From contig CALYPL010000007.1 of assembly GCA_945273835.1 (NCBI GenBank), positions 1 through 64,000 on the forward strand: 64,000 bases of DNA, in the 5' to 3' direction. A program made the position numbers and the translations under genes. Positions 1 to 64,000 of this stretch are shown here, piece after piece (within the stretch, counting starts at the first letter, position 1; each line of letters opens with the position of its first letter). The stretch is from an uncultured Dysgonomonas sp. Its GTDB lineage: Bacteria; Bacteroidota; Bacteroidia; Bacteroidales; Dysgonomonadaceae. The notes beneath the pieces are model-generated. The model made no database searches, was not told where the DNA came from, and saw only the letters and a program-made list of their open reading frames with translations.

Positions 1-588
1 ACATTTGGGTAATCGTGCTAAGCAGATATAGCGACCGTGGAGGATTAACCAGTGGTGCGCTTTGCCTAACAAATTTTGAGGAATGTATCTTATCAATACT
101 TTTTCGGTCTCTAAGGGATTTTTAGAGTGATCGGTTAGGCCTATTCTGTTGGACACTCGGAAAACGTGTGTATCGACAGGCATAGCGGGTTTATTGAATG
201 CGACAATAAGCATTACATTAGCTGTTTTACGTCCTACTCCCGGAATTGATTCTAATTCTTCTAATGTTTGGGGTACTTTTCCTCCGAAATCTGTTACAAG
301 CTTACGGGCCATCCCAACAAGGTTCTTGGCTTTATTATTTGGGTATGATATGCTTTTGATGTATTCATAGACATTCTCGGGTGTGGTTACTGCCATTACC
401 TCGGGCGTAGGAAATGCTTCGAATAATGGAGGTGTAACGATGTTAACGCGTTTATCGGTACACTGTGCTGACAAAATAACGGCAATCAACAGATGGAATG
501 GTGTGTCGTAATGTAATTCGGTTTCTGCGATTGGCATATTTTGTTCGAACCAATCTAATACGTGTTTGTATCTTTCTTTTTTTGTCAT
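1..588 (-). CDS. nth: Endonuclease III (3' end truncated by window start)
   Basis: Reverse-strand reading from ATG at 588 gives ...GGKVPQTLEELESIPGVGRKTANVMLIVAFNKPAMPVDTHVFRVSNRIGLT... and AHHWLILHGRYICLARLPKC (HhH-GPD plus start of the FeS-cluster Cys motif); open to the window edge. Confidence 0.93.
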   Translation of the reverse strand, partial: MTKKERYKHVLDWFEQNMPIAETELHYDTPFHLLIAVILSAQCTDKRVNIVTPPLFEAFPTPEVMAVTTPENVYEYIKSISYPNNKAKNLVGMARKLVTDFGGKVPQTLEELESIPGVGRKTANVMLIVAFNKPAMPVDTHVFRVSNRIGLTDHSKNPLETEKVLIRYIPQNLLGKAHHWLILHGRYICLARLPKC

Positions 589-603
589 AAGTGTATAAAA
601 AAA

Positions 604-633
604 AGAATCCCTCACATCGCTATAAGGGATTCT
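604..633 (-). terminator. Rho-independent terminator downstream of the PpiD-like gene
   Basis: Inverted repeat agaatccct...agggattct followed by a T-run on the minus strand. Confidence 0.6.
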
Positions 634-654
634 GATTTGTTTTATATCTTTTTA

Positions 655-2778
655 TCACCAGAATTTTACCCTATTGTCTTCTACTTTCATTTTTTCTGTT
701 AGGGCTGATAAAGACTGCATCATCATATAAGTTGTGGTCTGAGATAATTTACTTTTTATTTCAGCTGCATTCATTTCTTTTGTATCTACTGTTTTATTTA
801 TGGCATCAAGGACGTAAACTCCATTTTCACCTTTTAATGGTCCGTCAAGTTTGTTCTGTTGCCCAACTTTGGAATATACGTTAAATACAGGCTCAAATCC
901 TATTCCTGAGATGTTATTTGAATCGAATGTAACAAAATGTACTGAATCAACTCGAGTTCCAATTTGTTGAGCATATGCGTCTAATGATGTCAGATTTTTG
1001 GATTTCAGGTCTTCTATCATTTTAGCGGCTTTCTTGTCTTTTATCAATTCTGCCTTTAGGGTTGCTGAAACTTCTGATTCGGGCATATAACCACTCGGGA
1101 TATCTTGTTTTATTACTGCTATGATACGTTTGTCTGACAAATCGAATTTCTTTATCGATCCTACTTTTTCGTTAAATGCCCAATGGATAACCTGACGTGA
1201 GCCTGGAGTTTGTTGTAAATTGGGCTCTGATGGATAAATCATTGCATCTGAAATGAGATTATATCCTTTGTTTTGCGCATCTGCTTCAATTTTGTCAGGC
1301 TTGCCACTTTCTGTTAAGAATTGGTTTAATTCGTTATCTATTGTATTCTGCGTTTTATCGCTGACTAGAACAGGCATATAGATTGATGCTATTTTTACTT
1401 TAGCTACGGGTTTTGTTTTATCATCTATACGAACTAAGCTGAGATTTCCATTTAAAGATAGTTTCAGAATATCGCCTTTGTTTGCGGCAAAGCATTGTTT
1501 ACCGATTCCGAATGTATTCGCCAACATCATTTCATTAACCCAAACTGCTTCTCCTGCATTACTTCCGGGGGCACGTTCTTGTGCAACTGTGGCAAAATCT
1601 TTTCCTGCTTTTATTACATTTAATAAGCTATCAGCAATTTGATTTGTTATTGTTGCGTCAAGATTTTGAGGCAATGGTAAAACTTGAAGTTTGATTGAGT
1701 CTGGTGCAATTGTCTTGTCAAGCAATTTATACATAACGTAAGATTGGTCATCGCGTATAGGTCCGTATATCTCGTTTATAGATGCTGTTTCTGCAAATTT
1801 CTTTGCATCTTGAGGTAGTGCTGATACTGCTACAAACGCATCGATAAATTGACTTGATGAATACTCGTTTACAACTAAAGCGGGATTGTTTGTGGTCAAT
1901 AATTTGTTTTTTGCTGCATCCATTTCTTTGGCTACGGCATCGTAATCTTCTTCACTCGGTATAACATCTCTTATGAAGTATGATATTTTACGCAAGTCTG
2001 TATCTAATTTATAATTGTTCTTGCGAGTTTCATACAACGCTTTGACTTCGCTTTCGGAAACCTGAATGGTTGAATCGGGAATTGTGTTATATCGCTGAAC
2101 GACATATGCGAAATCTGCTACGTTTTTTGTGTCTTCGAATGATTGTTTTACTTCGCTGTTATTTACTAAGATTGTTTTTGCAAGAAGTGCGTTATATTTT
2201 TCTTCTAAACGTTGATATTTCATCATGTTTTCTATGAAAGCCCATACTTTTTTCAATTCGATCAGTTGGCTTTGTACTTGCACATCTTGTACTGATGAAA
2301 TATCTTGTTTTACTTGGGTCAAAAATTGTGTTAACGCATTTTTGTCAAATTGTCCTGTCTGGGGATCGGTGAAGAAACCAACGCTGTATAATACTGGAGA
2401 GATGTTTGTTCCGTAGGCCATATCATCCATTTCTTCTTGAGAAACTGACAAACCTAATTTTTCTGCCTGATCGGCTAACATCATCTCTTTAACCATCTGC
2501 TGATAGACACTTTCTCTTATCTGTGCTTGTATTGGTTCGTCAAGGGAAGTCACATTTCTTCTAAGTTTTTCAAATGTTTCCCATTCTTCTATTCTATCTG
2601 CATATTTTTTGGTCGGCACAACTTCTCCGTCTACTGAAAATGCTTTATCCTTGAATTTGTTATACCAAGCGTTACCTGATGAAAAAAGGTCTGACAATAT
2701 AAATGCTAATAAGGCTAAACCGAGAATACCAATCAGAAGTCCGGCAGCCTTAGTCCTTAATGTTTGTAATACAGCCAT
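655..2778 (-). CDS. ppiD: SurA_N/PpiD-like peptidylprolyl isomerase, membrane-anchored
   Basis: 707 aa; N-terminal TM (MAVLQTLRTKAAGLLIGILGLALLAFILSDLF), SurA-N-like region, divergent parvulin-like region. Confidence 0.8.
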   Translation of the reverse strand: MAVLQTLRTKAAGLLIGILGLALLAFILSDLFSSGNAWYNKFKDKAFSVDGEVVPTKKYADRIEEWETFEKLRRNVTSLDEPIQAQIRESVYQQMVKEMMLADQAEKLGLSVSQEEMDDMAYGTNISPVLYSVGFFTDPQTGQFDKNALTQFLTQVKQDISSVQDVQVQSQLIELKKVWAFIENMMKYQRLEEKYNALLAKTILVNNSEVKQSFEDTKNVADFAYVVQRYNTIPDSTIQVSESEVKALYETRKNNYKLDTDLRKISYFIRDVIPSEEDYDAVAKEMDAAKNKLLTTNNPALVVNEYSSSQFIDAFVAVSALPQDAKKFAETASINEIYGPIRDDQSYVMYKLLDKTIAPDSIKLQVLPLPQNLDATITNQIADSLLNVIKAGKDFATVAQERAPGSNAGEAVWVNEMMLANTFGIGKQCFAANKGDILKLSLNGNLSLVRIDDKTKPVAKVKIASIYMPVLVSDKTQNTIDNELNQFLTESGKPDKIEADAQNKGYNLISDAMIYPSEPNLQQTPGSRQVIHWAFNEKVGSIKKFDLSDKRIIAVIKQDIPSGYMPESEVSATLKAELIKDKKAAKMIEDLKSKNLTSLDAYAQQIGTRVDSVHFVTFDSNNISGIGFEPVFNVYSKVGQQNKLDGPLKGENGVYVLDAINKTVDTKEMNAAEIKSKLSQTTTYMMMQSLSALTEKMKVEDNRVKFW

Positions 2779-2898
2779 TTGACAATTGTTTATTTGTTAT
2801 GATTATATCTATTTCTACTATTTTTCTTTCTTTTTTATTTGATATTCAGCTTGCGAAGATAATAAATTAGAGTTTAAGAACACTTAAAATGAAGCGTA

Positions 2899-3510
2899 TT
2901 ATTCTCCTTTTTTCTGCTTCGCGCTATCCTCATTCTTTTCATCTTCGTTAAGGTAGAGTTCGGGAGCTTTGACATTTTTCATCTTTATTTGGGTCATTTG
3001 CTGATTCGACTCAAAATCGTCCGCAATGATTGTAGCCTCATTCGGGCTTTTTATAGTAACAGGTTTATTGGAGTAAATACGCTGTTTTTGTTGATCCCAA
3101 AAGATTTCTTCACTCTCAAAGGTTTTGTTCTGAAAATTCCGGATAAACACATTTCCGCGCATCTTCCATAAATTATCACTTATATATCTCCAAACAGTAT
3201 CAGCCCGAAGTGTAACTACTGTATTAAAAAGGGAATCATATTGTTCAAGGTATAATTTGTCTGGAAAAAGCCAAAATGGTTCGCTTGCTTCATCAAACAT
3301 TTTCCATGTTTTTGTGATGACTTTGTATTTAACCATCCCTGAGTCTGAAATCAGCATGGTTACACTATCTGTATTTATGATCGGTATTGTTTCTTTATCA
3401 AATACAAACGTCACTTGATCTTTTGTTTCATTCCGACATGATATAAATAATAATATCATGAATAAAGATAGAACGACCGACCATGATCTATTCATATTGA
3501 AAAATTTCAT
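2899..3510 (-). CDS. lptC: LPS export ABC transporter periplasmic protein LptC-like
   Basis: 203 aa lipoprotein (FISCRNE); LptC-type pattern SEEIFWDQQKQRIYSNKPVTIKSPNEATIIADDFESNQQMTQIKMKNV. Confidence 0.8.
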   Translation of the reverse strand: MKFFNMNRSWSVVLSLFMILLFISCRNETKDQVTFVFDKETIPIINTDSVTMLISDSGMVKYKVITKTWKMFDEASEPFWLFPDKLYLEQYDSLFNTVVTLRADTVWRYISDNLWKMRGNVFIRNFQNKTFESEEIFWDQQKQRIYSNKPVTIKSPNEATIIADDFESNQQMTQIKMKNVKAPELYLNEDEKNEDSAKQKKGE

Positions 3511-3568
3511 TGTGGATTTAGATCGAAAGAATTTTCATAATAAACGGATAGTAATTAATACTGAATGT

Positions 3569-4870
3569 CTAATTTAGTTTCCGTTTTCTGAACCAAAGTT
3601 CATTAATATTCATATTTAACGATATTCCGAAGTATTCCTCTTTAATCATTCCTTTTACTTCCGGATTGATACGTTGATATTCAAGGTTAATATTTATGTA
3701 TGAAACACGCCCTGTCCGATAAAACGATTCGATGAAAGGTAATCCTAAACCAACTGTCACACCATATTCGTTATATCCTTTGGATTGATCGTTGTATTTA
3801 TAATTTAAATAAGAATTACTATAATTGAAACCTGCTCTGTAACGGATCAGTTTAAAATAGTTACGTTCGTATTGTCCATAACGATACTCTGCACCAAAGC
3901 CGAATTTCCATCTGTCGTTAAAACGTTTATCGTCTTCCATTGCGTCGCTCATTAAAGATGTGTATTTTACACTACTCCATTTCTGAAAAGTAACGTCAGC
4001 CCCCAAGGTAAGTTTTTCTCCACGAAGATATGTAAATCCCAAACCGTATGTATCCGGAAAACCTGCATCTATTTTTTTATCTTTTGTGCTGTTATGTTGA
4101 GTCTGGTTATTTTGCCCAAATTCGTAATAATCTTTAGTGACTGAACCTTTATTATTATTACGCGGCGAATACATAGCTCCTATCACAAAGCGATTATTTT
4201 CAGAGGGTTTAAATTCATATTGCGCACCTATATCTAACTTCATTGTACTGATTGAAAGCGTCGTCCTTTGTCTGCTTGAGTTAATGGCGACATCGTCGAA
4301 CTTCAAATTCTTATCATGCTTAGGTTTGCCATACAAGTAGGAAATATTCGCTCCTACTGATAAGCCTTTAAGTGGTGTCAGATATCCGATACCTCCGTAA
4401 ACCTGAGTCAGCCCCCCTGAGCCGTTATAATAAGATGTATATCCTACCCCTTCTTTGGTTTCTTTGTTATCATAGCGATACCCAACTGTGGAATAAGGGA
4501 GCAGACCGAAACTCACTCCTAAACGTTTTGTTACAGGCAAGAGCATCGTTACATAATTTAAGCCCCCGTCGTTCTCAGAAAATGAGCCTACGTTGTCGCT
4601 TAGCTTGGATTTTCGCCAATCAACTCCTATATCAAACAAAAATGTCAACGAATCGACAGCGGAGTATGATGCCGGGTTCAGAGTATTGGCTCCCAAATTG
4701 TTTCTTAAGCCGTAACCGATACCGCCCATACCTTTTGACGGACCTGAAACCTGATCTCTCAACACGCCATAGCCATATCTGCTGTATGGTGAGGTATTTT
4801 GTGCCGCAAGGGGTAATACTATACAAGCCATTAAGGCTAATAAAAGGATATTCTTATTAATTTTTGACAT
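3569..4870 (-). CDS. Putative outer-membrane beta-barrel protein
   Basis: 433 aa; signal peptide ending LAAQNTSPYSRYGYG; alternating aromatic/Gly beta-strand pattern. Confidence 0.7.
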   Translation of the reverse strand: MSKINKNILLLALMACIVLPLAAQNTSPYSRYGYGVLRDQVSGPSKGMGGIGYGLRNNLGANTLNPASYSAVDSLTFLFDIGVDWRKSKLSDNVGSFSENDGGLNYVTMLLPVTKRLGVSFGLLPYSTVGYRYDNKETKEGVGYTSYYNGSGGLTQVYGGIGYLTPLKGLSVGANISYLYGKPKHDKNLKFDDVAINSSRQRTTLSISTMKLDIGAQYEFKPSENNRFVIGAMYSPRNNNKGSVTKDYYEFGQNNQTQHNSTKDKKIDAGFPDTYGLGFTYLRGEKLTLGADVTFQKWSSVKYTSLMSDAMEDDKRFNDRWKFGFGAEYRYGQYERNYFKLIRYRAGFNYSNSYLNYKYNDQSKGYNEYGVTVGLGLPFIESFYRTGRVSYININLEYQRINPEVKGMIKEEYFGISLNMNINELWFRKRKLN

Positions 4871-5585
4871 TATAGTTTAATATTCGGTTTAAACCCTTCA
4901 ATACTAAATTAATATCGACGTGCACATCTGTTCCTAACTGTGACTCGATATAGCGTGTGTGTCCTCCCGTAAGTATAATTTTAATATCGGGATAGGTTTT
5001 CGTTAGAGATGTAATATATGATCTGATTTCGTTTATAACGCCATGTATTACACCTGCTCTTATAGCTGTTTCGGTATTATATCCCATATCGGGTAAATCA
5101 CCATAACGATCTATTATAGGCAATTTATCTGTAAATTGATGTAATGCCTTGAAGCGCATGCTTATTCCCGGCGAAATATTACCTCCTAAATAATTGGCTT
5201 GTGCATCTACAAGTTCGTATGTTATGGCTGTTCCGGCATCAATAACTAAAACGTTATTACCTTTATACATATAACTTGCTTCGACTGCTGCCGCCAAACG
5301 ATCTTGACCCAATGTGGAAGGCGTTTTATATGCATTCTTAATCGGCGAGTTAAGTGTTTCATCAATTATCAGAAAGGTCTTAATATTCGACTGAAGATAA
5401 GAAACTACTTCCGGCGATGATTCAATTACTGAACAGAAGGCACAGCAATCTACTTTATGGGTACTTAGTAATGATGCACAAACAGAAACATTGAAAACTT
5501 CGTAAAGAAAGGTTTCAACAAGCACATCACCATTGAAGATAGCAACCTTAGTTACTGTATTGCCTTGATCTATTATTAAATTCAC
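4857..5585 (-). CDS. coaX: Type III pantothenate kinase
   Basis: 242 aa; MNLIIDQGNTVTKVAIF, LGQDRLAAAVEA, VLVIDAGTAITYELVD, GGNISPGISMRFKALHQFT. Confidence 0.93.
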   Translation of the reverse strand: MNLIIDQGNTVTKVAIFNGDVLVETFLYEVFNVSVCASLLSTHKVDCCAFCSVIESSPEVVSYLQSNIKTFLIIDETLNSPIKNAYKTPSTLGQDRLAAAVEASYMYKGNNVLVIDAGTAITYELVDAQANYLGGNISPGISMRFKALHQFTDKLPIIDRYGDLPDMGYNTETAIRAGVIHGVINEIRSYITSLTKTYPDIKIILTGGHTRYIESQLGTDVHVDINLVLKGLNRILNYNVKN

Positions 5586-5850
5586 AAAAAAAACGAATCA
5601 AATTTGTGCAAAGTAAATTAAAAAAAATAAGTAAAGCGAGTATTTGCCTAAAATGTCGTATTTTTTTTACCTTAAAAAGTAATAATAAACTTCTTACAGA
5701 TGCTCGGTTGTTATGAATCTGATAATCGGGTTTGTGAAAGCACAATGAATATTTGAAACTAAACTTCGATTTTTACAAATGTTTCAGACTAATATTAATC
5801 TTAGATCTATTAATTTTAAATAACTTCGTAAATTGATAAATACATCAGGG

Positions 5851-6558
5851 ATGAGCAAATCTAAACTATATAAAATTAATCAGCGATTGGATGTTTTAGG
5901 TTCAATCAAAGATATAAGTTGGTTTCTGATACTCTTCCTGTTTTTCGAGTTTATCTGGAAAGTCTGTGTGCATCAAGGTGAAGATGAAAGTATACTGATC
6001 GTATTAGGCAAAGACATGACTTCATGGGCTTATCCGCTCAGTAGATTTACGGCTAAAACGGTTTATTGGGTTATACACGATCTGTTCGGATACTCAGATT
6101 TCCAAGTTGATGGAATACTTCTTTATTTTAAAGACTCTTTATTTAAAACAAATATTGTTTGGGGATGTGTGGGAGTTAAACAATTGCTGATGTTTACGTT
6201 CATCATCTTATTTTATTTCGGCCCCCTTAAAAAGAAAATCTGGTTTATCCCTTTGTTTATTTTAGTTTTGATACTGATTAATATTTTACGGATCACCATT
6301 ATTTGCTTCATCACTAAAAATCCATTTCCGGAGTGGTTTATTGGGGTAAATACTTGGTACAATAATCGGATTTGGATAAACAATAAAGAAACTTTTAACT
6401 TATTTTATCAAGATTGGTTCAATGTATTTCATCATGACATTTTCACTTGGATCTATTATGACGGGATTTTATTTCTGATCTGGCTTTTCTGGGAAGAACG
6501 CTTTAATAAACCATATCAGAAGTTGAAAAATAAAATTAAATCTGATTCTCAAGCTTAA
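5851..6558 (+). CDS. Exosortase/archaeosortase family protein
   Basis: Polytopic membrane protein with candidate catalytic residues: Cys in IVWGCVGVKQLLMF, Arg in ILINILRITIICF, His in FNVFHHDIFTWIYYDGILFLIWLFW. ATG at 5851 preferred over the TTG at 5833. Confidence 0.82.
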   Translation: MSKSKLYKINQRLDVLGSIKDISWFLILFLFFEFIWKVCVHQGEDESILIVLGKDMTSWAYPLSRFTAKTVYWVIHDLFGYSDFQVDGILLYFKDSLFKTNIVWGCVGVKQLLMFTFIILFYFGPLKKKIWFIPLFILVLILINILRITIICFITKNPFPEWFIGVNTWYNNRIWINNKETFNLFYQDWFNVFHHDIFTWIYYDGILFLIWLFWEERFNKPYQKLKNKIKSDSQA

Positions 6559-7736
6559 TTCTTATTCTTTTTAAGAAAGCGTTTAAAATTCATACGATCA
6601 TACATTTGAGTTATATCAAGTAATGGCAGTGAAAATATAAACCGACCAGCTTTGAAGTATTTCGCTGAATTATTTAAAACTATCAATTGTTTTAGGTATC
6701 GCACCAGAAACAAAATAATACTTGAGCCAAGCATTATTAAATCGGCTGAAAAAGCTGAATAAATTATTGAAACGACAAACAGTATGTAAAACAAGCAACG
6801 TGTTGTATATTCAGCTGAAAAAGATTTTGCGCTAAATCCTTCAAAATACTTATTTAACAACAATCCACTGCGTTTTAATTGCTTCCATAAAGACTTGCTA
6901 TATAAATCTGTCTCAATAAAAGATGCTTGTGACAAGGCAACAGATGTATTAGTTCCATTCATTATTCTGTTGATAAACAAATCTTCTCCGTTTGCAATAT
7001 TTAGTAACGATGAAAATCCTTTATGAGCCATGAATAACTCTTTACGAAAAGCAACATTTCTAAAAACTCCGGTATAAGGTTTATTTTTTAATGCCATAGA
7101 AAGATATTGCAAACTATACAATAAATTCCTAAAGCGCGCTCCTCTGTTAAATAGTTTATGCCTGTCTGTTTTGTAGTATGAATAACCAAGCACAACTTCG
7201 GTGCTTTCATTCATTTCAGCCATCATGGATGAAATCCAATTGCTGGATATAGGCTTGCAATAGGGATCTGTAAAAAGCAGAATATCACCAGTAGTTGCTT
7301 TAATACCTAAAGTCAGCGTTAATTTACGTCGAGCAAAATTCTTATCCGGTGATATAGGTAAATAAGTACTATATAAATGTGGATATTTGAGTTTGAGGGA
7401 TTGGAGCAAAATATCACTCTCATCGGTTGATCCGTCGTTAACAACTATTACTTCAAAATTTGGATAGTCTTGCTCAAGCACCAAGGGTAAGTTTTGTGAT
7501 AGATACTCGGATTCGTTTTCTGACACGATAATAACGGAAACCTTCGGGCAATCAGATGGTGTTGCCAGATTCTTGTTTTCGGAGTTTCGTCTATTTGCTT
7601 CTTTTAATGGTTTCTGATAATATGAAATGTAGTAATATAACTGGATAATTAAGCATATAAAAAGCGTGCTTAACAAAATAATATCAATAATATCAAAATT
7701 AATTGAATGCTGAATTTGTTGAATTACTTTTTCCAT
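6555..7736 (-). CDS. GT2 family glycosyltransferase, membrane associated
   Basis: 393 aa; N-terminal TM, PKVSVIIVSENESEYLSQNLPLVLEQDYPNFEVIVVNDGSTDES, C-terminal TM segments. Confidence 0.88.
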   Translation of the reverse strand: MEKVIQQIQHSINFDIIDIILLSTLFICLIIQLYYYISYYQKPLKEANRRNSENKNLATPSDCPKVSVIIVSENESEYLSQNLPLVLEQDYPNFEVIVVNDGSTDESDILLQSLKLKYPHLYSTYLPISPDKNFARRKLTLTLGIKATTGDILLFTDPYCKPISSNWISSMMAEMNESTEVVLGYSYYKTDRHKLFNRGARFRNLLYSLQYLSMALKNKPYTGVFRNVAFRKELFMAHKGFSSLLNIANGEDLFINRIMNGTNTSVALSQASFIETDLYSKSLWKQLKRSGLLLNKYFEGFSAKSFSAEYTTRCLFYILFVVSIIYSAFSADLIMLGSSIILFLVRYLKQLIVLNNSAKYFKAGRFIFSLPLLDITQMYDRMNFKRFLKKNKN

Positions 7737-7772
7737 AATATAATCTGCCTTTTTAATCCGTTAAACAAGAAA

Positions 7773-7805
7773 AAGAGCCATAAACATAACCGTACTATGG
7801 CTCTT
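7773..7805 (-). terminator. Rho-independent terminator downstream of lysA
   Basis: Stem aagagccata...tatggctctt followed by T-rich sequence on the minus strand. Confidence 0.6.
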
Positions 7806-7832
7806 GTATCTATTTAATATAAATGTAGTTTT

Positions 7833-9020
7833 TTAAATTTTATCTGAAAAATAGACTTTTGGTAATTCGCGACAATTATACTGCGAAGCCATAATCTCGC
7901 CATATGCTCCTGCTGTACGCAAAGCCAACAAATCACCACGCTGTGTTTTATTTAGAGTATAATCTTTAGCAAATACATCCGACGACTCGCAAATTGGACC
8001 AACCACGTCATATTTTTCTTCAGGTAATTCGGATGAAATATTTTCAATTTTATGATATGCCTGATATAAAGCCGGACGGATAAGATCTGTCATACCTGCA
8101 TCAACGATAGCAAACTTCTTGGTTTCACCTTCTTTAACGTAGGTAACTTTTGAGATCAAAGAACCGCACTGCGCCACTATTGATCTACCAAGTTCAAAGT
8201 GCAATAATTGTCCTTCGCTCAGTTTTAAATTTTTGTGATATATCTCAAAAAAGTGTTTGAAGTCAGAGATCGGGTGACCATTCGGGTCAGCATAGTCTAC
8301 CCCTAAGCCCCCGCCAACATTTACATGTTCAAGTTTGATACCTCTATCTTCGAACCAACCTAATATCTCATTAACTTTAATACACAATCTTTCAAACACT
8401 TCCAGTTCTTCTATTTGTGAACCTATATGAAAATGAATTCCAATCAGTTTCACATTTTTCAGATATGATAATTTATTTAGTGTTTCGGCAAGTTGTGATA
8501 TAGCAAAACCAAATTTATTCTCATTTAAACCTGTTGTTATGTATTCATGGGTATGAGCATCTACATTCGGATTAATCCGTAGTGCGATCTGGGCTTGTTT
8601 TCCCTTTTTAGCTGCTAAAGAATTGATTATTTCTAATTCGGGTAAAGATTCTACATTGAAGCAGAAAATGTTAAGATCCAGAGCCAAATTTATTTCTTTA
8701 TCGGTCTTACCAACACCTGCAAGAACAATTTTAGAAGCCGGAAAGCCAGCGTTTACAGCAGCTTTCACTTCATTACCGCTCACACAATCAGCACCAAAAC
8801 CTTCGGCTGCAAGAAATTCTAATATTCGCTTATTAGCATTTGCTTTAACAGCATAGTGTTCTATGTAGCCATAATTTTTGATCTCATTTTTTACAGCTTT
8901 GACTGTTTTTTTTAAAACATCCATGTCATAGTAGTAAAAAGGAGTATCAAGTTTTTTTATTTTTTCTATCGGAAAACATCCTTTGTCTTTCGCTTCGGAC
9001 AACGTGGGGTTATTATTCAT
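7833..9020 (-). CDS. lysA: Diaminopimelate decarboxylase
   Basis: 395 aa; HYAVKANANKRIL, GIHFHIGSQI, VNVGGGLGVDY, ELGRSIVAQCG, GPICESSDVFAKD. Confidence 0.94.
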   Translation of the reverse strand: MNNNPTLSEAKDKGCFPIEKIKKLDTPFYYYDMDVLKKTVKAVKNEIKNYGYIEHYAVKANANKRILEFLAAEGFGADCVSGNEVKAAVNAGFPASKIVLAGVGKTDKEINLALDLNIFCFNVESLPELEIINSLAAKKGKQAQIALRINPNVDAHTHEYITTGLNENKFGFAISQLAETLNKLSYLKNVKLIGIHFHIGSQIEELEVFERLCIKVNEILGWFEDRGIKLEHVNVGGGLGVDYADPNGHPISDFKHFFEIYHKNLKLSEGQLLHFELGRSIVAQCGSLISKVTYVKEGETKKFAIVDAGMTDLIRPALYQAYHKIENISSELPEEKYDVVGPICESSDVFAKDYTLNKTQRGDLLALRTAGAYGEIMASQYNCRELPKVYFSDKI

Positions 9021-10329
9021 TGAAAATTATATTATTAAGTAATTTTAATACTTGCTCTTTGTCTTCTCGTCTCACAAGAAACGACATGTTATAATTGCTT
9101 CCTCCATAAGAAATCATTCTCAACGGAATATTTTTTAACGCATCCATGATATCGGACATAACATGCGACGTGGTCCAGTCTAGATCGCCCACAATAGAAA
9201 CGATCGCCATATCCCTATCAAAAGACACCGTTCCGTATTTTTTCAGATCGTCAACAATATTTGATAGTTTCTGATCGTCATCAATTGTCAGCGACACTCC
9301 GACTTCGCTTGTCGTCAGCATATCAATCGGTGTCTGATAATCATCAAATACTTCAAATATTCTGCGCAAGAAGCCGTGAGCCAAGAGCATTTTTGCCGAT
9401 TTAATCTGCACAGAAGTTATTCCTTCTCTTGCAGCAATAGCTTTTATTACATTATGTTCGAGCTTATTGGATATAAGAGTTCCTTCGGATTGAGGATAAT
9501 TTGTATTTTTAAGGCGTATTGGTACATCACCAATCTTTGCCGGCAGGATACTTGATGGATGCAATATCTTCGAACCGAAATAAGTCAGTTCTGCAGCTTC
9601 ATCGAAATTGAGCTGAGGTATGGCTTTTGTATTTTTCACATAACGTGAATCGTTATTTTGCATTACGTCACAATCCGCCCATATCTCTATTTCTTCAGCA
9701 TTCAAGGCAACTCCTATCAACGAAGCTGTATAATCGCTACCTCCTTTTCGTAAATCATCTATTTCGCCATAAGCGTTTCGACATATATATCCCTGTGTTA
9801 TGTAAATATCTGCTTTTTCGGCTTCGGATAATAATAAAGATAGATTTTCTTTAAGATAAAGTTGGTCAGGAACTGATGTTTTATCTGTCCTAACAAAGTC
9901 CAATGCGGGTAATACTCTGACTTTAAAACCTTTTTCTGTAAGTAATAATTCAAACAATGATGTACTGAGCAATTCGCCTTGCGCCATCAAAGCCCTTTCT
10001 TCAAACAAAGTAAACAAATCATTTGAAAATGAACGAATGTATTGGAAAGTATCATTCAGACTTGATAAAGCATTATCTATATATTTTTGTTCTGTCAGGA
10101 GAGCATTTATCAATGATTTATAATATTGTTCTAAATCATTGATTATTTCTGAAGCTCCTTCTTGGTTTTTTTTATATAGATATTTGGATATTTCGCTTAA
10201 AGATTCAGCTGTGCCTTTGATCGAAGAAAAGACAATCAGGTTACCTGCTTTTTTTTCAATGATAGAAACAACAGATTTGATTTTCTCCACCGAACCTATT
10301 GTAGCACTGCCAAATTTTAATATTTTCAT
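9013..10329 (-). CDS. lysC: Aspartate kinase
   Basis: Aspartokinase with ACT domains (KGGSDYTASLIGVAL, SKILHPSSILPA, SEVGVSLTIDDD). MKILKFG start at 10329 preferred, because a TAnnTTTG element (10354-10361) overlaps the upstream ORF start at 10356. Confidence 0.9.
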   Translation of the reverse strand: MKILKFGSATIGSVEKIKSVVSIIEKKAGNLIVFSSIKGTAESLSEISKYLYKKNQEGASEIINDLEQYYKSLINALLTEQKYIDNALSSLNDTFQYIRSFSNDLFTLFEERALMAQGELLSTSLFELLLTEKGFKVRVLPALDFVRTDKTSVPDQLYLKENLSLLLSEAEKADIYITQGYICRNAYGEIDDLRKGGSDYTASLIGVALNAEEIEIWADCDVMQNNDSRYVKNTKAIPQLNFDEAAELTYFGSKILHPSSILPAKIGDVPIRLKNTNYPQSEGTLISNKLEHNVIKAIAAREGITSVQIKSAKMLLAHGFLRRIFEVFDDYQTPIDMLTTSEVGVSLTIDDDQKLSNIVDDLKKYGTVSFDRDMAIVSIVGDLDWTTSHVMSDIMDALKNIPLRMISYGGSNYNMSFLVRREDKEQVLKLLNNIIFNE

Positions 10330-10418
10330 TCCTTTTATTATTTTCATCGAATGCAAAAATACAATTTTTCAATTCAATAAAAATACATAACCAAGTTTGT
10401 TGACTTAATTATTCGTTA

Positions 10419-10937
10419 TTATTCACCTTTATACCAACTTGAGTACATCAGATAATTTCGGGCAATTTTCTGATTCATTTCTTTAGCTTGTTCGGGATCT
10501 ACTTTCTTTACAAACTTAGCAGGCACTCCTGCATATATGCTTCCCGGTTCGACATGTGTTCCGCTAAGAACGACTGAACCTGCCGCAACAATTGCGCCTT
10601 CACCGATAACCGCCTGATCTAATATTACTGAGCCCATACCAATCAGAGCACCATTCTCTATTTTCGCACCATGTATTACCACATTATGCCCTACTGACAC
10701 ATCGTCACCTATCTCTATCGTAGATTTCTGGTATAATGTATGTAGTACTGATCCGTCTTGTATATTAACTCTATTACCCATGCGTATCGAGTTTACATCT
10801 CCACGTAATACGGCATTGAACCAAATACTGCAATCGCGTCCCATTACCACATCGCCTATAATGGTAGCATTATCTGCAAGGAATGTATTTTCTCCGATTT
10901 GTGGGATAAAGCCTCTGACTTCTTTTATTAATGCCAT
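10419..10937 (-). CDS. Gamma-carbonic anhydrase family (left-handed beta-helix) protein
   Basis: 172 aa hexapeptide-repeat protein; DCSIWFNAVLRGDVNSIRMGNRVNIQDGSVLH, HNVVIHGAKIENGALIGMGSVILD. Confidence 0.9.
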   Translation of the reverse strand: MALIKEVRGFIPQIGENTFLADNATIIGDVVMGRDCSIWFNAVLRGDVNSIRMGNRVNIQDGSVLHTLYQKSTIEIGDDVSVGHNVVIHGAKIENGALIGMGSVILDQAVIGEGAIVAAGSVVLSGTHVEPGSIYAGVPAKFVKKVDPEQAKEMNQKIARNYLMYSSWYKGE

Positions 10938-10943
10938 GTTTTT

Positions 10944-12359
10944 TTATTTTAGATAATATGATAAAACTTTTTCAAGATTCGAACTATCAATCTTTTTGGC
11001 AACAATCTTTTTGTCTTTATCCAATAAATATATTGCAGGTGTGAATGATGTATCGTAATACATCCAGAACTTCGACTTAAAATTTGAATCTGAACAGTTC
11101 ACCCAATCTTTCATATTCATTTTATGAACAAATGATTTCCAATTGTCAATATTCGAATCTATATTTATTCCGACAATAATCAGACCATTGTTTTTGAATT
11201 GATTGAATATTTTTTCTTGTAAACGAGTTATTTCTTCTACACAATGTTTGCAAGCAGGACTATAGAAATAAAGCAAAGTATATTTTGCATCAATATTATT
11301 TGTACTGATTTTTCCGCCTTCAAGTTTATCTAATTCTAAGTTATGTGCCTTAATGCCAATCCGACAGTTTTCGGATATAGTATATAAACTGTCTAATGAA
11401 GCATACTCCCGATTATCTATCCATGAAAGATTTTTATCTTTAATATAGTTCTCATATAGTAACATCCAGACGTTTTCCATCCCCATCAGTTTGCTTTTAA
11501 GTGACCAATTGACATAATGACTAAGCATTTTTTGGTAGCAATAGTCATTGTCTTTGGTCTTCTCCACTAGCAGGCTTGCTGCATGAGCAAGTGAGTCTGG
11601 CTCTTGTTCCACGATATTAGATATGTAATCGTCTAAATACGATGAAAAATAGGATGTATGCCAAAATCGAGGGTCTGTAAGATCTATGTTGTCGAAATAA
11701 TGTATTTTCAGATACTTTCGATTGTAGTCAGATTGCTCTGAACTGTTTTTGTCTTGGGATATCGGGGGAATATCTACTGAATTCGTTCCTTTAAGCCAAG
11801 CTGAAAACCAAGTTCCTTTATGTAAGTCAATCTGAGCTTTCTGATACTGATCTAAAGCAGTTTCCATATCAGACAATTGTGTCTGTATCTTTGCAATATC
11901 TTCAATATTGGTTTGGTCCATATCATCCAATTTATTCAACAGATCGCTATAATTTAATATTTTGTCCTCACAATGTCGCAGATAGTCCCAATAGATCTCA
12001 GTGTCTCTGCTTCCATTTATAGTACTCTGCGTTACATCTGAAGAATTTACGAATATTTTTATATCATTCTGATCATGTCCTAAAAGGATTTGAAATTTTA
12101 AATCGGAATTAATGTATACTATATATTGACCTTCAGGGTACGCCTCCTTATTTGAAAAAACGGCTTTACCTTGTGATGATATTATTGTTGAATCTAACTT
12201 GTAGATATTTCCCTCTGAATAACTACCTAAATAAATTTTCTTTGAAGCTTCTGTTTGAGCATAAACTTCAAGGTGAAATGCATTTTTATCCTTATCAGTT
12301 GTTTGTGCTTTAACTATAAGACTTATTAAGAATAAGAAAAAAAGGATATTAAATTTCAT
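10944..12359 (-). CDS. Thioredoxin-like (TlpA/DUF4369-type) exported protein
   Basis: 471 aa; signal peptide; C-terminal Trx fold with CxxC (YFYSPACKHCVEEI). Confidence 0.8.
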   Translation of the reverse strand: MKFNILFFLFLISLIVKAQTTDKDKNAFHLEVYAQTEASKKIYLGSYSEGNIYKLDSTIISSQGKAVFSNKEAYPEGQYIVYINSDLKFQILLGHDQNDIKIFVNSSDVTQSTINGSRDTEIYWDYLRHCEDKILNYSDLLNKLDDMDQTNIEDIAKIQTQLSDMETALDQYQKAQIDLHKGTWFSAWLKGTNSVDIPPISQDKNSSEQSDYNRKYLKIHYFDNIDLTDPRFWHTSYFSSYLDDYISNIVEQEPDSLAHAASLLVEKTKDNDYCYQKMLSHYVNWSLKSKLMGMENVWMLLYENYIKDKNLSWIDNREYASLDSLYTISENCRIGIKAHNLELDKLEGGKISTNNIDAKYTLLYFYSPACKHCVEEITRLQEKIFNQFKNNGLIIVGINIDSNIDNWKSFVHKMNMKDWVNCSDSNFKSKFWMYYDTSFTPAIYLLDKDKKIVAKKIDSSNLEKVLSYYLK

Positions 12360-14127
12360 CTGTCTTTACTTTTAACCAAAGTTTTTCTTCTGTTGTCAGC
12401 CATGGAGACAAACGGTCATAAACAGTTTTATGATATGTATTTAACCAATCGATTTCAGCATCTGTCAACATTTCTTTTATGATGGGTGCTTTATCAATTG
12501 GACAGAGTGTCAGCGTCTCGAATGAATAAAAATCTCCAAATTCAGTAGTTTTTTCTTTTTTTGTGAGCACAAGATTCTCTATTCGCACGCCATGTTTACC
12601 AGCACGGTATAAACCGGGTTCATTTGAGGTTACCATTCCGATCTCAAGAGACGTCGGGTTTTCATTCATACGAATACTTTGCGGTCCTTCATGCACATTG
12701 AGAAAATGCCCCACTCCGTGCCCTGTCCCATGTAAGTAATTCAGACCTTTATCCCATAATGCTTTACGAGCAAGTATATCTATTTGGCTACCCCTTGTTC
12801 CTTGTGGGAATATTGCGGTTGCTATACCGATATGCCCTTTTAGTACCAAGGTATAATCTTCTTTCATTTGTTTTGTAAGTACACCTAAAGCTATGGTCCG
12901 TGTAATATCCGTTGTACCGTCTAAATATTGTCCGCCTGAATCTATCAGTAATAAGCCTTCCGGTTTCAGCTGTAATGACGAATCTGCTGTTACGTTGTAA
13001 TGTACAATGGCGGCATTAGGTCCATACCCTGATATAGTAGCAAAACTTTCTCCGACAAAGCCCTGTTCTTTGCTCCTTAATTCAACCAATTTATAGGGAA
13101 TATCTAATTCGGATACCAGCCCTTGCGGAACAGTTTTCTCTAACCACATCAGAAAACGTACTAATGCGATACCGTCTTTTTCCATTGCACGCCGAAAGCC
13201 ATTTATTTCTGTATGATTTTTAACACTTTTCATCCAATCAGCAGGAGACGGAACATCTACGATTTTGCAATCGGCAGGAATATTTTCGTATAATTTATAT
13301 GGTATTTTTTCACTGTTTAGACAAATAGTTCCAAATAATTTTTGTGTATAGTCATAAATATCATTATAGTGTGCCAATGTTACGCCTTGCTCTGTAAGAT
13401 AACGCGTTACATCTTCTGGCAACTTCGAGGAAGTTATAAAAAGGATTGTTTTTTCTCGGGAAATTATACCATAACTTACTGCTACGGGATTACATTTGAC
13501 GTCATTACCCCTAATATTGAAAATCCAAGCAATTGTATCTAATGACGCCACTAAAAGAGAACTTGCTCCAGTTTTTTCTACGGCATCGCAAATACGCGAG
13601 ATTTTATGTCGCGCTGACTCTCCTGTATATTTTTCGGAAAATATGTAGATAGGATTTTGGGGTATAAGAGGCCTGTCGTTCCAAATTGTATCAAATGGAT
13701 CATAATCTGCTATTACATGCAATCCGCATTGATTTAATTGATGAATAAGGTTCAAGGCTTCTCTAGCTGCATAAACTTTTCCATCAAAACCGACATATGC
13801 ACCCGAATCTAGTTCTGAATCGAGCCATTCAGATATAGACGGAGTATGTGGTAAGCCTTCTTTATGTAAAAGGAAACGCTCTGGATCAAGTTCATCTGCT
13901 ACTTGCAAAAAATACCTCGAATCTGTCCACAAAGCAGCTTTATCCAAAGTAACAACAACCGTTCCGGCAGATCCTGTAAAGCCACTTATCCATTCGCGTG
14001 CCTGCCAATGCGATGCTGGGTATTCACTCAAATGCGCATCAGTACTGGGTATGACAAATGCATGCAAACCTTTGTTTTGCATATAAGAACGAAGGGCTGC
14101 CAATCTTTTGGAAATCCTATCACTCAT
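12349..14127 (-). CDS. Aminopeptidase P family protein (M24B Xaa-Pro aminopeptidase)
   Basis: 592 aa; LLIDSGGQYLDGTTDITRT, GTGHGVGHFLNVHEGP, MVTSNEPGLYRAGKHGVRIENL. Confidence 0.93.
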   Translation of the reverse strand: MSDRISKRLAALRSYMQNKGLHAFVIPSTDAHLSEYPASHWQAREWISGFTGSAGTVVVTLDKAALWTDSRYFLQVADELDPERFLLHKEGLPHTPSISEWLDSELDSGAYVGFDGKVYAAREALNLIHQLNQCGLHVIADYDPFDTIWNDRPLIPQNPIYIFSEKYTGESARHKISRICDAVEKTGASSLLVASLDTIAWIFNIRGNDVKCNPVAVSYGIISREKTILFITSSKLPEDVTRYLTEQGVTLAHYNDIYDYTQKLFGTICLNSEKIPYKLYENIPADCKIVDVPSPADWMKSVKNHTEINGFRRAMEKDGIALVRFLMWLEKTVPQGLVSELDIPYKLVELRSKEQGFVGESFATISGYGPNAAIVHYNVTADSSLQLKPEGLLLIDSGGQYLDGTTDITRTIALGVLTKQMKEDYTLVLKGHIGIATAIFPQGTRGSQIDILARKALWDKGLNYLHGTGHGVGHFLNVHEGPQSIRMNENPTSLEIGMVTSNEPGLYRAGKHGVRIENLVLTKKEKTTEFGDFYSFETLTLCPIDKAPIIKEMLTDAEIDWLNTYHKTVYDRLSPWLTTEEKLWLKVKTDEI

Positions 14128-14141
14128 ATAATTTTCTATAA

Positions 14142-14513
14142 TCAGACTTCGCCCTCGTCGTATACTTTTTCTCCGACCATCGATATGGTACCTTCTATTC
14201 GTGAACCGGGCTCAACTTCGAGCACTTTCGTATTAATTTTACCAATAAACACTGATGTTGAACGAAGAATGAGGGTATCTGTACAATTAATCGTTCCGGT
14301 AATTTTACCTAAAACATCCACGTGAGCAGAAAACACATCGCCTTCGACTTGCGATTCGGCACCAAATACTATTTTACCTTTACAAGTGATGTTACCTTCA
14401 ATTCTTCCATCAAACCTGAAATCTTCTTCGGCATGAATATCCCCCATTATCACCGTTTTGGACGTAAGCATATTATGCGCGTTCAAAGCAGTCGTTTCAT
14501 CTTTTTTTCCCAT
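14142..14513 (-). CDS. Bactofilin (polymer-forming cytoskeletal protein)
   Basis: 123 aa; IMGDIHAEEDFRFDGRIEGNITCKGKIVFGAESQVEGDVFSAHVDVLGKITG repeats. Confidence 0.9.
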   Translation of the reverse strand: MGKKDETTALNAHNMLTSKTVIMGDIHAEEDFRFDGRIEGNITCKGKIVFGAESQVEGDVFSAHVDVLGKITGTINCTDTLILRSTSVFIGKINTKVLEVEPGSRIEGTISMVGEKVYDEGEV

Positions 14514-14595
14514 ATAAATATTGAAATGATTTGTAAATCAGAGAACAAATATAAATAAAAAACTTAGCTTTGTGGACATTTTTATTTTTCTGTTT

Positions 14596-14952
14596 ATGAA
14601 AAGTTTCATATTGCTTGAAAATATGACGTTTTACGCCTATCATGGCGTATTTGATCAGGAAACAACTGTAGGAAATGAGTTTACTGTATCTTTGGAAATT
14701 GAGGTTGATGTTGAAAAATCTGCCCTATCAGACAATATAGAAGATACTGTCAGTTATGCTGATGTTTACGACTTGGTTGCAAAAGAGATGAAAACTCCTT
14801 CAAAGCTGCTTGAACATCTTGCCAAACGTATAATTGACCGAATAAAGGTTTACTATCCTCATATTGAATGTATAAAAATAAAGCTCAGCAAACGCCATCC
14901 TCCTTTGAGCGGACAAATTGAATCAGCCGGTATTATTTTGATTGACAACTAA
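14596..14952 (+). CDS. folB: Dihydroneopterin aldolase
   Basis: MKSFILLENMTFYAYHGVFDQETTVGNEFTVSLEIEVD...SYADVYDLV. ATG at 14596 preferred because a TAGCTTTG -7 element covers 14565-14572. Confidence 0.9.
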   Translation: MKSFILLENMTFYAYHGVFDQETTVGNEFTVSLEIEVDVEKSALSDNIEDTVSYADVYDLVAKEMKTPSKLLEHLAKRIIDRIKVYYPHIECIKIKLSKRHPPLSGQIESAGIILIDN

Positions 14953-14968
14953 TTATTAAGCTATCATT

Positions 14969-15496
14969 ATGCGTGTAAAAAAAATCACGGAATTAAATCG
15001 TCTTTCTGTCAATGAGTTCAAAGTCACCGACAAAATACCTTTAGTTATCGTTTTAGACAACATCAGAAGCCTTAATAACATCGGTTCAGTATTCAGAACA
15101 TCTGATGCTTTTTTAGTAGAATACATCATATTGTGCGGAATCACAGCTACGCCACCAAATGCTGAAATTCACAAAACGGCTTTAGGAGCTGAATTTTCTG
15201 TCGACTGGATGTATATGAATGATACTCAAGAGGCAATTAATAAACTCAAACTTGATTCTTATAAGATATGCGCCATTGAACAGACGACAAATAGCGTAAT
15301 GCTTGATAAACTGAATATTGATACCAAGTGTAAATACGCAATAATATTAGGTAACGAAGTCAAAGGCATACAACAGGAAATTGTAGATCAATGCGACACA
15401 GCAATCGAAATACCGCAATATGGCACGAAGCATTCTTTAAATGTTTCTGTTGCAGCAGGAATAGTAATCTGGGACTTTTTCAAAAAGCTAAAATAA
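14969..15496 (+). CDS. TrmH/SpoU-family RNA methyltransferase
   Basis: 175 aa; LDNIRSLNNIGSVFRTSDAF, IILGNEVKGIQQEIVDQCDTAIEIPQYGTKHSLNVSVAAGIVIWDF. Confidence 0.93.
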   Translation: MRVKKITELNRLSVNEFKVTDKIPLVIVLDNIRSLNNIGSVFRTSDAFLVEYIILCGITATPPNAEIHKTALGAEFSVDWMYMNDTQEAINKLKLDSYKICAIEQTTNSVMLDKLNIDTKCKYAIILGNEVKGIQQEIVDQCDTAIEIPQYGTKHSLNVSVAAGIVIWDFFKKLK

Positions 15497-16525
15497 TCTT
15501 GTCTAAATCATCTATTATAATTAATCGCCAACATCGGCTACAATCATTTTTCTTTTCAAGTTAGAGTATTACATTAAATAAAATATCAATTTAAAATACA
15601 CCTAATATAATAGACCGCTACCCATTAAAACACTTTTACTTAATCATTTTTTTATTGTGTTGACAGCGCGTAAAAAAACCATGAACCATAAAGGATTAAA
15701 GACTAAATATAAAAAAGATTAGACTTAAAATGCAATTAAAGCTTTGACTCTGCAATCAAGCAGTTTGATTAAAATTTGAACGAATTAGCAACAAATATTG
15801 TTTTTATATTAAATAATCGCATCCTAAAAAGTTTTAATTCTTTTTGTCAATGTTAAATATAAACAAAATGATTTCAGAGTTAATAAATTTATATACATAA
15901 GCATTTGCATATTATATTTTATACCGACTACATTTTAATCTTTAAAAGTCAGAAATTTAAAAGGATTTATTTTCCACTATTATGTGACTAAACTATTTTT
16001 TCTAATATTATAAATATGAAAATAAATATATAATTTTTTAATACTATTAAGGAACAACCATCTAAGTTTAGACTGTGCCTTAAGTATCAATTTCTAAAAA
16101 ACTTGGCTTATAATATCACAATATCCACTTAGGCTTTAATCTTTTATGAAGCAAAAAAAGGAGCGTGATTAATGTTCAAGATTAAGATTTAAGCATAATT
16201 TATAAAAAGATTTAATAAAAAAATACTCTTATGAAAACAATGAAAACCATTTATACACCTAATCATCAGGTTTTTAATTACAAAAAATATTCTACTATAA
16301 ATCAAGATATTATTTTCATCAATCATTATTTTAAGAAAAATGAACTATTTTTGTATGCTAAATTAAAACCAGCCAAAAGAATTAACGAAAAAATATAATA
16401 CGTTAGGAGAATTTAAACAAAAAAAAATTAACTTTGTGGCTGAATGTTTTAATGACACAATTCTTTTATATTGTAATAATGAGCCAATTTAGTATTAAAT
16501 TGGTTAACTTTATAAAGCTACTGTA

Positions 16526-19000
16526 ATGAAAATCAGAGTGCTATTAGTTCTAACATTGATTTTTCCCTTTTCTTTAAAAGGACAGATTCAGGAGAATTTA
16601 ACTGAAAATGATAATAGGGCAAAGAATACAATTTTTTACAACAGAGGAGATATGTATGTTGCGCCCAATAAATCTGACGCCAATACATCTACCATTTTTG
16701 TTCAAGGATCAATTAAAGTTGTCGTTGGTAGTAATATCCGCCAAATGGGTGTTACTTCGCTAATCGGCGATTTTATAAGTAGTGATACCGACAATGCAAA
16801 TTCAAGCAACAGAAATATCTTTTTAAACACTCCTTCTCAGCCAAGTACAGGTACAATAAGATTTATGAATGCCCATAATATGGAAAATCCATTATCTGTT
16901 GCCTATGGTCAAGCTACGAATACCGGCAACGGTAAGAAATCAGTTTTCGGGAATATTTCAGAATTGACAGAGCTCAAAGACATCAGACTAAATACGAAAC
17001 AAGAGATCAGACTTGAGGGTGGTGCAAACAAAAAACATGATTACATAGACTTCCCAAATGTGGAGCTAGCAGACAATACCTATGTAGCTTTAAAAGCCGA
17101 TGCTGCGGCAACAATAAAAAAACTAATAACAAATTATGGATCCGTATTCTCTGTTGAGGGGCGTTACCAACGTAGTGGTGGTGTCCCAGGAATCAATGGC
17201 GAAGGAATACTATATGGACATCTCATATTAAGAGAAAAATCAGAGAGAAAATTCAAAGCAGTTACAGACCCCAATGCCATTTTTTCAAACGGGACCCTTC
17301 AAAGTAATTACTCATATCATATGTTAGATGTATCATTATATGATTATTCAGATTTTGGAACAAACAAGAACCGTCCTACGTCTGATAAATTTACGGATGC
17401 AGCAGTACATTTAAGTGGAATAACCTCACCTTTCAAAAAGCTAAGCAATAGTTATTTTATGTTCCATACAATCTTTAATCCGACAAAAATATGGGACAAA
17501 TTTGAGCCAAATATCAATCCTAAAGAATTTATAAATGCAGGAGAAGGATATACGGTTGCCATGGAACTATCTGACAATGACCATTCTGATATTGAATCAA
17601 ACTGGCATGTCAATCGTGAAGAACGTGCAGCAGGAGGATTTCAATTTTCGACATTATTCTTAGCCCAGAAATCAAATTTCTTAATCGGCAGTAAAAGGAA
17701 AATAAAAGATCCGATTAGTCAAAATGAGTTAACAAATACTGATTTTCAAAATTATTGGGAAAATGAAGAGTTTTTAAATACATCTTTGAGTTCCTCAAAC
17801 GACATTGTAAAGGTTGAATTAAAAGAAACAAGAGATTTACCAAATCAAAGATCTAAATTCTTTTTAGCAAATCCTTTTTTAGCACCATTCGAATTAACAG
17901 CATTAATGCATGGTATAGAAGCCAATAGCGAGGATGCTCGTAAATTGGGTGTAACTGCCGGCAATGATCCTGCATCATATAATCTTAACTCTGCATTCTG
18001 GGTTTTAAACCAATCTGCGTTAGAATACAAGCCTAATATAATGGCTAATTTTTACCGCTTAAATTATCTAAGCTATAAGAGGGCAGGCGCAACCGGATAT
18101 TTAGGAGTAGATGAGGTTAGCAGTCGTTATTTTATTGCACCTCAACAAATATTTGCGGTTGAGGTCGGCAACCTTCCAAATAAAGTGGAATTCAATTTTC
18201 ACCCCGATTACGTTTCACATAACCACTTAATAGCCACTAAAAGCGGTATAGAACAAACAATAAAAGATGAGTTTCTTATTCAAGTTATTGATGAAGATGA
18301 CAATACAGAAGACCGACTTGCAGTAGTTTTTCGAGATGATGCAACATCTGCTTATGGAGAAAGAGGCGACAAATATGACGATAGAAAAGACGACTTGAAA
18401 TATCGCTTAAATACAAAAGTCGGAATAATGGAAGAACAACGTAGGGCCGCCATATACACTAAAACAATTGACGGTAAAGAAATGCGTACAAATGCTGTGC
18501 CTACTAATACCAAATCTTTGCCTCTTTATGTAACACCTACAGTTACCCCAAAAAGGTTGGTATTAAAACCTTACCGATTGGAAACACTCCAATCAGTTGA
18601 AGGAGTATGGCTAGAGGATAAACAACAGAAAAACATTATTCAATTGCATCCCGATACAGAATACGCATTTGAATCAACAATCGAGAATGATAGATATGCC
18701 CAAGAAAATAGATTTGTTCTGCATTTTTCAAAATTAGACATAAATGATAATATTGCTGATACACAGTCTCCAATATTTTGCTACTATCAAAACTCTATTT
18801 TATTTATTAGAGGGTTAAGCTCTATTGACATTAATAGTAAGGTTGAAATATTCGACCTGCAAGGAAGATTGATAACGCAAACAAAAATAGATAATGCACC
18901 TGATATGTCGTATGCTAAACATCTGGATATCGGAACTTATATAGTTAGAATCACAGGTAACAGAAATTACACGACTAAGATCATGAGTTTATCAAAATAA
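16526..19000 (+). CDS. Large secreted protein with T9SS type A C-terminal sorting domain
   Basis: 824 aa; signal peptide MKIRVLLVLTLIFPFSLKGQ; C-terminus VEIFDLQGRLITQTKIDNAPDMSYAKHLDIGTYIVRITGNRNYTTKIMSLSK typical of type A CTDs. Confidence 0.82.
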   Translation: MKIRVLLVLTLIFPFSLKGQIQENLTENDNRAKNTIFYNRGDMYVAPNKSDANTSTIFVQGSIKVVVGSNIRQMGVTSLIGDFISSDTDNANSSNRNIFLNTPSQPSTGTIRFMNAHNMENPLSVAYGQATNTGNGKKSVFGNISELTELKDIRLNTKQEIRLEGGANKKHDYIDFPNVELADNTYVALKADAAATIKKLITNYGSVFSVEGRYQRSGGVPGINGEGILYGHLILREKSERKFKAVTDPNAIFSNGTLQSNYSYHMLDVSLYDYSDFGTNKNRPTSDKFTDAAVHLSGITSPFKKLSNSYFMFHTIFNPTKIWDKFEPNINPKEFINAGEGYTVAMELSDNDHSDIESNWHVNREERAAGGFQFSTLFLAQKSNFLIGSKRKIKDPISQNELTNTDFQNYWENEEFLNTSLSSSNDIVKVELKETRDLPNQRSKFFLANPFLAPFELTALMHGIEANSEDARKLGVTAGNDPASYNLNSAFWVLNQSALEYKPNIMANFYRLNYLSYKRAGATGYLGVDEVSSRYFIAPQQIFAVEVGNLPNKVEFNFHPDYVSHNHLIATKSGIEQTIKDEFLIQVIDEDDNTEDRLAVVFRDDATSAYGERGDKYDDRKDDLKYRLNTKVGIMEEQRRAAIYTKTIDGKEMRTNAVPTNTKSLPLYVTPTVTPKRLVLKPYRLETLQSVEGVWLEDKQQKNIIQLHPDTEYAFESTIENDRYAQENRFVLHFSKLDINDNIADTQSPIFCYYQNSILFIRGLSSIDINSKVEIFDLQGRLITQTKIDNAPDMSYAKHLDIGTYIVRITGNRNYTTKIMSLSK

Positions 19001-19031
19001 CAAACAAGCTAACGCAATTGAAAAAAGAATT

Positions 19032-19418
19032 ATGAAATTGAAATTTAAAATATTAGTTCTGACTATTTCAATTCTAAGTATATTATTAGGTGGTAATATT
19101 AAAGTATATGCTTATAATGATTACTCTGATGCCACTTTAGCTCCTACCAACGGAGAAAAGCCTTCAGAATCTTTCCTTCAAAGAAGCAAGAAATCACTGG
19201 CATTGGACATGCAAGGTGTATCTTCCAGCTCAATAACAACTTTTTCATCTAATCCATTTTCCGACCCGGACGATCTCTTCGAAGATATTGGAGAAATAAA
19301 CGAAGGGAATATGGGTTCGAGTCCAATCGGAGATGCTACATTACCAATAATACTGTCTTTAATATTGTTATTTTTAGTTTATAGAGGTGTAACTATAAAC
19401 ATCCGGAAGAACTTATAG
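19032..19418 (+). CDS. Small exported protein with C-terminal motif-TM-basic tail (putative sorting signal)
   Basis: 128 aa; N-terminal signal peptide; C-terminus SSPIGDATLPIILSLILLFLVYRGVTINIRKNL; 31 nt downstream of the T9SS-type gene. Confidence 0.7.
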   Translation: MKLKFKILVLTISILSILLGGNIKVYAYNDYSDATLAPTNGEKPSESFLQRSKKSLALDMQGVSSSSITTFSSNPFSDPDDLFEDIGEINEGNMGSSPIGDATLPIILSLILLFLVYRGVTINIRKNL

Positions 19419-19437
19419 TTTGACATACATAATATAT

Positions 19438-19472
19438 AAATAAACAGCCGGATTATTTCCGGCTGTTTATTT
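19438..19472 (+). terminator. Strong Rho-independent terminator
   Basis: ataaacagccgga-ttatt-tccggctgtttat, followed by T-rich sequence. Confidence 0.8.
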
Positions 19473-19520
19473 ATATAAAATTCAATCTGATTATGGTCTA
19501 TTGATTCTGGAAAAATGAAT

Positions 19521-19528
19521 TACTTTTG
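19521..19528 (+). promoter_or_regulatory. Bacteroidota -7 element (TACTTTTG) upstream of the lolD-like gene
   Basis: Matches TAnnTTTG; 40 bp before the start codon. Confidence 0.5.
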
Positions 19529-19567
19529 TATCATAGCGTATAATTGAATAAATTCTCATAATTTATA

Positions 19568-20257
19568 ATGATCGAGGTCAAAAATATCACGAAAAAATTT
19601 GGCACATTGCAAGTGCTGAAAGGTATTGATTTAAACGTAAAAAAAGGCGAAATTGTTTCAATTGTCGGAACAAGTGGTGCTGGCAAAACTACACTTTTAC
19701 AAATTATAGGAACATTGGATAAAGCGGACACCGGCTCTGTAATTATAAATAACCAAAATGTAAATTTACTGAATGACACTAAATTATCTGATTTTAGAAA
19801 TCAAAATATAGGATTCGTGTTTCAGTTTCATCAATTATTACCGGAATTTACTGCTCTCGAGAATGTGATGATACCTGCTCTTATACGCCATACTAAAGAG
19901 CATGAAGCAAGAGTCAGAGCTAAAGAATTACTTGACATGTTAAATTTAAATGCACGCCTTGATCATAAACCAAACGAAATGTCAGGAGGTGAGAAACAGC
20001 GCGTTGCTGTGGCAAGGGCTCTGATGAATAATCCCTCGGTAATATTAGCAGACGAACCTTCGGGTAGCCTTGACACAGAAAATAAAGAAGAATTACATCA
20101 ATTATTCTTTAAATTAAGAAATGCACTTGGACAAACATTTATTATTGTGACCCATGATGAACATTTAGCATCAATTACTGACAGGATAATCCACATGAAA
20201 GATGGAGCTATTATAGAACAAGATTCTTTCATTGATAATTTATCTTATGCAGAATGA
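19568..20257 (+). CDS. lolD: ABC transporter ATP-binding protein (LolD-like)
   Basis: 229 aa; Walker [27 protein letters not shown], Walker [13 protein letters not shown]. Confidence 0.88.
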
Positions 20258-21365
20258 TAATTTAATATTTCAGATAGCATTAACCAAAATCAATGGTATC
20301 GGCGATATGTTGGCAAAATCGCTATTAAATGTCGTAGGAAGTGAAGAAGAAATTTTCAAATCATCCAAAAAGGCTTTATTAAAAATCCCTTATATCACAT
20401 CAAGGCTTGTAGATGAAATCATGTGTCCAAATGTAATGAGAGAAGCTGAAAATGAGCTTAATTTCATCTTTAAGAATAATATAAAAACTTATTTCATCTC
20501 TGACACAGATTATCCATCAAGATTAAAAGAATGCCCTGACTCTCCTGTATTATTTTATTTTAAAGGTAATGCAAATTTAAATGCCAAACATATAATCAGC
20601 ATTGTGGGGACACGTCATTCTAGTAATTACGGAAACGGTTTTTGCAGTGAGTTTATACAAGAACTTAGTCTGAAAATTCCCGATATATTAATTGTCAGTG
20701 GATTGGCTTATGGCATTGATATAAATGCTCATAAAGCCGCTCTTGATAATAACATTTCAACACTTGGAGTTCTTGCTCATGGTTTAGATAGGATTTATCC
20801 CTACACGCATCGGCAGGTTGCAGCTGATATGATAGCAAATGGCGGATTAGTTACCGAATTTCCGAGTAAAACAGAGCCGGATAAATATAATTTTGTAAGA
20901 CGCAACAGAATCATTGCCGGATTATCTGACTCCACAATTGTTGTAGAATCAGCTGACAAAGGTGGTTCATTGATAACTGCAGAGATTGCAAGCTCATATT
21001 GTCGGGACATATTTGCTGTACCCGGAAAATTGTCCGATAAAAATTCGGTAGGTTGCAATAAACTTATTGCTACTCACAAAGCAGATATATTCCATTCAAC
21101 ATCTTATTTTCTCGAACAGATGGGATGGGAAGAAACAGATTCAATAGATAATTCTAAATTGCCAATACAACAAAATCTTTTCGTCGACCTAACTCTCGAA
21201 GAAAAAAATGTTTTACACGTAATTGAAAGTGAAGAAAATGTACATATAGACAGTATAGTCTTAAAAACAGAAATACCTGTTTATCAAATTTTATCTATCT
21301 TGCTAAATCTTGAAATAAAAGGTTTAATAAAAAATTTACCCGGAAATTTTTACAAACTCATCTAA
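20247..21365 (+). CDS. dprA: DNA-processing protein DprA
   Basis: [72 protein letters not shown] at 20247. Confidence 0.93.
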
Positions 21366-21381
21366 CATATGTTTGTCTAAA

Positions 21382-21795
21382 TTAATGTAATCCTAAGATC
21401 ATATTGGCTAATATGATGGTTAGAACGATTAGTGTTATGCAAACATACATATAATCTTTTTCTATAAGAAAAGCGATTACCGATATTGCCACACGCAATA
21501 TCGGAGTAGCTATAAGCACACATACACCTAACTGTATAATAGCCGCCCCATCAAGCTGAATAATCTGAGGTAAAATAGTAGAAAGTTCTCTAAGATATCC
21601 AGCAACACCTGGAAAAGGCTGATCGTCCGATATAGGTCTGTAATCGGGCATTTGAGTCCCGTGTTGCAAAAGATAAAATATTCCACCAATCAATGTAATA
21701 CCACAAGACAGCATGACACCGTAGCGCAAAAGTTTGCCGATAAATAACTCCATATCCCTTTCGGCCCAAAATTCTTTTGTAAAAATGCTCTTCAT
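21382..21795 (-). CDS. DUF1634-like membrane protein
   Basis: 137 aa, about 3 TM; adjacent to a TauE/SafE permease. Confidence 0.75.
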   Translation of the reverse strand: MKSIFTKEFWAERDMELFIGKLLRYGVMLSCGITLIGGIFYLLQHGTQMPDYRPISDDQPFPGVAGYLRELSTILPQIIQLDGAAIIQLGVCVLIATPILRVAISVIAFLIEKDYMYVCITLIVLTIILANMILGLH

Positions 21796-21797
21796 TA

Positions 21798-22646
21798 CTA
21801 CAATTTACCAGTTATACCGTTATACATCATTGAAAGGGCTAGGAAAAATATGACTATACTAAATAACAGCCTAAGTTTTTTCACATTAGCTTTAGGCAAT
21901 ATTTTAGAACCAACAAAAGCGCCGAATAATACGCCCACGACAATCGGCAAAGCTAGTCCAGGATCAATATATCCACGTTGCAAATATATTACGGCACTTG
22001 CGGCAGCGGTAACACCGACCATAAAATTGCTGGTAGTAGTTGAAACTTTGAACGGAATCTTCATTGCTGTATCCATTGCCAATACTTTTAATGCCCCAGA
22101 ACCAATACCCAATAAACCGGATAATATTCCCGCTAAAGTCATCAGCGAATATCCCCCGACAACATTATGAACATTATATTTTGTGATACTTCCGTCACTG
22201 TTTGGGAAAGATCCGTTCAGTTTAAGTTTATCACCTAGTTTATCGCCTGGAGCTTCATAATCCGTATCCAAATCCTTTTTGCATATTGAACGAACTGCAG
22301 AAAAAATAAGAACGCAACCAAATATTATGGCTATATACATCTTGTCAAGATACATGGCAATTATCGCACCTAACACAGCACCAGTTGTTGTAGCTATTTC
22401 AAGAAACATCCCGATCCGCACATTCGTGATGCCTTCTTTAATATACGCAGCTGCTGCTCCGGACGAGCTCGCAATAGAGGTAACTAAAGCTGCTCCAATC
22501 GCATAGCGCATGTCCACACCAAAACCAAGTGTCAGTAAAGGGATAACTATCACACCTCCCCCCAATCCGGTAAGTGATCCGATAAAGCCGGCTAAACAAG
22601 CGCCCAAAAACAATATTAAAGAGAACAGTTCTAAATTAAGATTCAT
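21798..22646 (-). CDS. Sulfite exporter TauE/SafE family protein
   Basis: 282 aa; GFIGSLTGLGGGVIVIPLLTLGFGVDMRYAIGAALVTSIASSSGAA. Confidence 0.9.
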   Translation of the reverse strand: MNLNLELFSLILFLGACLAGFIGSLTGLGGGVIVIPLLTLGFGVDMRYAIGAALVTSIASSSGAAAAYIKEGITNVRIGMFLEIATTTGAVLGAIIAMYLDKMYIAIIFGCVLIFSAVRSICKKDLDTDYEAPGDKLGDKLKLNGSFPNSDGSITKYNVHNVVGGYSLMTLAGILSGLLGIGSGALKVLAMDTAMKIPFKVSTTTSNFMVGVTAAASAVIYLQRGYIDPGLALPIVVGVLFGAFVGSKILPKANVKKLRLLFSIVIFFLALSMMYNGITGKL

Positions 22647-22766
22647 TATTTTAATTTTTACTAGGCAAAGGTAAATTTTATTGCATTAATAATAATCTAC
22701 TTGTTCTAAAAGTTTTGTTAATATCAAAAGAATAATATAGCCATAGCATTTACTATTTAAAATGAT

Positions 22767-22797
22767 TTTGATGTAACTCGAAAAAAAACTATCTTTG
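22767..22797 (+). promoter_or_regulatory. Bacteroidota sigma-70 promoter (-33 TTTG, 19 bp, -7 TATCTTTG)
   Basis: TTTG at 22767-22770 and TATCTTTG at 22790-22797, upstream of the polyprenyl synthetase. Confidence 0.75.
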
Positions 22798-22838
22798 TTA
22801 ATTATGTATTCCTAGGTTACTAAAAAAGATTAAGAAAG

Positions 22839-23816
22839 ATGGGTACTGTCCATAATTTTGATTTTATTTTGGGTATTATCAATAATGAAATTAAGACAAT
22901 AAATTATCCTTATAAGCCTGCTTCACTTTTTGAACCCATATCATATACTTTATCAATAGGAGGGAAACGAATCCGTCCGGCACTTTCTTTAATGTCTTAC
23001 AACTTGTATAAAGAAGATGTAATGACAGTTATTCCCGTAGCACTTGGAGTTGAACTGTTTCATAACTTTACCTTGTTACATGACGACTTGATGGACAGAG
23101 CTGATGTGAGACGAGGAAAGCCAACCGTACATATTAAATGGAACGATAATACCGCCGTTTTATCGGGAGATGCCATGCTTATCGAAGCTTACAAGATGAT
23201 CGGTAAAACGCAAGAAAAATATTTGCCAAGAGTTTTAAGTTCTTTTTCAGAGATGGCGACCGAAATTTGCTGTGGCCAACAGCTTGATATGGAGTTCGAG
23301 CAGCGAATGGATGTGACAATAGCTGAATATATGGAAATGATCAGGCTTAAAACCGCTGTATTGCTTGGATGTTCCTTAAAATGCGGCGCAATATTAGCCG
23401 ATGCACCCGAAAATGACATTGAAAATCTATATAATTTCGGCGTCAACATCGGTCTTGCCTTCCAGCTAAAAGATGATTTGCTTGATGTTTATGGTGACCA
23501 AAAAACTTTCGGCAAAAAAATTGGCGGGGATATATTATGTAATAAAAAGACTTTTTTACTTATTTCCGCTCTTTCAGAAGATTCCGTACACGAAGAACTT
23601 CTCAAATGGATAAACATCCGCAATTTCGAAGAAAACGATAAAATAAAAGCTGTTACCGCTATTTATAACCAATTAGATTTAAAGAAAAAATCAGAACAAC
23701 TTATTAACGATTATTACACAAAAGCTATTGAGAATCTGAACAGGATAAATGTTCCTCCTCCACGCAAGAAAACGCTTCAGGAACTATCTGAATATCTGAT
23801 TTCTCGCAATCTATAA
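22839..23816 (+). CDS. Polyprenyl synthetase family protein
   Basis: 325 aa; GGKRIRPALSLMSYNL, LLHDDLMDRADVRRGKPTVH, FQLKDDLLDVYGD. Confidence 0.94.
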   Translation: MGTVHNFDFILGIINNEIKTINYPYKPASLFEPISYTLSIGGKRIRPALSLMSYNLYKEDVMTVIPVALGVELFHNFTLLHDDLMDRADVRRGKPTVHIKWNDNTAVLSGDAMLIEAYKMIGKTQEKYLPRVLSSFSEMATEICCGQQLDMEFEQRMDVTIAEYMEMIRLKTAVLLGCSLKCGAILADAPENDIENLYNFGVNIGLAFQLKDDLLDVYGDQKTFGKKIGGDILCNKKTFLLISALSEDSVHEELLKWINIRNFEENDKIKAVTAIYNQLDLKKKSEQLINDYYTKAIENLNRINVPPPRKKTLQELSEYLISRNL

Positions 23817-23828
23817 ACACTTACTATT

Positions 23829-24548
23829 ATGCCTTACAGACGACTACCCAATACTGACAATGCCAGAATAAGGGCTTTAAAGACAGCTATTGAACAAAAA
23901 GAAAAAGTTTTTAATAATGATTTTTTAAACTTCAATATTCAAGTTCTAAGAGGAATTTTACGTAAGTTTGAAAGTTCTCAAATCTTATATCGTGAAAGTT
24001 TAAATAAACAGGCAGCCGAAAATCGCAAATTTCAGAATAAAGTAAAAAATGCCCGCCTCTATATATCCCATTTCATTCAGGTACTTAACCTTTGTGTTAT
24101 AAGACATGAAATAAAAAAAGATACCAAATCGCTTTATAAACTTGACCCTGATAATTTTGCCGTCCCCGACTTGACCAGCAACGACGCAGTTATGTTGTGG
24201 GGTGAAAATATAATGAAAGGTGAGCAAGATCGTGTGCAACAAGGTGGTGCTCCAATATATAACCCGACTATTGCCCGTGTTAATGTGGCATTCTCAATGT
24301 TTAAAGATGGATATATTGCCCAAAAAACATTTCAAAATATTACAGCAAGACAACTGGACAATCTAAGCCAACAAAGAGAGGATATAGACAAAATAATCTG
24401 CGATTTGTGGAATCAAATCGAAGCTGCATTTGCCGATCTGCCGAACGATGAAAGACTTGAAAAGTGCAGAGAGTTTGGTGTTGTTTATTATTTGAGGCGC
24501 GAAGAAAAATTAGCGAAAAAGCATGTCACAGAAGAAGCTGATGATTGA
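23829..24548 (+). CDS. Conserved hypothetical protein
   Basis: 239 aa intact ORF tightly packed between the polyprenyl synthetase and tatD; family not recognised. Confidence 0.75.
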   Translation: MPYRRLPNTDNARIRALKTAIEQKEKVFNNDFLNFNIQVLRGILRKFESSQILYRESLNKQAAENRKFQNKVKNARLYISHFIQVLNLCVIRHEIKKDTKSLYKLDPDNFAVPDLTSNDAVMLWGENIMKGEQDRVQQGGAPIYNPTIARVNVAFSMFKDGYIAQKTFQNITARQLDNLSQQREDIDKIICDLWNQIEAAFADLPNDERLEKCREFGVVYYLRREEKLAKKHVTEEADD

Positions 24549-25311
24549 TACTCATACACATATTTTTTCGGACGAATTCAAAGAAGATATATCTTTGGTA
24601 ATAGCAAGGGCTAAAACTACCGGCATTATAAAAGTATTACTACCAAACATTGATATTGACAGCATAAATTCACTCAATTCTTTAGCGACAGATCATCCCG
24701 ATTTCTGCTTACCGATGATGGGATTGCATCCTTGTAGTGTTAACCGAGAATGGGATAAACAACTTAGTATAATAAAAAGCGAACTTCTAAAACATAATTA
24801 CGTTGCTATCGGTGAAATCGGTCTCGATTTTTATTGGGATACTGAATTCAAATCTGAACAGATTTCAGCCTTCAAAGAACAGTTGAAATGGAGCACCGAA
24901 ATGAATCTACCAGTCTCGATACATTCTCGTAACAGCATACCTGAGACAATAAAATCAATTGAAGAAATAGGAGCTGACAAATTACGAGGCGTCTTTCATA
25001 GCTTTACCGGAAGTGTTGATGAATTGAAACAAATTGTAAAACTGGATAATTTCATGGTCGGCGTTAACGGAGTAGTCACATTTAAAAATTCTTCTTTAGC
25101 AACGACATTAAACAATGTAATTGATTTAACAAGAATTGTGATCGAAACGGATGCACCCTACTTATCGCCAGTACCATACAGAGGAAAAAGAAACGAGCCT
25201 TCATATCTAACTAATATTGTCGACAAATTGGCTCAAACATATAATACCACCCCCGATATGGTAGCTGAAATTACAACTAAAAATGCAATACGGATGTTTG
25301 ATATTAGTTGA
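24523..25311 (+). CDS. TatD family hydrolase
   Basis: MIDTHTHIFSDEF, AIGEIGLDFYWD, LPVSIHSRNS, GVFHSFTGS, IETDAPYLSPVPYRGKRNEPSYL. Start could be 24541. Confidence 0.92.
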   Translation: MSQKKLMIDTHTHIFSDEFKEDISLVIARAKTTGIIKVLLPNIDIDSINSLNSLATDHPDFCLPMMGLHPCSVNREWDKQLSIIKSELLKHNYVAIGEIGLDFYWDTEFKSEQISAFKEQLKWSTEMNLPVSIHSRNSIPETIKSIEEIGADKLRGVFHSFTGSVDELKQIVKLDNFMVGVNGVVTFKNSSLATTLNNVIDLTRIVIETDAPYLSPVPYRGKRNEPSYLTNIVDKLAQTYNTTPDMVAEITTKNAIRMFDIS

Positions 25312-25342
25312 ATAATTGATTATTTAAACCAATATTAATACG

Positions 25343-25837
25343 ATGATAAGAGATATTCGTCTTTCCGATGCCGAACATATAGCACAAATATATAATTATT
25401 ACATTCAAAATACAATTATTACATTTGAAACGGCGCCTATTAACAGTCAAATCATGGCTTCCAGAATCCGATCTGTTTTAAATAAGAATTATCCATTTAT
25501 TGTTTTTGAAGAAAATAATCAGATTATGGGTTATGCGTATCTTGATAAATGGCGCTCTCGTAAGGCTTACGATATAACCCTTGAAACAAGTATCTATCTC
25601 TCTCATCAAGCAAGAAAACAAGGTATCGGGACTTTACTTTATGATGCACTGATTAAGAAAGCAACCACAATAAACATCCATTCACTTATAGGTGTTATTT
25701 CTTTACCCAACGCAGCCAGTCGCCGACTGCATGAAAAGCTGGGTTTTGAACTAATCGGAAACTTCAGAGAATGTGGTTTGAAGTTCGAACAACTTATTGA
25801 TGTTGAATTTTGGCAACTGCATTTAAAAAACAAATAA
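25343..25837 (+). CDS. GNAT N-acetyltransferase (phosphinothricin acetyltransferase-like)
   Basis: 164 aa; RDIRLSDAEHIAQIYNYYIQNTIITFETAP, TSIYLSHQARKQGIGTLLYDALI. Confidence 0.88.
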   Translation: MIRDIRLSDAEHIAQIYNYYIQNTIITFETAPINSQIMASRIRSVLNKNYPFIVFEENNQIMGYAYLDKWRSRKAYDITLETSIYLSHQARKQGIGTLLYDALIKKATTINIHSLIGVISLPNAASRRLHEKLGFELIGNFRECGLKFEQLIDVEFWQLHLKNK

Positions 25838-25973
25838 CGATAAATATTATTCTTAATCTTGTACTTTATTCATACATGCCTTCAACATGTATTTTTTTTA
25901 TGCAATTGCCAGAAAGATTGCAAAGATTTGACTACTTTCGCAATATAAAGTAATTTAGTGGACAATTCGTAGA

Positions 25974-26408
25974 ATGAAAGTTAAAATCATAAACAAATCC
26001 CACCACTCTTCTCCCGAATATGCAACTCCTTATTCGGCAGGAATGGATCTTAGGGCAAATATTGAAGAACAAATCACTCTTCATCCTTTAGAAAGAATTT
26101 TAATCCCCACAGGTTTATACATAGAACTACCCAAAGGTTACGAAGCCCAAGTTCGTCCACGCAGTGGTTTAGCAATCAAGCACGGCATTACGGTGCTCAA
26201 TTCTCCGGGAACAATAGACGCTGATTACAGAGGCGAAATCAGAGTTATTCTCGTTAACTTATCGAATACCCCTTTCGTTATAAATGATGGAGAACGTATC
26301 TGCCAAATGGTTATTGCCGAACATGCCCAGATTGAATGGGAAGAAGTAAACTCACTTAACGAAACAGAACGTGGCGAGGGTGGTTTTGGTCACACTGGTC
26401 GTAAGTAA
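25974..26408 (+). CDS. dut: dUTP diphosphatase
   Basis: 144 aa; [51 protein letters not shown]. Confidence 0.96.
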
Positions 26409-26428
26409 TAATATCTTAACTGACCGAT

Positions 26429-28180
26429 ATGCTTAGATTTATCAAAAATAGCTCTGTATTTCTTTTATTATTCATCACATCTTTGAATTTAACTGCGCAA
26501 CCTATATCTGCATCAGTTGACACAAGAAGAAAATTCGACTATTTCTTCTATGAGGCTATGAACGCCAAAGCTCAGAAACGATATGATAATGCTTTTGATC
26601 TCCTTCAATATTGTAATAGTTTAGATTCTACTAATGCTGAAGTAAATTTTCAGCTTGCCAATTTTTATAGTCTTCTTGACAAGAACGACAAGGCTATGAA
26701 TCTTTACCACAAAGCCATGAATCTGAATAATAAGAATTATTATTACAACTTGTCTTACGGTAACATATGTCTTGATGCGAAGCAATATTCAGATGCCATT
26801 GAGATTTTCACACGCTTAATCAATGCCTATCCCAATAATTCCGAATTATATGTGTTGCTTTCTAACTCATATAGATTGGACGGAAATCTGCATAAAGCCA
26901 TTGACACATTAAATAAACTTGAAGCAATTATCGGTCTGAATGAAAAAATAAGCCTCCAAAAGTTTCAGTTATACAACCTTATCAATCAAGAAGACAAGGC
27001 TTTCGACGAGATTAAAAAATACATAAAAAAATATCCTACCGAAATAAAATATCAAATTTTGTTAGGAAACCTATATCTTCAGGCCGGAAAACCTAAAGAG
27101 GCCTTTTTGACTTACAGCAGAGCCAAAGCATACGATCCAGAAGACCCATATCTCATAATTTCGATGGCAGAATATTATGAAAACACGGACAATAAAACTG
27201 CGGCGGAAAGTGAACTCCACACGGCTCTAATCAGTCCTAAAATGGATATCGACACCAAACTGACCATTTTGGCTCAATATGTTTCCACATTACAAGAAAA
27301 TAATAAGGACACGAAGTCTGTCAATGCACTTTTCGATACCCTAATCACTCAACATCCTCAAGAACCGGAACTTAATTTGATGTACGGTAATTTACTGATG
27401 ATACAAGATCGAAAATATGAAGCCCGATTCCAATATCAGATTTATGCGGACGCCAATCCTACAAGTCCTGTTGGATGGGAGCAATTATTGATGACAGCCT
27501 TTCCAGACAGTGTAGATTACTGCATTGATATTTGTAAAAAAGCATTGACCTATATCCCGGAAGGTCCACAATTCTACTTTTACCTCGGCATAGGTGAATT
27601 TTTAAAGAAAGAATACAAACCTGCTTTAGAAAGCCTTAAAATGGCTGCGAAGTATGCAGATAAAAATAATTCGAAATTTATTTCAGACATTTATGGTCAG
27701 CAGGGAGATATTTATTATCAAATAAATTGTAAGGATAGCGCATATCAGGCTTACGATAAAGGGTTACAGTACAACCCATTGAATTTCGGAATTATGAATA
27801 ATTACAGTTACTACCTTTCGCTTGAAAAGAAAAACCTTGATATGGCTGAAAAAATGAGTAGCCAGATAGTTAAAGCAGAACCTTCTAATGCAACTTATCT
27901 TGACACATACGGATGGGTTTTATTTCAGCGAGGAGACTATACTTTTGCCAAAATTTACATTGAAAAAGCTCTCAGATACAAAGAAGATGGCGGAGAAAAA
28001 CTAAGTGCTGAAATATTGAGCCACTATGGAGATGTCTTATTTAAGACAGGAGATAAAGAAAAAGCATTGGAGTATTGGGAGAAAGCTCTTGAACAAGAAA
28101 AAAACGAGGACAAAACTGAACAGAAAAATTTGAAATCACTTGAAAAAAAGATTGAAAACAAAACATATATAGAAGAATAA
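26429..28180 (+). CDS. TPR-repeat protein, exported
   Basis: 583 aa; signal peptide; multiple TPR motifs. Confidence 0.85.
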   Translation: MLRFIKNSSVFLLLFITSLNLTAQPISASVDTRRKFDYFFYEAMNAKAQKRYDNAFDLLQYCNSLDSTNAEVNFQLANFYSLLDKNDKAMNLYHKAMNLNNKNYYYNLSYGNICLDAKQYSDAIEIFTRLINAYPNNSELYVLLSNSYRLDGNLHKAIDTLNKLEAIIGLNEKISLQKFQLYNLINQEDKAFDEIKKYIKKYPTEIKYQILLGNLYLQAGKPKEAFLTYSRAKAYDPEDPYLIISMAEYYENTDNKTAAESELHTALISPKMDIDTKLTILAQYVSTLQENNKDTKSVNALFDTLITQHPQEPELNLMYGNLLMIQDRKYEARFQYQIYADANPTSPVGWEQLLMTAFPDSVDYCIDICKKALTYIPEGPQFYFYLGIGEFLKKEYKPALESLKMAAKYADKNNSKFISDIYGQQGDIYYQINCKDSAYQAYDKGLQYNPLNFGIMNNYSYYLSLEKKNLDMAEKMSSQIVKAEPSNATYLDTYGWVLFQRGDYTFAKIYIEKALRYKEDGGEKLSAEILSHYGDVLFKTGDKEKALEYWEKALEQEKNEDKTEQKNLKSLEKKIENKTYIEE

Positions 28181-28188
28181 TAAAACAG

Positions 28189-29049
28189 ATGAGAAAGTCT
28201 TTATCATATATATTCATTTTATTTTTTATTCCTGTTCTTTTTGCAGTTTCAGGCTGTAAATCAAAACAAACAACACTTAAACCTACAGGCAAACTTGATA
28301 AAAAATCGATGGAAAGCCTTTTAGAAAGTGTTAAAAAAAATGAAATAAATTATCGAACACTCGAATGCAAAGGTAAAATAGAATTACGCAAAGGAAATTC
28401 ACAGCAGAAAACCAATGCTGTATTCAAACTTGTTAAAGACAGTATCATGCAGGTATCTGTACGTATCCCTATTTTTGGTGGTGAAGCCATACGCCTTACA
28501 TTTACCCCTGATGAAGTTATTATGATAGATCGCTTAAGCAAGCAATACGCCCATGTAAAGTATAAAAAACTCGGTTTTTTGGATAAATCGTCAGACAAAT
28601 TATTCTATAACTTACAGGCTATATTTACCAACCAATTATTTTTACCCGGAAAAACAAAAGTAACATCAAAAGATTATAATTTATTCGATATGTCTGCAAC
28701 AGCTGATGTATACATGCTTCAGACGCAGACGCAAAATAAAAATTTTTCCATAAATTTTGCAGTTGATGCATCAGACCGGATTGTATCAACACTTATTTAT
28801 AATGCAAACAAATCAGGAACATTGCAATGGTCTTATCGTGATTTTGTTCAAGACAGCCAAAATAACGCGATTTACCCTACTCAGATGGATGCTAAAATAC
28901 AATTAGGAACAAAAAGGATTGATATCGGCATTGAATGTCCACAACTTGATATTGATAACAAAAACTTCAACATAAATAATAGTATTCCTCAGAAGTATAC
29001 AAAAGTTGACATAGATGATATCATTAATAAATATAGCGGAAAACTTTAA
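28189..29049 (+). CDS. DUF4292-like lipoprotein
   Basis: 286 aa; lipobox VSGCKSK; LolA/LolB-like content, conserved next to TPR and EnvC genes in Bacteroidota. Confidence 0.75.
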   Translation: MRKSLSYIFILFFIPVLFAVSGCKSKQTTLKPTGKLDKKSMESLLESVKKNEINYRTLECKGKIELRKGNSQQKTNAVFKLVKDSIMQVSVRIPIFGGEAIRLTFTPDEVIMIDRLSKQYAHVKYKKLGFLDKSSDKLFYNLQAIFTNQLFLPGKTKVTSKDYNLFDMSATADVYMLQTQTQNKNFSINFAVDASDRIVSTLIYNANKSGTLQWSYRDFVQDSQNNAIYPTQMDAKIQLGTKRIDIGIECPQLDIDNKNFNINNSIPQKYTKVDIDDIINKYSGKL

Positions 29050-30401
29050 TGAAAACATTTTTTTTACTTGTAATTTCTATTTCAGTAAGTATTGCTTGCC
29101 ATGCTCAGAATAACGATTTAAAAAAACTAGAAGAGCAGAGAAAACAAGCCCTCATTGAGATAACAAATACAAGTAAATTATTAAATGACACAAAGAAAAA
29201 CACATCATCATTACTAAGCCGCATAAACCTTTTGTCGGATCAAATTCTTTCCCGACAGAAAGTATTGCAGCTTCTTGAATCCGAACTTATAGGTATATCA
29301 AATGAACAGATCAAGAATGAGAAAGAAATCGCAATTCTTGAACAAGAACTTAAAGAAAAACAAAAGCAATATGCCCATGCTGTAGAGGCTATTATGCATA
29401 ACCGTACAGGAGATAATAAATTGCTTTTTATACTTTCCGGGAGGTCTTTTTCTGAATCTTACCGTCGGTTACGCTATCTGCGTGAATACTCTGCATGGCG
29501 AAGTAGTCAGGCTGATGAAATTAAAGACAAAAACTTAAAACTAAAAGAAAAAAAGCTCCTTCTTGCTAAAACCAAATCCAGTAAATTAGCTTTACTCAAA
29601 CAAAGAGAATATGAAAGTGCAAAATTGAAAGTAGAAGAAACAAGTTTTCAAAATGAAGTTAAGGAGGCGCAAAAACAACAGAAGGAACTACAAAAAACTT
29701 TGGCTTTAAAGCGTCAACAAGCTGATGCTCTTAATAAAAAAATTGAACGACTGATAATTGATGAGGTAAAAAGACAGGAAAGAGAAGCTGAAAGGAAAAA
29801 TAAAGCAAGAGCTGAAGCTGAGAAAAGAGCTAAAGTCGAAAATAAAGCTGCTCCTGAAAATAAAGCTGCTTCTGAAAATAAAACAAATACTCCGACTATT
29901 TCTGAGAAAAAGCCAACCAATAGTGAAACTACAGAAACCTCTCAGGCAGAACATCCGATTACCATTACGAAAGAGGACTTTAAATTGTCAAGTGATTTCG
30001 CCGCTAACAAGGGAGCTTTACCATTCCCTGTAACAGGTGCCTATACCATATCTAACCGTTTTGGCGTGCATAAGCACAATCAGTGGAACGTCAATACATC
30101 AAGCAACGGTATTATTATCAAAGCTCAAGCAGGAGCAAAAGCTCGAGCTGTATTTGATGGTGTTGTAACATCAATCTTCGCAGTTCAAGGTTATTACAAT
30201 AATATATTGGTACGACACGGAAATTATTATACAGTTTATAGTAACATCCAGAACTTATATATAAAACTTGGAGATACCGTTACTACCGGACAAGCCTTAG
30301 GTGTTATCTATAACGACCCCGATACGGGTATTTCTGAAACAGATTTCCAATTATATCAAGGCAGGGTTAAAATTGATCCTGAACCTTGGTTAAAAAAATA
30401 A
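29049..30401 (+). CDS. EnvC-like murein hydrolase activator (coiled coil plus LytM/M23-like domain)
   Basis: 450 aa; signal peptide, long coiled coil, C-terminal LytM-like fold region without obvious M23 zinc ligands. Confidence 0.85.
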   Translation: MKTFFLLVISISVSIACHAQNNDLKKLEEQRKQALIEITNTSKLLNDTKKNTSSLLSRINLLSDQILSRQKVLQLLESELIGISNEQIKNEKEIAILEQELKEKQKQYAHAVEAIMHNRTGDNKLLFILSGRSFSESYRRLRYLREYSAWRSSQADEIKDKNLKLKEKKLLLAKTKSSKLALLKQREYESAKLKVEETSFQNEVKEAQKQQKELQKTLALKRQQADALNKKIERLIIDEVKRQEREAERKNKARAEAEKRAKVENKAAPENKAASENKTNTPTISEKKPTNSETTETSQAEHPITITKEDFKLSSDFAANKGALPFPVTGAYTISNRFGVHKHNQWNVNTSSNGIIIKAQAGAKARAVFDGVVTSIFAVQGYYNNILVRHGNYYTVYSNIQNLYIKLGDTVTTGQALGVIYNDPDTGISETDFQLYQGRVKIDPEPWLKK

Positions 30402-30436
30402 CATAAACCAAGATCTCAGCGTAAAGTAATATTTCT

Positions 30437-31369
30437 GTGATTGTAAAGCTTTATGATAAAGCATATAAGGAAGAGTGGAACAAGTTAGTAAACACTTCTA
30501 AAAACGGCACATTCCTATTCTATCGTGAATTTATGGAATATCACGCTAACCGTTTTACTGACCATTCACTACTTTTTTTTGAAGATGATGAGCTTATCGC
30601 CATCCTCCCTGCGAATATTGACGGTAACACTTTAATTTCCCATGCGGGACTAACGTATGGTGGTATTGTAGCAAATTCGACTGTAAGAATGGGGAAGATG
30701 ATAAAAATCTTCGATCTTTTATTTGATCACCTGAAAGATAATAATTTATCAAAACTCATTTATAAGGCAATACCGTATATATATCACAAATATCCGTCTG
30801 ACGAAGATTTATATTTATTATTCAGACATGGAGCCGTTTTGTCTTCACGGAATATATCATCCACAATCACATTATCCAATGATTTAGAATATACTAAATT
30901 ACGCAAAAGAGGCATAAAAAAAGGCTTAAAAAATAATATAGATATTAACGAATCGAATAGATTTGATTTATTCTGGCCTATTTTAGAATCCAATCTAAGA
31001 AACCGACATCAGGTTAATCCGGTTCATACCCTAAACGAGATAATTTATTTAAAAGGATTATTTCCTGACGAAATAAAACTGTTTGTGGCTCTTGATTCTT
31101 CAAAACAGATTATAGCCGGAAGTGTAATTTTTGAGACCGACACAGTCGCTCATATACAATACATTGCAGCAACTGAAAAAGCTAAAAAAGAAGGGGCGGT
31201 AGATACATTGGTAGATCGTATGATAAATTATTACTCAAGTAAACGTTATTTCGATTACGGAATTTCTACCACAAATGGCGGATCGATACTAAACGAAAGT
31301 CTGATCGCACAAAAAGAAGGTTTTGGAGCAAGAGGCGTTGTATATGATATTTATTCGGTAAATTTGTAG
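30437..31369 (+). CDS. FemAB/GNAT-like acyltransferase
   Basis: 310 aa, GTG start; NGTFLFYREFMEYHANRFTDHSLLFFEDDELIAILPAN, LVDRMINYYSSKRYFDYGIST. Confidence 0.72.
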   Translation: MIVKLYDKAYKEEWNKLVNTSKNGTFLFYREFMEYHANRFTDHSLLFFEDDELIAILPANIDGNTLISHAGLTYGGIVANSTVRMGKMIKIFDLLFDHLKDNNLSKLIYKAIPYIYHKYPSDEDLYLLFRHGAVLSSRNISSTITLSNDLEYTKLRKRGIKKGLKNNIDINESNRFDLFWPILESNLRNRHQVNPVHTLNEIIYLKGLFPDEIKLFVALDSSKQIIAGSVIFETDTVAHIQYIAATEKAKKEGAVDTLVDRMINYYSSKRYFDYGISTTNGGSILNESLIAQKEGFGARGVVYDIYSVNL

Positions 31370-31384
31370 GACTAAATCATTGAA

Positions 31385-32122
31385 ATGAAAGAAAAAGAAA
31401 TGATATTCGGCACAAGAGCTATTATTGAAGCCATTGAAGCCGATAAAGAAATAGACAAATTATTGCTCCGTAAAGATCTTCAGGGCGACTTATCGAAAGA
31501 GTTGATCGTATTGGCAAAAAACAGGGGAATCACCGTTCAACGTGTACCAAGTGAACGGTTAGACAGATACACCCGCAAAAATCATCAAGGAGCTATCGCC
31601 TTCCTGTCAGCCATATCCTATGAACATATCGAAGATATCGTGCCTTTCCTTTATGAAGAAGGCAAAGATCCGTTTATATTACTTCTGGACGGAATTACCG
31701 ATGTGCGCAATTTTGGAGCTATTGCTCGCACCTGTGAGGTTGCTGGCGTTGATGCGATAGTTATACCTGCTAAAGGAAGCGTTACGGTCAATGCGGATGC
31801 GGTTAAAACTTCGGCAGGAGCTTTACTCAAAATACCTGTATGTAAAGAACCTAACCTGACAGATGTCATAAAATATTTAAAAAACTCAGGCATAAAAGTT
31901 GTCGCCGCGAGCGAAAGAAGCTCACAACTTTACACTGCCACTGATTATACCGGTCCTATCGCAATCGTTATGGGAGCTGAAGACACAGGTGTTTCTACCG
32001 AAAATTTGAGATTAGTTGACGAGATGGTGAAAATACCTCAGTATGGAACAATCGGTTCGCTCAATGTTTCCGTTGCAGCCGGAATTTTAATTTATGAAGC
32101 TATCAGACAAAGACATAATTAA
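31385..32122 (+). CDS. rlmB: 23S rRNA (guanosine-2'-O-)-methyltransferase RlmB
   Basis: 245 aa; IFGTRAIIEAIEADKEIDKLLL, DGITDVRNFGAIARTCEVAGVDAIV, GAEDTGVSTENLRLVDEMVKIPQYGTIGSLNVSVAAGI. Confidence 0.93.
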   Translation: MKEKEMIFGTRAIIEAIEADKEIDKLLLRKDLQGDLSKELIVLAKNRGITVQRVPSERLDRYTRKNHQGAIAFLSAISYEHIEDIVPFLYEEGKDPFILLLDGITDVRNFGAIARTCEVAGVDAIVIPAKGSVTVNADAVKTSAGALLKIPVCKEPNLTDVIKYLKNSGIKVVAASERSSQLYTATDYTGPIAIVMGAEDTGVSTENLRLVDEMVKIPQYGTIGSLNVSVAAGILIYEAIRQRHN

Positions 32123-32130
32123 TAATAAAT

Positions 32131-32508
32131 ATGAAGAAAGTAATTAATTCTAAAAATGCACCTGCCGCAGTAGGACCTTACAGCCAAGCTATTGAAGTAA
32201 ATGATACAGTTTATATATCGGGACAATTGCCCATCGATCCTGCGACAGGAAATTTTCCCGCAGGCGGCGTTAAAGAACAAACTGAACAATCATTCAAAAA
32301 TATCAAAGCAATATTAGCTGAAGCCGGACTTACGGTTAATCATATTGTAAAAACAACCGTATTACTTGCCGATATAAGCGACTTCGGAGCAATGAACGAA
32401 GTTTATTCTGCTCAGTTTACAGGAACATTTCCCGCACGTTCAGCATTTGCCGTGAAAGATTTACCGAAAGGAGCTTTAGTTGAAATAGAGGTTATCGCTG
32501 TACGATAA
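32131..32508 (+). CDS. ridA: RidA family reactive intermediate deaminase
   Basis: 125 aa; NAPAAVGPYSQAIEVNDTVYISGQLPIDPATG, FPARSAFAVKDLPKGALVEIEVIA. Confidence 0.95.
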   Translation: MKKVINSKNAPAAVGPYSQAIEVNDTVYISGQLPIDPATGNFPAGGVKEQTEQSFKNIKAILAEAGLTVNHIVKTTVLLADISDFGAMNEVYSAQFTGTFPARSAFAVKDLPKGALVEIEVIAVR

Positions 32509-32538
32509 TCTCTACAAATTAAATTTAAAATACGAATC

Positions 32539-33588
32539 ATGACCGTTGATGAAATATTTATGCATCGCTGCCTGCAATTGGCTGCCAACGGTCGTGGGTT
32601 CGTGTCTCCCAACCCCATGGTTGGTTCAGTGGTGGTATGTGACGGTAAAATAATAGGTGAAGGCTTTCACCGTCATTACGGCGGACCACACGCCGAAGTA
32701 AACGCTATTGGAAGCGTTACCGACAAAGCATTATTGAAAAAATCCACATTATACGTTTCGCTCGAACCCTGTTCGCATTACGGAAAAACGCCTCCTTGTG
32801 CGCAAATGATTATCGACAAAAAAATACCGAATGTCGTAATCGGTTGCGTTGACCCCTACCCTGCCGTATCGGGACGAGGTATCCGTTTGTTGCGCGATGC
32901 GGGAATAAACGTGAAAACAGGGGTTCTTGAGGACGAAGCCATGAAACTCAACAAAGAGTTTATAACAGCTCAGCTCATGCAACGACCTTATATTTACCTT
33001 AAATGGGCTCAAACAGCTGACGGATTTATTGATAAAATAAGATTAGAGGGTACTGAACCCGCTTCTACTCCGATATCTGATAGTTTCAGCAAAATGCTTG
33101 TTCATAAGAAAAGGGCAGAAACAGACGCTATCTTGGTAGGTACTAATACCGCGATTAAGGATAACCCCGCACTCACAACTCGTTTATGGTATGGTAAAAA
33201 TCCTGTACGAGTGGTCATTGACCGAAATTTGAGAATACCTCTGAATTTTAACCTTTACAACAATTGCTCGAAAACTTTGATTTACACTGAACAAGATCCG
33301 AAACTAAACTCAAAGGAAAACATTGAATTTATAAAAATTGATTTTGATAAAGATTTATTTTCTGCTATTTTTCAAGATCTTGTTAAACGTAAAGTCAACT
33401 CTTTATTGGTAGAAGGAGGTAAAATTGTATTGGATAATCTTATTCAAAGCGGTTTATGGGACGAGGCATTTATTGAATATTCCTCTCTGAAATTCGTTGA
33501 CGGGGTCAAAGCACCTTTTATTAACGGAAATATTATTGACGAATTTTTTGTTAGAGATTCTAAACATGTACATTTGAAACGTTTATAG
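32539..33588 (+). CDS. ribD: Bifunctional pyrimidine deaminase/reductase RibD
   Basis: 349 aa; HAEVNAIGSV, SLEPCSHYGKTPPCAQMI, DAILVGTNTAIKDNPALTTR, LLVEGGKIVLDNLI. Confidence 0.94.
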   Translation: MTVDEIFMHRCLQLAANGRGFVSPNPMVGSVVVCDGKIIGEGFHRHYGGPHAEVNAIGSVTDKALLKKSTLYVSLEPCSHYGKTPPCAQMIIDKKIPNVVIGCVDPYPAVSGRGIRLLRDAGINVKTGVLEDEAMKLNKEFITAQLMQRPYIYLKWAQTADGFIDKIRLEGTEPASTPISDSFSKMLVHKKRAETDAILVGTNTAIKDNPALTTRLWYGKNPVRVVIDRNLRIPLNFNLYNNCSKTLIYTEQDPKLNSKENIEFIKIDFDKDLFSAIFQDLVKRKVNSLLVEGGKIVLDNLIQSGLWDEAFIEYSSLKFVDGVKAPFINGNIIDEFFVRDSKHVHLKRL

Positions 33589-33641
33589 TTATAAAATTTT
33601 ATAATTCTGTAATTACATAGCGTTTTAGAGAGAATTCTTTC

Positions 33642-33649
33642 TATTTTTG
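33642..33649 (+). promoter_or_regulatory. -7 element (TATTTTTG)
   Basis: Matches TAnnTTTG 36 bp before the 33685 start codon. Confidence 0.45.
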
Positions 33650-33684
33650 CACATTGACAAAGCATAATTTTTTAATTAACGAAG

Positions 33685-35097
33685 ATGAAATTGAAGCAAA
33701 CAATCTATTTACTTACATCACTTTTTTTAATTTTCTTCACTTTTTCATGTAACGACAACACTGATAATTATACGACGACAGATGCTTCTGCCGATTCGCA
33801 GATTTATTCTTTCAAGCTTAAAGCTACTCCGGTCACAAAAGCCGACAGTACAAATTACCCTATATTGGAAAAGACGAGCTTTGTTATAGATCAATTAAGA
33901 CAAATTATTTACAATCCCGATTCGTTGCCTTACAACATCCATTTAAAAAAGTTTGCTGCAACCGTAACCTATTCTGATGCAACACCATCTAAATTAGAAC
34001 TTATTTACCACATCAATAACAATGACTCGGTTGTATCATGGAACGGAACTGACTCAATTGATTTTTCAAAAAAAGATATTTCTCTGAAAGTAATACCGGC
34101 TAACGGTGTACCCGCATCATCAAGCATCTACAAAATACAATTACGCGTTCATCAGATAAATCCCGATTCATTGGTATGGCATCAAGTGCCATCACTTGGC
34201 AATGCGCAGACAGGAAGTACCGTTGAAAAGATTCTTTTACAAGAAGATGCTTTCTACCGATTCTATTTATCAGGCGGAGCAATAAGCTTTCAAACAGCTA
34301 AAATAACAGATAATTCGCCGATATGGTCAAACACTATCACGACTAATCTTCCAAACAATGTAATTGTTAAAAACATAATTAGCTTCAACAATAAATTTTA
34401 TGCCGTTGACGAGACCGGCGAAACATACGGTTCAGCGGACGGTACTACGTGGGATAAAATCTCAAATGGTGCATTTGTTAAACGAATGATCGGAGTTATT
34501 CCTGAAAAAGACCTTTCAGGCAAAAATGATTCGTTGCTTATTGTCTTATATAATGATGGCGATTATTTTTTGACACGTACTCAAGATTTAAAAACATTTG
34601 GGGCTAAGACTAAAGTTGAGAACTCTACGCTTTACGGTTCAGAAACATTTATCAAATTATTAGATTTTGATTTTTTTGCGTGGACTAAATACAATTACAA
34701 TAATTTAAATCAAAATTATCTGACTTTTATCGGGCTCGACAATAGTAGTAAAAAAATGCTGAGTTGGCTGTTTGCTTCGCAAGATTCAAAACTAATTATA
34801 ACTAAGAATAGTGAAATATACAATCCTTTTGGAAATGGGATTGATTTGAATAATACCCATTTATTCAGATATGATAATAAATTTAACGCACTGAACAATA
34901 ACCAACTGTTTTTATCAAAAGATGCCGTTAAAAACTGGTATAAAGCACCGAAAGAACAGGCTTTAAATTCAGGCATTAAGACTAATGAAATTCAATCGGT
35001 TGTAATAGATGGAAATAATTATATTTGGATTTTTACGAATGATGCTTCATCGCATTACAGTGTGTGGAAAGGGCGATTGAACAGATTAATTAAATAA
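33685..35097 (+). CDS. Lipoprotein, probable DUF6242-type
   Basis: 470 aa; lipobox FTFSCND; beta-rich C-terminal part. Confidence 0.65.
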   Translation: MKLKQTIYLLTSLFLIFFTFSCNDNTDNYTTTDASADSQIYSFKLKATPVTKADSTNYPILEKTSFVIDQLRQIIYNPDSLPYNIHLKKFAATVTYSDATPSKLELIYHINNNDSVVSWNGTDSIDFSKKDISLKVIPANGVPASSSIYKIQLRVHQINPDSLVWHQVPSLGNAQTGSTVEKILLQEDAFYRFYLSGGAISFQTAKITDNSPIWSNTITTNLPNNVIVKNIISFNNKFYAVDETGETYGSADGTTWDKISNGAFVKRMIGVIPEKDLSGKNDSLLIVLYNDGDYFLTRTQDLKTFGAKTKVENSTLYGSETFIKLLDFDFFAWTKYNYNNLNQNYLTFIGLDNSSKKMLSWLFASQDSKLIITKNSEIYNPFGNGIDLNNTHLFRYDNKFNALNNNQLFLSKDAVKNWYKAPKEQALNSGIKTNEIQSVVIDGNNYIWIFTNDASSHYSVWKGRLNRLIK

Positions 35098-35164
35098 AAT
35101 ACCGATCCGTTTATACTTTGAGCTATTTATTTTGCGTTAATAGAGAATACGGTTTATAGACAAC

Positions 35165-35866
35165 ATGATGAGACTAAAAATATGGATTTCTTATCTGCTG
35201 CTATTTTTCCTTTTATTCTCATTTTCATCGCTCAGAGCTCAAGAGTATAAATATGAAATAGGAGGAATGGCAGGAGTGTCATTTTATATGGGCGATGCAA
35301 ACATGACCAAACTTTATCAGAGTCCGGGACCTGCCGAGGGTGTAGTATTCAGAATAAATAAAGATTTCAGATGGTCTATGAAAAGCAATTTGATTTTCGG
35401 ACATTTATCCGGCGATACGAAACATACATCCGATGCTTTTCCTTTTGGTCGGCAAAGTTCATTCAGCAGAACATTTTATGAGTTAGGCAGCCAGATTGAA
35501 TTTAATTTTTTCAATTATAGCGACAAGTATACATATCTGAATACGAAACGCCTTACTCCTTATGTTTTTGCAGGATTAGGCATAACCTATGCTTCGGGCA
35601 AAAAAACTTTTTTCGATGCTAATATACCTTTTGGTTTAGGATTGAAATATAGGTTAAGAGATCGGTTAAATCTTGGATTTGAGTTTTCGTTCAGAAAATT
35701 ATTCAGCGATAATCTGGATGTTACGGAGAAAGATAACGGATTCAATCTGAATGATCCGCAAGGCATAAAAAGCAGTGCATTAAAAAATAAAGATTGGTAT
35801 TCGCTGACATTGTTAAGTTTGACATGGAATTTCGGAATCAGATGTAATCCGTGTTATAATGAATAA
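35165..35866 (+). CDS. DUF6089-like outer-membrane beta-barrel protein
   Basis: 233 aa; signal peptide ...SSLRAQEYKYEIGGMAGVSFYMGDAN; immediately upstream of uppS-bamA. Confidence 0.75.
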   Translation: MMRLKIWISYLLLFFLLFSFSSLRAQEYKYEIGGMAGVSFYMGDANMTKLYQSPGPAEGVVFRINKDFRWSMKSNLIFGHLSGDTKHTSDAFPFGRQSSFSRTFYELGSQIEFNFFNYSDKYTYLNTKRLTPYVFAGLGITYASGKKTFFDANIPFGLGLKYRLRDRLNLGFEFSFRKLFSDNLDVTEKDNGFNLNDPQGIKSSALKNKDWYSLTLLSLTWNFGIRCNPCYNE

Positions 35867-35885
35867 ATTTATAAATTGATATAAT

Positions 35886-36635
35886 ATGTCATTTTTTGAC
35901 CAGATAGATAAAGAGAAAATGCCTAAGCACATTGCCATTATTATGGATGGCAACGGACGATGGGCAAAACAACGTGGACTTGACAGAACTTATGGACATC
36001 AGGAAGGTCTTAGAGCTGTAAGACGATTGATTGAGGCCGCGAAAAAAGCGAATATTGCTTATCTGACATTATATACATTCTCAACTGAAAATTGGAACAG
36101 ACCCGAAGAAGAAATAAAAGCTCTTATGCAGCTTATGATTAAAGCTGTACATGACGAAACACCGGAACTTCTTGCAAATAATATTCAAATCAAAGCCATC
36201 GGAGATTTGGATAGATTGCCGGAAGAAACAAGAAAGGCTTTAAATGAATGTATCATTGAAACTTCGGTTAATACGGGTCCGGCTATTGTTTTAGCACTCA
36301 GCTATTCTTCAAGATGGGAAATTACAAACGCAGTAAAACAAATTGCTGACGGTGTTAAAAATGGCAATATTAAGGAAAGCGAAATAAATGAAGACCTTAT
36401 ATCCAATTATCTTTGCACAAAAGATATCCCCAATCCGGATTTGTTAATCCGAACAGGCAACGAAAAGAGAATCAGCAACTTTTTATTATGGCAAATAGCG
36501 TATTCAGAATTATATTTTACCGATGTGCTATGGCCTAATTTTGATGAGGAATGCTTATTCAAAGCAGTTGTGGACTACCAACAACGCGAACGCAGATTTG
36601 GTAAAACAAGTGAACAGGTTTCAGATATAAAGTAA
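35886..36635 (+). CDS. uppS: Undecaprenyl diphosphate synthase
   Basis: 249 aa; PKHIAIIMDGNGRWAKQRGLDRTYGHQEGL, TLYTFSTENWNRP, DLLIRTGNEKRISNFLLWQIAYSELYF. Confidence 0.96.
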   Translation: MSFFDQIDKEKMPKHIAIIMDGNGRWAKQRGLDRTYGHQEGLRAVRRLIEAAKKANIAYLTLYTFSTENWNRPEEEIKALMQLMIKAVHDETPELLANNIQIKAIGDLDRLPEETRKALNECIIETSVNTGPAIVLALSYSSRWEITNAVKQIADGVKNGNIKESEINEDLISNYLCTKDIPNPDLLIRTGNEKRISNFLLWQIAYSELYFTDVLWPNFDEECLFKAVVDYQQRERRFGKTSEQVSDIK

Positions 36636-36642
36636 ATTCAGA

Positions 36643-39348
36643 ATGACTTCAGTAAGAAAAAAGCAACACAATATGTTCATCCTCACCAAAAGGTTATCAG
36701 TACTATTTTTCTTTTTATGCTTTGTTTTAGCGGCACAAGCCCAAAAAACCGAAAATTCTAATTCATCTGTTCTTTTGGCTTCTCAATCAGATTCCGTTCC
36801 GGATATTGTTCCTGTTATTAGCTACAATACTCCACGTAAGTATGAGATAGCGGATATAAAAATTACAGGTTTGCAGAATAAAACATACGATGACTTTGCT
36901 TTAATTGGTTTTTCGGGGCTTACAGTCGGAGATGTAATTGAGGTACCAGGAGTTGAGCCGACAAATGCGGTAAAACGTTTTTGGAAACAAGGGCTTTTTT
37001 CAGATATTAAATTGTATGCGTCAAAAATACATGACAATAAAATCTGGATTGAAATAGTCTTGAAAGAAAGACCATTAATCTCAGAGATTAGTTTTACGGG
37101 TGTTAAAAAGAATGAGCGCAAAGAATTAGAAGGTCGGATGGGAATGCCGGTTAACACGCAAATCACCCCCAACCGTCTTGATCGTGCCAAAAAGAACTTA
37201 AAGAAATATTTTGACGAAAAAGGTTTTAATCAGGCTGAAGTAAAGGTCAAAACAGTACCCGATCTCTCAAAGGAAAATCATGTTATTCTCAATATAGACA
37301 TCATTAAGAAAAACAAAACTAAAGTTAATAAAATCGTATTTGAAGGCAATAAGCAAATCAATAGCACGATTTTAGAGAAAGCGATGAAAAAGACGCGCCA
37401 GAAAAACACCTTCAAAGCCTGGTTCAGAAACTTTTTACGTTCAACTAAATATACGCCTGAAAACTATGAGGCAGACAAAGCCAATATTATCTCGAAGTAT
37501 AATGAGTTAGGTTACAGAGATGCTAATATTGTATGGGACTCCGTATATTCTGCAGCTGCTGAAGGAAAACCCGATAAAATGGACATCATCATCAAAATTG
37601 ATGAAGGTGACCAATACTTTTTGCGTAAAATCAATTGGATTGGAAATACTGAAGTATCCACCAATGATTTGCAACGGGTATTGAATATGAAATCGGGCGA
37701 TGTTTATAACCAAAAAAAGTTGATGTCTCGGCTATCATTGGATGAAGACGCAGTAATGAATATCTTTTACCAAAATCAGGGATACTTGTTTTCTCACGCA
37801 GATCCGGTTGAAATTAATCTCGATAAAGATTCAGTAGATTTAGAAATACGCATCACAGAAAATAGCAAAGCTACAATCCGAAAAGTTAATATTTCGGGTA
37901 ACGACCGCTTATATGAAGATGTTATCCGTCGTGAGTTAAGAGTTAAACCCGGAGCTCTTTACAGCCGTGACGATATAATGCGTTCATTGCGTGAAGTGGC
38001 TCAAATGGGGCATTTTGACCCGGAAAATTTACAACCTAAAATTGAACCGGATCCCGATAACGGTACGGTTGACATAAGTTTACCATTAGTATCAAAAGCT
38101 AATGACCAAGTCGAGTTTTCGGCAGGTTGGGGGCAAACAGGTCTAATTGGTAAATTAAGTTTAAAATTTACTAATTTCTCAATTAAAAACTTGTTTAATC
38201 CAAGCAGTTATAAAGGTATAATCCCTCAAGGAGACGGTCAAACATTGACCCTAAGTGCTCAAACAAACGCTAAATACTACCAATCATATTCACTCTCCTT
38301 CCTTGATCCTTGGTTTGGCGGTAAAAGACCGAATTCCTTATCGGTAGGTTTATATTATTCAAAACAGACTGACATAAACAGTAACTACCTGAGAGATAGC
38401 TATTATTCTTATGGTCCCAACAGCGGTTATTACCCGAATTCAGGCATCGGAAATAATTACGATTATGCACTTGACCCGCACAAATCCATTCAAATGATGG
38501 GCGTTTCAGTAGGATATGGTAAACGTTTAGAATGGCCTGATGATTATTTTTATTTGAGAGGCGAATTGGCTTACCAGTTATATAAAATGAAAGACTGGCA
38601 ATATTTCATGGTTAAAAACGGTACTTGCAATAGTATCAGTTTAAACCTGACTTTAGGACGTAGCTCAATTGACAATCCGATTTACACTCGAAGCGGTACC
38701 GACTTTGCAATCTCAGTTCAGGCAACACCACCCTTCTCGCTATGGGATGGCAAAAATTACAAGGACATGAAAAAGGTTGATCAATATTTTGAGTCATCGC
38801 AGAAATACAGATGGATTGAATATCATAAATGGAAATTTAAGGCCAAGACTTTTACATCTTTAGTAGATCAAAACAAATTGAAGAGAACTCCAGTGTTGAT
38901 GACCCGCACAGAATTTGGGTTAATTGGTTACTACAATTCTCACAAAAAATCGCCTTTCGAAACCTTTTACGTAGGAGGTGATGGCATGAGTGGCTATTCG
39001 AGTACTTATGCTACCGAGACAATAGGATTACGTGGATATGAAAACGGTTCATTGGGAGCCGAAGCAAGCGCATATGCGCGATTAGGACTAGAACTGCGTT
39101 TTCCGCTCATTCTTGAACCAACATCAACCATTTATATTCTTGGTTTCGTTGAAGGAGGTAATGCTTGGAACGATATCAAAGACTTTAATCCTTTTGAGTT
39201 GAAGCGTTCAGCAGGATTCGGCGCTCGTATCATGTTACCTATGATTGGTTTGATGGGTATTGATTGGGCATATGGATTTGACCCTGTAAACGGTAGCAGA
39301 AGCTCCGGAGGAAGCCAATTCCACTTTATTTTAGGTCAAGAATTCTAA
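36643..39348 (+). CDS. bamA: Outer membrane protein assembly factor BamA
   Basis: 901 aa; POTRA repeats and Omp85 barrel; C-terminal PVNGSRSSGGSQFHFILGQEF. Confidence 0.95.
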   Translation: MTSVRKKQHNMFILTKRLSVLFFFLCFVLAAQAQKTENSNSSVLLASQSDSVPDIVPVISYNTPRKYEIADIKITGLQNKTYDDFALIGFSGLTVGDVIEVPGVEPTNAVKRFWKQGLFSDIKLYASKIHDNKIWIEIVLKERPLISEISFTGVKKNERKELEGRMGMPVNTQITPNRLDRAKKNLKKYFDEKGFNQAEVKVKTVPDLSKENHVILNIDIIKKNKTKVNKIVFEGNKQINSTILEKAMKKTRQKNTFKAWFRNFLRSTKYTPENYEADKANIISKYNELGYRDANIVWDSVYSAAAEGKPDKMDIIIKIDEGDQYFLRKINWIGNTEVSTNDLQRVLNMKSGDVYNQKKLMSRLSLDEDAVMNIFYQNQGYLFSHADPVEINLDKDSVDLEIRITENSKATIRKVNISGNDRLYEDVIRRELRVKPGALYSRDDIMRSLREVAQMGHFDPENLQPKIEPDPDNGTVDISLPLVSKANDQVEFSAGWGQTGLIGKLSLKFTNFSIKNLFNPSSYKGIIPQGDGQTLTLSAQTNAKYYQSYSLSFLDPWFGGKRPNSLSVGLYYSKQTDINSNYLRDSYYSYGPNSGYYPNSGIGNNYDYALDPHKSIQMMGVSVGYGKRLEWPDDYFYLRGELAYQLYKMKDWQYFMVKNGTCNSISLNLTLGRSSIDNPIYTRSGTDFAISVQATPPFSLWDGKNYKDMKKVDQYFESSQKYRWIEYHKWKFKAKTFTSLVDQNKLKRTPVLMTRTEFGLIGYYNSHKKSPFETFYVGGDGMSGYSSTYATETIGLRGYENGSLGAEASAYARLGLELRFPLILEPTSTIYILGFVEGGNAWNDIKDFNPFELKRSAGFGARIMLPMIGLMGIDWAYGFDPVNGSRSSGGSQFHFILGQEF

Positions 39349-39449
39349 TAAAGTTGTAATTTAAACTTTACTTCTATTATATTTTATAAGGCTACAATAT
39401 GTTTTATGATATATTTGTACCATAAGAAATAACATTAAAATTATTCATC

Positions 39450-39965
39450 ATGAAAAAGGTATTATTATTAATGATTTTATTTTCGGGTATAGCAATCAGT
39501 TCCAATGCCCAAAAATTTGCATTAATCGATATGGATTACATCCTTAAAAATATTAGCAGTTATGAAACAGCTAATGAACAGATTGAAACCCTTTCTAAAA
39601 ATTGGCAAAGCGAGATAGATAAGATGCAACAAGACGTTCAGACAAAATACAAATCTTATCAGTCAGACTTGGCATTTTTGTCTGCTACACAAAAAACTCA
39701 ACGTGAAAACGAAATAGTTGAAGCCGAAAAAAATATGCAAGAACTTAAGCGTAAATATTTCGGTCCGGAAGGAGAACTTTTCAAAAAAAGACAAGCCTTG
39801 ATTAAACCGATCCAAGACGATATTTATGCAGCACTCAAGGATATATCGGAAGCAAAAGGATATCAAATGGTAATTGATAGAGCTTCCGCAGAAAGCATCA
39901 TTTTCGCTTCACCCCGAATTGATATAAGCAACGAGGTATTATCCAAATTAGGTTATTCAAAATAA
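39450..39965 (+). CDS. OmpH/Skp family periplasmic chaperone (copy 1)
   Basis: 171 aa; signal peptide; FALIDMDYILKNISSYETANEQIETLSKNWQ. Confidence 0.92.
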   Translation: MKKVLLLMILFSGIAISSNAQKFALIDMDYILKNISSYETANEQIETLSKNWQSEIDKMQQDVQTKYKSYQSDLAFLSATQKTQRENEIVEAEKNMQELKRKYFGPEGELFKKRQALIKPIQDDIYAALKDISEAKGYQMVIDRASAESIIFASPRIDISNEVLSKLGYSK

Positions 39966-40019
39966 TTATGTATATTTGCGCGTTAATGTTTGCGATAATT
40001 GATTAATTAATAAAATAGT

Positions 40020-40520
40020 ATGGTAAGAAAATTACTAATAATTTTACTCTTTGCAGCACCTTTAAGTTTGTTTGCTCAAGAAAAATACGCTTACGTAAAT
40101 TCTCAGGAAATTCTAAACAAAATGCCTGAAATGGGTGACATGGAGAAAAAGATTGTCGCTAAAAGAGAAGCTATCCAAAAAAATGCTCAGGATATAGAAA
40201 ATGAGTATAAACAAAAATTACAAGTTTTTCAATCCGATACAACGAATGTAACACAGAGCATTATGCAATCACGCTATCAGGAGTTACAGCAAATTGAAGA
40301 ACGCTTCAAAGCCTTCATGGAGAACAGTGAAACAGAACTGAAACAAGAACAGGAAAATCTGTTTTTACCCATACAAGAAAAATTGCAAAAGGCTATAAAA
40401 GACGTTGGAGATGAAAATCATTATACATACATTTTCGATGGTAATATGCTTGTTTATAAAAATGCAAAAATGATTGATGCCACTAAACTAGTAAAAAACA
40501 AGTTAGGTCTTGCTAATTAA
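40020..40520 (+). CDS. OmpH/Skp family periplasmic chaperone (copy 2)
   Basis: 166 aa; EKYAYVNSQEILNKMPEMGDMEKK. Confidence 0.92.
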   Translation: MVRKLLIILLFAAPLSLFAQEKYAYVNSQEILNKMPEMGDMEKKIVAKREAIQKNAQDIENEYKQKLQVFQSDTTNVTQSIMQSRYQELQQIEERFKAFMENSETELKQEQENLFLPIQEKLQKAIKDVGDENHYTYIFDGNMLVYKNAKMIDATKLVKNKLGLAN

Positions 40521-40560
40521 AATTTTTGCTTATCTCGATAACAATTAAAAATATACTTAT

Positions 40561-41061
40561 ATGCTTAAAAGATTACTTTTAATAATGATTCTTGCAGCTC
40601 CGATTGCTGTATTTGCACAGGAGAAGATTGCTTATATCAATTCGCAGGAAATTATCAGCAAAATGCCTGAAACTAAAGATATGCAGGCAAAGTTACAAGC
40701 TAAACAACAAACCATTGAAACTAGCCGGGCAGCCATTGAAGCTGAATTCAATAATAAAGTTGCAGAATTTCAGAAAGATACTACTGAACCAACTGAAAGC
40801 GTTGTAAAAGACAGACAAAAACAATTAGAAGATTTAAAAACAAGACATGATACATTTGTTCAGAGCAGTCAAACTGAACTTGAAAAAGAATATAATGATC
40901 TTTTGGCACCTATACAGCAAAAATTCATGAAGGCAATAAAAGAAGTTGGCGATGCTCAAAACTACTTATTTATAATTGATGCAGCTTCGACACTTTATTC
41001 CAATCCTAATGCAGTTAATGCCAACAAACTTGTTGAAGCAAAGCTTGGTATTACACAATAA
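40561..41061 (+). CDS. OmpH/Skp family periplasmic chaperone (copy 3)
   Basis: 166 aa; EKIAYINSQEIISKMPETKDMQAK; clearly paralogous to copy 2. Confidence 0.92.
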   Translation: MLKRLLLIMILAAPIAVFAQEKIAYINSQEIISKMPETKDMQAKLQAKQQTIETSRAAIEAEFNNKVAEFQKDTTEPTESVVKDRQKQLEDLKTRHDTFVQSSQTELEKEYNDLLAPIQQKFMKAIKEVGDAQNYLFIIDAASTLYSNPNAVNANKLVEAKLGITQ

Positions 41062-41082
41062 ATGAAAAATTTAGTTTGCAAT

Positions 41083-41118
41083 AAAAAAAGAGAATAAACA
41101 AGTTTATTCTCTTTTTTT
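41083..41118 (+). terminator. Rho-independent terminator after the ompH cluster
   Basis: aaaaaaagagaataaac-aa-gtttattctcttttttt, near-perfect 16-17 bp stem with a T-tract. Confidence 0.85.
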
Positions 41119-41165
41119 ATTTGATAACAGCCGTTAAATCGATGATTTAATTATAAAAAAGTATA

Positions 41166-41173
41166 TATCTTTG
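41166..41173 (+). promoter_or_regulatory. -7 element (TATCTTTG) upstream of fhs
   Basis: Matches TAnnTTTG, 36 bp before ATG 41209. Confidence 0.5.
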
Positions 41174-41208
41174 ACTTACAAATATATTATTATTTAATAT
41201 TGGCATCC

Positions 41209-42876
41209 ATGAAATCGGACATTGAAATAGCAAGAAGCTCAAAGCTTGAGGATATTAGCTATATTGCAAGGCATATGCAGATTGACAAGCAAGATATTCA
41301 TTGTTATGGACATTTTATAGCAAAAGTTCCAGCAGAACTTATAAATGAAAATAAAATAGCATCGAACAAACTAATTCTGGTCACAGCTATCACTCCTACT
41401 AAAGCAGGCGTTGGTAAAACAACAGTATCAATAGGTTTAGCTTTAGGACTGAACAAGATAGGTAAAAAAGCAGTAGTGGCTCTTCGTGAGCCATCTCTCG
41501 GACCCTGTTTTGGCATGAAAGGAGGAGCAGCAGGAGGTGGATATGCACAAGTGCTACCAATGGAAGATATAAATCTGCACTTCACAGGCGATTTTCATGC
41601 CATAACTTCTGCGCACAATATGATAACGGCATTACTTGATAACTATCAATATAGGAATAAGGGAAATGACAAGTTATTAAAAAAAATTGTCTGGAAAAGA
41701 GTACTTGATGTAAACGACCGAAGTCTAAGACACATCGTCACAGGACTTGGAGGAAACGTTAATGGTATGCCTTCTGAATCGGGTTTTGAAATTACCCCCG
41801 CTTCAGAAATTATGGCAATATTGTGTTTAGCTAAAAACATAAAAGATCTGAAAAGGCGAATAGAAAATATTATTTTAGGATATACCTCAACCAATGCACC
41901 TTTTACAGTTAAAGACCTTGGAATAGGAGGAGCTATAACCGTATTGCTAAAAGATGCAATTAATCCAAATCTGGTTCAGACTATAGAAAATACACCTGCC
42001 ATTATTCATGGAGGACCTTTTGCGAACATAGCTCATGGATGTAACTCTATCATAGCCACTAAAATGGCTATGTCCCATTCCGAATATACAATAACCGAAG
42101 CCGGATTTGGAGCTGATCTTGGTGCTGAAAAATTTTTCAACATAAAATGCCGCAAAGCCGATATAGCCCCTAAGGTAACTGTAATTGTTGTGACTACACA
42201 AGCCTTAAAAATGCATGGTGGCGTAGACATTGCAGATATTAAAAATGAAAATACTGAAGGTTTGGTAAGAGGCTTCAAAAATCTGGATAAGCATATTCAG
42301 AATATGAAATCGTTCGGTCAACAAGTTATTGTCACTCTCAATAAGTTTGCGACAGACAGTGCTAAAGAGATTGAACTGCTACAAGAACATTGCGCCGATA
42401 TGGAAGTAACATTTGCCATCAACGAGGCTTTTGCAAAAGGTGGAGAAGGAGCAATAGAATTAGCTAAGGTAGTAGTCGAGCAGATTGAAAAAAATCCGTC
42501 TAAACCTATTAGTTTTACCTACGACGACGATGATTCAATCGATTTGAAAATTGAAAAAGTCGTAAAAAATATCTATGGTGGAGCTAAAATCACATTCAGT
42601 GCGAATGCCCGTAAAGGATTGAAAGAAATTGAAAAACTTAAAGTTTCACATTATCCGGTATGCATAGCTAAAACCCAGTATTCCTTTTCTGACGATTCAA
42701 CCGCTTACGGTGTACCAACAGATTTCAATTTTTCAATCAGCGATATAATTATTAATAATGGAGCTGAGTTTATTGTTGCTGTTGCCGGTGATATTATGCG
42801 CATGCCGGGGCTACCTGGCGATCCACAGGCTAATCACATTGATATTGTAGACGGAATAATTGAAGGTCTAAGTTAA
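41209..42876 (+). CDS. fhs: Formate--tetrahydrofolate ligase
   Basis: [67 protein letters not shown] 41209 preferred over TTG 41200. Confidence 0.97.
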
Positions 42877-42911
42877 ATATTAAACAAAAAATTATATCAA
42901 ACTTTAATTCT

Positions 42912-43754
42912 ATGAAAAGTAAAAGTATTGCTATCTGCGTATTATTGATTATCACCATCTTTAAAATTCAAGCTCAAGACAAAATATCTTTACGAATTGA
43001 TTCGGTGAGTTATAAGGCTTGCATAGCTTCATTACCTCGTGAAATATCTTTAAACTTATCGGATATAGCTCGCTATTTTATTGATAAGCCTTATTTTCCG
43101 GAAACTTTAGAGGGCGGCAAGGATGAGAAATTAGTTGTTAACTTGCGACAGTTTGACTGCACAACATTGATCGAAAGCTCACTGGCTATTTATGAAACCA
43201 TGTTTAAAGGAAGTAAGTCATTTTTTAATTATAAAGATCAATTAAGAATGATCCGATATCGTGGAGGATGGATCAATGGCTATACTTCCCGCCTGCATTA
43301 TATGACTGATTGGGCATATGAAAACTCGAAAAGAGGAATTATTTCTAATATTACAACCGACCTTGGAGGTACGGTAGTCGATAAGCAAATCAATTACATG
43401 TCAACACATCCAGATCTTTATAAACATCTAAAGAATGATAGCCTCAACATTAAACGAATGATGGCTATAGAAAATAATATTAACGAAAGACATGATTATA
43501 TAGTGCTGCCTAAATCGAATATCAAAGCGGTTGAAAATATGATCAAAGAAGGAGATATCATATTATTTGCTACAAAAACAGAAGGTCTGGATTATTCTCA
43601 TGCAGCTATAGCAGTTCGGGAAAATAATATCTTAACCTTCATTCATGCTTCAAGCAGATTAAAACAAGTTATAATCGAAAAAAGATCGCTGGCTAAATAT
43701 TGTAACGATTCCAGAAACTGTACAGGCATCACGGTATTGCGCATAAAAGATTAA
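42912..43754 (+). CDS. DUF1460-like (N-acetylmuramoyl-L-alanine amidase-like, NlpC/P60-type) protein
   Basis: 280 aa; signal peptide; RQFDCTTLIESSLAIYE and YSHAAIAVRENNILTFIHASS. Confidence 0.85.
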   Translation: MKSKSIAICVLLIITIFKIQAQDKISLRIDSVSYKACIASLPREISLNLSDIARYFIDKPYFPETLEGGKDEKLVVNLRQFDCTTLIESSLAIYETMFKGSKSFFNYKDQLRMIRYRGGWINGYTSRLHYMTDWAYENSKRGIISNITTDLGGTVVDKQINYMSTHPDLYKHLKNDSLNIKRMMAIENNINERHDYIVLPKSNIKAVENMIKEGDIILFATKTEGLDYSHAAIAVRENNILTFIHASSRLKQVIIEKRSLAKYCNDSRNCTGITVLRIKD

Positions 43755-43788
43755 TATTTTAAGATATTCATCTTTATTTATCGAAAAT

Positions 43789-44712
43789 ATGAGTTTATTA
43801 AAAGATTCTTTTAAAAGTGTTGGAAACTGGGGACAGCTTTTTACTCTGTTATTGTTCTCATTTTTAGGTCTGATTATAGGAGGGATAGCAACTACAATCA
43901 TAACATTAGCAGTGGCAGGCGGCAAAGCGCAATCCATAATAACCATGTCATATGGAATAATACAACTTATACAAGTTATATCGGTGTTGTTTATGTTTTT
44001 TCTGCCCACAATCGCTTTTTCTTATCTGTTCAAGGATACCCCGACGAAGTATATGAAATTGAGCGTACCCCATTCATGGCTTTATCTACTTCTATCCATT
44101 GTGTTAGTAGTTTCAATCCAGCCACTTATCAATTTTATTGGTTTCTATAATGAGCAATTGACTTTACCTGACTCTATGGGTATCATAGAACGTATATTTA
44201 GATCTATGGCTGATAATAATGCTGCGTTGATGGCAAAGCTACTCGCTAATAATTCGTTCGTTGGAATTATTATCAATCTGTTTGTCATAGCATTTGTAGC
44301 TGCATTAGTGGAAGAATGCTTTTTTAGAGGATGCCTCCAACAAATTTTGGTCAAGATTGCCGGAAATATACATGTAGGTATCTGGTTGACAGCAATTATA
44401 TTCAGCCTTATACATTTTGATATATACGGCTTTTTCCCAAGGGTTTTATTGGGAGCCATTTTAGGATATATCTTTGTATGGACACAAAATCTATGGTACT
44501 CTTTTTTAGTACACTTTCTGAATAATGCAGCCGTGGTTATATTACAACTTTTTTATTATAAATCGGCGAAAATTCAAAGTAGTACTTTTGAGATGAAAAG
44601 TGACATGCCCTACCTGATTGTGGGGACTATTGTTTTAGTTATTACCATCTATTTTTTCAATAAATATAAAACTACAATTCTGAAACAAAATGAAGAGAGC
44701 GGACTAAATTAG
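43789..44712 (+). CDS. CPBP-family intramembrane metalloprotease
   Basis: 307 aa; ALVEECFFRGCLQQIL (EExxxR), AIIFSLIHFDIYGFFPRVLLGAILG, FLVHFLNNA. Confidence 0.92.
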   Translation: MSLLKDSFKSVGNWGQLFTLLLFSFLGLIIGGIATTIITLAVAGGKAQSIITMSYGIIQLIQVISVLFMFFLPTIAFSYLFKDTPTKYMKLSVPHSWLYLLLSIVLVVSIQPLINFIGFYNEQLTLPDSMGIIERIFRSMADNNAALMAKLLANNSFVGIIINLFVIAFVAALVEECFFRGCLQQILVKIAGNIHVGIWLTAIIFSLIHFDIYGFFPRVLLGAILGYIFVWTQNLWYSFLVHFLNNAAVVILQLFYYKSAKIQSSTFEMKSDMPYLIVGTIVLVITIYFFNKYKTTILKQNEESGLN

Positions 44713-44719
44713 TCCGCTC
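44697..44719. terminator. Bidirectional terminator hairpin between convergent CPBP and uvrA genes
   Basis: gagcggacta-aat-tagtccgctc overlapping the 3' end of the CPBP CDS. Confidence 0.55.
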
Positions 44720-44723
44720 CTTA

Positions 44724-47516
44724 TCAGTTCAGTTTTTCTTTCAGAAAGCGTCCGGTATGTGATTGCGGACATGCGGCTATCTGCTCAGGTGTTCCTACAC
44801 AAACCACATTTCCGCCGGCCTTTCCACCTTCGGGACCAATATCTATTATATGATCGGCACATTTTATGACTTCCATATTATGCTCGATTATTACGATAGT
44901 ATGCCCTCTGTCAATCAAAGAATTAAAGGCTTTCAGCAAGGTCTTTATATCGTGAAAATGCAATCCTGTTGTAGGCTCATCAAAGATGAAGAATGTTGGT
45001 TCGGGTTTCTCATCTGCAAGATGAAACGCAAGTTTTACTCGCTGGTTCTCCCCCCCTGATAATGATGATGAAGATTGTCCCATTTTTATATAGCCTAAGC
45101 CCACTTCCTGCAATGGTCTGAGGCGTTTAACAATTTTCTTCTCGATTGAACCTTTTGCTTCCGAGAAAAACTCGATAGCCTGATCAATGGTCATTTCAAG
45201 CACATCGTAAATATTCACTCCCCGATATTGGACTTCTAATATATCAGACTTGAAACGCCGACCTTTACAGGCTTCGCATTCAAGACGAACGTCTGCCATA
45301 AACTGCATCTCTACAGTTATCATTCCTTCACCCGCACATTCTTCACATCGTCCTCCTTCTACGTTAAACGAAAAAAAGGCAGGAGTAAAATGCATTTGCT
45401 TGGCTAATGGTTGTTCGGCAAAGAGTTTACGTATTTCGTCGTATGCCTTGATATAGGTTACCGGATTGGATCGTGAAGAACGCCCGATGGGATTCTGATC
45501 AACCATTTCTATGTTTTTTATCAGATTAAGGTCTCCGTCAAGACTTCCAAACTGTACTATCTGATCAGCTTTTCCTTTATAATGTTGTTCGAGAGCAGTA
45601 TAAAGCACATCGCAAACCAATGATGACTTGCCTGAACCACTGACTCCTGTTACAACAGTCATTATATTGAGTGGAAATTTAACATCTATATTCTTCAGGT
45701 TATTTTGTCGTGCGCCGTGTATTTCAAGATAGTTATTCCATTTACGCCGATTTTTGGGAACGGGTATAACTTCCTCGCCATTAAGATATCGAACGGTATA
45801 ACTATCTGTATGCTTCTTCAGACCGTCTATATTTCCCTGATAAATAACTTCGCCTCCCAAACGTCCTGCTTTGGGTCCTATATCTATGATATAATCAGCG
45901 GCACGGATGATTTCCTCATCGTGTTCCACGACAACCACCGTATTTCCTAAAGAGGTCAATTCCCTAAGTACATTTATCAATAAGTCTGTATCTCTTGAAT
46001 GTAGTCCAATGCTTGGCTCGTCAAGGATATATAATGAACCTACAAGGCTGCTGCCCAATGAAGTGGCAAGATTTATACGCTGGCTCTCTCCTCCTGAAAG
46101 TGAATTTGACAAACGATTGAGGGTTAGATATCCTAATCCTACATTGACAAGATACTGAATACGATTATTGATATCGGTCAGCAAACGTTTGGCTATTACT
46201 GCTTCCGTTTCATTAAGTTCAAGGTGGTCGAAAAATTCTCTCAGTTCGGTTATAGGCATCAACACTAAATCAGCGATAGACTTACCGCCTACTTTTACAT
46301 ATAGTGCCTGAGGTTTAAGCCTTGCTCCCTTACATGCCGGACAAATGGTTTTTCCTCTGTACCGAGCAAGCATAACACGGTATTGTATCTTGTATAGATT
46401 CTCTTCTACCATTTTGAAGAAGTCATCTATACCTGAAACTCCTTGAGCTCCGTGCCATAGAAGGTCTTTTTCTTTGTCAGTCAGCTCGAAGTAAGGTCTA
46501 TGAACCGGAAAATTATATTTGTGTGCTGAACGGATAAATTCATTCTTCCATTCGCTCATCTTCTCTCCACGCCAACAAACCACAGCATCATCATAAACTG
46601 AAAGCCCTTTGTTGGGAACAACCAAATCTTCATCTATTCCCATGACTTTGCCGAAACCTTCGCAAACAGGGCATGCACCAGCCGGACTGTTGAAGTTGAA
46701 CATCAGCTCGGAAGGTTCTTCAAATTGTATACCATCCGCTTCAAAACTCTTTGAATAGCTGTAAGTTTCAGGCTCTTTTTCTTTTGGATAAAAGCGAACC
46801 ACACATTCGCCTTCTCCTTCAAAGAATGCCGTTTCAAGGGATTCTGAGAAGCGGCTTATATTTGCTCCATCATTGTCGCAAGTCAAACGGTCAATGACCA
46901 AAAGTATATCTTGCGCCGATTTATTTTCATGGTGTTTTATTACATCTTCTATGCGCTCGAAATTGCCATCTATCTCTACTCTTGAGAAACCCTCTTTGAG
47001 TAAGATATTCAATTGTTCGTCAATTGTTCGATTATCCCTTAATATCACTTTGCTGAAAAGAGCTATACGTGTATCTTCGGGATAAGTAAGCATCTTATTA
47101 ATGATATCACTTATCTGATATTTCTTCACTTCCTCTCCTGATACAGGAGAATAGGTTTTACCAATTCTGGCAAAAAGCAAGCGTAAATATTCATATATTT
47201 CGGTTGACGTTCCAACCGTTGATCGAGGGTTACGTGCACTTACTCTTTGTTCTATCGCAATAGCAGGAGGTATGCCTTTAATGTAATCGCATTCGGGCTT
47301 ATTCATTCTGCCTAAGAATTGCCGTGCATAGGACGAAAGACTTTCCACATAACGGCGTTGTCCCTCTGCATACAGTGTGTCAAAGGCGAGTGATGACTTG
47401 CCGGAACCGGATAAGCCTGTAATGACTATAAATTTGTTACGGGGTATTTCTACATCAATATTCTTTAGATTATTGACTTTTGCCCCTTTAATCAGAATAT
47501 TTTTATTCTCCGCCAT
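44724..47516 (-). CDS. uvrA: Excinuclease ABC subunit A
   Basis: 930 aa; [66 protein letters not shown]. Confidence 0.98.
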
Positions 47517-47614
47517 GTTATTCTCTAAAAAAGTGGCAACAAAGTTATGAAAAAATAAGCAGACGCCTTCATCTTATTGTATTTGAATAATTTATAATTC
47601 GTTAAATAACAAAG

Positions 47615-48205
47615 TCAGACATCTCTGCTCTTCAATTCATCTCTTAGTAATGAAGCTAATTCATAATTCTCCTCGTTTACAGCTTTTTCGAGCAGTTTTT
47701 CAATCTCATTACAGTCTAACTGTTTGTAGTTACCTGCTAAGTCTGCTCCTGTTTGAGCTTCGCTATCAAGCTTTGACTGACTATCGTCTTGAAATACTAC
47801 ACTCAGCTCATTCATTATATGTTCTGTTGCATAAATCGGAGCATTAGTTCTCAATGCAATATTGATAGCATCAGATGTTCTTGCCTCTAATTCCACCAAT
47901 TTATTATCTTGCTGTAATACTATTTTTGAAAAGAATATGCCGTCATTATAGGTATATATCATTACTTCGATCAAGGTTATGTCAAATGTAATCAATATGG
48001 CATATAAAAGATCATGTGTCAACGGTCTTGGAGGTACTGTGTTCTGAAGTTTAAAAGCAATAGCCTGCGCCTCGGCTGTGCCTATCATGACCACCAAGCG
48101 ACGCGCTCCTTTTTCTTCTGCCAAAACCAAACCGTACGTTCCTGTATTGTTCTGATTAAAGGAAAATCCAAGAACTGATAATTTTATCCTTTTTTCCATA
48201 TTCAA
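47615..48205 (-). CDS. Bifunctional nuclease family (DUF151) protein with C-terminal UVR-like motif
   Basis: 196 aa; RRLVVMIGTAEAQAIAFKLQNTVPPRPLTHDLL, ARTSDAINIALRTNAPIYAT; C-terminus CNEIEKLLEKAVNEENYELASLLRDELKSRDV. Confidence 0.9.
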   Translation of the reverse strand: MNMEKRIKLSVLGFSFNQNNTGTYGLVLAEEKGARRLVVMIGTAEAQAIAFKLQNTVPPRPLTHDLLYAILITFDITLIEVMIYTYNDGIFFSKIVLQQDNKLVELEARTSDAINIALRTNAPIYATEHIMNELSVVFQDDSQSKLDSEAQTGADLAGNYKQLDCNEIEKLLEKAVNEENYELASLLRDELKSRDV

Positions 48206-48313
48206 TTATGTATCCAAAACTTCAATAATTCAAAATTACTTAAATAATCTGTTTAAGAAATAAAATCTCTGTCTAAAAACATGTTGAAACAATAAGTATT
48301 TATCTTAAAAAAC

Positions 48314-48321
48314 TATCTTTG
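48314..48321 (+). promoter_or_regulatory. -7 element (TATCTTTG) upstream of the GtrA-like gene
   Basis: Matches TAnnTTTG; 49 bp before the start codon. Confidence 0.45.
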
Positions 48322-48369
48322 CAAGTCAAATAAAAAAGTTGAAGAAATATTGCTCAGACTATACTCCTT

Positions 48370-48855
48370 ATGAAATTATCGCTTAAAGAAATCTTAACAA
48401 ATAATTCTTTCAAACAGCTTATTAAATACGGAATTGTTGGCTCTATCGGTTTTGCCATCGATTTAAGCATTTATTATCTGCTTGTAAAAATTTATGAAGT
48501 TCATTTTCCGTTTACAACTGCCATCAGTGAATGGATCGGCGGGAATATGTCTGATAAAGTGCTTGATATTGATGTATCTCATATAATAGGTTCGTCAATA
48601 GCAATCATTAACAATTTTATATTGAACAGCTACTTTACATTTAAAGTAACTGATAAAAAATGGAAAAGATTCGCATCGTTTGCAGGTATTGCAGCAGTAG
48701 GGCTTGTAATAGGTACGATACTGATTACAATCTTAGTAGGATGGTTGGGTATAGATGAAATGGTAGCTAAAATCATTTCGACTATACTTGTTGCATTAAT
48801 TCAATTTGCATTTAATAAGCTATTTACTTTTAAATCTCAACCCCTACAAAAATAA
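48370..48855 (+). CDS. GtrA family protein
   Basis: 161 aa, 4 TM; LIKYGIVGSIGFAIDLSIYYLL, IIGSSIAIINNFILNSYFTF, QFAFNKLFTF. Confidence 0.88.
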   Translation: MKLSLKEILTNNSFKQLIKYGIVGSIGFAIDLSIYYLLVKIYEVHFPFTTAISEWIGGNMSDKVLDIDVSHIIGSSIAIINNFILNSYFTFKVTDKKWKRFASFAGIAAVGLVIGTILITILVGWLGIDEMVAKIISTILVALIQFAFNKLFTFKSQPLQK

Positions 48856-48962
48856 TTTATCAAAAAATTGTGCAATCTTTTGGACATTTTACGAAACATT
48901 ATGTCTTCAAACTTTGTTAGATAATAAGATATAAATAGCTATAACTGATCCGATCATATTAA

Positions 48963-50126
48963 ATGGTCAGTCTGATAAATCTACACACAATTAGAGCTTA
49001 TATGTTGCGGAAAAGATATATTAATAGTATATTGAATCCAGTCATCGGTTTTTTCCCATTCATGCTGTACGCTATATTGCATGCAGTTATGGATAAAGAA
49101 CAATCTGCGTTGTTATTATCGTTAGCATCATGCATAGTTGGTGAGTTAATTTTTAACATATTCCTGAAAACCAGAATATTAGGCATATCATTTATTATTT
49201 GTGGTTTAGCGATACTTCTAACAACTTTTATCTGGATGATTGGTCAAAACTATATTATATATACCAACTTTTATATTATTATATGTGAAATATTTATAGT
49301 GTTTTTTTGTAAATCAATATCCATTTGCAAAAAATATATAACTTTCTACACCCTTAAAAAAAAGAACTTAAAGCAACGACCTTTTTTGAATAGAGTATAT
49401 TTTGCCATATCCATCATACAACCAATATTTATTATTCACTTACTTTGCGCTTTATCTTGTCGGTTCTTATTCTATCCGGACAACCAATTTTACGATACTA
49501 TCAATCTCATAATATACTCCATATTTCCGGCATTCAATGTAGTATTTACACTTATCATATATGAATCGGTGCGGATAAAAGCGTTTGAACCAAGATTTAA
49601 AAAAGAAGAATGGCTACCTATTGTTTCTGACAAAGGTGAAGTGACTGGAAAAATCGCTAAATCGGTATCCATTAATATGAAGAACCGTTATATGCATCCA
49701 GTTGTACGTGTTGCCTTGATCTGTAAACAACAAATTTATTTACAAAAAAGAGAACATAATGATAGTTTTAATCCTGACAAGTTTGATTACCCATTCGAAA
49801 AATTTGTTTTGTTCAATCATCAGATCAATATTGCCGTTAATAATAGTATTGCCCAGGTAATGAATTGTGATCCGCAAGATTTCGAGTTCAGCTTTTTACT
49901 TAAATACGTATTTAATAATGAAAATACGAAACGTCTTATTTTCTTATTTGTTTTGGAGATTGACAGTGAGGATTTGCTTCCCAACAATCATAAACTGAAT
50001 GGTAAATTCTGGTCAATTAAACAAATTGAAGACAGTTTTAGCGATAATATTTTTTGTGATTGCTTTGAGCTTGAATATGAATATGTTAAAAATAAAGTTT
50101 TATTAAAAGACAGGAATGCAGGATAA
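48963..50126 (+). CDS. Polytopic membrane protein fused to a degenerate Nudix/IPP-isomerase-like domain
   Basis: 387 aa; N-terminal multi-TM region; C-terminal EEWLPIVSDKGEVTGKIAKS...MHPVVRVALICKQQIYLQKREHNDSFNPDKFDYPF..., no recognisable Nudix box. Confidence 0.7.
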   Translation: MVSLINLHTIRAYMLRKRYINSILNPVIGFFPFMLYAILHAVMDKEQSALLLSLASCIVGELIFNIFLKTRILGISFIICGLAILLTTFIWMIGQNYIIYTNFYIIICEIFIVFFCKSISICKKYITFYTLKKKNLKQRPFLNRVYFAISIIQPIFIIHLLCALSCRFLFYPDNQFYDTINLIIYSIFPAFNVVFTLIIYESVRIKAFEPRFKKEEWLPIVSDKGEVTGKIAKSVSINMKNRYMHPVVRVALICKQQIYLQKREHNDSFNPDKFDYPFEKFVLFNHQINIAVNNSIAQVMNCDPQDFEFSFLLKYVFNNENTKRLIFLFVLEIDSEDLLPNNHKLNGKFWSIKQIEDSFSDNIFCDCFELEYEYVKNKVLLKDRNAG

Positions 50127-50140
50127 TTAATCGTATACAT

Positions 50141-50184
50141 AAATATAAAAGCCAGAAAAGAGAACTTTTCTGGCTTTTATATTT
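50141..50184. terminator. Bidirectional terminator between convergent genes
   Basis: Perfect 20-bp stem aaatataaaagccagaaaag-agaa-cttttctggcttttatattt. Confidence 0.88.
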
Positions 50185-50199
50185 ATATTGTAATTTGGA

Positions 50200-51060
50200 T
50201 TATCCCAAATAACTCTTTAAAAGTTTACTGCGAGAATTCTGGCGTAGACGTTTGATCGCTTTTTCTTTTATCTGACGAACTCGTTCACGAGTTAGTTGAA
50301 ACTTATCGCCTATTTCTTCGAGGGTCATTTCTTGATAACCAATTCCGAAAAACATTTTGATAATCTCACTTTCACGTTCAGTCAGCGTTGAAAGAGCTCT
50401 ATCAATTTCCTGTTGCAAAGATTCATTTATGAGAGTTCTATCAGCAACAGGTGCATCGTCATTTACTAACACATCTAATAAGCTGTTGTCTTCACCCTCT
50501 ACAAAAGGAGCATCCATAGAGATGTGACGTCCCGAAACTTTAAGCGAGTCAGTTATCTTGTCAACCGGTATATCCAATTCATTAGCCAGTTCTTCAGCAG
50601 AAGGTTTACGCTCGTTTTCCTGTTCAAATTTAGAAAACGCTTTACTGATTTTATTTAATGAACCTACTTGATTCAGTGGCAAACGTACGATACGAGATTG
50701 TTCAGCTAAAGCCTGCAATATAGATTGGCGTATCCACCATACCGCATAACTGATAAACTTAAATCCTCTTGTTTCGTCAAATTTTTCAGCAGCTTTAATA
50801 AGCCCTAAGTTACCTTCATTTATAAGATCGGGTAAACTTAAACCTTGATTTTGATACTGTTTAGCAACAGACACAACGAATCTAAGATTAGCCCGTGTAA
50901 GTTTTTCTAATGCCGCTCTGTCTCCCTTCTTTATGGCTTGTGCCAATTCAACTTCTTCTTCAACTGTGATCAGCTCCTCGCGACCGATTTCCTGTAAATA
51001 TTTATCTAAGGAAGCGCTTTCGCGATTTGTGATTGATTTTGTAATCTTTAATTGCCTCAT
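50200..51060 (-). CDS. rpoD: Primary RNA polymerase sigma factor (RpoD/SigA family)
   Basis: [99 protein letters not shown] at 51060. Confidence 0.96.
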
Positions 51061-51099
51061 ATGCAGATATATAGAATTAAATCCATGAAAAAATGCTTG

Positions 51100-51107
51100 C
51101 AAAGATA
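51100..51107 (-). promoter_or_regulatory. -7 element (TATCTTTG) upstream of rpoD
   Basis: Plus-strand caaagata, 40 bp upstream of ATG 51060. Confidence 0.5.
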
Positions 51108-51259
51108 CTAAAAAAGAATGTTTTTAGCATCACACTATTGCTGGTTAAGCTATAAAATTAGTTATTAAGATGCTATTTATTCAGATATAAATAACGCTCA
51201 GTATTAAAAGTAAGTTCTAATCCGAGCATTATTATTAAGTTAATTATATCAGCTTTAAC

Positions 51260-52789
51260 CTATTTTGTATCGCTGAGATCTATCGCAAAATACTTGCGGT
51301 TACCTGAAGATGGGTAGAACCCTGATATAAACAATACTTTATCATTACTATTAGCTGCTGCCTGAATCATACTTTCAACCTCACTTGGAGTAGACACTGG
51401 TCTATTATTTATTTGCTGAATAATATAACCTTTACTTATTCCTTCTTTATGAAATCTTCCACTATTGTCAACTCCGGCTACTTCAACACCATAATTAATA
51501 CCATATTCTTTTAATTTATCTGAACTTAGTTCCTTGAAAGCTGCTCCTACAACGGCAAGCCCATCTTCTTTCTTAACAACAGATGTGTTTCCTGCATTGT
51601 TTTTAAGTGTTATATCGAAAACTTTATCGGCATTACCTCGTTTAACGGCAATTTTCACTTTATCTCCCGGACGGTAACGGCTTATCTGCTCTTGCAATTC
51701 TGAAGCACTTCTGATTTTATTATCGTTGACACTAACAATAACATCTCCGGCTTCCATACCGGCTTGTTTAGCAGGACTTTGCTCAGCAAAATCAGCGACA
51801 TAAGCACCTTCAGTCAGTTTATCATAAATCTTAGTCTTCTCGGGTTCTCTTTCCTTAGCAACTGACAAATCTGTCATCATAACGCCCAATCTTGCACGTT
51901 GCACAGCTCCATATTCTTTAAGATCTGCAACAACCTTACCGGCTATTGAAATAGGTACTGCAAAACCATATCCTGCAAACGAACCCGTCTGAGAGTAAAT
52001 AGCTGTATTAATACCTACTAACTGTCCGTCCGTATTGATTAATGCACCACCACTATTACCCGGATTTATCGCAGCATCGGTTTGTATATACGATTGTATA
52101 TTATTTGAACCGCCACCACCTATGCCGCCACGTCCTTTGGCACTAACAATACCTGCTGTAACAGTTGAAGTAAGATTAAATGGATTGCCTACAGCCAAAA
52201 CCCATTCGCCTACTTTTAGATTGTCTGAATTACCAAATGGAATGTAAGGTAAGTCTTTAGCATCGATCTTCAAAAGAGCAATATCAGTATCAGGGTCTGT
52301 ACCAATCAATTTGGCTGTATACTTACTATTGTCATTCATTGTCACTTCTATCTCATTAGCCTTATCTATAACATGATTATTAGTTATGATATATCCATCT
52401 TTAGATATAATTACTCCTGAACCAAATCCTACGCTTGGCTGAGAATTACCAAAATCATATCCCTGATCGCCTCGATCTCCAAAACCGAAGAAAAACTCAA
52501 ACGGGTCAATCATACGTTTTTGATTAACGGAAGGAGCCTGTTTTTTAACAACCGATTTAATATGAACTACTGCATGGACTGCATTATCGGCTGCTTTTGT
52601 AAAATCGGGATATCCACCATCAGTTAAACTTGCCAAATGAAAATTATCCTGTTTAAATGCACCGCTATAATCAGATGATGCTGAACTATTACCTCTGCGA
52701 TCAAGATAATTATATGTCAGAAAAGTTGCTCCCACACTGAAAACGGAGACAAGCATACATAAAAGTAGTATTTTCCAATTCTTATTCAT
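51260..52789 (-). CDS. Do/DegP family periplasmic serine protease (HtrA)
   Basis: 509 aa; triad ITNNHVIDKA, DTDIALLKID, INPGNSGGALIN; two PDZ domains. Confidence 0.95.
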   Translation of the reverse strand: MNKNWKILLLCMLVSVFSVGATFLTYNYLDRRGNSSASSDYSGAFKQDNFHLASLTDGGYPDFTKAADNAVHAVVHIKSVVKKQAPSVNQKRMIDPFEFFFGFGDRGDQGYDFGNSQPSVGFGSGVIISKDGYIITNNHVIDKANEIEVTMNDNSKYTAKLIGTDPDTDIALLKIDAKDLPYIPFGNSDNLKVGEWVLAVGNPFNLTSTVTAGIVSAKGRGGIGGGGSNNIQSYIQTDAAINPGNSGGALINTDGQLVGINTAIYSQTGSFAGYGFAVPISIAGKVVADLKEYGAVQRARLGVMMTDLSVAKEREPEKTKIYDKLTEGAYVADFAEQSPAKQAGMEAGDVIVSVNDNKIRSASELQEQISRYRPGDKVKIAVKRGNADKVFDITLKNNAGNTSVVKKEDGLAVVGAAFKELSSDKLKEYGINYGVEVAGVDNSGRFHKEGISKGYIIQQINNRPVSTPSEVESMIQAAANSNDKVLFISGFYPSSGNRKYFAIDLSDTK

Positions 52790-53091
52790 TGTATTATATT
52801 TTTAACGTTACATCTCAAATCTTTATATTCTCAAATATAAATACAAAAACTATTCAATTTGAGCGACTAATCTTTATTTTTAACACTTTTAACCACACCC
52901 ATAATCTTTATTCAAATTTTAACATCTATAACAGACTTTTTGTCAGAAAAATTCGACATTAAGTCTAATATTACGGCTAATTTAGCCGAAAATACAATCT
53001 TTTGTGTAAAATAAAACAATTATAAAACAGTCATTTCCTCAATCACGTTCAAGAGTAAATAGTATTACTCTTCTATTACAACTGGATCAGC

Positions 53092-53099
53092 TATCTTTG
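53092..53099 (+). promoter_or_regulatory. -7 element (TATCTTTG) upstream of the phosphoglycerate mutase
   Basis: Matches TAnnTTTG 32 bp before the start codon. Confidence 0.5.
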
Positions 53100-53130
53100 C
53101 TCTTTTAAAAGAAGTGATTATTTCATAACA

Positions 53131-54339
53131 ATGAAAACTATTATAATACTTGCCGATGGCATGGCAGACGAACCTATTTGTGAATTAGGCGGCAAAACGC
53201 CTTTACAAGCCGCTGAAAAACAATACTTGGATTTGCTTGCTGCGAAAGGTAAAAGCGGAATGCTTGCAACAATCCCAACTGGCTTTCAGCCCGGCAGCGA
53301 TATTGCCAATCTATCTATATTAGGTTATGATGTATCTGAAGTGTTTGAAGGGCGAGGTTCGCTCGAAGCGGCAAGTATGAGTATAGATATACTCCCAAAC
53401 GAAATGGTCATGCGCTGTAATCTGATCTGCATAGATGAATGTAAAATAAAAAATCATTCAGCAGGTCATATATCTGATCATGAGGCAAAAGAATTAATTA
53501 ATTATCTTAATACTTATCTTGAAGACCAAAGAATCTGTTTTTATGCAGGTAAATCATACCGAAATCTGTTAAAATTGAAAGGTGGAGATAAACGCATTGA
53601 GTGTGTTGCACCTCATGATGTCTTAGATATACCCTTCAATCAAGTCATGATTAAGCCCAATGTAGCTGACGCCGAAGATACAGTTTACACATTGAACAAT
53701 CTTATTATTAAATCACAAGAATTACTCAGAAATCATCCTGTAAACCTAAAACGTATCTCCGAAGGGAAACTTCCGGCTAATAGTATTTGGTTATGGTCGC
53801 CGGGTTATAAACCTCAGATGCAGACTCTTCAGGATTTATATGGGATAAAAAGCGGAGCGGTCATATCTGCTGTTGATCTGATTATGGGAATCGGAAAACT
53901 TGCAGGACTTAGATTAATTCATGTGAGTGGTGCTACCGGCATGTACGACACCAATTATGAAGGTAAGGCTTCGGCAGCTATTGAAGCCTTGAGAAACGAC
54001 GACTTTGTTTTTTTGCATATAGAAGCCAGCGATGAAGCGGGACATGACGGAGACTTTTATCTGAAAACCAAAACCATTGAATACCTTGATAAACGTATCG
54101 TAAAAACTATTTATGAAGCAACTAAAGATTGGATTGAACCTGTAACAATAGCTATTCTGCCGGATCACCCTACCCCATGTAAATTAAAAACTCATACTGA
54201 TAAGCCTGTACCTTTCCTAATCTACCGATCTAATGGCACGCCGGATAAGGTTATGAAATATGACGAATATGAAGCAGCTAATGGCGAATATGGTTTATTG
54301 CACGGAAAACAGTTTATTGAAACATTATTCAGTAAATAA
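53131..54339 (+). CDS. Cofactor-independent phosphoglycerate mutase (archaeal-type ApgM-like)
   Basis: 402 aa; IIILADGMADEPICELGGKTPLQAA, GSDIANLSILGYD, FLHIEASDEAGHDGD, AILPDHPTPCKLKTHT. Confidence 0.93.
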   Translation: MKTIIILADGMADEPICELGGKTPLQAAEKQYLDLLAAKGKSGMLATIPTGFQPGSDIANLSILGYDVSEVFEGRGSLEAASMSIDILPNEMVMRCNLICIDECKIKNHSAGHISDHEAKELINYLNTYLEDQRICFYAGKSYRNLLKLKGGDKRIECVAPHDVLDIPFNQVMIKPNVADAEDTVYTLNNLIIKSQELLRNHPVNLKRISEGKLPANSIWLWSPGYKPQMQTLQDLYGIKSGAVISAVDLIMGIGKLAGLRLIHVSGATGMYDTNYEGKASAAIEALRNDDFVFLHIEASDEAGHDGDFYLKTKTIEYLDKRIVKTIYEATKDWIEPVTIAILPDHPTPCKLKTHTDKPVPFLIYRSNGTPDKVMKYDEYEAANGEYGLLHGKQFIETLFSK

Positions 54340-54352
54340 TAATCTCATAGCC

Positions 54353-56164
54353 TTATACACCTTTTCTTTCATTCTCCTTGATAGGCCGTACAGGCTTAAT
54401 GCCTTTTAAAGCATCTAAAATTATTTTATCATAGCCATATACGTCGTCAGCATAATACAGATTATCTTCATTGGGCAACATATAAACGGTACAATAATCT
54501 ATGAATAAAGAAATACCTTGATTGTTGAGAGGAAGTATATCATTCAGTTTCTTCAGTCTACCATCACTCAATAATTTTTTGCTTTGACTTGTCTGTACAT
54601 TTTTATTTATACTGTACAATAATTGATCTTTATATTGATCTGAAACAGGCGATAAGCAAAAAAATGCCAAATCAATCGGTTTCTGCACCCTCACACAGCC
54701 ATGACTGACAGCTCTGTTCTTGTACAAAAAGAATCTTTTGGATGGAGTATCATGCAAATAAACCGAAAAAGCATTATTAAACATAAACTTAATGCGCCCT
54801 AACGAATTTGAGTCACCCGAATCTTGCTTAATCATATATCTGAATGATGCCGGATTGACATTTTTCCAGTCAATCGTAGAACGATCAATTTCTTTATTAT
54901 CCCTGCCGTACAGGCGCATATTGTGTCTTCGCAAATACGAAGTATCACGTTTCTGCATCACAACAGTCTCATTTTTAGCTATACTATGCGGAACATTCCA
55001 TTTCGGATTAAGATTTATATAACTGAGATCAGCCTGAAGCAGCGGTGTTTTATTGGAAGGTAGTCCCACGCATACATTCATATAAAGCGGTAAACTATCT
55101 TTTTGGGTAGCAACCAGTCTAAATGAGGCAACATTGACCTCAATATTTTTATTATGCGTGTTTTTTGACCGTCTCCATCTATAACGCTCCATATTTGCCT
55201 TCAATCTATCCATATAATAACGGATAGGTCTGTTAAGAGCATCAATCCCATTTTTACCGATTTCTTTTTCAGTAGGGTATGACATTTTTTGACGAAACCG
55301 ATTTACAGCTTCCAGTAAATCATCATCAAGAACCATATGAAGGCTATCGTTTATCAAACTATCGGCTACAGGTGAATATTCGCCTGTCATCATCAGACGT
55401 TGAGCAATAAGCGTTATGTTCCTGCTTTTATCGCCAATTTTATAGTTAAGATTTGCACCTTTTTCTTTTATCGCAGGTAATTCTATATCTTTAATACTAT
55501 CAAGTACACGATATTCATGTTGCATACGCAAATAAACGGGGTTCCGCGGTTGAGCATTTATTACGGCAGCCAAAGGATCTTCACGCAAATCGGCATGCAA
55601 CGTATCATAAAAAGTTGAATCGGGTTTCTGAATACAAATAGCATAATCATCAAAGAACAACGATTTCGGATCAAGAAAACCATAAGTCATACCAGCAACA
55701 TATTTGCTTATCAATCGGACCGTAATCTTATTTAATACGGTCAGATTATGATATAAGCTGTCAGACTTACCAATATAATCTCCATCGTTGATAGCGTCTG
55801 TAATTATACCAATACGCTTCCAGTCTTTGAAAAATTCATTTGGCAGACCGTGTTCTTCTACTTTAGCAAAGACAGAAGACAATGATTGCAGGGATTTGAC
55901 ATCCAGCGTATCTTTAATCCACAACGGGGCAAAGTCCGAGCTGCTGAAATATGTGTGCAATATTGAATCGGACTGAGTGGACGATTTCAAACTGTCTTTC
56001 AATATTTGCAAATCAAAATCAGGATATTGTTTAATGAATAATGGTTTATCTGCTTCAGAAAAAATGCCTGAATGTTTTTTCTCGCCACGACCTTTTAATA
56101 TGTTGTCACAACCATTAAGGGCCAATAAAAGAGCGACAGAAAAAAAAGTGAAAATGAATTTCAT
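54353..56164 (-). CDS. YcbB-like L,D-transpeptidase lipoprotein
   Basis: MKFIFTFFSVALLLALNGCDN lipobox; YkuD catalytic motif SHGCVRVQ. Start moved to 56164 because the upstream ORF extension precedes the lipoprotein signal peptide. Confidence 0.9.
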   Translation of the reverse strand: MKFIFTFFSVALLLALNGCDNILKGRGEKKHSGIFSEADKPLFIKQYPDFDLQILKDSLKSSTQSDSILHTYFSSSDFAPLWIKDTLDVKSLQSLSSVFAKVEEHGLPNEFFKDWKRIGIITDAINDGDYIGKSDSLYHNLTVLNKITVRLISKYVAGMTYGFLDPKSLFFDDYAICIQKPDSTFYDTLHADLREDPLAAVINAQPRNPVYLRMQHEYRVLDSIKDIELPAIKEKGANLNYKIGDKSRNITLIAQRLMMTGEYSPVADSLINDSLHMVLDDDLLEAVNRFRQKMSYPTEKEIGKNGIDALNRPIRYYMDRLKANMERYRWRRSKNTHNKNIEVNVASFRLVATQKDSLPLYMNVCVGLPSNKTPLLQADLSYINLNPKWNVPHSIAKNETVVMQKRDTSYLRRHNMRLYGRDNKEIDRSTIDWKNVNPASFRYMIKQDSGDSNSLGRIKFMFNNAFSVYLHDTPSKRFFLYKNRAVSHGCVRVQKPIDLAFFCLSPVSDQYKDQLLYSINKNVQTSQSKKLLSDGRLKKLNDILPLNNQGISLFIDYCTVYMLPNEDNLYYADDVYGYDKIILDALKGIKPVRPIKENERKGV

Positions 56165-56293
56165 AATAAATGTAGCCTGTACAAATTTGTCGATAAAGTT
56201 ATTTCGGCCAAAAATAACAAAACTTGATTGAATATACCTTCCTTTTAAACAATCAAATTTTGCATTTGGTTTCATCAATGCTGTAAACTTTTG

Positions 56294-56301
56294 TATTTTT
56301 G
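56294..56301 (+). promoter_or_regulatory. -7 element (TATTTTTG) upstream of era
   Basis: Matches TAnnTTTG 24 bp before ATG 56325. Confidence 0.45.
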
Positions 56302-56324
56302 TTACAAATATCAAATAATTGAAT

Positions 56325-57206
56325 ATGCATAAATCGGGTTTCGTAAATATTGTAGGCAATCCCAACGTGGGTAAATCAACATTAATGAATGTGCTTGTCG
56401 GCGAAAAAATATCTATTATTACCTCTAAAGCACAGACAACACGTCATCGCATTTTGGGAATTGTAAATACGGACGAATATCAGATTGTATATTCGGACAC
56501 TCCGGGCGTACTTCGTCCAAACTACAAGTTGCAAGAATCAATGCTTGGCTTTTCGCAATCGGCGTTGAATGATGCTGATGTGCTATTGTATATGACGGAT
56601 GTGGTTGAAACGATAGACAAAAATGAAGAATTTCTTCAGAAAGTTCAACGCACGGATGCGCCTGTTTTATTACTTATCAATAAAATAGACCAAACAAATC
56701 AGAAGGAACTCGAAAATATGGTGGCTAAGTGGCATGAGTTATTGCCCAAAGCGGAAATATATCCTATTTCAGCGTTAAATAAATTCAATATTGCAGCCAT
56801 TCAAAAACGCATATTAGAACTTTTACCCGATTCACCCCCCTATTTCGAGAAAGACGCTATGACCGACCGTCCGGCACGTTTTTTCGTGACAGAGATCATA
56901 CGTGAAAAAATCCTTCTTTATTATCAGAAAGAAATTCCGTATGCGGTTGAAGTGGTTGTAGAAGAATTTAAAGAAGAAAAAGACATTATCAATATACGCG
57001 CACTGATCATTGTTGAACGTGATGCACAAAAAGGCATTATCATCGGTCATCAGGGAAAAGCCATCAAAAAAGTCGGAACAATGGCACGTAAAGACATTGA
57101 ACGGTTCTTTGATAAAAAAGTATTTCTTGAAATGTACGTTAAAGTTGAAAAAGACTGGCGTAGCCGTGATAATTTATTACAACGCTTTGGCTATATACTT
57201 GATTAA
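56325..57206 (+). CDS. era: GTPase Era
   Basis: FVNIVGNPNVGKSTLMNVLVGEKISIITSKAQTTRHRILGI, SDTPGV, NKID, KH domain GIIIGHQGKAIKKVGTMARKDIERFF. Confidence 0.97.
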   Translation: MHKSGFVNIVGNPNVGKSTLMNVLVGEKISIITSKAQTTRHRILGIVNTDEYQIVYSDTPGVLRPNYKLQESMLGFSQSALNDADVLLYMTDVVETIDKNEEFLQKVQRTDAPVLLLINKIDQTNQKELENMVAKWHELLPKAEIYPISALNKFNIAAIQKRILELLPDSPPYFEKDAMTDRPARFFVTEIIREKILLYYQKEIPYAVEVVVEEFKEEKDIINIRALIIVERDAQKGIIIGHQGKAIKKVGTMARKDIERFFDKKVFLEMYVKVEKDWRSRDNLLQRFGYILD

Positions 57207-57208
57207 AA

Positions 57209-57994
57209 TTGAAGAAGAACAATATAGCTGGGCTTAAAGATTTTCTCGACCGAAAAGCTGAACAGTATAACACTCCGGCCTTCATCGATAATGATCCGAT
57301 CTGTATTCCTCATAGTTTCACATTGAGGCAAGATATTGAGATCATGGGGTTCTTTGCATCCATTTTCGCATGGGGACAACGTAAAACCATCATCAATAAG
57401 TGCCGTGAATTAGCGTTGAGGATGGACAATGCGCCTTTCGATTTCATCGTAAATCACAGTGATACTGACTTAAAAAAATTATTAGATTTCAAACATCGCA
57501 CATTCAACGATACTGATCTTTTATACTGCATCGATTTCTTCAAACGTCATTTCACTGAATTTAAAACACTTGAAGAAGCATTCTTTCCTTCAGAGAATAT
57601 GACAGTAGAAGAAGGGTTGAATTATTTTCATACCTATTTTTTTTCACATCCTGACGCACCCCGACGTACAGTAAAACATATCCCCTCGCCTATCAGAAAA
57701 TCTGCCTGTAAACGTTTAAATATGTTTTTGCGTTGGATGGTGCGAAACGATGAAAGAGGCGTGGATTTTGGTATTTGGCATAAAATCAAACCTAAAGATT
57801 TAATTTGTCCCCTCGATTTGCACGTTGAACGTACAGCCAGAAAACTGGGACTACTCAACAGGGAAAAACCCGACTGGCAAGCTGCAGTTGAGTTGACCTC
57901 AAACCTCAGCAAACTAAATGCGGAAGACCCTGTAAATTACGACTTTGCTCTCTTCGGAATATCTATTGAAGAGAAATGTATTTTTGAGTTATAG
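57209..57994 (+). CDS. TIGR02757/DUF2400 family protein
   Basis: 261 aa; DNDPICIPHSFTLRQDIEIMGFFASIFAWGQRKTIINKCRELALRMD, RLNMFLRWMVRNDERGVDFGIW. Confidence 0.88.
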   Translation: MKKNNIAGLKDFLDRKAEQYNTPAFIDNDPICIPHSFTLRQDIEIMGFFASIFAWGQRKTIINKCRELALRMDNAPFDFIVNHSDTDLKKLLDFKHRTFNDTDLLYCIDFFKRHFTEFKTLEEAFFPSENMTVEEGLNYFHTYFFSHPDAPRRTVKHIPSPIRKSACKRLNMFLRWMVRNDERGVDFGIWHKIKPKDLICPLDLHVERTARKLGLLNREKPDWQAAVELTSNLSKLNAEDPVNYDFALFGISIEEKCIFEL

Positions 57995-58078
57995 AGTTGC
58001 ATCAAAAAAGCAATCCATTTCTCATTCATGCTATCTTTTTTTCATATATTTGTTTGATTTATGATACAGAAAACAACT

Positions 58079-58753
58079 ATGGGTAAATTGTATATCGTAC
58101 CCACTCCGATAGGCAATCTTGAAGATATGACTTTTCGGGCAGTGAGGTTATTAAAAGAAGTAGATCTGATTCTTGCAGAAGACACCAGAACATCAGGTAT
58201 TCTACTGAAGCACTACGACATACAGACTAAAATGCAATCGTATCATAAGTTCAACGAGCATAAAGCTATATCGCATATTATAGATCGGTTAAAAGGCGGA
58301 GAAATTATAGCTCTTATATCTGATGCCGGCACACCCGGCATATCCGATCCCGGATTTCTGATTGCACGTGAAGCCGCGCGCGAGAATATTGATGTTGAAT
58401 GCTTACCCGGTGCCACAGCATTTGTTCCGGCATTAGTCGGTTCGGGCATCCCTTGCGACAAATTTTGTTTTGAAGGTTTTCTACCACAAAAAAAAGGACG
58501 TATGACTCGTCTGAAAAATTTAGCTGACGAAGAACGTACAATTGTGTTTTACGAGTCGCCGCACCGCATCGTCAAAACATTGACCCAACTTGCTGAATAC
58601 ATGGGCGAAGAACGCTTTGCAGCAACCTGTCGGGAGATATCAAAAAAATACGAAGAAACACTTCGTGGTACTTTGAAAGAACTAATTATGCATTTTACTT
58701 TAAACGAACCGAAGGGGGAATTTGTTATAGTAGTATCTGGAAAAGAAAATTAA
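58079..58753 (+). CDS. rsmI: 16S rRNA (cytidine1402-2'-O)-methyltransferase
   Basis: MGKLYIVPTPIGNLEDMTFRAVRLLKEVDLILAEDTRTSGILLKHY, LISDAGTPGISDPG. A TATATTTG element at 58045-58052 favours this start over 58061. Confidence 0.95.
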   Translation: MGKLYIVPTPIGNLEDMTFRAVRLLKEVDLILAEDTRTSGILLKHYDIQTKMQSYHKFNEHKAISHIIDRLKGGEIIALISDAGTPGISDPGFLIAREAARENIDVECLPGATAFVPALVGSGIPCDKFCFEGFLPQKKGRMTRLKNLADEERTIVFYESPHRIVKTLTQLAEYMGEERFAATCREISKKYEETLRGTLKELIMHFTLNEPKGEFVIVVSGKEN

Positions 58754-58775
58754 GAATTATTAAACAAGAATTTAT

Positions 58776-59648
58776 ATGAAAAAATTATTTATCGGATGCG
58801 CTTGCTTGGCTTTATTAGCTTCATGTAACGTAAAAAATTCGAGCGAATACAAAGCTCTTCAGGCTGAAAAAGATTCTTTGGCTCAATTAAATGCAAAAAG
58901 CAATGGTGAGTTGACTGAAATGATGGGAGTCATCAACGATGTTGAAGAAAATTTCAGACAAATAAAAGAAGCTGAAAAGTATCTTACAATCGAATCGCAA
59001 GGTAAGGGTGAAATGAACTCTGATACAAAAACTCGTGTTCGTGATGATTTCGCCATGATCAACGATATGTTACAAAAAAACAAAGATCAGATTAACAAAC
59101 TGAACCAACGCCTGAAAAACAGTGGCGGCGAAAACTCAAGTCTGAAAAAAATGGTGGAACGCCTGAATGCCGAACTTCAAGATCGTGGAAAAACTATTGC
59201 CGATCTACAAGCCGCATTGACAAAACGTGACGCTCAGATAGCAGAACTTGAGGTGAATATGAAAAACCTGAACGATAACGTGGAAACTCTTAACGCTCAA
59301 GCTCAAAAACAGGCTGAAACCATCAAGCAACAGGATAAAGAAATCAATTCGGCTTATTATATGTTTGGTACAGGCAAGGAGCTAAAAGAATCGAAAGTGA
59401 TTTCAGGAGGTTTTCTTGCTTCAACTAAAGTTTTGAGCCAGAATATTGAAAGAAGCAAGTTTATAAAAATTGATATCCGTGACCTAAAAAGTATTCCGGT
59501 ATACGCCAAGAAAGCAAAAGTACTTTCTGAACATCCTAAAGACAGTTATAAACTTGAAAAAGACAATACCGACAATGTGGTGTTGAAAATTTCAGACTAT
59601 CAGAAATTCTGGAGCTTGACAAGATATCTGATTATTGAAGTAAACTAA
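58776..59648 (+). CDS. Coiled-coil lipoprotein, conserved hypothetical
   Basis: 290 aa; lipobox LALLASCNVK; long heptad-rich middle; globular C-terminal about 90 aa. Confidence 0.8.
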   Translation: MKKLFIGCACLALLASCNVKNSSEYKALQAEKDSLAQLNAKSNGELTEMMGVINDVEENFRQIKEAEKYLTIESQGKGEMNSDTKTRVRDDFAMINDMLQKNKDQINKLNQRLKNSGGENSSLKKMVERLNAELQDRGKTIADLQAALTKRDAQIAELEVNMKNLNDNVETLNAQAQKQAETIKQQDKEINSAYYMFGTGKELKESKVISGGFLASTKVLSQNIERSKFIKIDIRDLKSIPVYAKKAKVLSEHPKDSYKLEKDNTDNVVLKISDYQKFWSLTRYLIIEVN

Positions 59649-59669
59649 TAGTTTATCTACGCATAGAAT

Positions 59670-59702
59670 AAAGCCGATGTAAAAGATTATTACATCGGCT
59701 TT
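59670..59702. terminator. Bidirectional terminator between convergent genes
   Basis: aaagccgatgtaa...ttacatcggcttt flanked by A/T tracts. Confidence 0.8.
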
Positions 59703-59725
59703 TATTTTAATAATAGATGTCTGAA

Positions 59726-61168
59726 CTAATGTTTTCTGACAGCAATAGACCATAAACCCAAAACAGTGAGAATACCATTAAATAAAAGTATTTCATAACC
59801 TACAACATATCCGAAATATTCCTTTAATATATATTCAACCACAAAACTTAAAATCGGAGCTAACACGCAAATGAGAGGAACGAATTTATCTCTTAGGTCT
59901 ACTTTTGTGAAAAGTCCCATAAAAAACATACCCAACAACGGACCGTATGTATATGATGCGGCTTTATAAATCGTATCAAGTATATTGCTTTGTCCAACAT
60001 GATGAATAACAAGAATAACGATCAGAAAAAGCAAGCTGACAGATAAATGTACCCATTGCCTTATCCGCTTAGCTTGTAAAGCATCTTTTTTATCAGTATT
60101 CAACAAGTCTACACAAACCGAAGTGGTAAGGGAAGCTAACGCAGAATCCGCATTTGAAAATGAGGAGGCTATCATTCCGATAGTAAAACAAATTAGCACA
60201 GGCAAACCTAAGTATTCGGTAGCCAGTAAGGGTAAAATTTCATCCGACTTATCGGGTAATACAATGTTATTTTGTGAAGCGAAAAGTAATAACAGGATAC
60301 CTAAAGCCAAAAACAAGAAATTGAATGGAGTAAACGCCATCCCATAACTTACCATGTTTTTTTGAGCATCACGCAGATTAGGGCAAGTAAGATTTTTTTG
60401 CATCATATCCTGATCAAGTCCTGTCATCACTATCACGATCAATGCACCACTGAAAAATTGCTTAAAAAAGTTCTGACGGGATGCCCAATCATCAAACACA
60501 AATATGCGGGCATGTTCACTCGTTGAAATCGCATTAACGATTCCATAAAAGTTTAAATTCAGATTTGCCGCAACCTGATAGATTATCAATACAAGTGCTA
60601 TAATCAGACATAATGTTTGCAACGCATCCGTCCAAACAATTGTTCTTATTCCGCTGCGATGTGTATAAAGCCAAATAAAAAGTATGATTGTTGAAACGGT
60701 CACAAAAAACGGCACATGCCAAGCATCGAATACCAACGCTTGCAATATAAGCGCCACAAGATACAACTTCGCAGCGGAGCCTATTATGCGTGAAAGTATG
60801 AAAAAAGATGCACCAGTTCTATAGGAACATACTCCAAAACGTTGTTCTAAATATCCGTAAATTGTAGTCAGATTCCGTTTATAATATAGAGGTAAAAGCA
60901 CATATGCCACAAACAGGTATCCGGGTATAAAGCCAAGCACCATTTGCATATAGGTCATATCCAATTTTCCCACCATACCGGGTACAGAAACAAATGTAAC
61001 GCCGGAAATGGAACTGCCTATCATACCGATTGCAACAATATACCAAGGCGACCGGCGACTCCCCATAAAAAATGCCTCGTTGTCAGTTTGTTTTTTAGCT
61101 GTTAAATAGGATATCAGCATCAACAGACCGAAATAGAAAAGAATGATAAGTAATATGATTATACCCAT
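59726..61168 (-). CDS. Sodium:solute symporter family protein
   Basis: 480 aa, about 13 TM; GSRRSPWYIVAIGMIGSSISGVTFVSVPGMVG, IASSFSNADSALASLTTSVCVD. Confidence 0.93.
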   Translation of the reverse strand: MGIIILLIILFYFGLLMLISYLTAKKQTDNEAFFMGSRRSPWYIVAIGMIGSSISGVTFVSVPGMVGKLDMTYMQMVLGFIPGYLFVAYVLLPLYYKRNLTTIYGYLEQRFGVCSYRTGASFFILSRIIGSAAKLYLVALILQALVFDAWHVPFFVTVSTIILFIWLYTHRSGIRTIVWTDALQTLCLIIALVLIIYQVAANLNLNFYGIVNAISTSEHARIFVFDDWASRQNFFKQFFSGALIVIVMTGLDQDMMQKNLTCPNLRDAQKNMVSYGMAFTPFNFLFLALGILLLLFASQNNIVLPDKSDEILPLLATEYLGLPVLICFTIGMIASSFSNADSALASLTTSVCVDLLNTDKKDALQAKRIRQWVHLSVSLLFLIVILVIHHVGQSNILDTIYKAASYTYGPLLGMFFMGLFTKVDLRDKFVPLICVLAPILSFVVEYILKEYFGYVVGYEILLFNGILTVLGLWSIAVRKH

Positions 61169-61191
61169 TTTGATTATTGGCTTTTATCTTG

Positions 61192-61223
61192 CAAAAGTAT
61201 AAGAAATAGTAACTGAGGTCAAA
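61192..61223 (-). promoter_or_regulatory. Bacteroidota sigma-70 promoter (-33 TTTG, 20 bp, -7 TACTTTTG) for the symporter
   Basis: Plus-strand caaaagta (61192-61199) and caaa (61220-61223). Confidence 0.7.
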
Positions 61224-61361
61224 TCCTCAAAATAAAAGAAAGTAGGTTAAGCGTAAACTTGTACAGATATTTTGCCTCTATATAAATATGTAAAGATGTA
61301 AAAATGTTTTCTTTATAATGGAGAAGCGATGGATTCTAAATATTTCTTCACCAGTCATAAA

Positions 61362-61389
61362 AAATCCCCGCTCATATGGGCGGGGATTT
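61362..61389 (-). terminator. Rho-independent terminator downstream of yidC
   Basis: aaatccccgc...gcggggattt with a T-tract on the minus strand. Confidence 0.8.
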
Positions 61390-61402
61390 AACTATATCAT
61401 TA

Positions 61403-63331
61403 TTATTTTCGTTTTCCTTTCTTATTATTCTGTTCTCTCATTTGCTTCTGTTGCATACGCTGTGCTTCTTCGAGACGTGCCATGAAACCTGATTTCTTTT
61501 TAGGCTTCTTTTTGTTTTCTTCAAGCTGAGCTAAAAGTTTCTCCTCATCAACAGCATATCTAAATCCTAATGTCAACAAAATAGTTATCAGTAATGAAAT
61601 GAAATAATAGTATGTCAAACCGGAAGGATAATCGTTCAGAACAAACAAGAAAATCAAAGGCATCAGATACATCATCCATTTCATTCCCGGCATTTGTTGT
61701 TGACCTGTATTAGTCATTTCCATATTGAATTTGGTGTAAATAATGTTTGTCACCGTCATCAGAATACAGAATAAGCTGATATGGTTGTTAAATAACCAAG
61801 AAATGATAGGAATATTTGCTGTCCATTCTATCACCGCATCGTAAGTTGATAAATCGGAAGCCCACAAGAAACTTTCTTGACGTAAGTCCAATGCACTCGG
61901 GAAGAACTGGAATAGGGCAATCAGAATAGGCATTTGTAACAACAATGGTATACAACCTGCCATTGGATTCACTCCCGCTTGCCGATAAAGATTCATTACG
62001 GCTTGCTGTTTCTCCATAGCTTGTTCCTGCTTCGGATATTTCTCACTAAGCTCGTCAACCTGAGGCTTAAGTACGCGCATCTTGGCCGAAGACTTGAATG
62101 ATTTGAATGTAAGCGGTGATATGATCACTTTGACAATAATTGTCAGCAAAAGAATAATTATTCCGATAGACATACCTGTCGATTTAAGCAAATTGAAAAC
62201 AGGTATTACGAAATATTGATTCACCCAACGGAAGACTGTCCATCCAAGATAAACTAATTTATCAAGATCTAATTGTTGGGTATTATCTTTCAGATTCTTA
62301 TCATAACTCTTTAGGTGTGAGTAATCAAGTGGTCCTAAATAAAATCCAAAACCTGTAGAAAGGCTATTGTCTTTTGCATTAAAATTAGGCTGAAGATACA
62401 ATTTAGCTGTATAATCTTTCAGATAATCGTTCGATGAAAGGATACGGGAATCCATCTGAACGGTTTTGAAATCGGTATCAGCTATAAGGATGGATGAAAA
62501 ATATTGATCTTTGAAAGCAACCCACTTAATAGGAGCTTCACTTGCTTCACGCGAATCGTTTTTGCTTTCGCTCAGATCTTTCACGTCACCACCAACATAC
62601 TTATATGAAATGCGCGAATGGCGTTGTTCATTCTTTATACTTTTTTCCTGACGTGCCAATTTATGTGACCAGAGAAATTCAAACATTTCTGCCGATTCAC
62701 GATCGAGCATATTCTCTAATCCTTGTACATTGACATCGCATTTAACCATATAATCGTCTTTCGAGAGCGTGTAAATAACATCAATATATTTTGATGGTGT
62801 GAACGAATGACGCAACCAAATGATATGGCTATCGTTGCTCGGCATCACTTCGAACATCAAATCTTGAGTTTCTAATGCTCTTCTTTGTTTGTCTCTTAAC
62901 TGAAGATAAAATTTGGTATTATCATCATTAACCAAACATACGGTGGAATCTCCGAAAGATTTTTTATAGTTTTTGAGTAATGCCTGTTTTAACTGCGCAC
63001 CTTTTGTGGAAAAAGTCAGTTTCAGTTTATTGTTTTCAAGCACAATCGTTTTTTCAGCCAAATCTTTTTTCGACAATACGCTATCAGCTGTCACGGATGT
63101 GGAGTCGACATTATTTGCTGAAGCCCCCGCCAATTCTCCCCAAGGATTATTTACTGAACTTAAAGAATCTCCACGTTCAAAACTTAAAACGTCCTGTCGA
63201 TTTTCAATAATCTCTTTATTTTCGGTAACGAGCTTGTCTTTTTGTTTTTCAGCCTCTTTACTCGAATATATCGAAAATCCTATAAATACTGCGATGATCA
63301 GGATGAAGCCTGTGATGGTATTTTTATCCAT
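61403..63331 (-). CDS. yidC: Membrane protein insertase YidC
   Basis: 642 aa; large periplasmic domain; MNLYRQAGVNPMAGCIPLLLQMPILIALFQFFPSALDLRQESFLWASDLS. Confidence 0.97.
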   Translation of the reverse strand: MDKNTITGFILIIAVFIGFSIYSSKEAEKQKDKLVTENKEIIENRQDVLSFERGDSLSSVNNPWGELAGASANNVDSTSVTADSVLSKKDLAEKTIVLENNKLKLTFSTKGAQLKQALLKNYKKSFGDSTVCLVNDDNTKFYLQLRDKQRRALETQDLMFEVMPSNDSHIIWLRHSFTPSKYIDVIYTLSKDDYMVKCDVNVQGLENMLDRESAEMFEFLWSHKLARQEKSIKNEQRHSRISYKYVGGDVKDLSESKNDSREASEAPIKWVAFKDQYFSSILIADTDFKTVQMDSRILSSNDYLKDYTAKLYLQPNFNAKDNSLSTGFGFYLGPLDYSHLKSYDKNLKDNTQQLDLDKLVYLGWTVFRWVNQYFVIPVFNLLKSTGMSIGIIILLLTIIVKVIISPLTFKSFKSSAKMRVLKPQVDELSEKYPKQEQAMEKQQAVMNLYRQAGVNPMAGCIPLLLQMPILIALFQFFPSALDLRQESFLWASDLSTYDAVIEWTANIPIISWLFNNHISLFCILMTVTNIIYTKFNMEMTNTGQQQMPGMKWMMYLMPLIFLFVLNDYPSGLTYYYFISLLITILLTLGFRYAVDEEKLLAQLEENKKKPKKKSGFMARLEEAQRMQQKQMREQNNKKGKRK

Positions 63332-63358
63332 TTATAACGTCTATCTTTGTAAATGCTT

Positions 63359-64000
63359 TTACTTCTTTTTATTATCTACAACCGCCTTTATAAAACCCAA
63401 GAATAAAGGATTGGGGGAAACTACCGTACTGTTGTATTCGGGATGGAACTGCACGCCGAGATACCATTTCTTTTCGGGTAATTCAACAATTTCAACAAGT
63501 CCTGTTTCGGGATTGACTCCTGAACATTTCATGCCGGCTTGCTCTAATTCTTGTTTATAATCGCTATTAAATTCAAATCGGTGACGGTGGCGCTCTTCTA
63601 TCATATCTTTTTTATAGACACTATATGCCAAAGAGTCTTTTTCTAATTTACATTTATATGCTCCGAGACGCATTGTACCACCCATATTAGAAATATTTTT
63701 CTGCTCTTCCATTAAGTCTATTACTTTAAATGGTGTATGCGGGTTCATTTCAGTTGAGTTGGCTTCATCAAGATTCAATACGTTACGGGCATATTCAATT
63801 ACCATACATTGCATTCCTAAACAGATACCCAAAGTCGGAATATCATGCTCTCTTGTGTATTTCAACGCCACGAATTTACCCTCTATTCCTCTTTGACCGA
63901 ATCCTGGTGCTACTACTACACCATCCATATCGGATAAAAGTTTTTCAACATTTTCGGAGGTTACTTTTTCAGAATGAATATAGTGTAAATCAAGGATGCG
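63359..64000 (-). CDS. pyrG: CTP synthase (C-terminal glutaminase part; 5' end beyond window)
   Basis: Frame is open to the window end (RILDLHYIHSEKVTSENVEKLLSDMDGVVVAPGFGQRG); GICLGMQCMVIEYARNV, QFHPEYNSTVVSPNPLFLGFI. Confidence 0.96.
   Translation of the reverse strand, partial: RILDLHYIHSEKVTSENVEKLLSDMDGVVVAPGFGQRGIEGKFVALKYTREHDIPTLGICLGMQCMVIEYARNVLNLDEANSTEMNPHTPFKVIDLMEEQKNISNMGGTMRLGAYKCKLEKDSLAYSVYKKDMIEERHRHRFEFNSDYKQELEQAGMKCSGVNPETGLVEIVELPEKKWYLGVQFHPEYNSTVVSPNPLFLGFIKAVVDNKKK

Follow-up and report, generated by a model that had tools for sequence, protein, structure and literature searches.

The operon and its small PIGD-tailed gene

The window, meaning the whole 64,000-nucleotide stretch that was analyzed, comes from a genome that falls in Dysgonomonas, a genus of gut bacteria, and its relevant features are collected in Table 1. 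The small gene encodes a protein with a signal peptide, a variable middle and a tail made up of the PIGD motif, a short hydrophobic helix and a basic end. Its C-terminus reads SSPIGDATLPIILSLILLFLVYRGVTINIRKNL, with the hydrophobic stretch at residues 104-117 and the basic end at residues 118-128. The open reading frame, the signal peptide and this C-terminal layout agreed exactly with the first-pass annotation of the same DNA. No match to the protein was found in NCBIfam, Pfam or PHROGs scans, and the window as a whole gave no Rfam or tRNA matches.

Table 1. Features of the window discussed in the text, with positions counted from its first nucleotide
Feature	Position	Strand	Basis or remark
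Exosortase-family enzyme, 241 aa from TTG 5833; alternative ATG at 5851	5833..6558	+	TIGR04178, PF09721
Glycosyltransferase family 2 gene	6555..7736	-	Usual convergent neighbor of the exosortase in Dysgonomonas
T9SS cargo protein, 824 aa, type A C-terminal domain; first gene of the operon	16526..19000	+	TIGR04183; family profile A4
Small PIGD-tailed secreted protein, 128 aa; proposed exosortase substrate	19032..19418	+	ATG start
N-terminal Sec signal peptide, residues 1-27	19032..19112	+	Read by eye
Second conserved stretch, close to the mature N-terminus (KPSESFLQRSKKSLA here)	19158..19202	+	
C-terminal sorting tail, residues 95-128: G-x-x-PIGD-x-x-LP, hydrophobic helix, basic end	19314..19415	+	
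PIGD motif, residues 98-101; presumed exosortase recognition or cleavage region	19323..19334	+	Function presumed
20-pair stem-loop closing the operon	19433..19477	.	Terminator-like call on the minus strand; just downstream of the plus-strand small gene

The cargo gene and the small gene are separated by 31 bp and, given the stem-loop that follows, the small gene was taken as the last of a two-gene operon. The cargo carries a type A sorting domain by TIGR04183 (32.4 bits, cut-off 23), and scored below the cut-off of Pfam PF18962 (19.9 vs. 27). Its AlphaFold model, built from the single sequence, was unusable except for a weak beta C-terminal domain (mean pLDDT 31). Orthologues of the small protein were found in 22 other Dysgonomonas genomes (61 genomes searched), all of them 30-87 bp behind a T9SS cargo gene of the same kind, and diverged orthologues were found in four further genera. 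The upstream gene belonged every time to one and the same T9SS cargo family. The main context of the small gene is this constant pairing with the cargo gene in one operon, which the first-pass annotation had missed.

Within Dysgonomonas, conservation is highest in the tail, where the mean top-residue frequency is 0.69, vs. 0.48 in the middle of the protein. In the tail, Gly95 and Pro98 are invariant, and the C-termini align readily to the consensus GNVGAPIGDVTLPIxLSILxLYxxYRGVTTSRRKNNL. The second conserved stretch reads LPSxSYLKxEKRSIA in the relatives and LPSxxYYxxNI in the other genera. Genomes G117 and G121 carry the diverged tails TPIEDGIVPLAFAITLYGMYVLYRRR and APIGEIPVISFILLSVGYAVFRMRK (PIED and PIGE in place of PIGD), directly behind the same cargo family. 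A chance hydrophobic C-terminus was considered and dropped, as the tail is conserved across about 30 genomes. The orthologue of G002 (L002, around 1501-1869) has a mid-gene in-frame TGA (SYLQ*EKRS) with the tail intact, and is either a pseudogene or a sequencing error.

Paralogues in the same genome were sought by profile only; the tail-profile search recognized one copy, and no other protein of the genome matched. One match per genome is the rule; a general anchoring signal of many proteins was not supported, and this reading gives way here to that of a dedicated substrate. Some genomes have more than one small-protein operon: the Dysgonomonas MAG G007 has a second one (L309:1977-2336, G007:C328), in which a further T9SS cargo gene is followed by the gene of a 119-aa protein that ends in TPIGDALPLLSILTLLYGVFLYRKNKPKLIQEE. 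A second cargo paralogue lies in the genome of the window (L305:4843-7032; G000:C5:107851-110004, minus strand). The next gene there encodes a 187-aa protein resembling an outer-membrane barrel, and no small PIGD gene follows; the cargo can therefore occur on its own.

The exosortase and its co-occurrence with the operon

The exosortase-family enzyme that had been noted in the window is real, with scores above cut-off for both TIGR04178 (51.8 bits, cut-off 23) and Pfam PF09721 (37.7, cut-off 25.7). Cys106, Arg147 and His194 (numbered from the ATG form) were invariant in two sets of 17 and 26 sequences, and this invariance spans the Dysgonomonadaceae enzymes and the XrtX-like enzymes of other Bacteroidales. 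The Dysgonomonadaceae exosortases have about 35 extra residues between the Arg and the His (PEWFIxVNEWYN...FYxDWFN), which are absent from the other Bacteroidales enzymes compared. The AlphaFold model of the enzyme was confident (pLDDT 90.5); it had no Foldseek match among PDB and viral structures, and no sequence relatives were found in the PDB.

The exosortase lies 13 kb from the small gene, and the two loci are not neighbors in Dysgonomonadaceae. The genes flanking the exosortase at 655-5585 of the window are ppiD-like, lptC, BamG-family (NF053685, 327 bits) and pantothenate-kinase-like; most of the Dysgonomonadaceae genomes examined keep the first three beside it. In Dysgonomonas sp. PH5-45 (L223:10001-18158) the exosortase is convergent with the T9SS translocon gene sprA, with an overlap of a few bases. 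The Dysgonomonas MAG G020 carries a second exosortase of XrtX-like type with about 39% identity (L205:4298-4921, G020:C490), on a contig that is possibly a contaminant (MAG contamination 6%).

Co-occurrence was surveyed across 101 Dysgonomonadaceae genomes from 15 genera, using the tail profile A3. The exosortase was found in 33 genomes, belonging to only five genera. Of the 30 genomes matched by the tail profile, 29 also had the exosortase; the exosortase-positive G117 and G121 were missed by the profile and have their diverged tails in the same operon. In the cleaned table, 31 genomes had both exosortase and operon, 67 had neither and none had one alone, the three exceptions being incomplete MAGs. 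Two of these, G001 and G008, are 51-55% complete. The third, G006, is the only tail-positive, exosortase-negative genome; the adjacent glycosyltransferase gene is also absent, so the assembly probably lacks the stretch that would carry the exosortase. A tail that was common in genomes lacking an exosortase would have spoken against the enzyme link; the survey came out in favor of that link, with G006 the lone case. The cargo family was present in 33 of the 101 genomes and followed the exosortase/tail pattern, bar incomplete genomes and G120, where the cargo match is weak and C-terminal and no small gene lies behind.

The genome-level P value (about 1e-26) overstates independence, because the five positive genera may share descent. 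At genus level, a test with few independent points, five genera had both exosortase and operon, ten had neither and none had one alone (P = 0.0003). If the five positive genera form one clade, common ancestry may account for part of the co-occurrence. A mere T9SS effect was dropped on the SprA control: the translocon SprA was present in 88 of the 101 genomes, so T9SS alone does not explain the pattern. The proposal that the tail behaves as an exosortase-type C-terminal signal was supported: across Dysgonomonadaceae its distribution tracks that of the exosortase and not that of T9SS.

An uncleaved small protein, serving as inner-membrane partner of the T9SS cargo (a single-pass anchor, chaperone or export adaptor) and coinciding with the exosortase by shared descent in one clade, would also suit the invariable operon, the few independent genera and the exosortase gene that is unlinked to the operon. 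We consider this unlikely, however, since many T9SS-positive Dysgonomonadaceae genera lack both exosortase and operon, and since a conserved motif just outside the membrane followed by a basic end is the layout of exosortase and archaeosortase signals. Moreover, an analogous gene adjoins the exosortase elsewhere in the order, where the co-occurrence holds over 205 genera.

PID-CTERM, exosortase X and other sorting systems

That wider comparison covered 393 Bacteroidales genomes, of which 153 had an exosortase, 101 the PID-CTERM signal of NCBIfam and 90 both (Fisher P = 2.5e-34). By a hand tally of genera, an exosortase was found in 61 of the 64 with PID-CTERM, vs. 90 of 205 overall. The PID-CTERM gene directly adjoins the exosortase in G046, G053, G182, G226, G261 and G324. 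G174 and G278 (genus g89) have PID-CTERM above cut-off and no exosortase at the sensitivity used, through either a missed enzyme or a real exception. Forty PID-CTERM loci were sampled, and a same-strand upstream ORF was readable at 33; it carried a T9SS type A domain at 27 of these, against a background of 4 in 772 ORFs from the same order. As 27 of 33 PID-CTERM genes follow a T9SS cargo gene, the operon in the window is regarded as the Dysgonomonadaceae form of a general arrangement. A literature search, which covered part of the literature, found no description of such an arrangement of T9SS cargo and small exosortase-type protein, and no papers on PID-CTERM, on XrtX as an exosortase or on exosortases in Dysgonomonas.

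The small protein has the architecture by which PID-CTERM proteins are defined (signal peptide, motif, hydrophobic helix, basic C-terminus). Like the short secreted Bacteroidota proteins of PID-CTERM (NF046080) and exosortase X (NF046081), it combines P-I-x-x with a short helix and a basic end; PID-CTERM likewise co-occurs with an exosortase, and many of its genes lie directly behind a T9SS cargo gene. The motifs differ, with PIDGG and an AAGxAYGAKK-type helix in PID-CTERM and PIGD-x-x-LP with YRGVTTSRRR in the window, where the exosortase is also not adjacent to the operon. Against NF046080 (cut-off 26) the small protein gave no match at E<=10, nor did any protein of its own genome or the other Dysgonomonadaceae proteins tested, whereas proteins of other Bacteroidales, tested likewise, scored 28-48. 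The exosortase scored 37 bits on NF046081, below its cut-off of 170, which is partly explained by the extra stretch between Arg and His; the PID-associated enzymes tested in Bacteroidales themselves scored only 68-136. The PIGD and PID tail profiles were not significantly similar (hhalign E 0.04), and the tails are therefore not put forward as homologous.

By the curated cut-offs, then, the small protein falls outside PID-CTERM and the enzyme outside XrtX. That the pair nevertheless belongs to PID-CTERM/XrtX, and hence is nothing new, would fit the shared architecture, T9SS-cargo operon layout, enzyme superfamily and order, as well as the PIED or PIGE of some diverged relatives. It is made quite improbable by the missing NF046080 matches, by the low XrtX score together with the extra residues, and by the tail profiles, which are not significantly similar. 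The tail and the enzyme look like Dysgonomonadaceae counterparts of the PID-CTERM/XrtX pair. The first-pass annotation had raised a possible undescribed Bacteroidota anchoring system; in kind the system is not wholly undescribed, PID-CTERM/XrtX being a named analogue in the same phylum.

More distant systems were compared in the same way. PEP-CTERM and its exosortase (EpsH/XrtA) share the tripartite C-terminal signal, the exosortase superfamily and the catalytic Cys/Arg/His. The window system differs in lacking a PEP motif and in having one recognizable substrate rather than dozens; no EPS cluster surrounds its enzyme, and no PEP-CTERM model of NCBIfam matched the small protein. Archaeosortase A of Haloferax volcanii belongs to the same enzyme superfamily and acts on PGF-CTERM, again a short motif, helix and basic end, with C-terminal processing of the substrate followed by lipid attachment (PMC9263693); its substrate is an archaeal S-layer protein, and its motif and helix sequences are unrelated to the tail in the window. 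XrtF with its partner protein in Flavobacterium johnsoniae is also a Bacteroidota exosortase, and xrtF and T9SS genes were recovered there in one surface-colonization screen (PMC10936215). The enzyme of the window scored 30.6 on the XrtF model (cut-off 90). In other bacteria, exosortase loss damages biofilm and surface adhesion (PMC12188702; for F. johnsoniae XrtF, along with T9SS genes, PMC10936215).

A proposed exosortase substrate with a T9SS-exported partner

Our preferred reading, to which we give a probability of about three in four, is that the small protein is a dedicated exosortase substrate, cut near PIGD, that works at the cell surface together with the partner exported by T9SS. It builds on the gene structure, the conserved tail, the co-occurrence with the exosortase, the operon and the conserved catalytic residues; co-occurrence with a cognate exosortase, by which the exosortase-substrate class is recognized, was found here as well. 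The protein would be exported by Sec and stay anchored in the inner membrane through its C-terminal helix, the basic end facing the cytoplasm. The exosortase (Cys-Arg-His) would then cut at or beside the PIGD motif, by analogy with archaeosortase A processing, so that a soluble peptide of some 65-75 residues is released or transferred into the periplasm. This peptide may be attached to a lipid or glycan. The upstream protein of about 800 aa would cross the outer membrane by T9SS, and the two could act together as a two-part cell-surface or matrix component. An exosortase acting instead on other, unrecognized proteins, with the PIGD protein a bystander, would accord with F. johnsoniae XrtF, which has no known target (PMC10936215, PMC12188702). 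It is extremely improbable: no second tail-profile match occurs in the genome, and the presence and absence of exosortase and PIGD protein track closely.

A bolder extension of the dedicated-substrate reading is put forward tentatively, as possible though not probable: two export routes may be coupled in one Bacteroidales operon, T9SS for the large protein and exosortase processing for its partner, with the processed peptide needed at the surface to anchor or assemble the cargo or to link it to a glycan.

The literature found calls the targets of Bacteroidota exosortases unknown (F. johnsoniae XrtF; PMC10936215, PMC12188702), and the small PIGD protein offers a specific, testable candidate substrate in the culturable genus Dysgonomonas. 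The wider Bacteroidales rule, by which a T9SS cargo gene is directly followed by the gene of a small exosortase-type protein, links two surface-display systems that are normally studied apart. If the coupling is true, exosortase and T9SS would form one surface-display pathway across Bacteroidales, in which the PIGD and PID tails serve as alternative codes for recognition.
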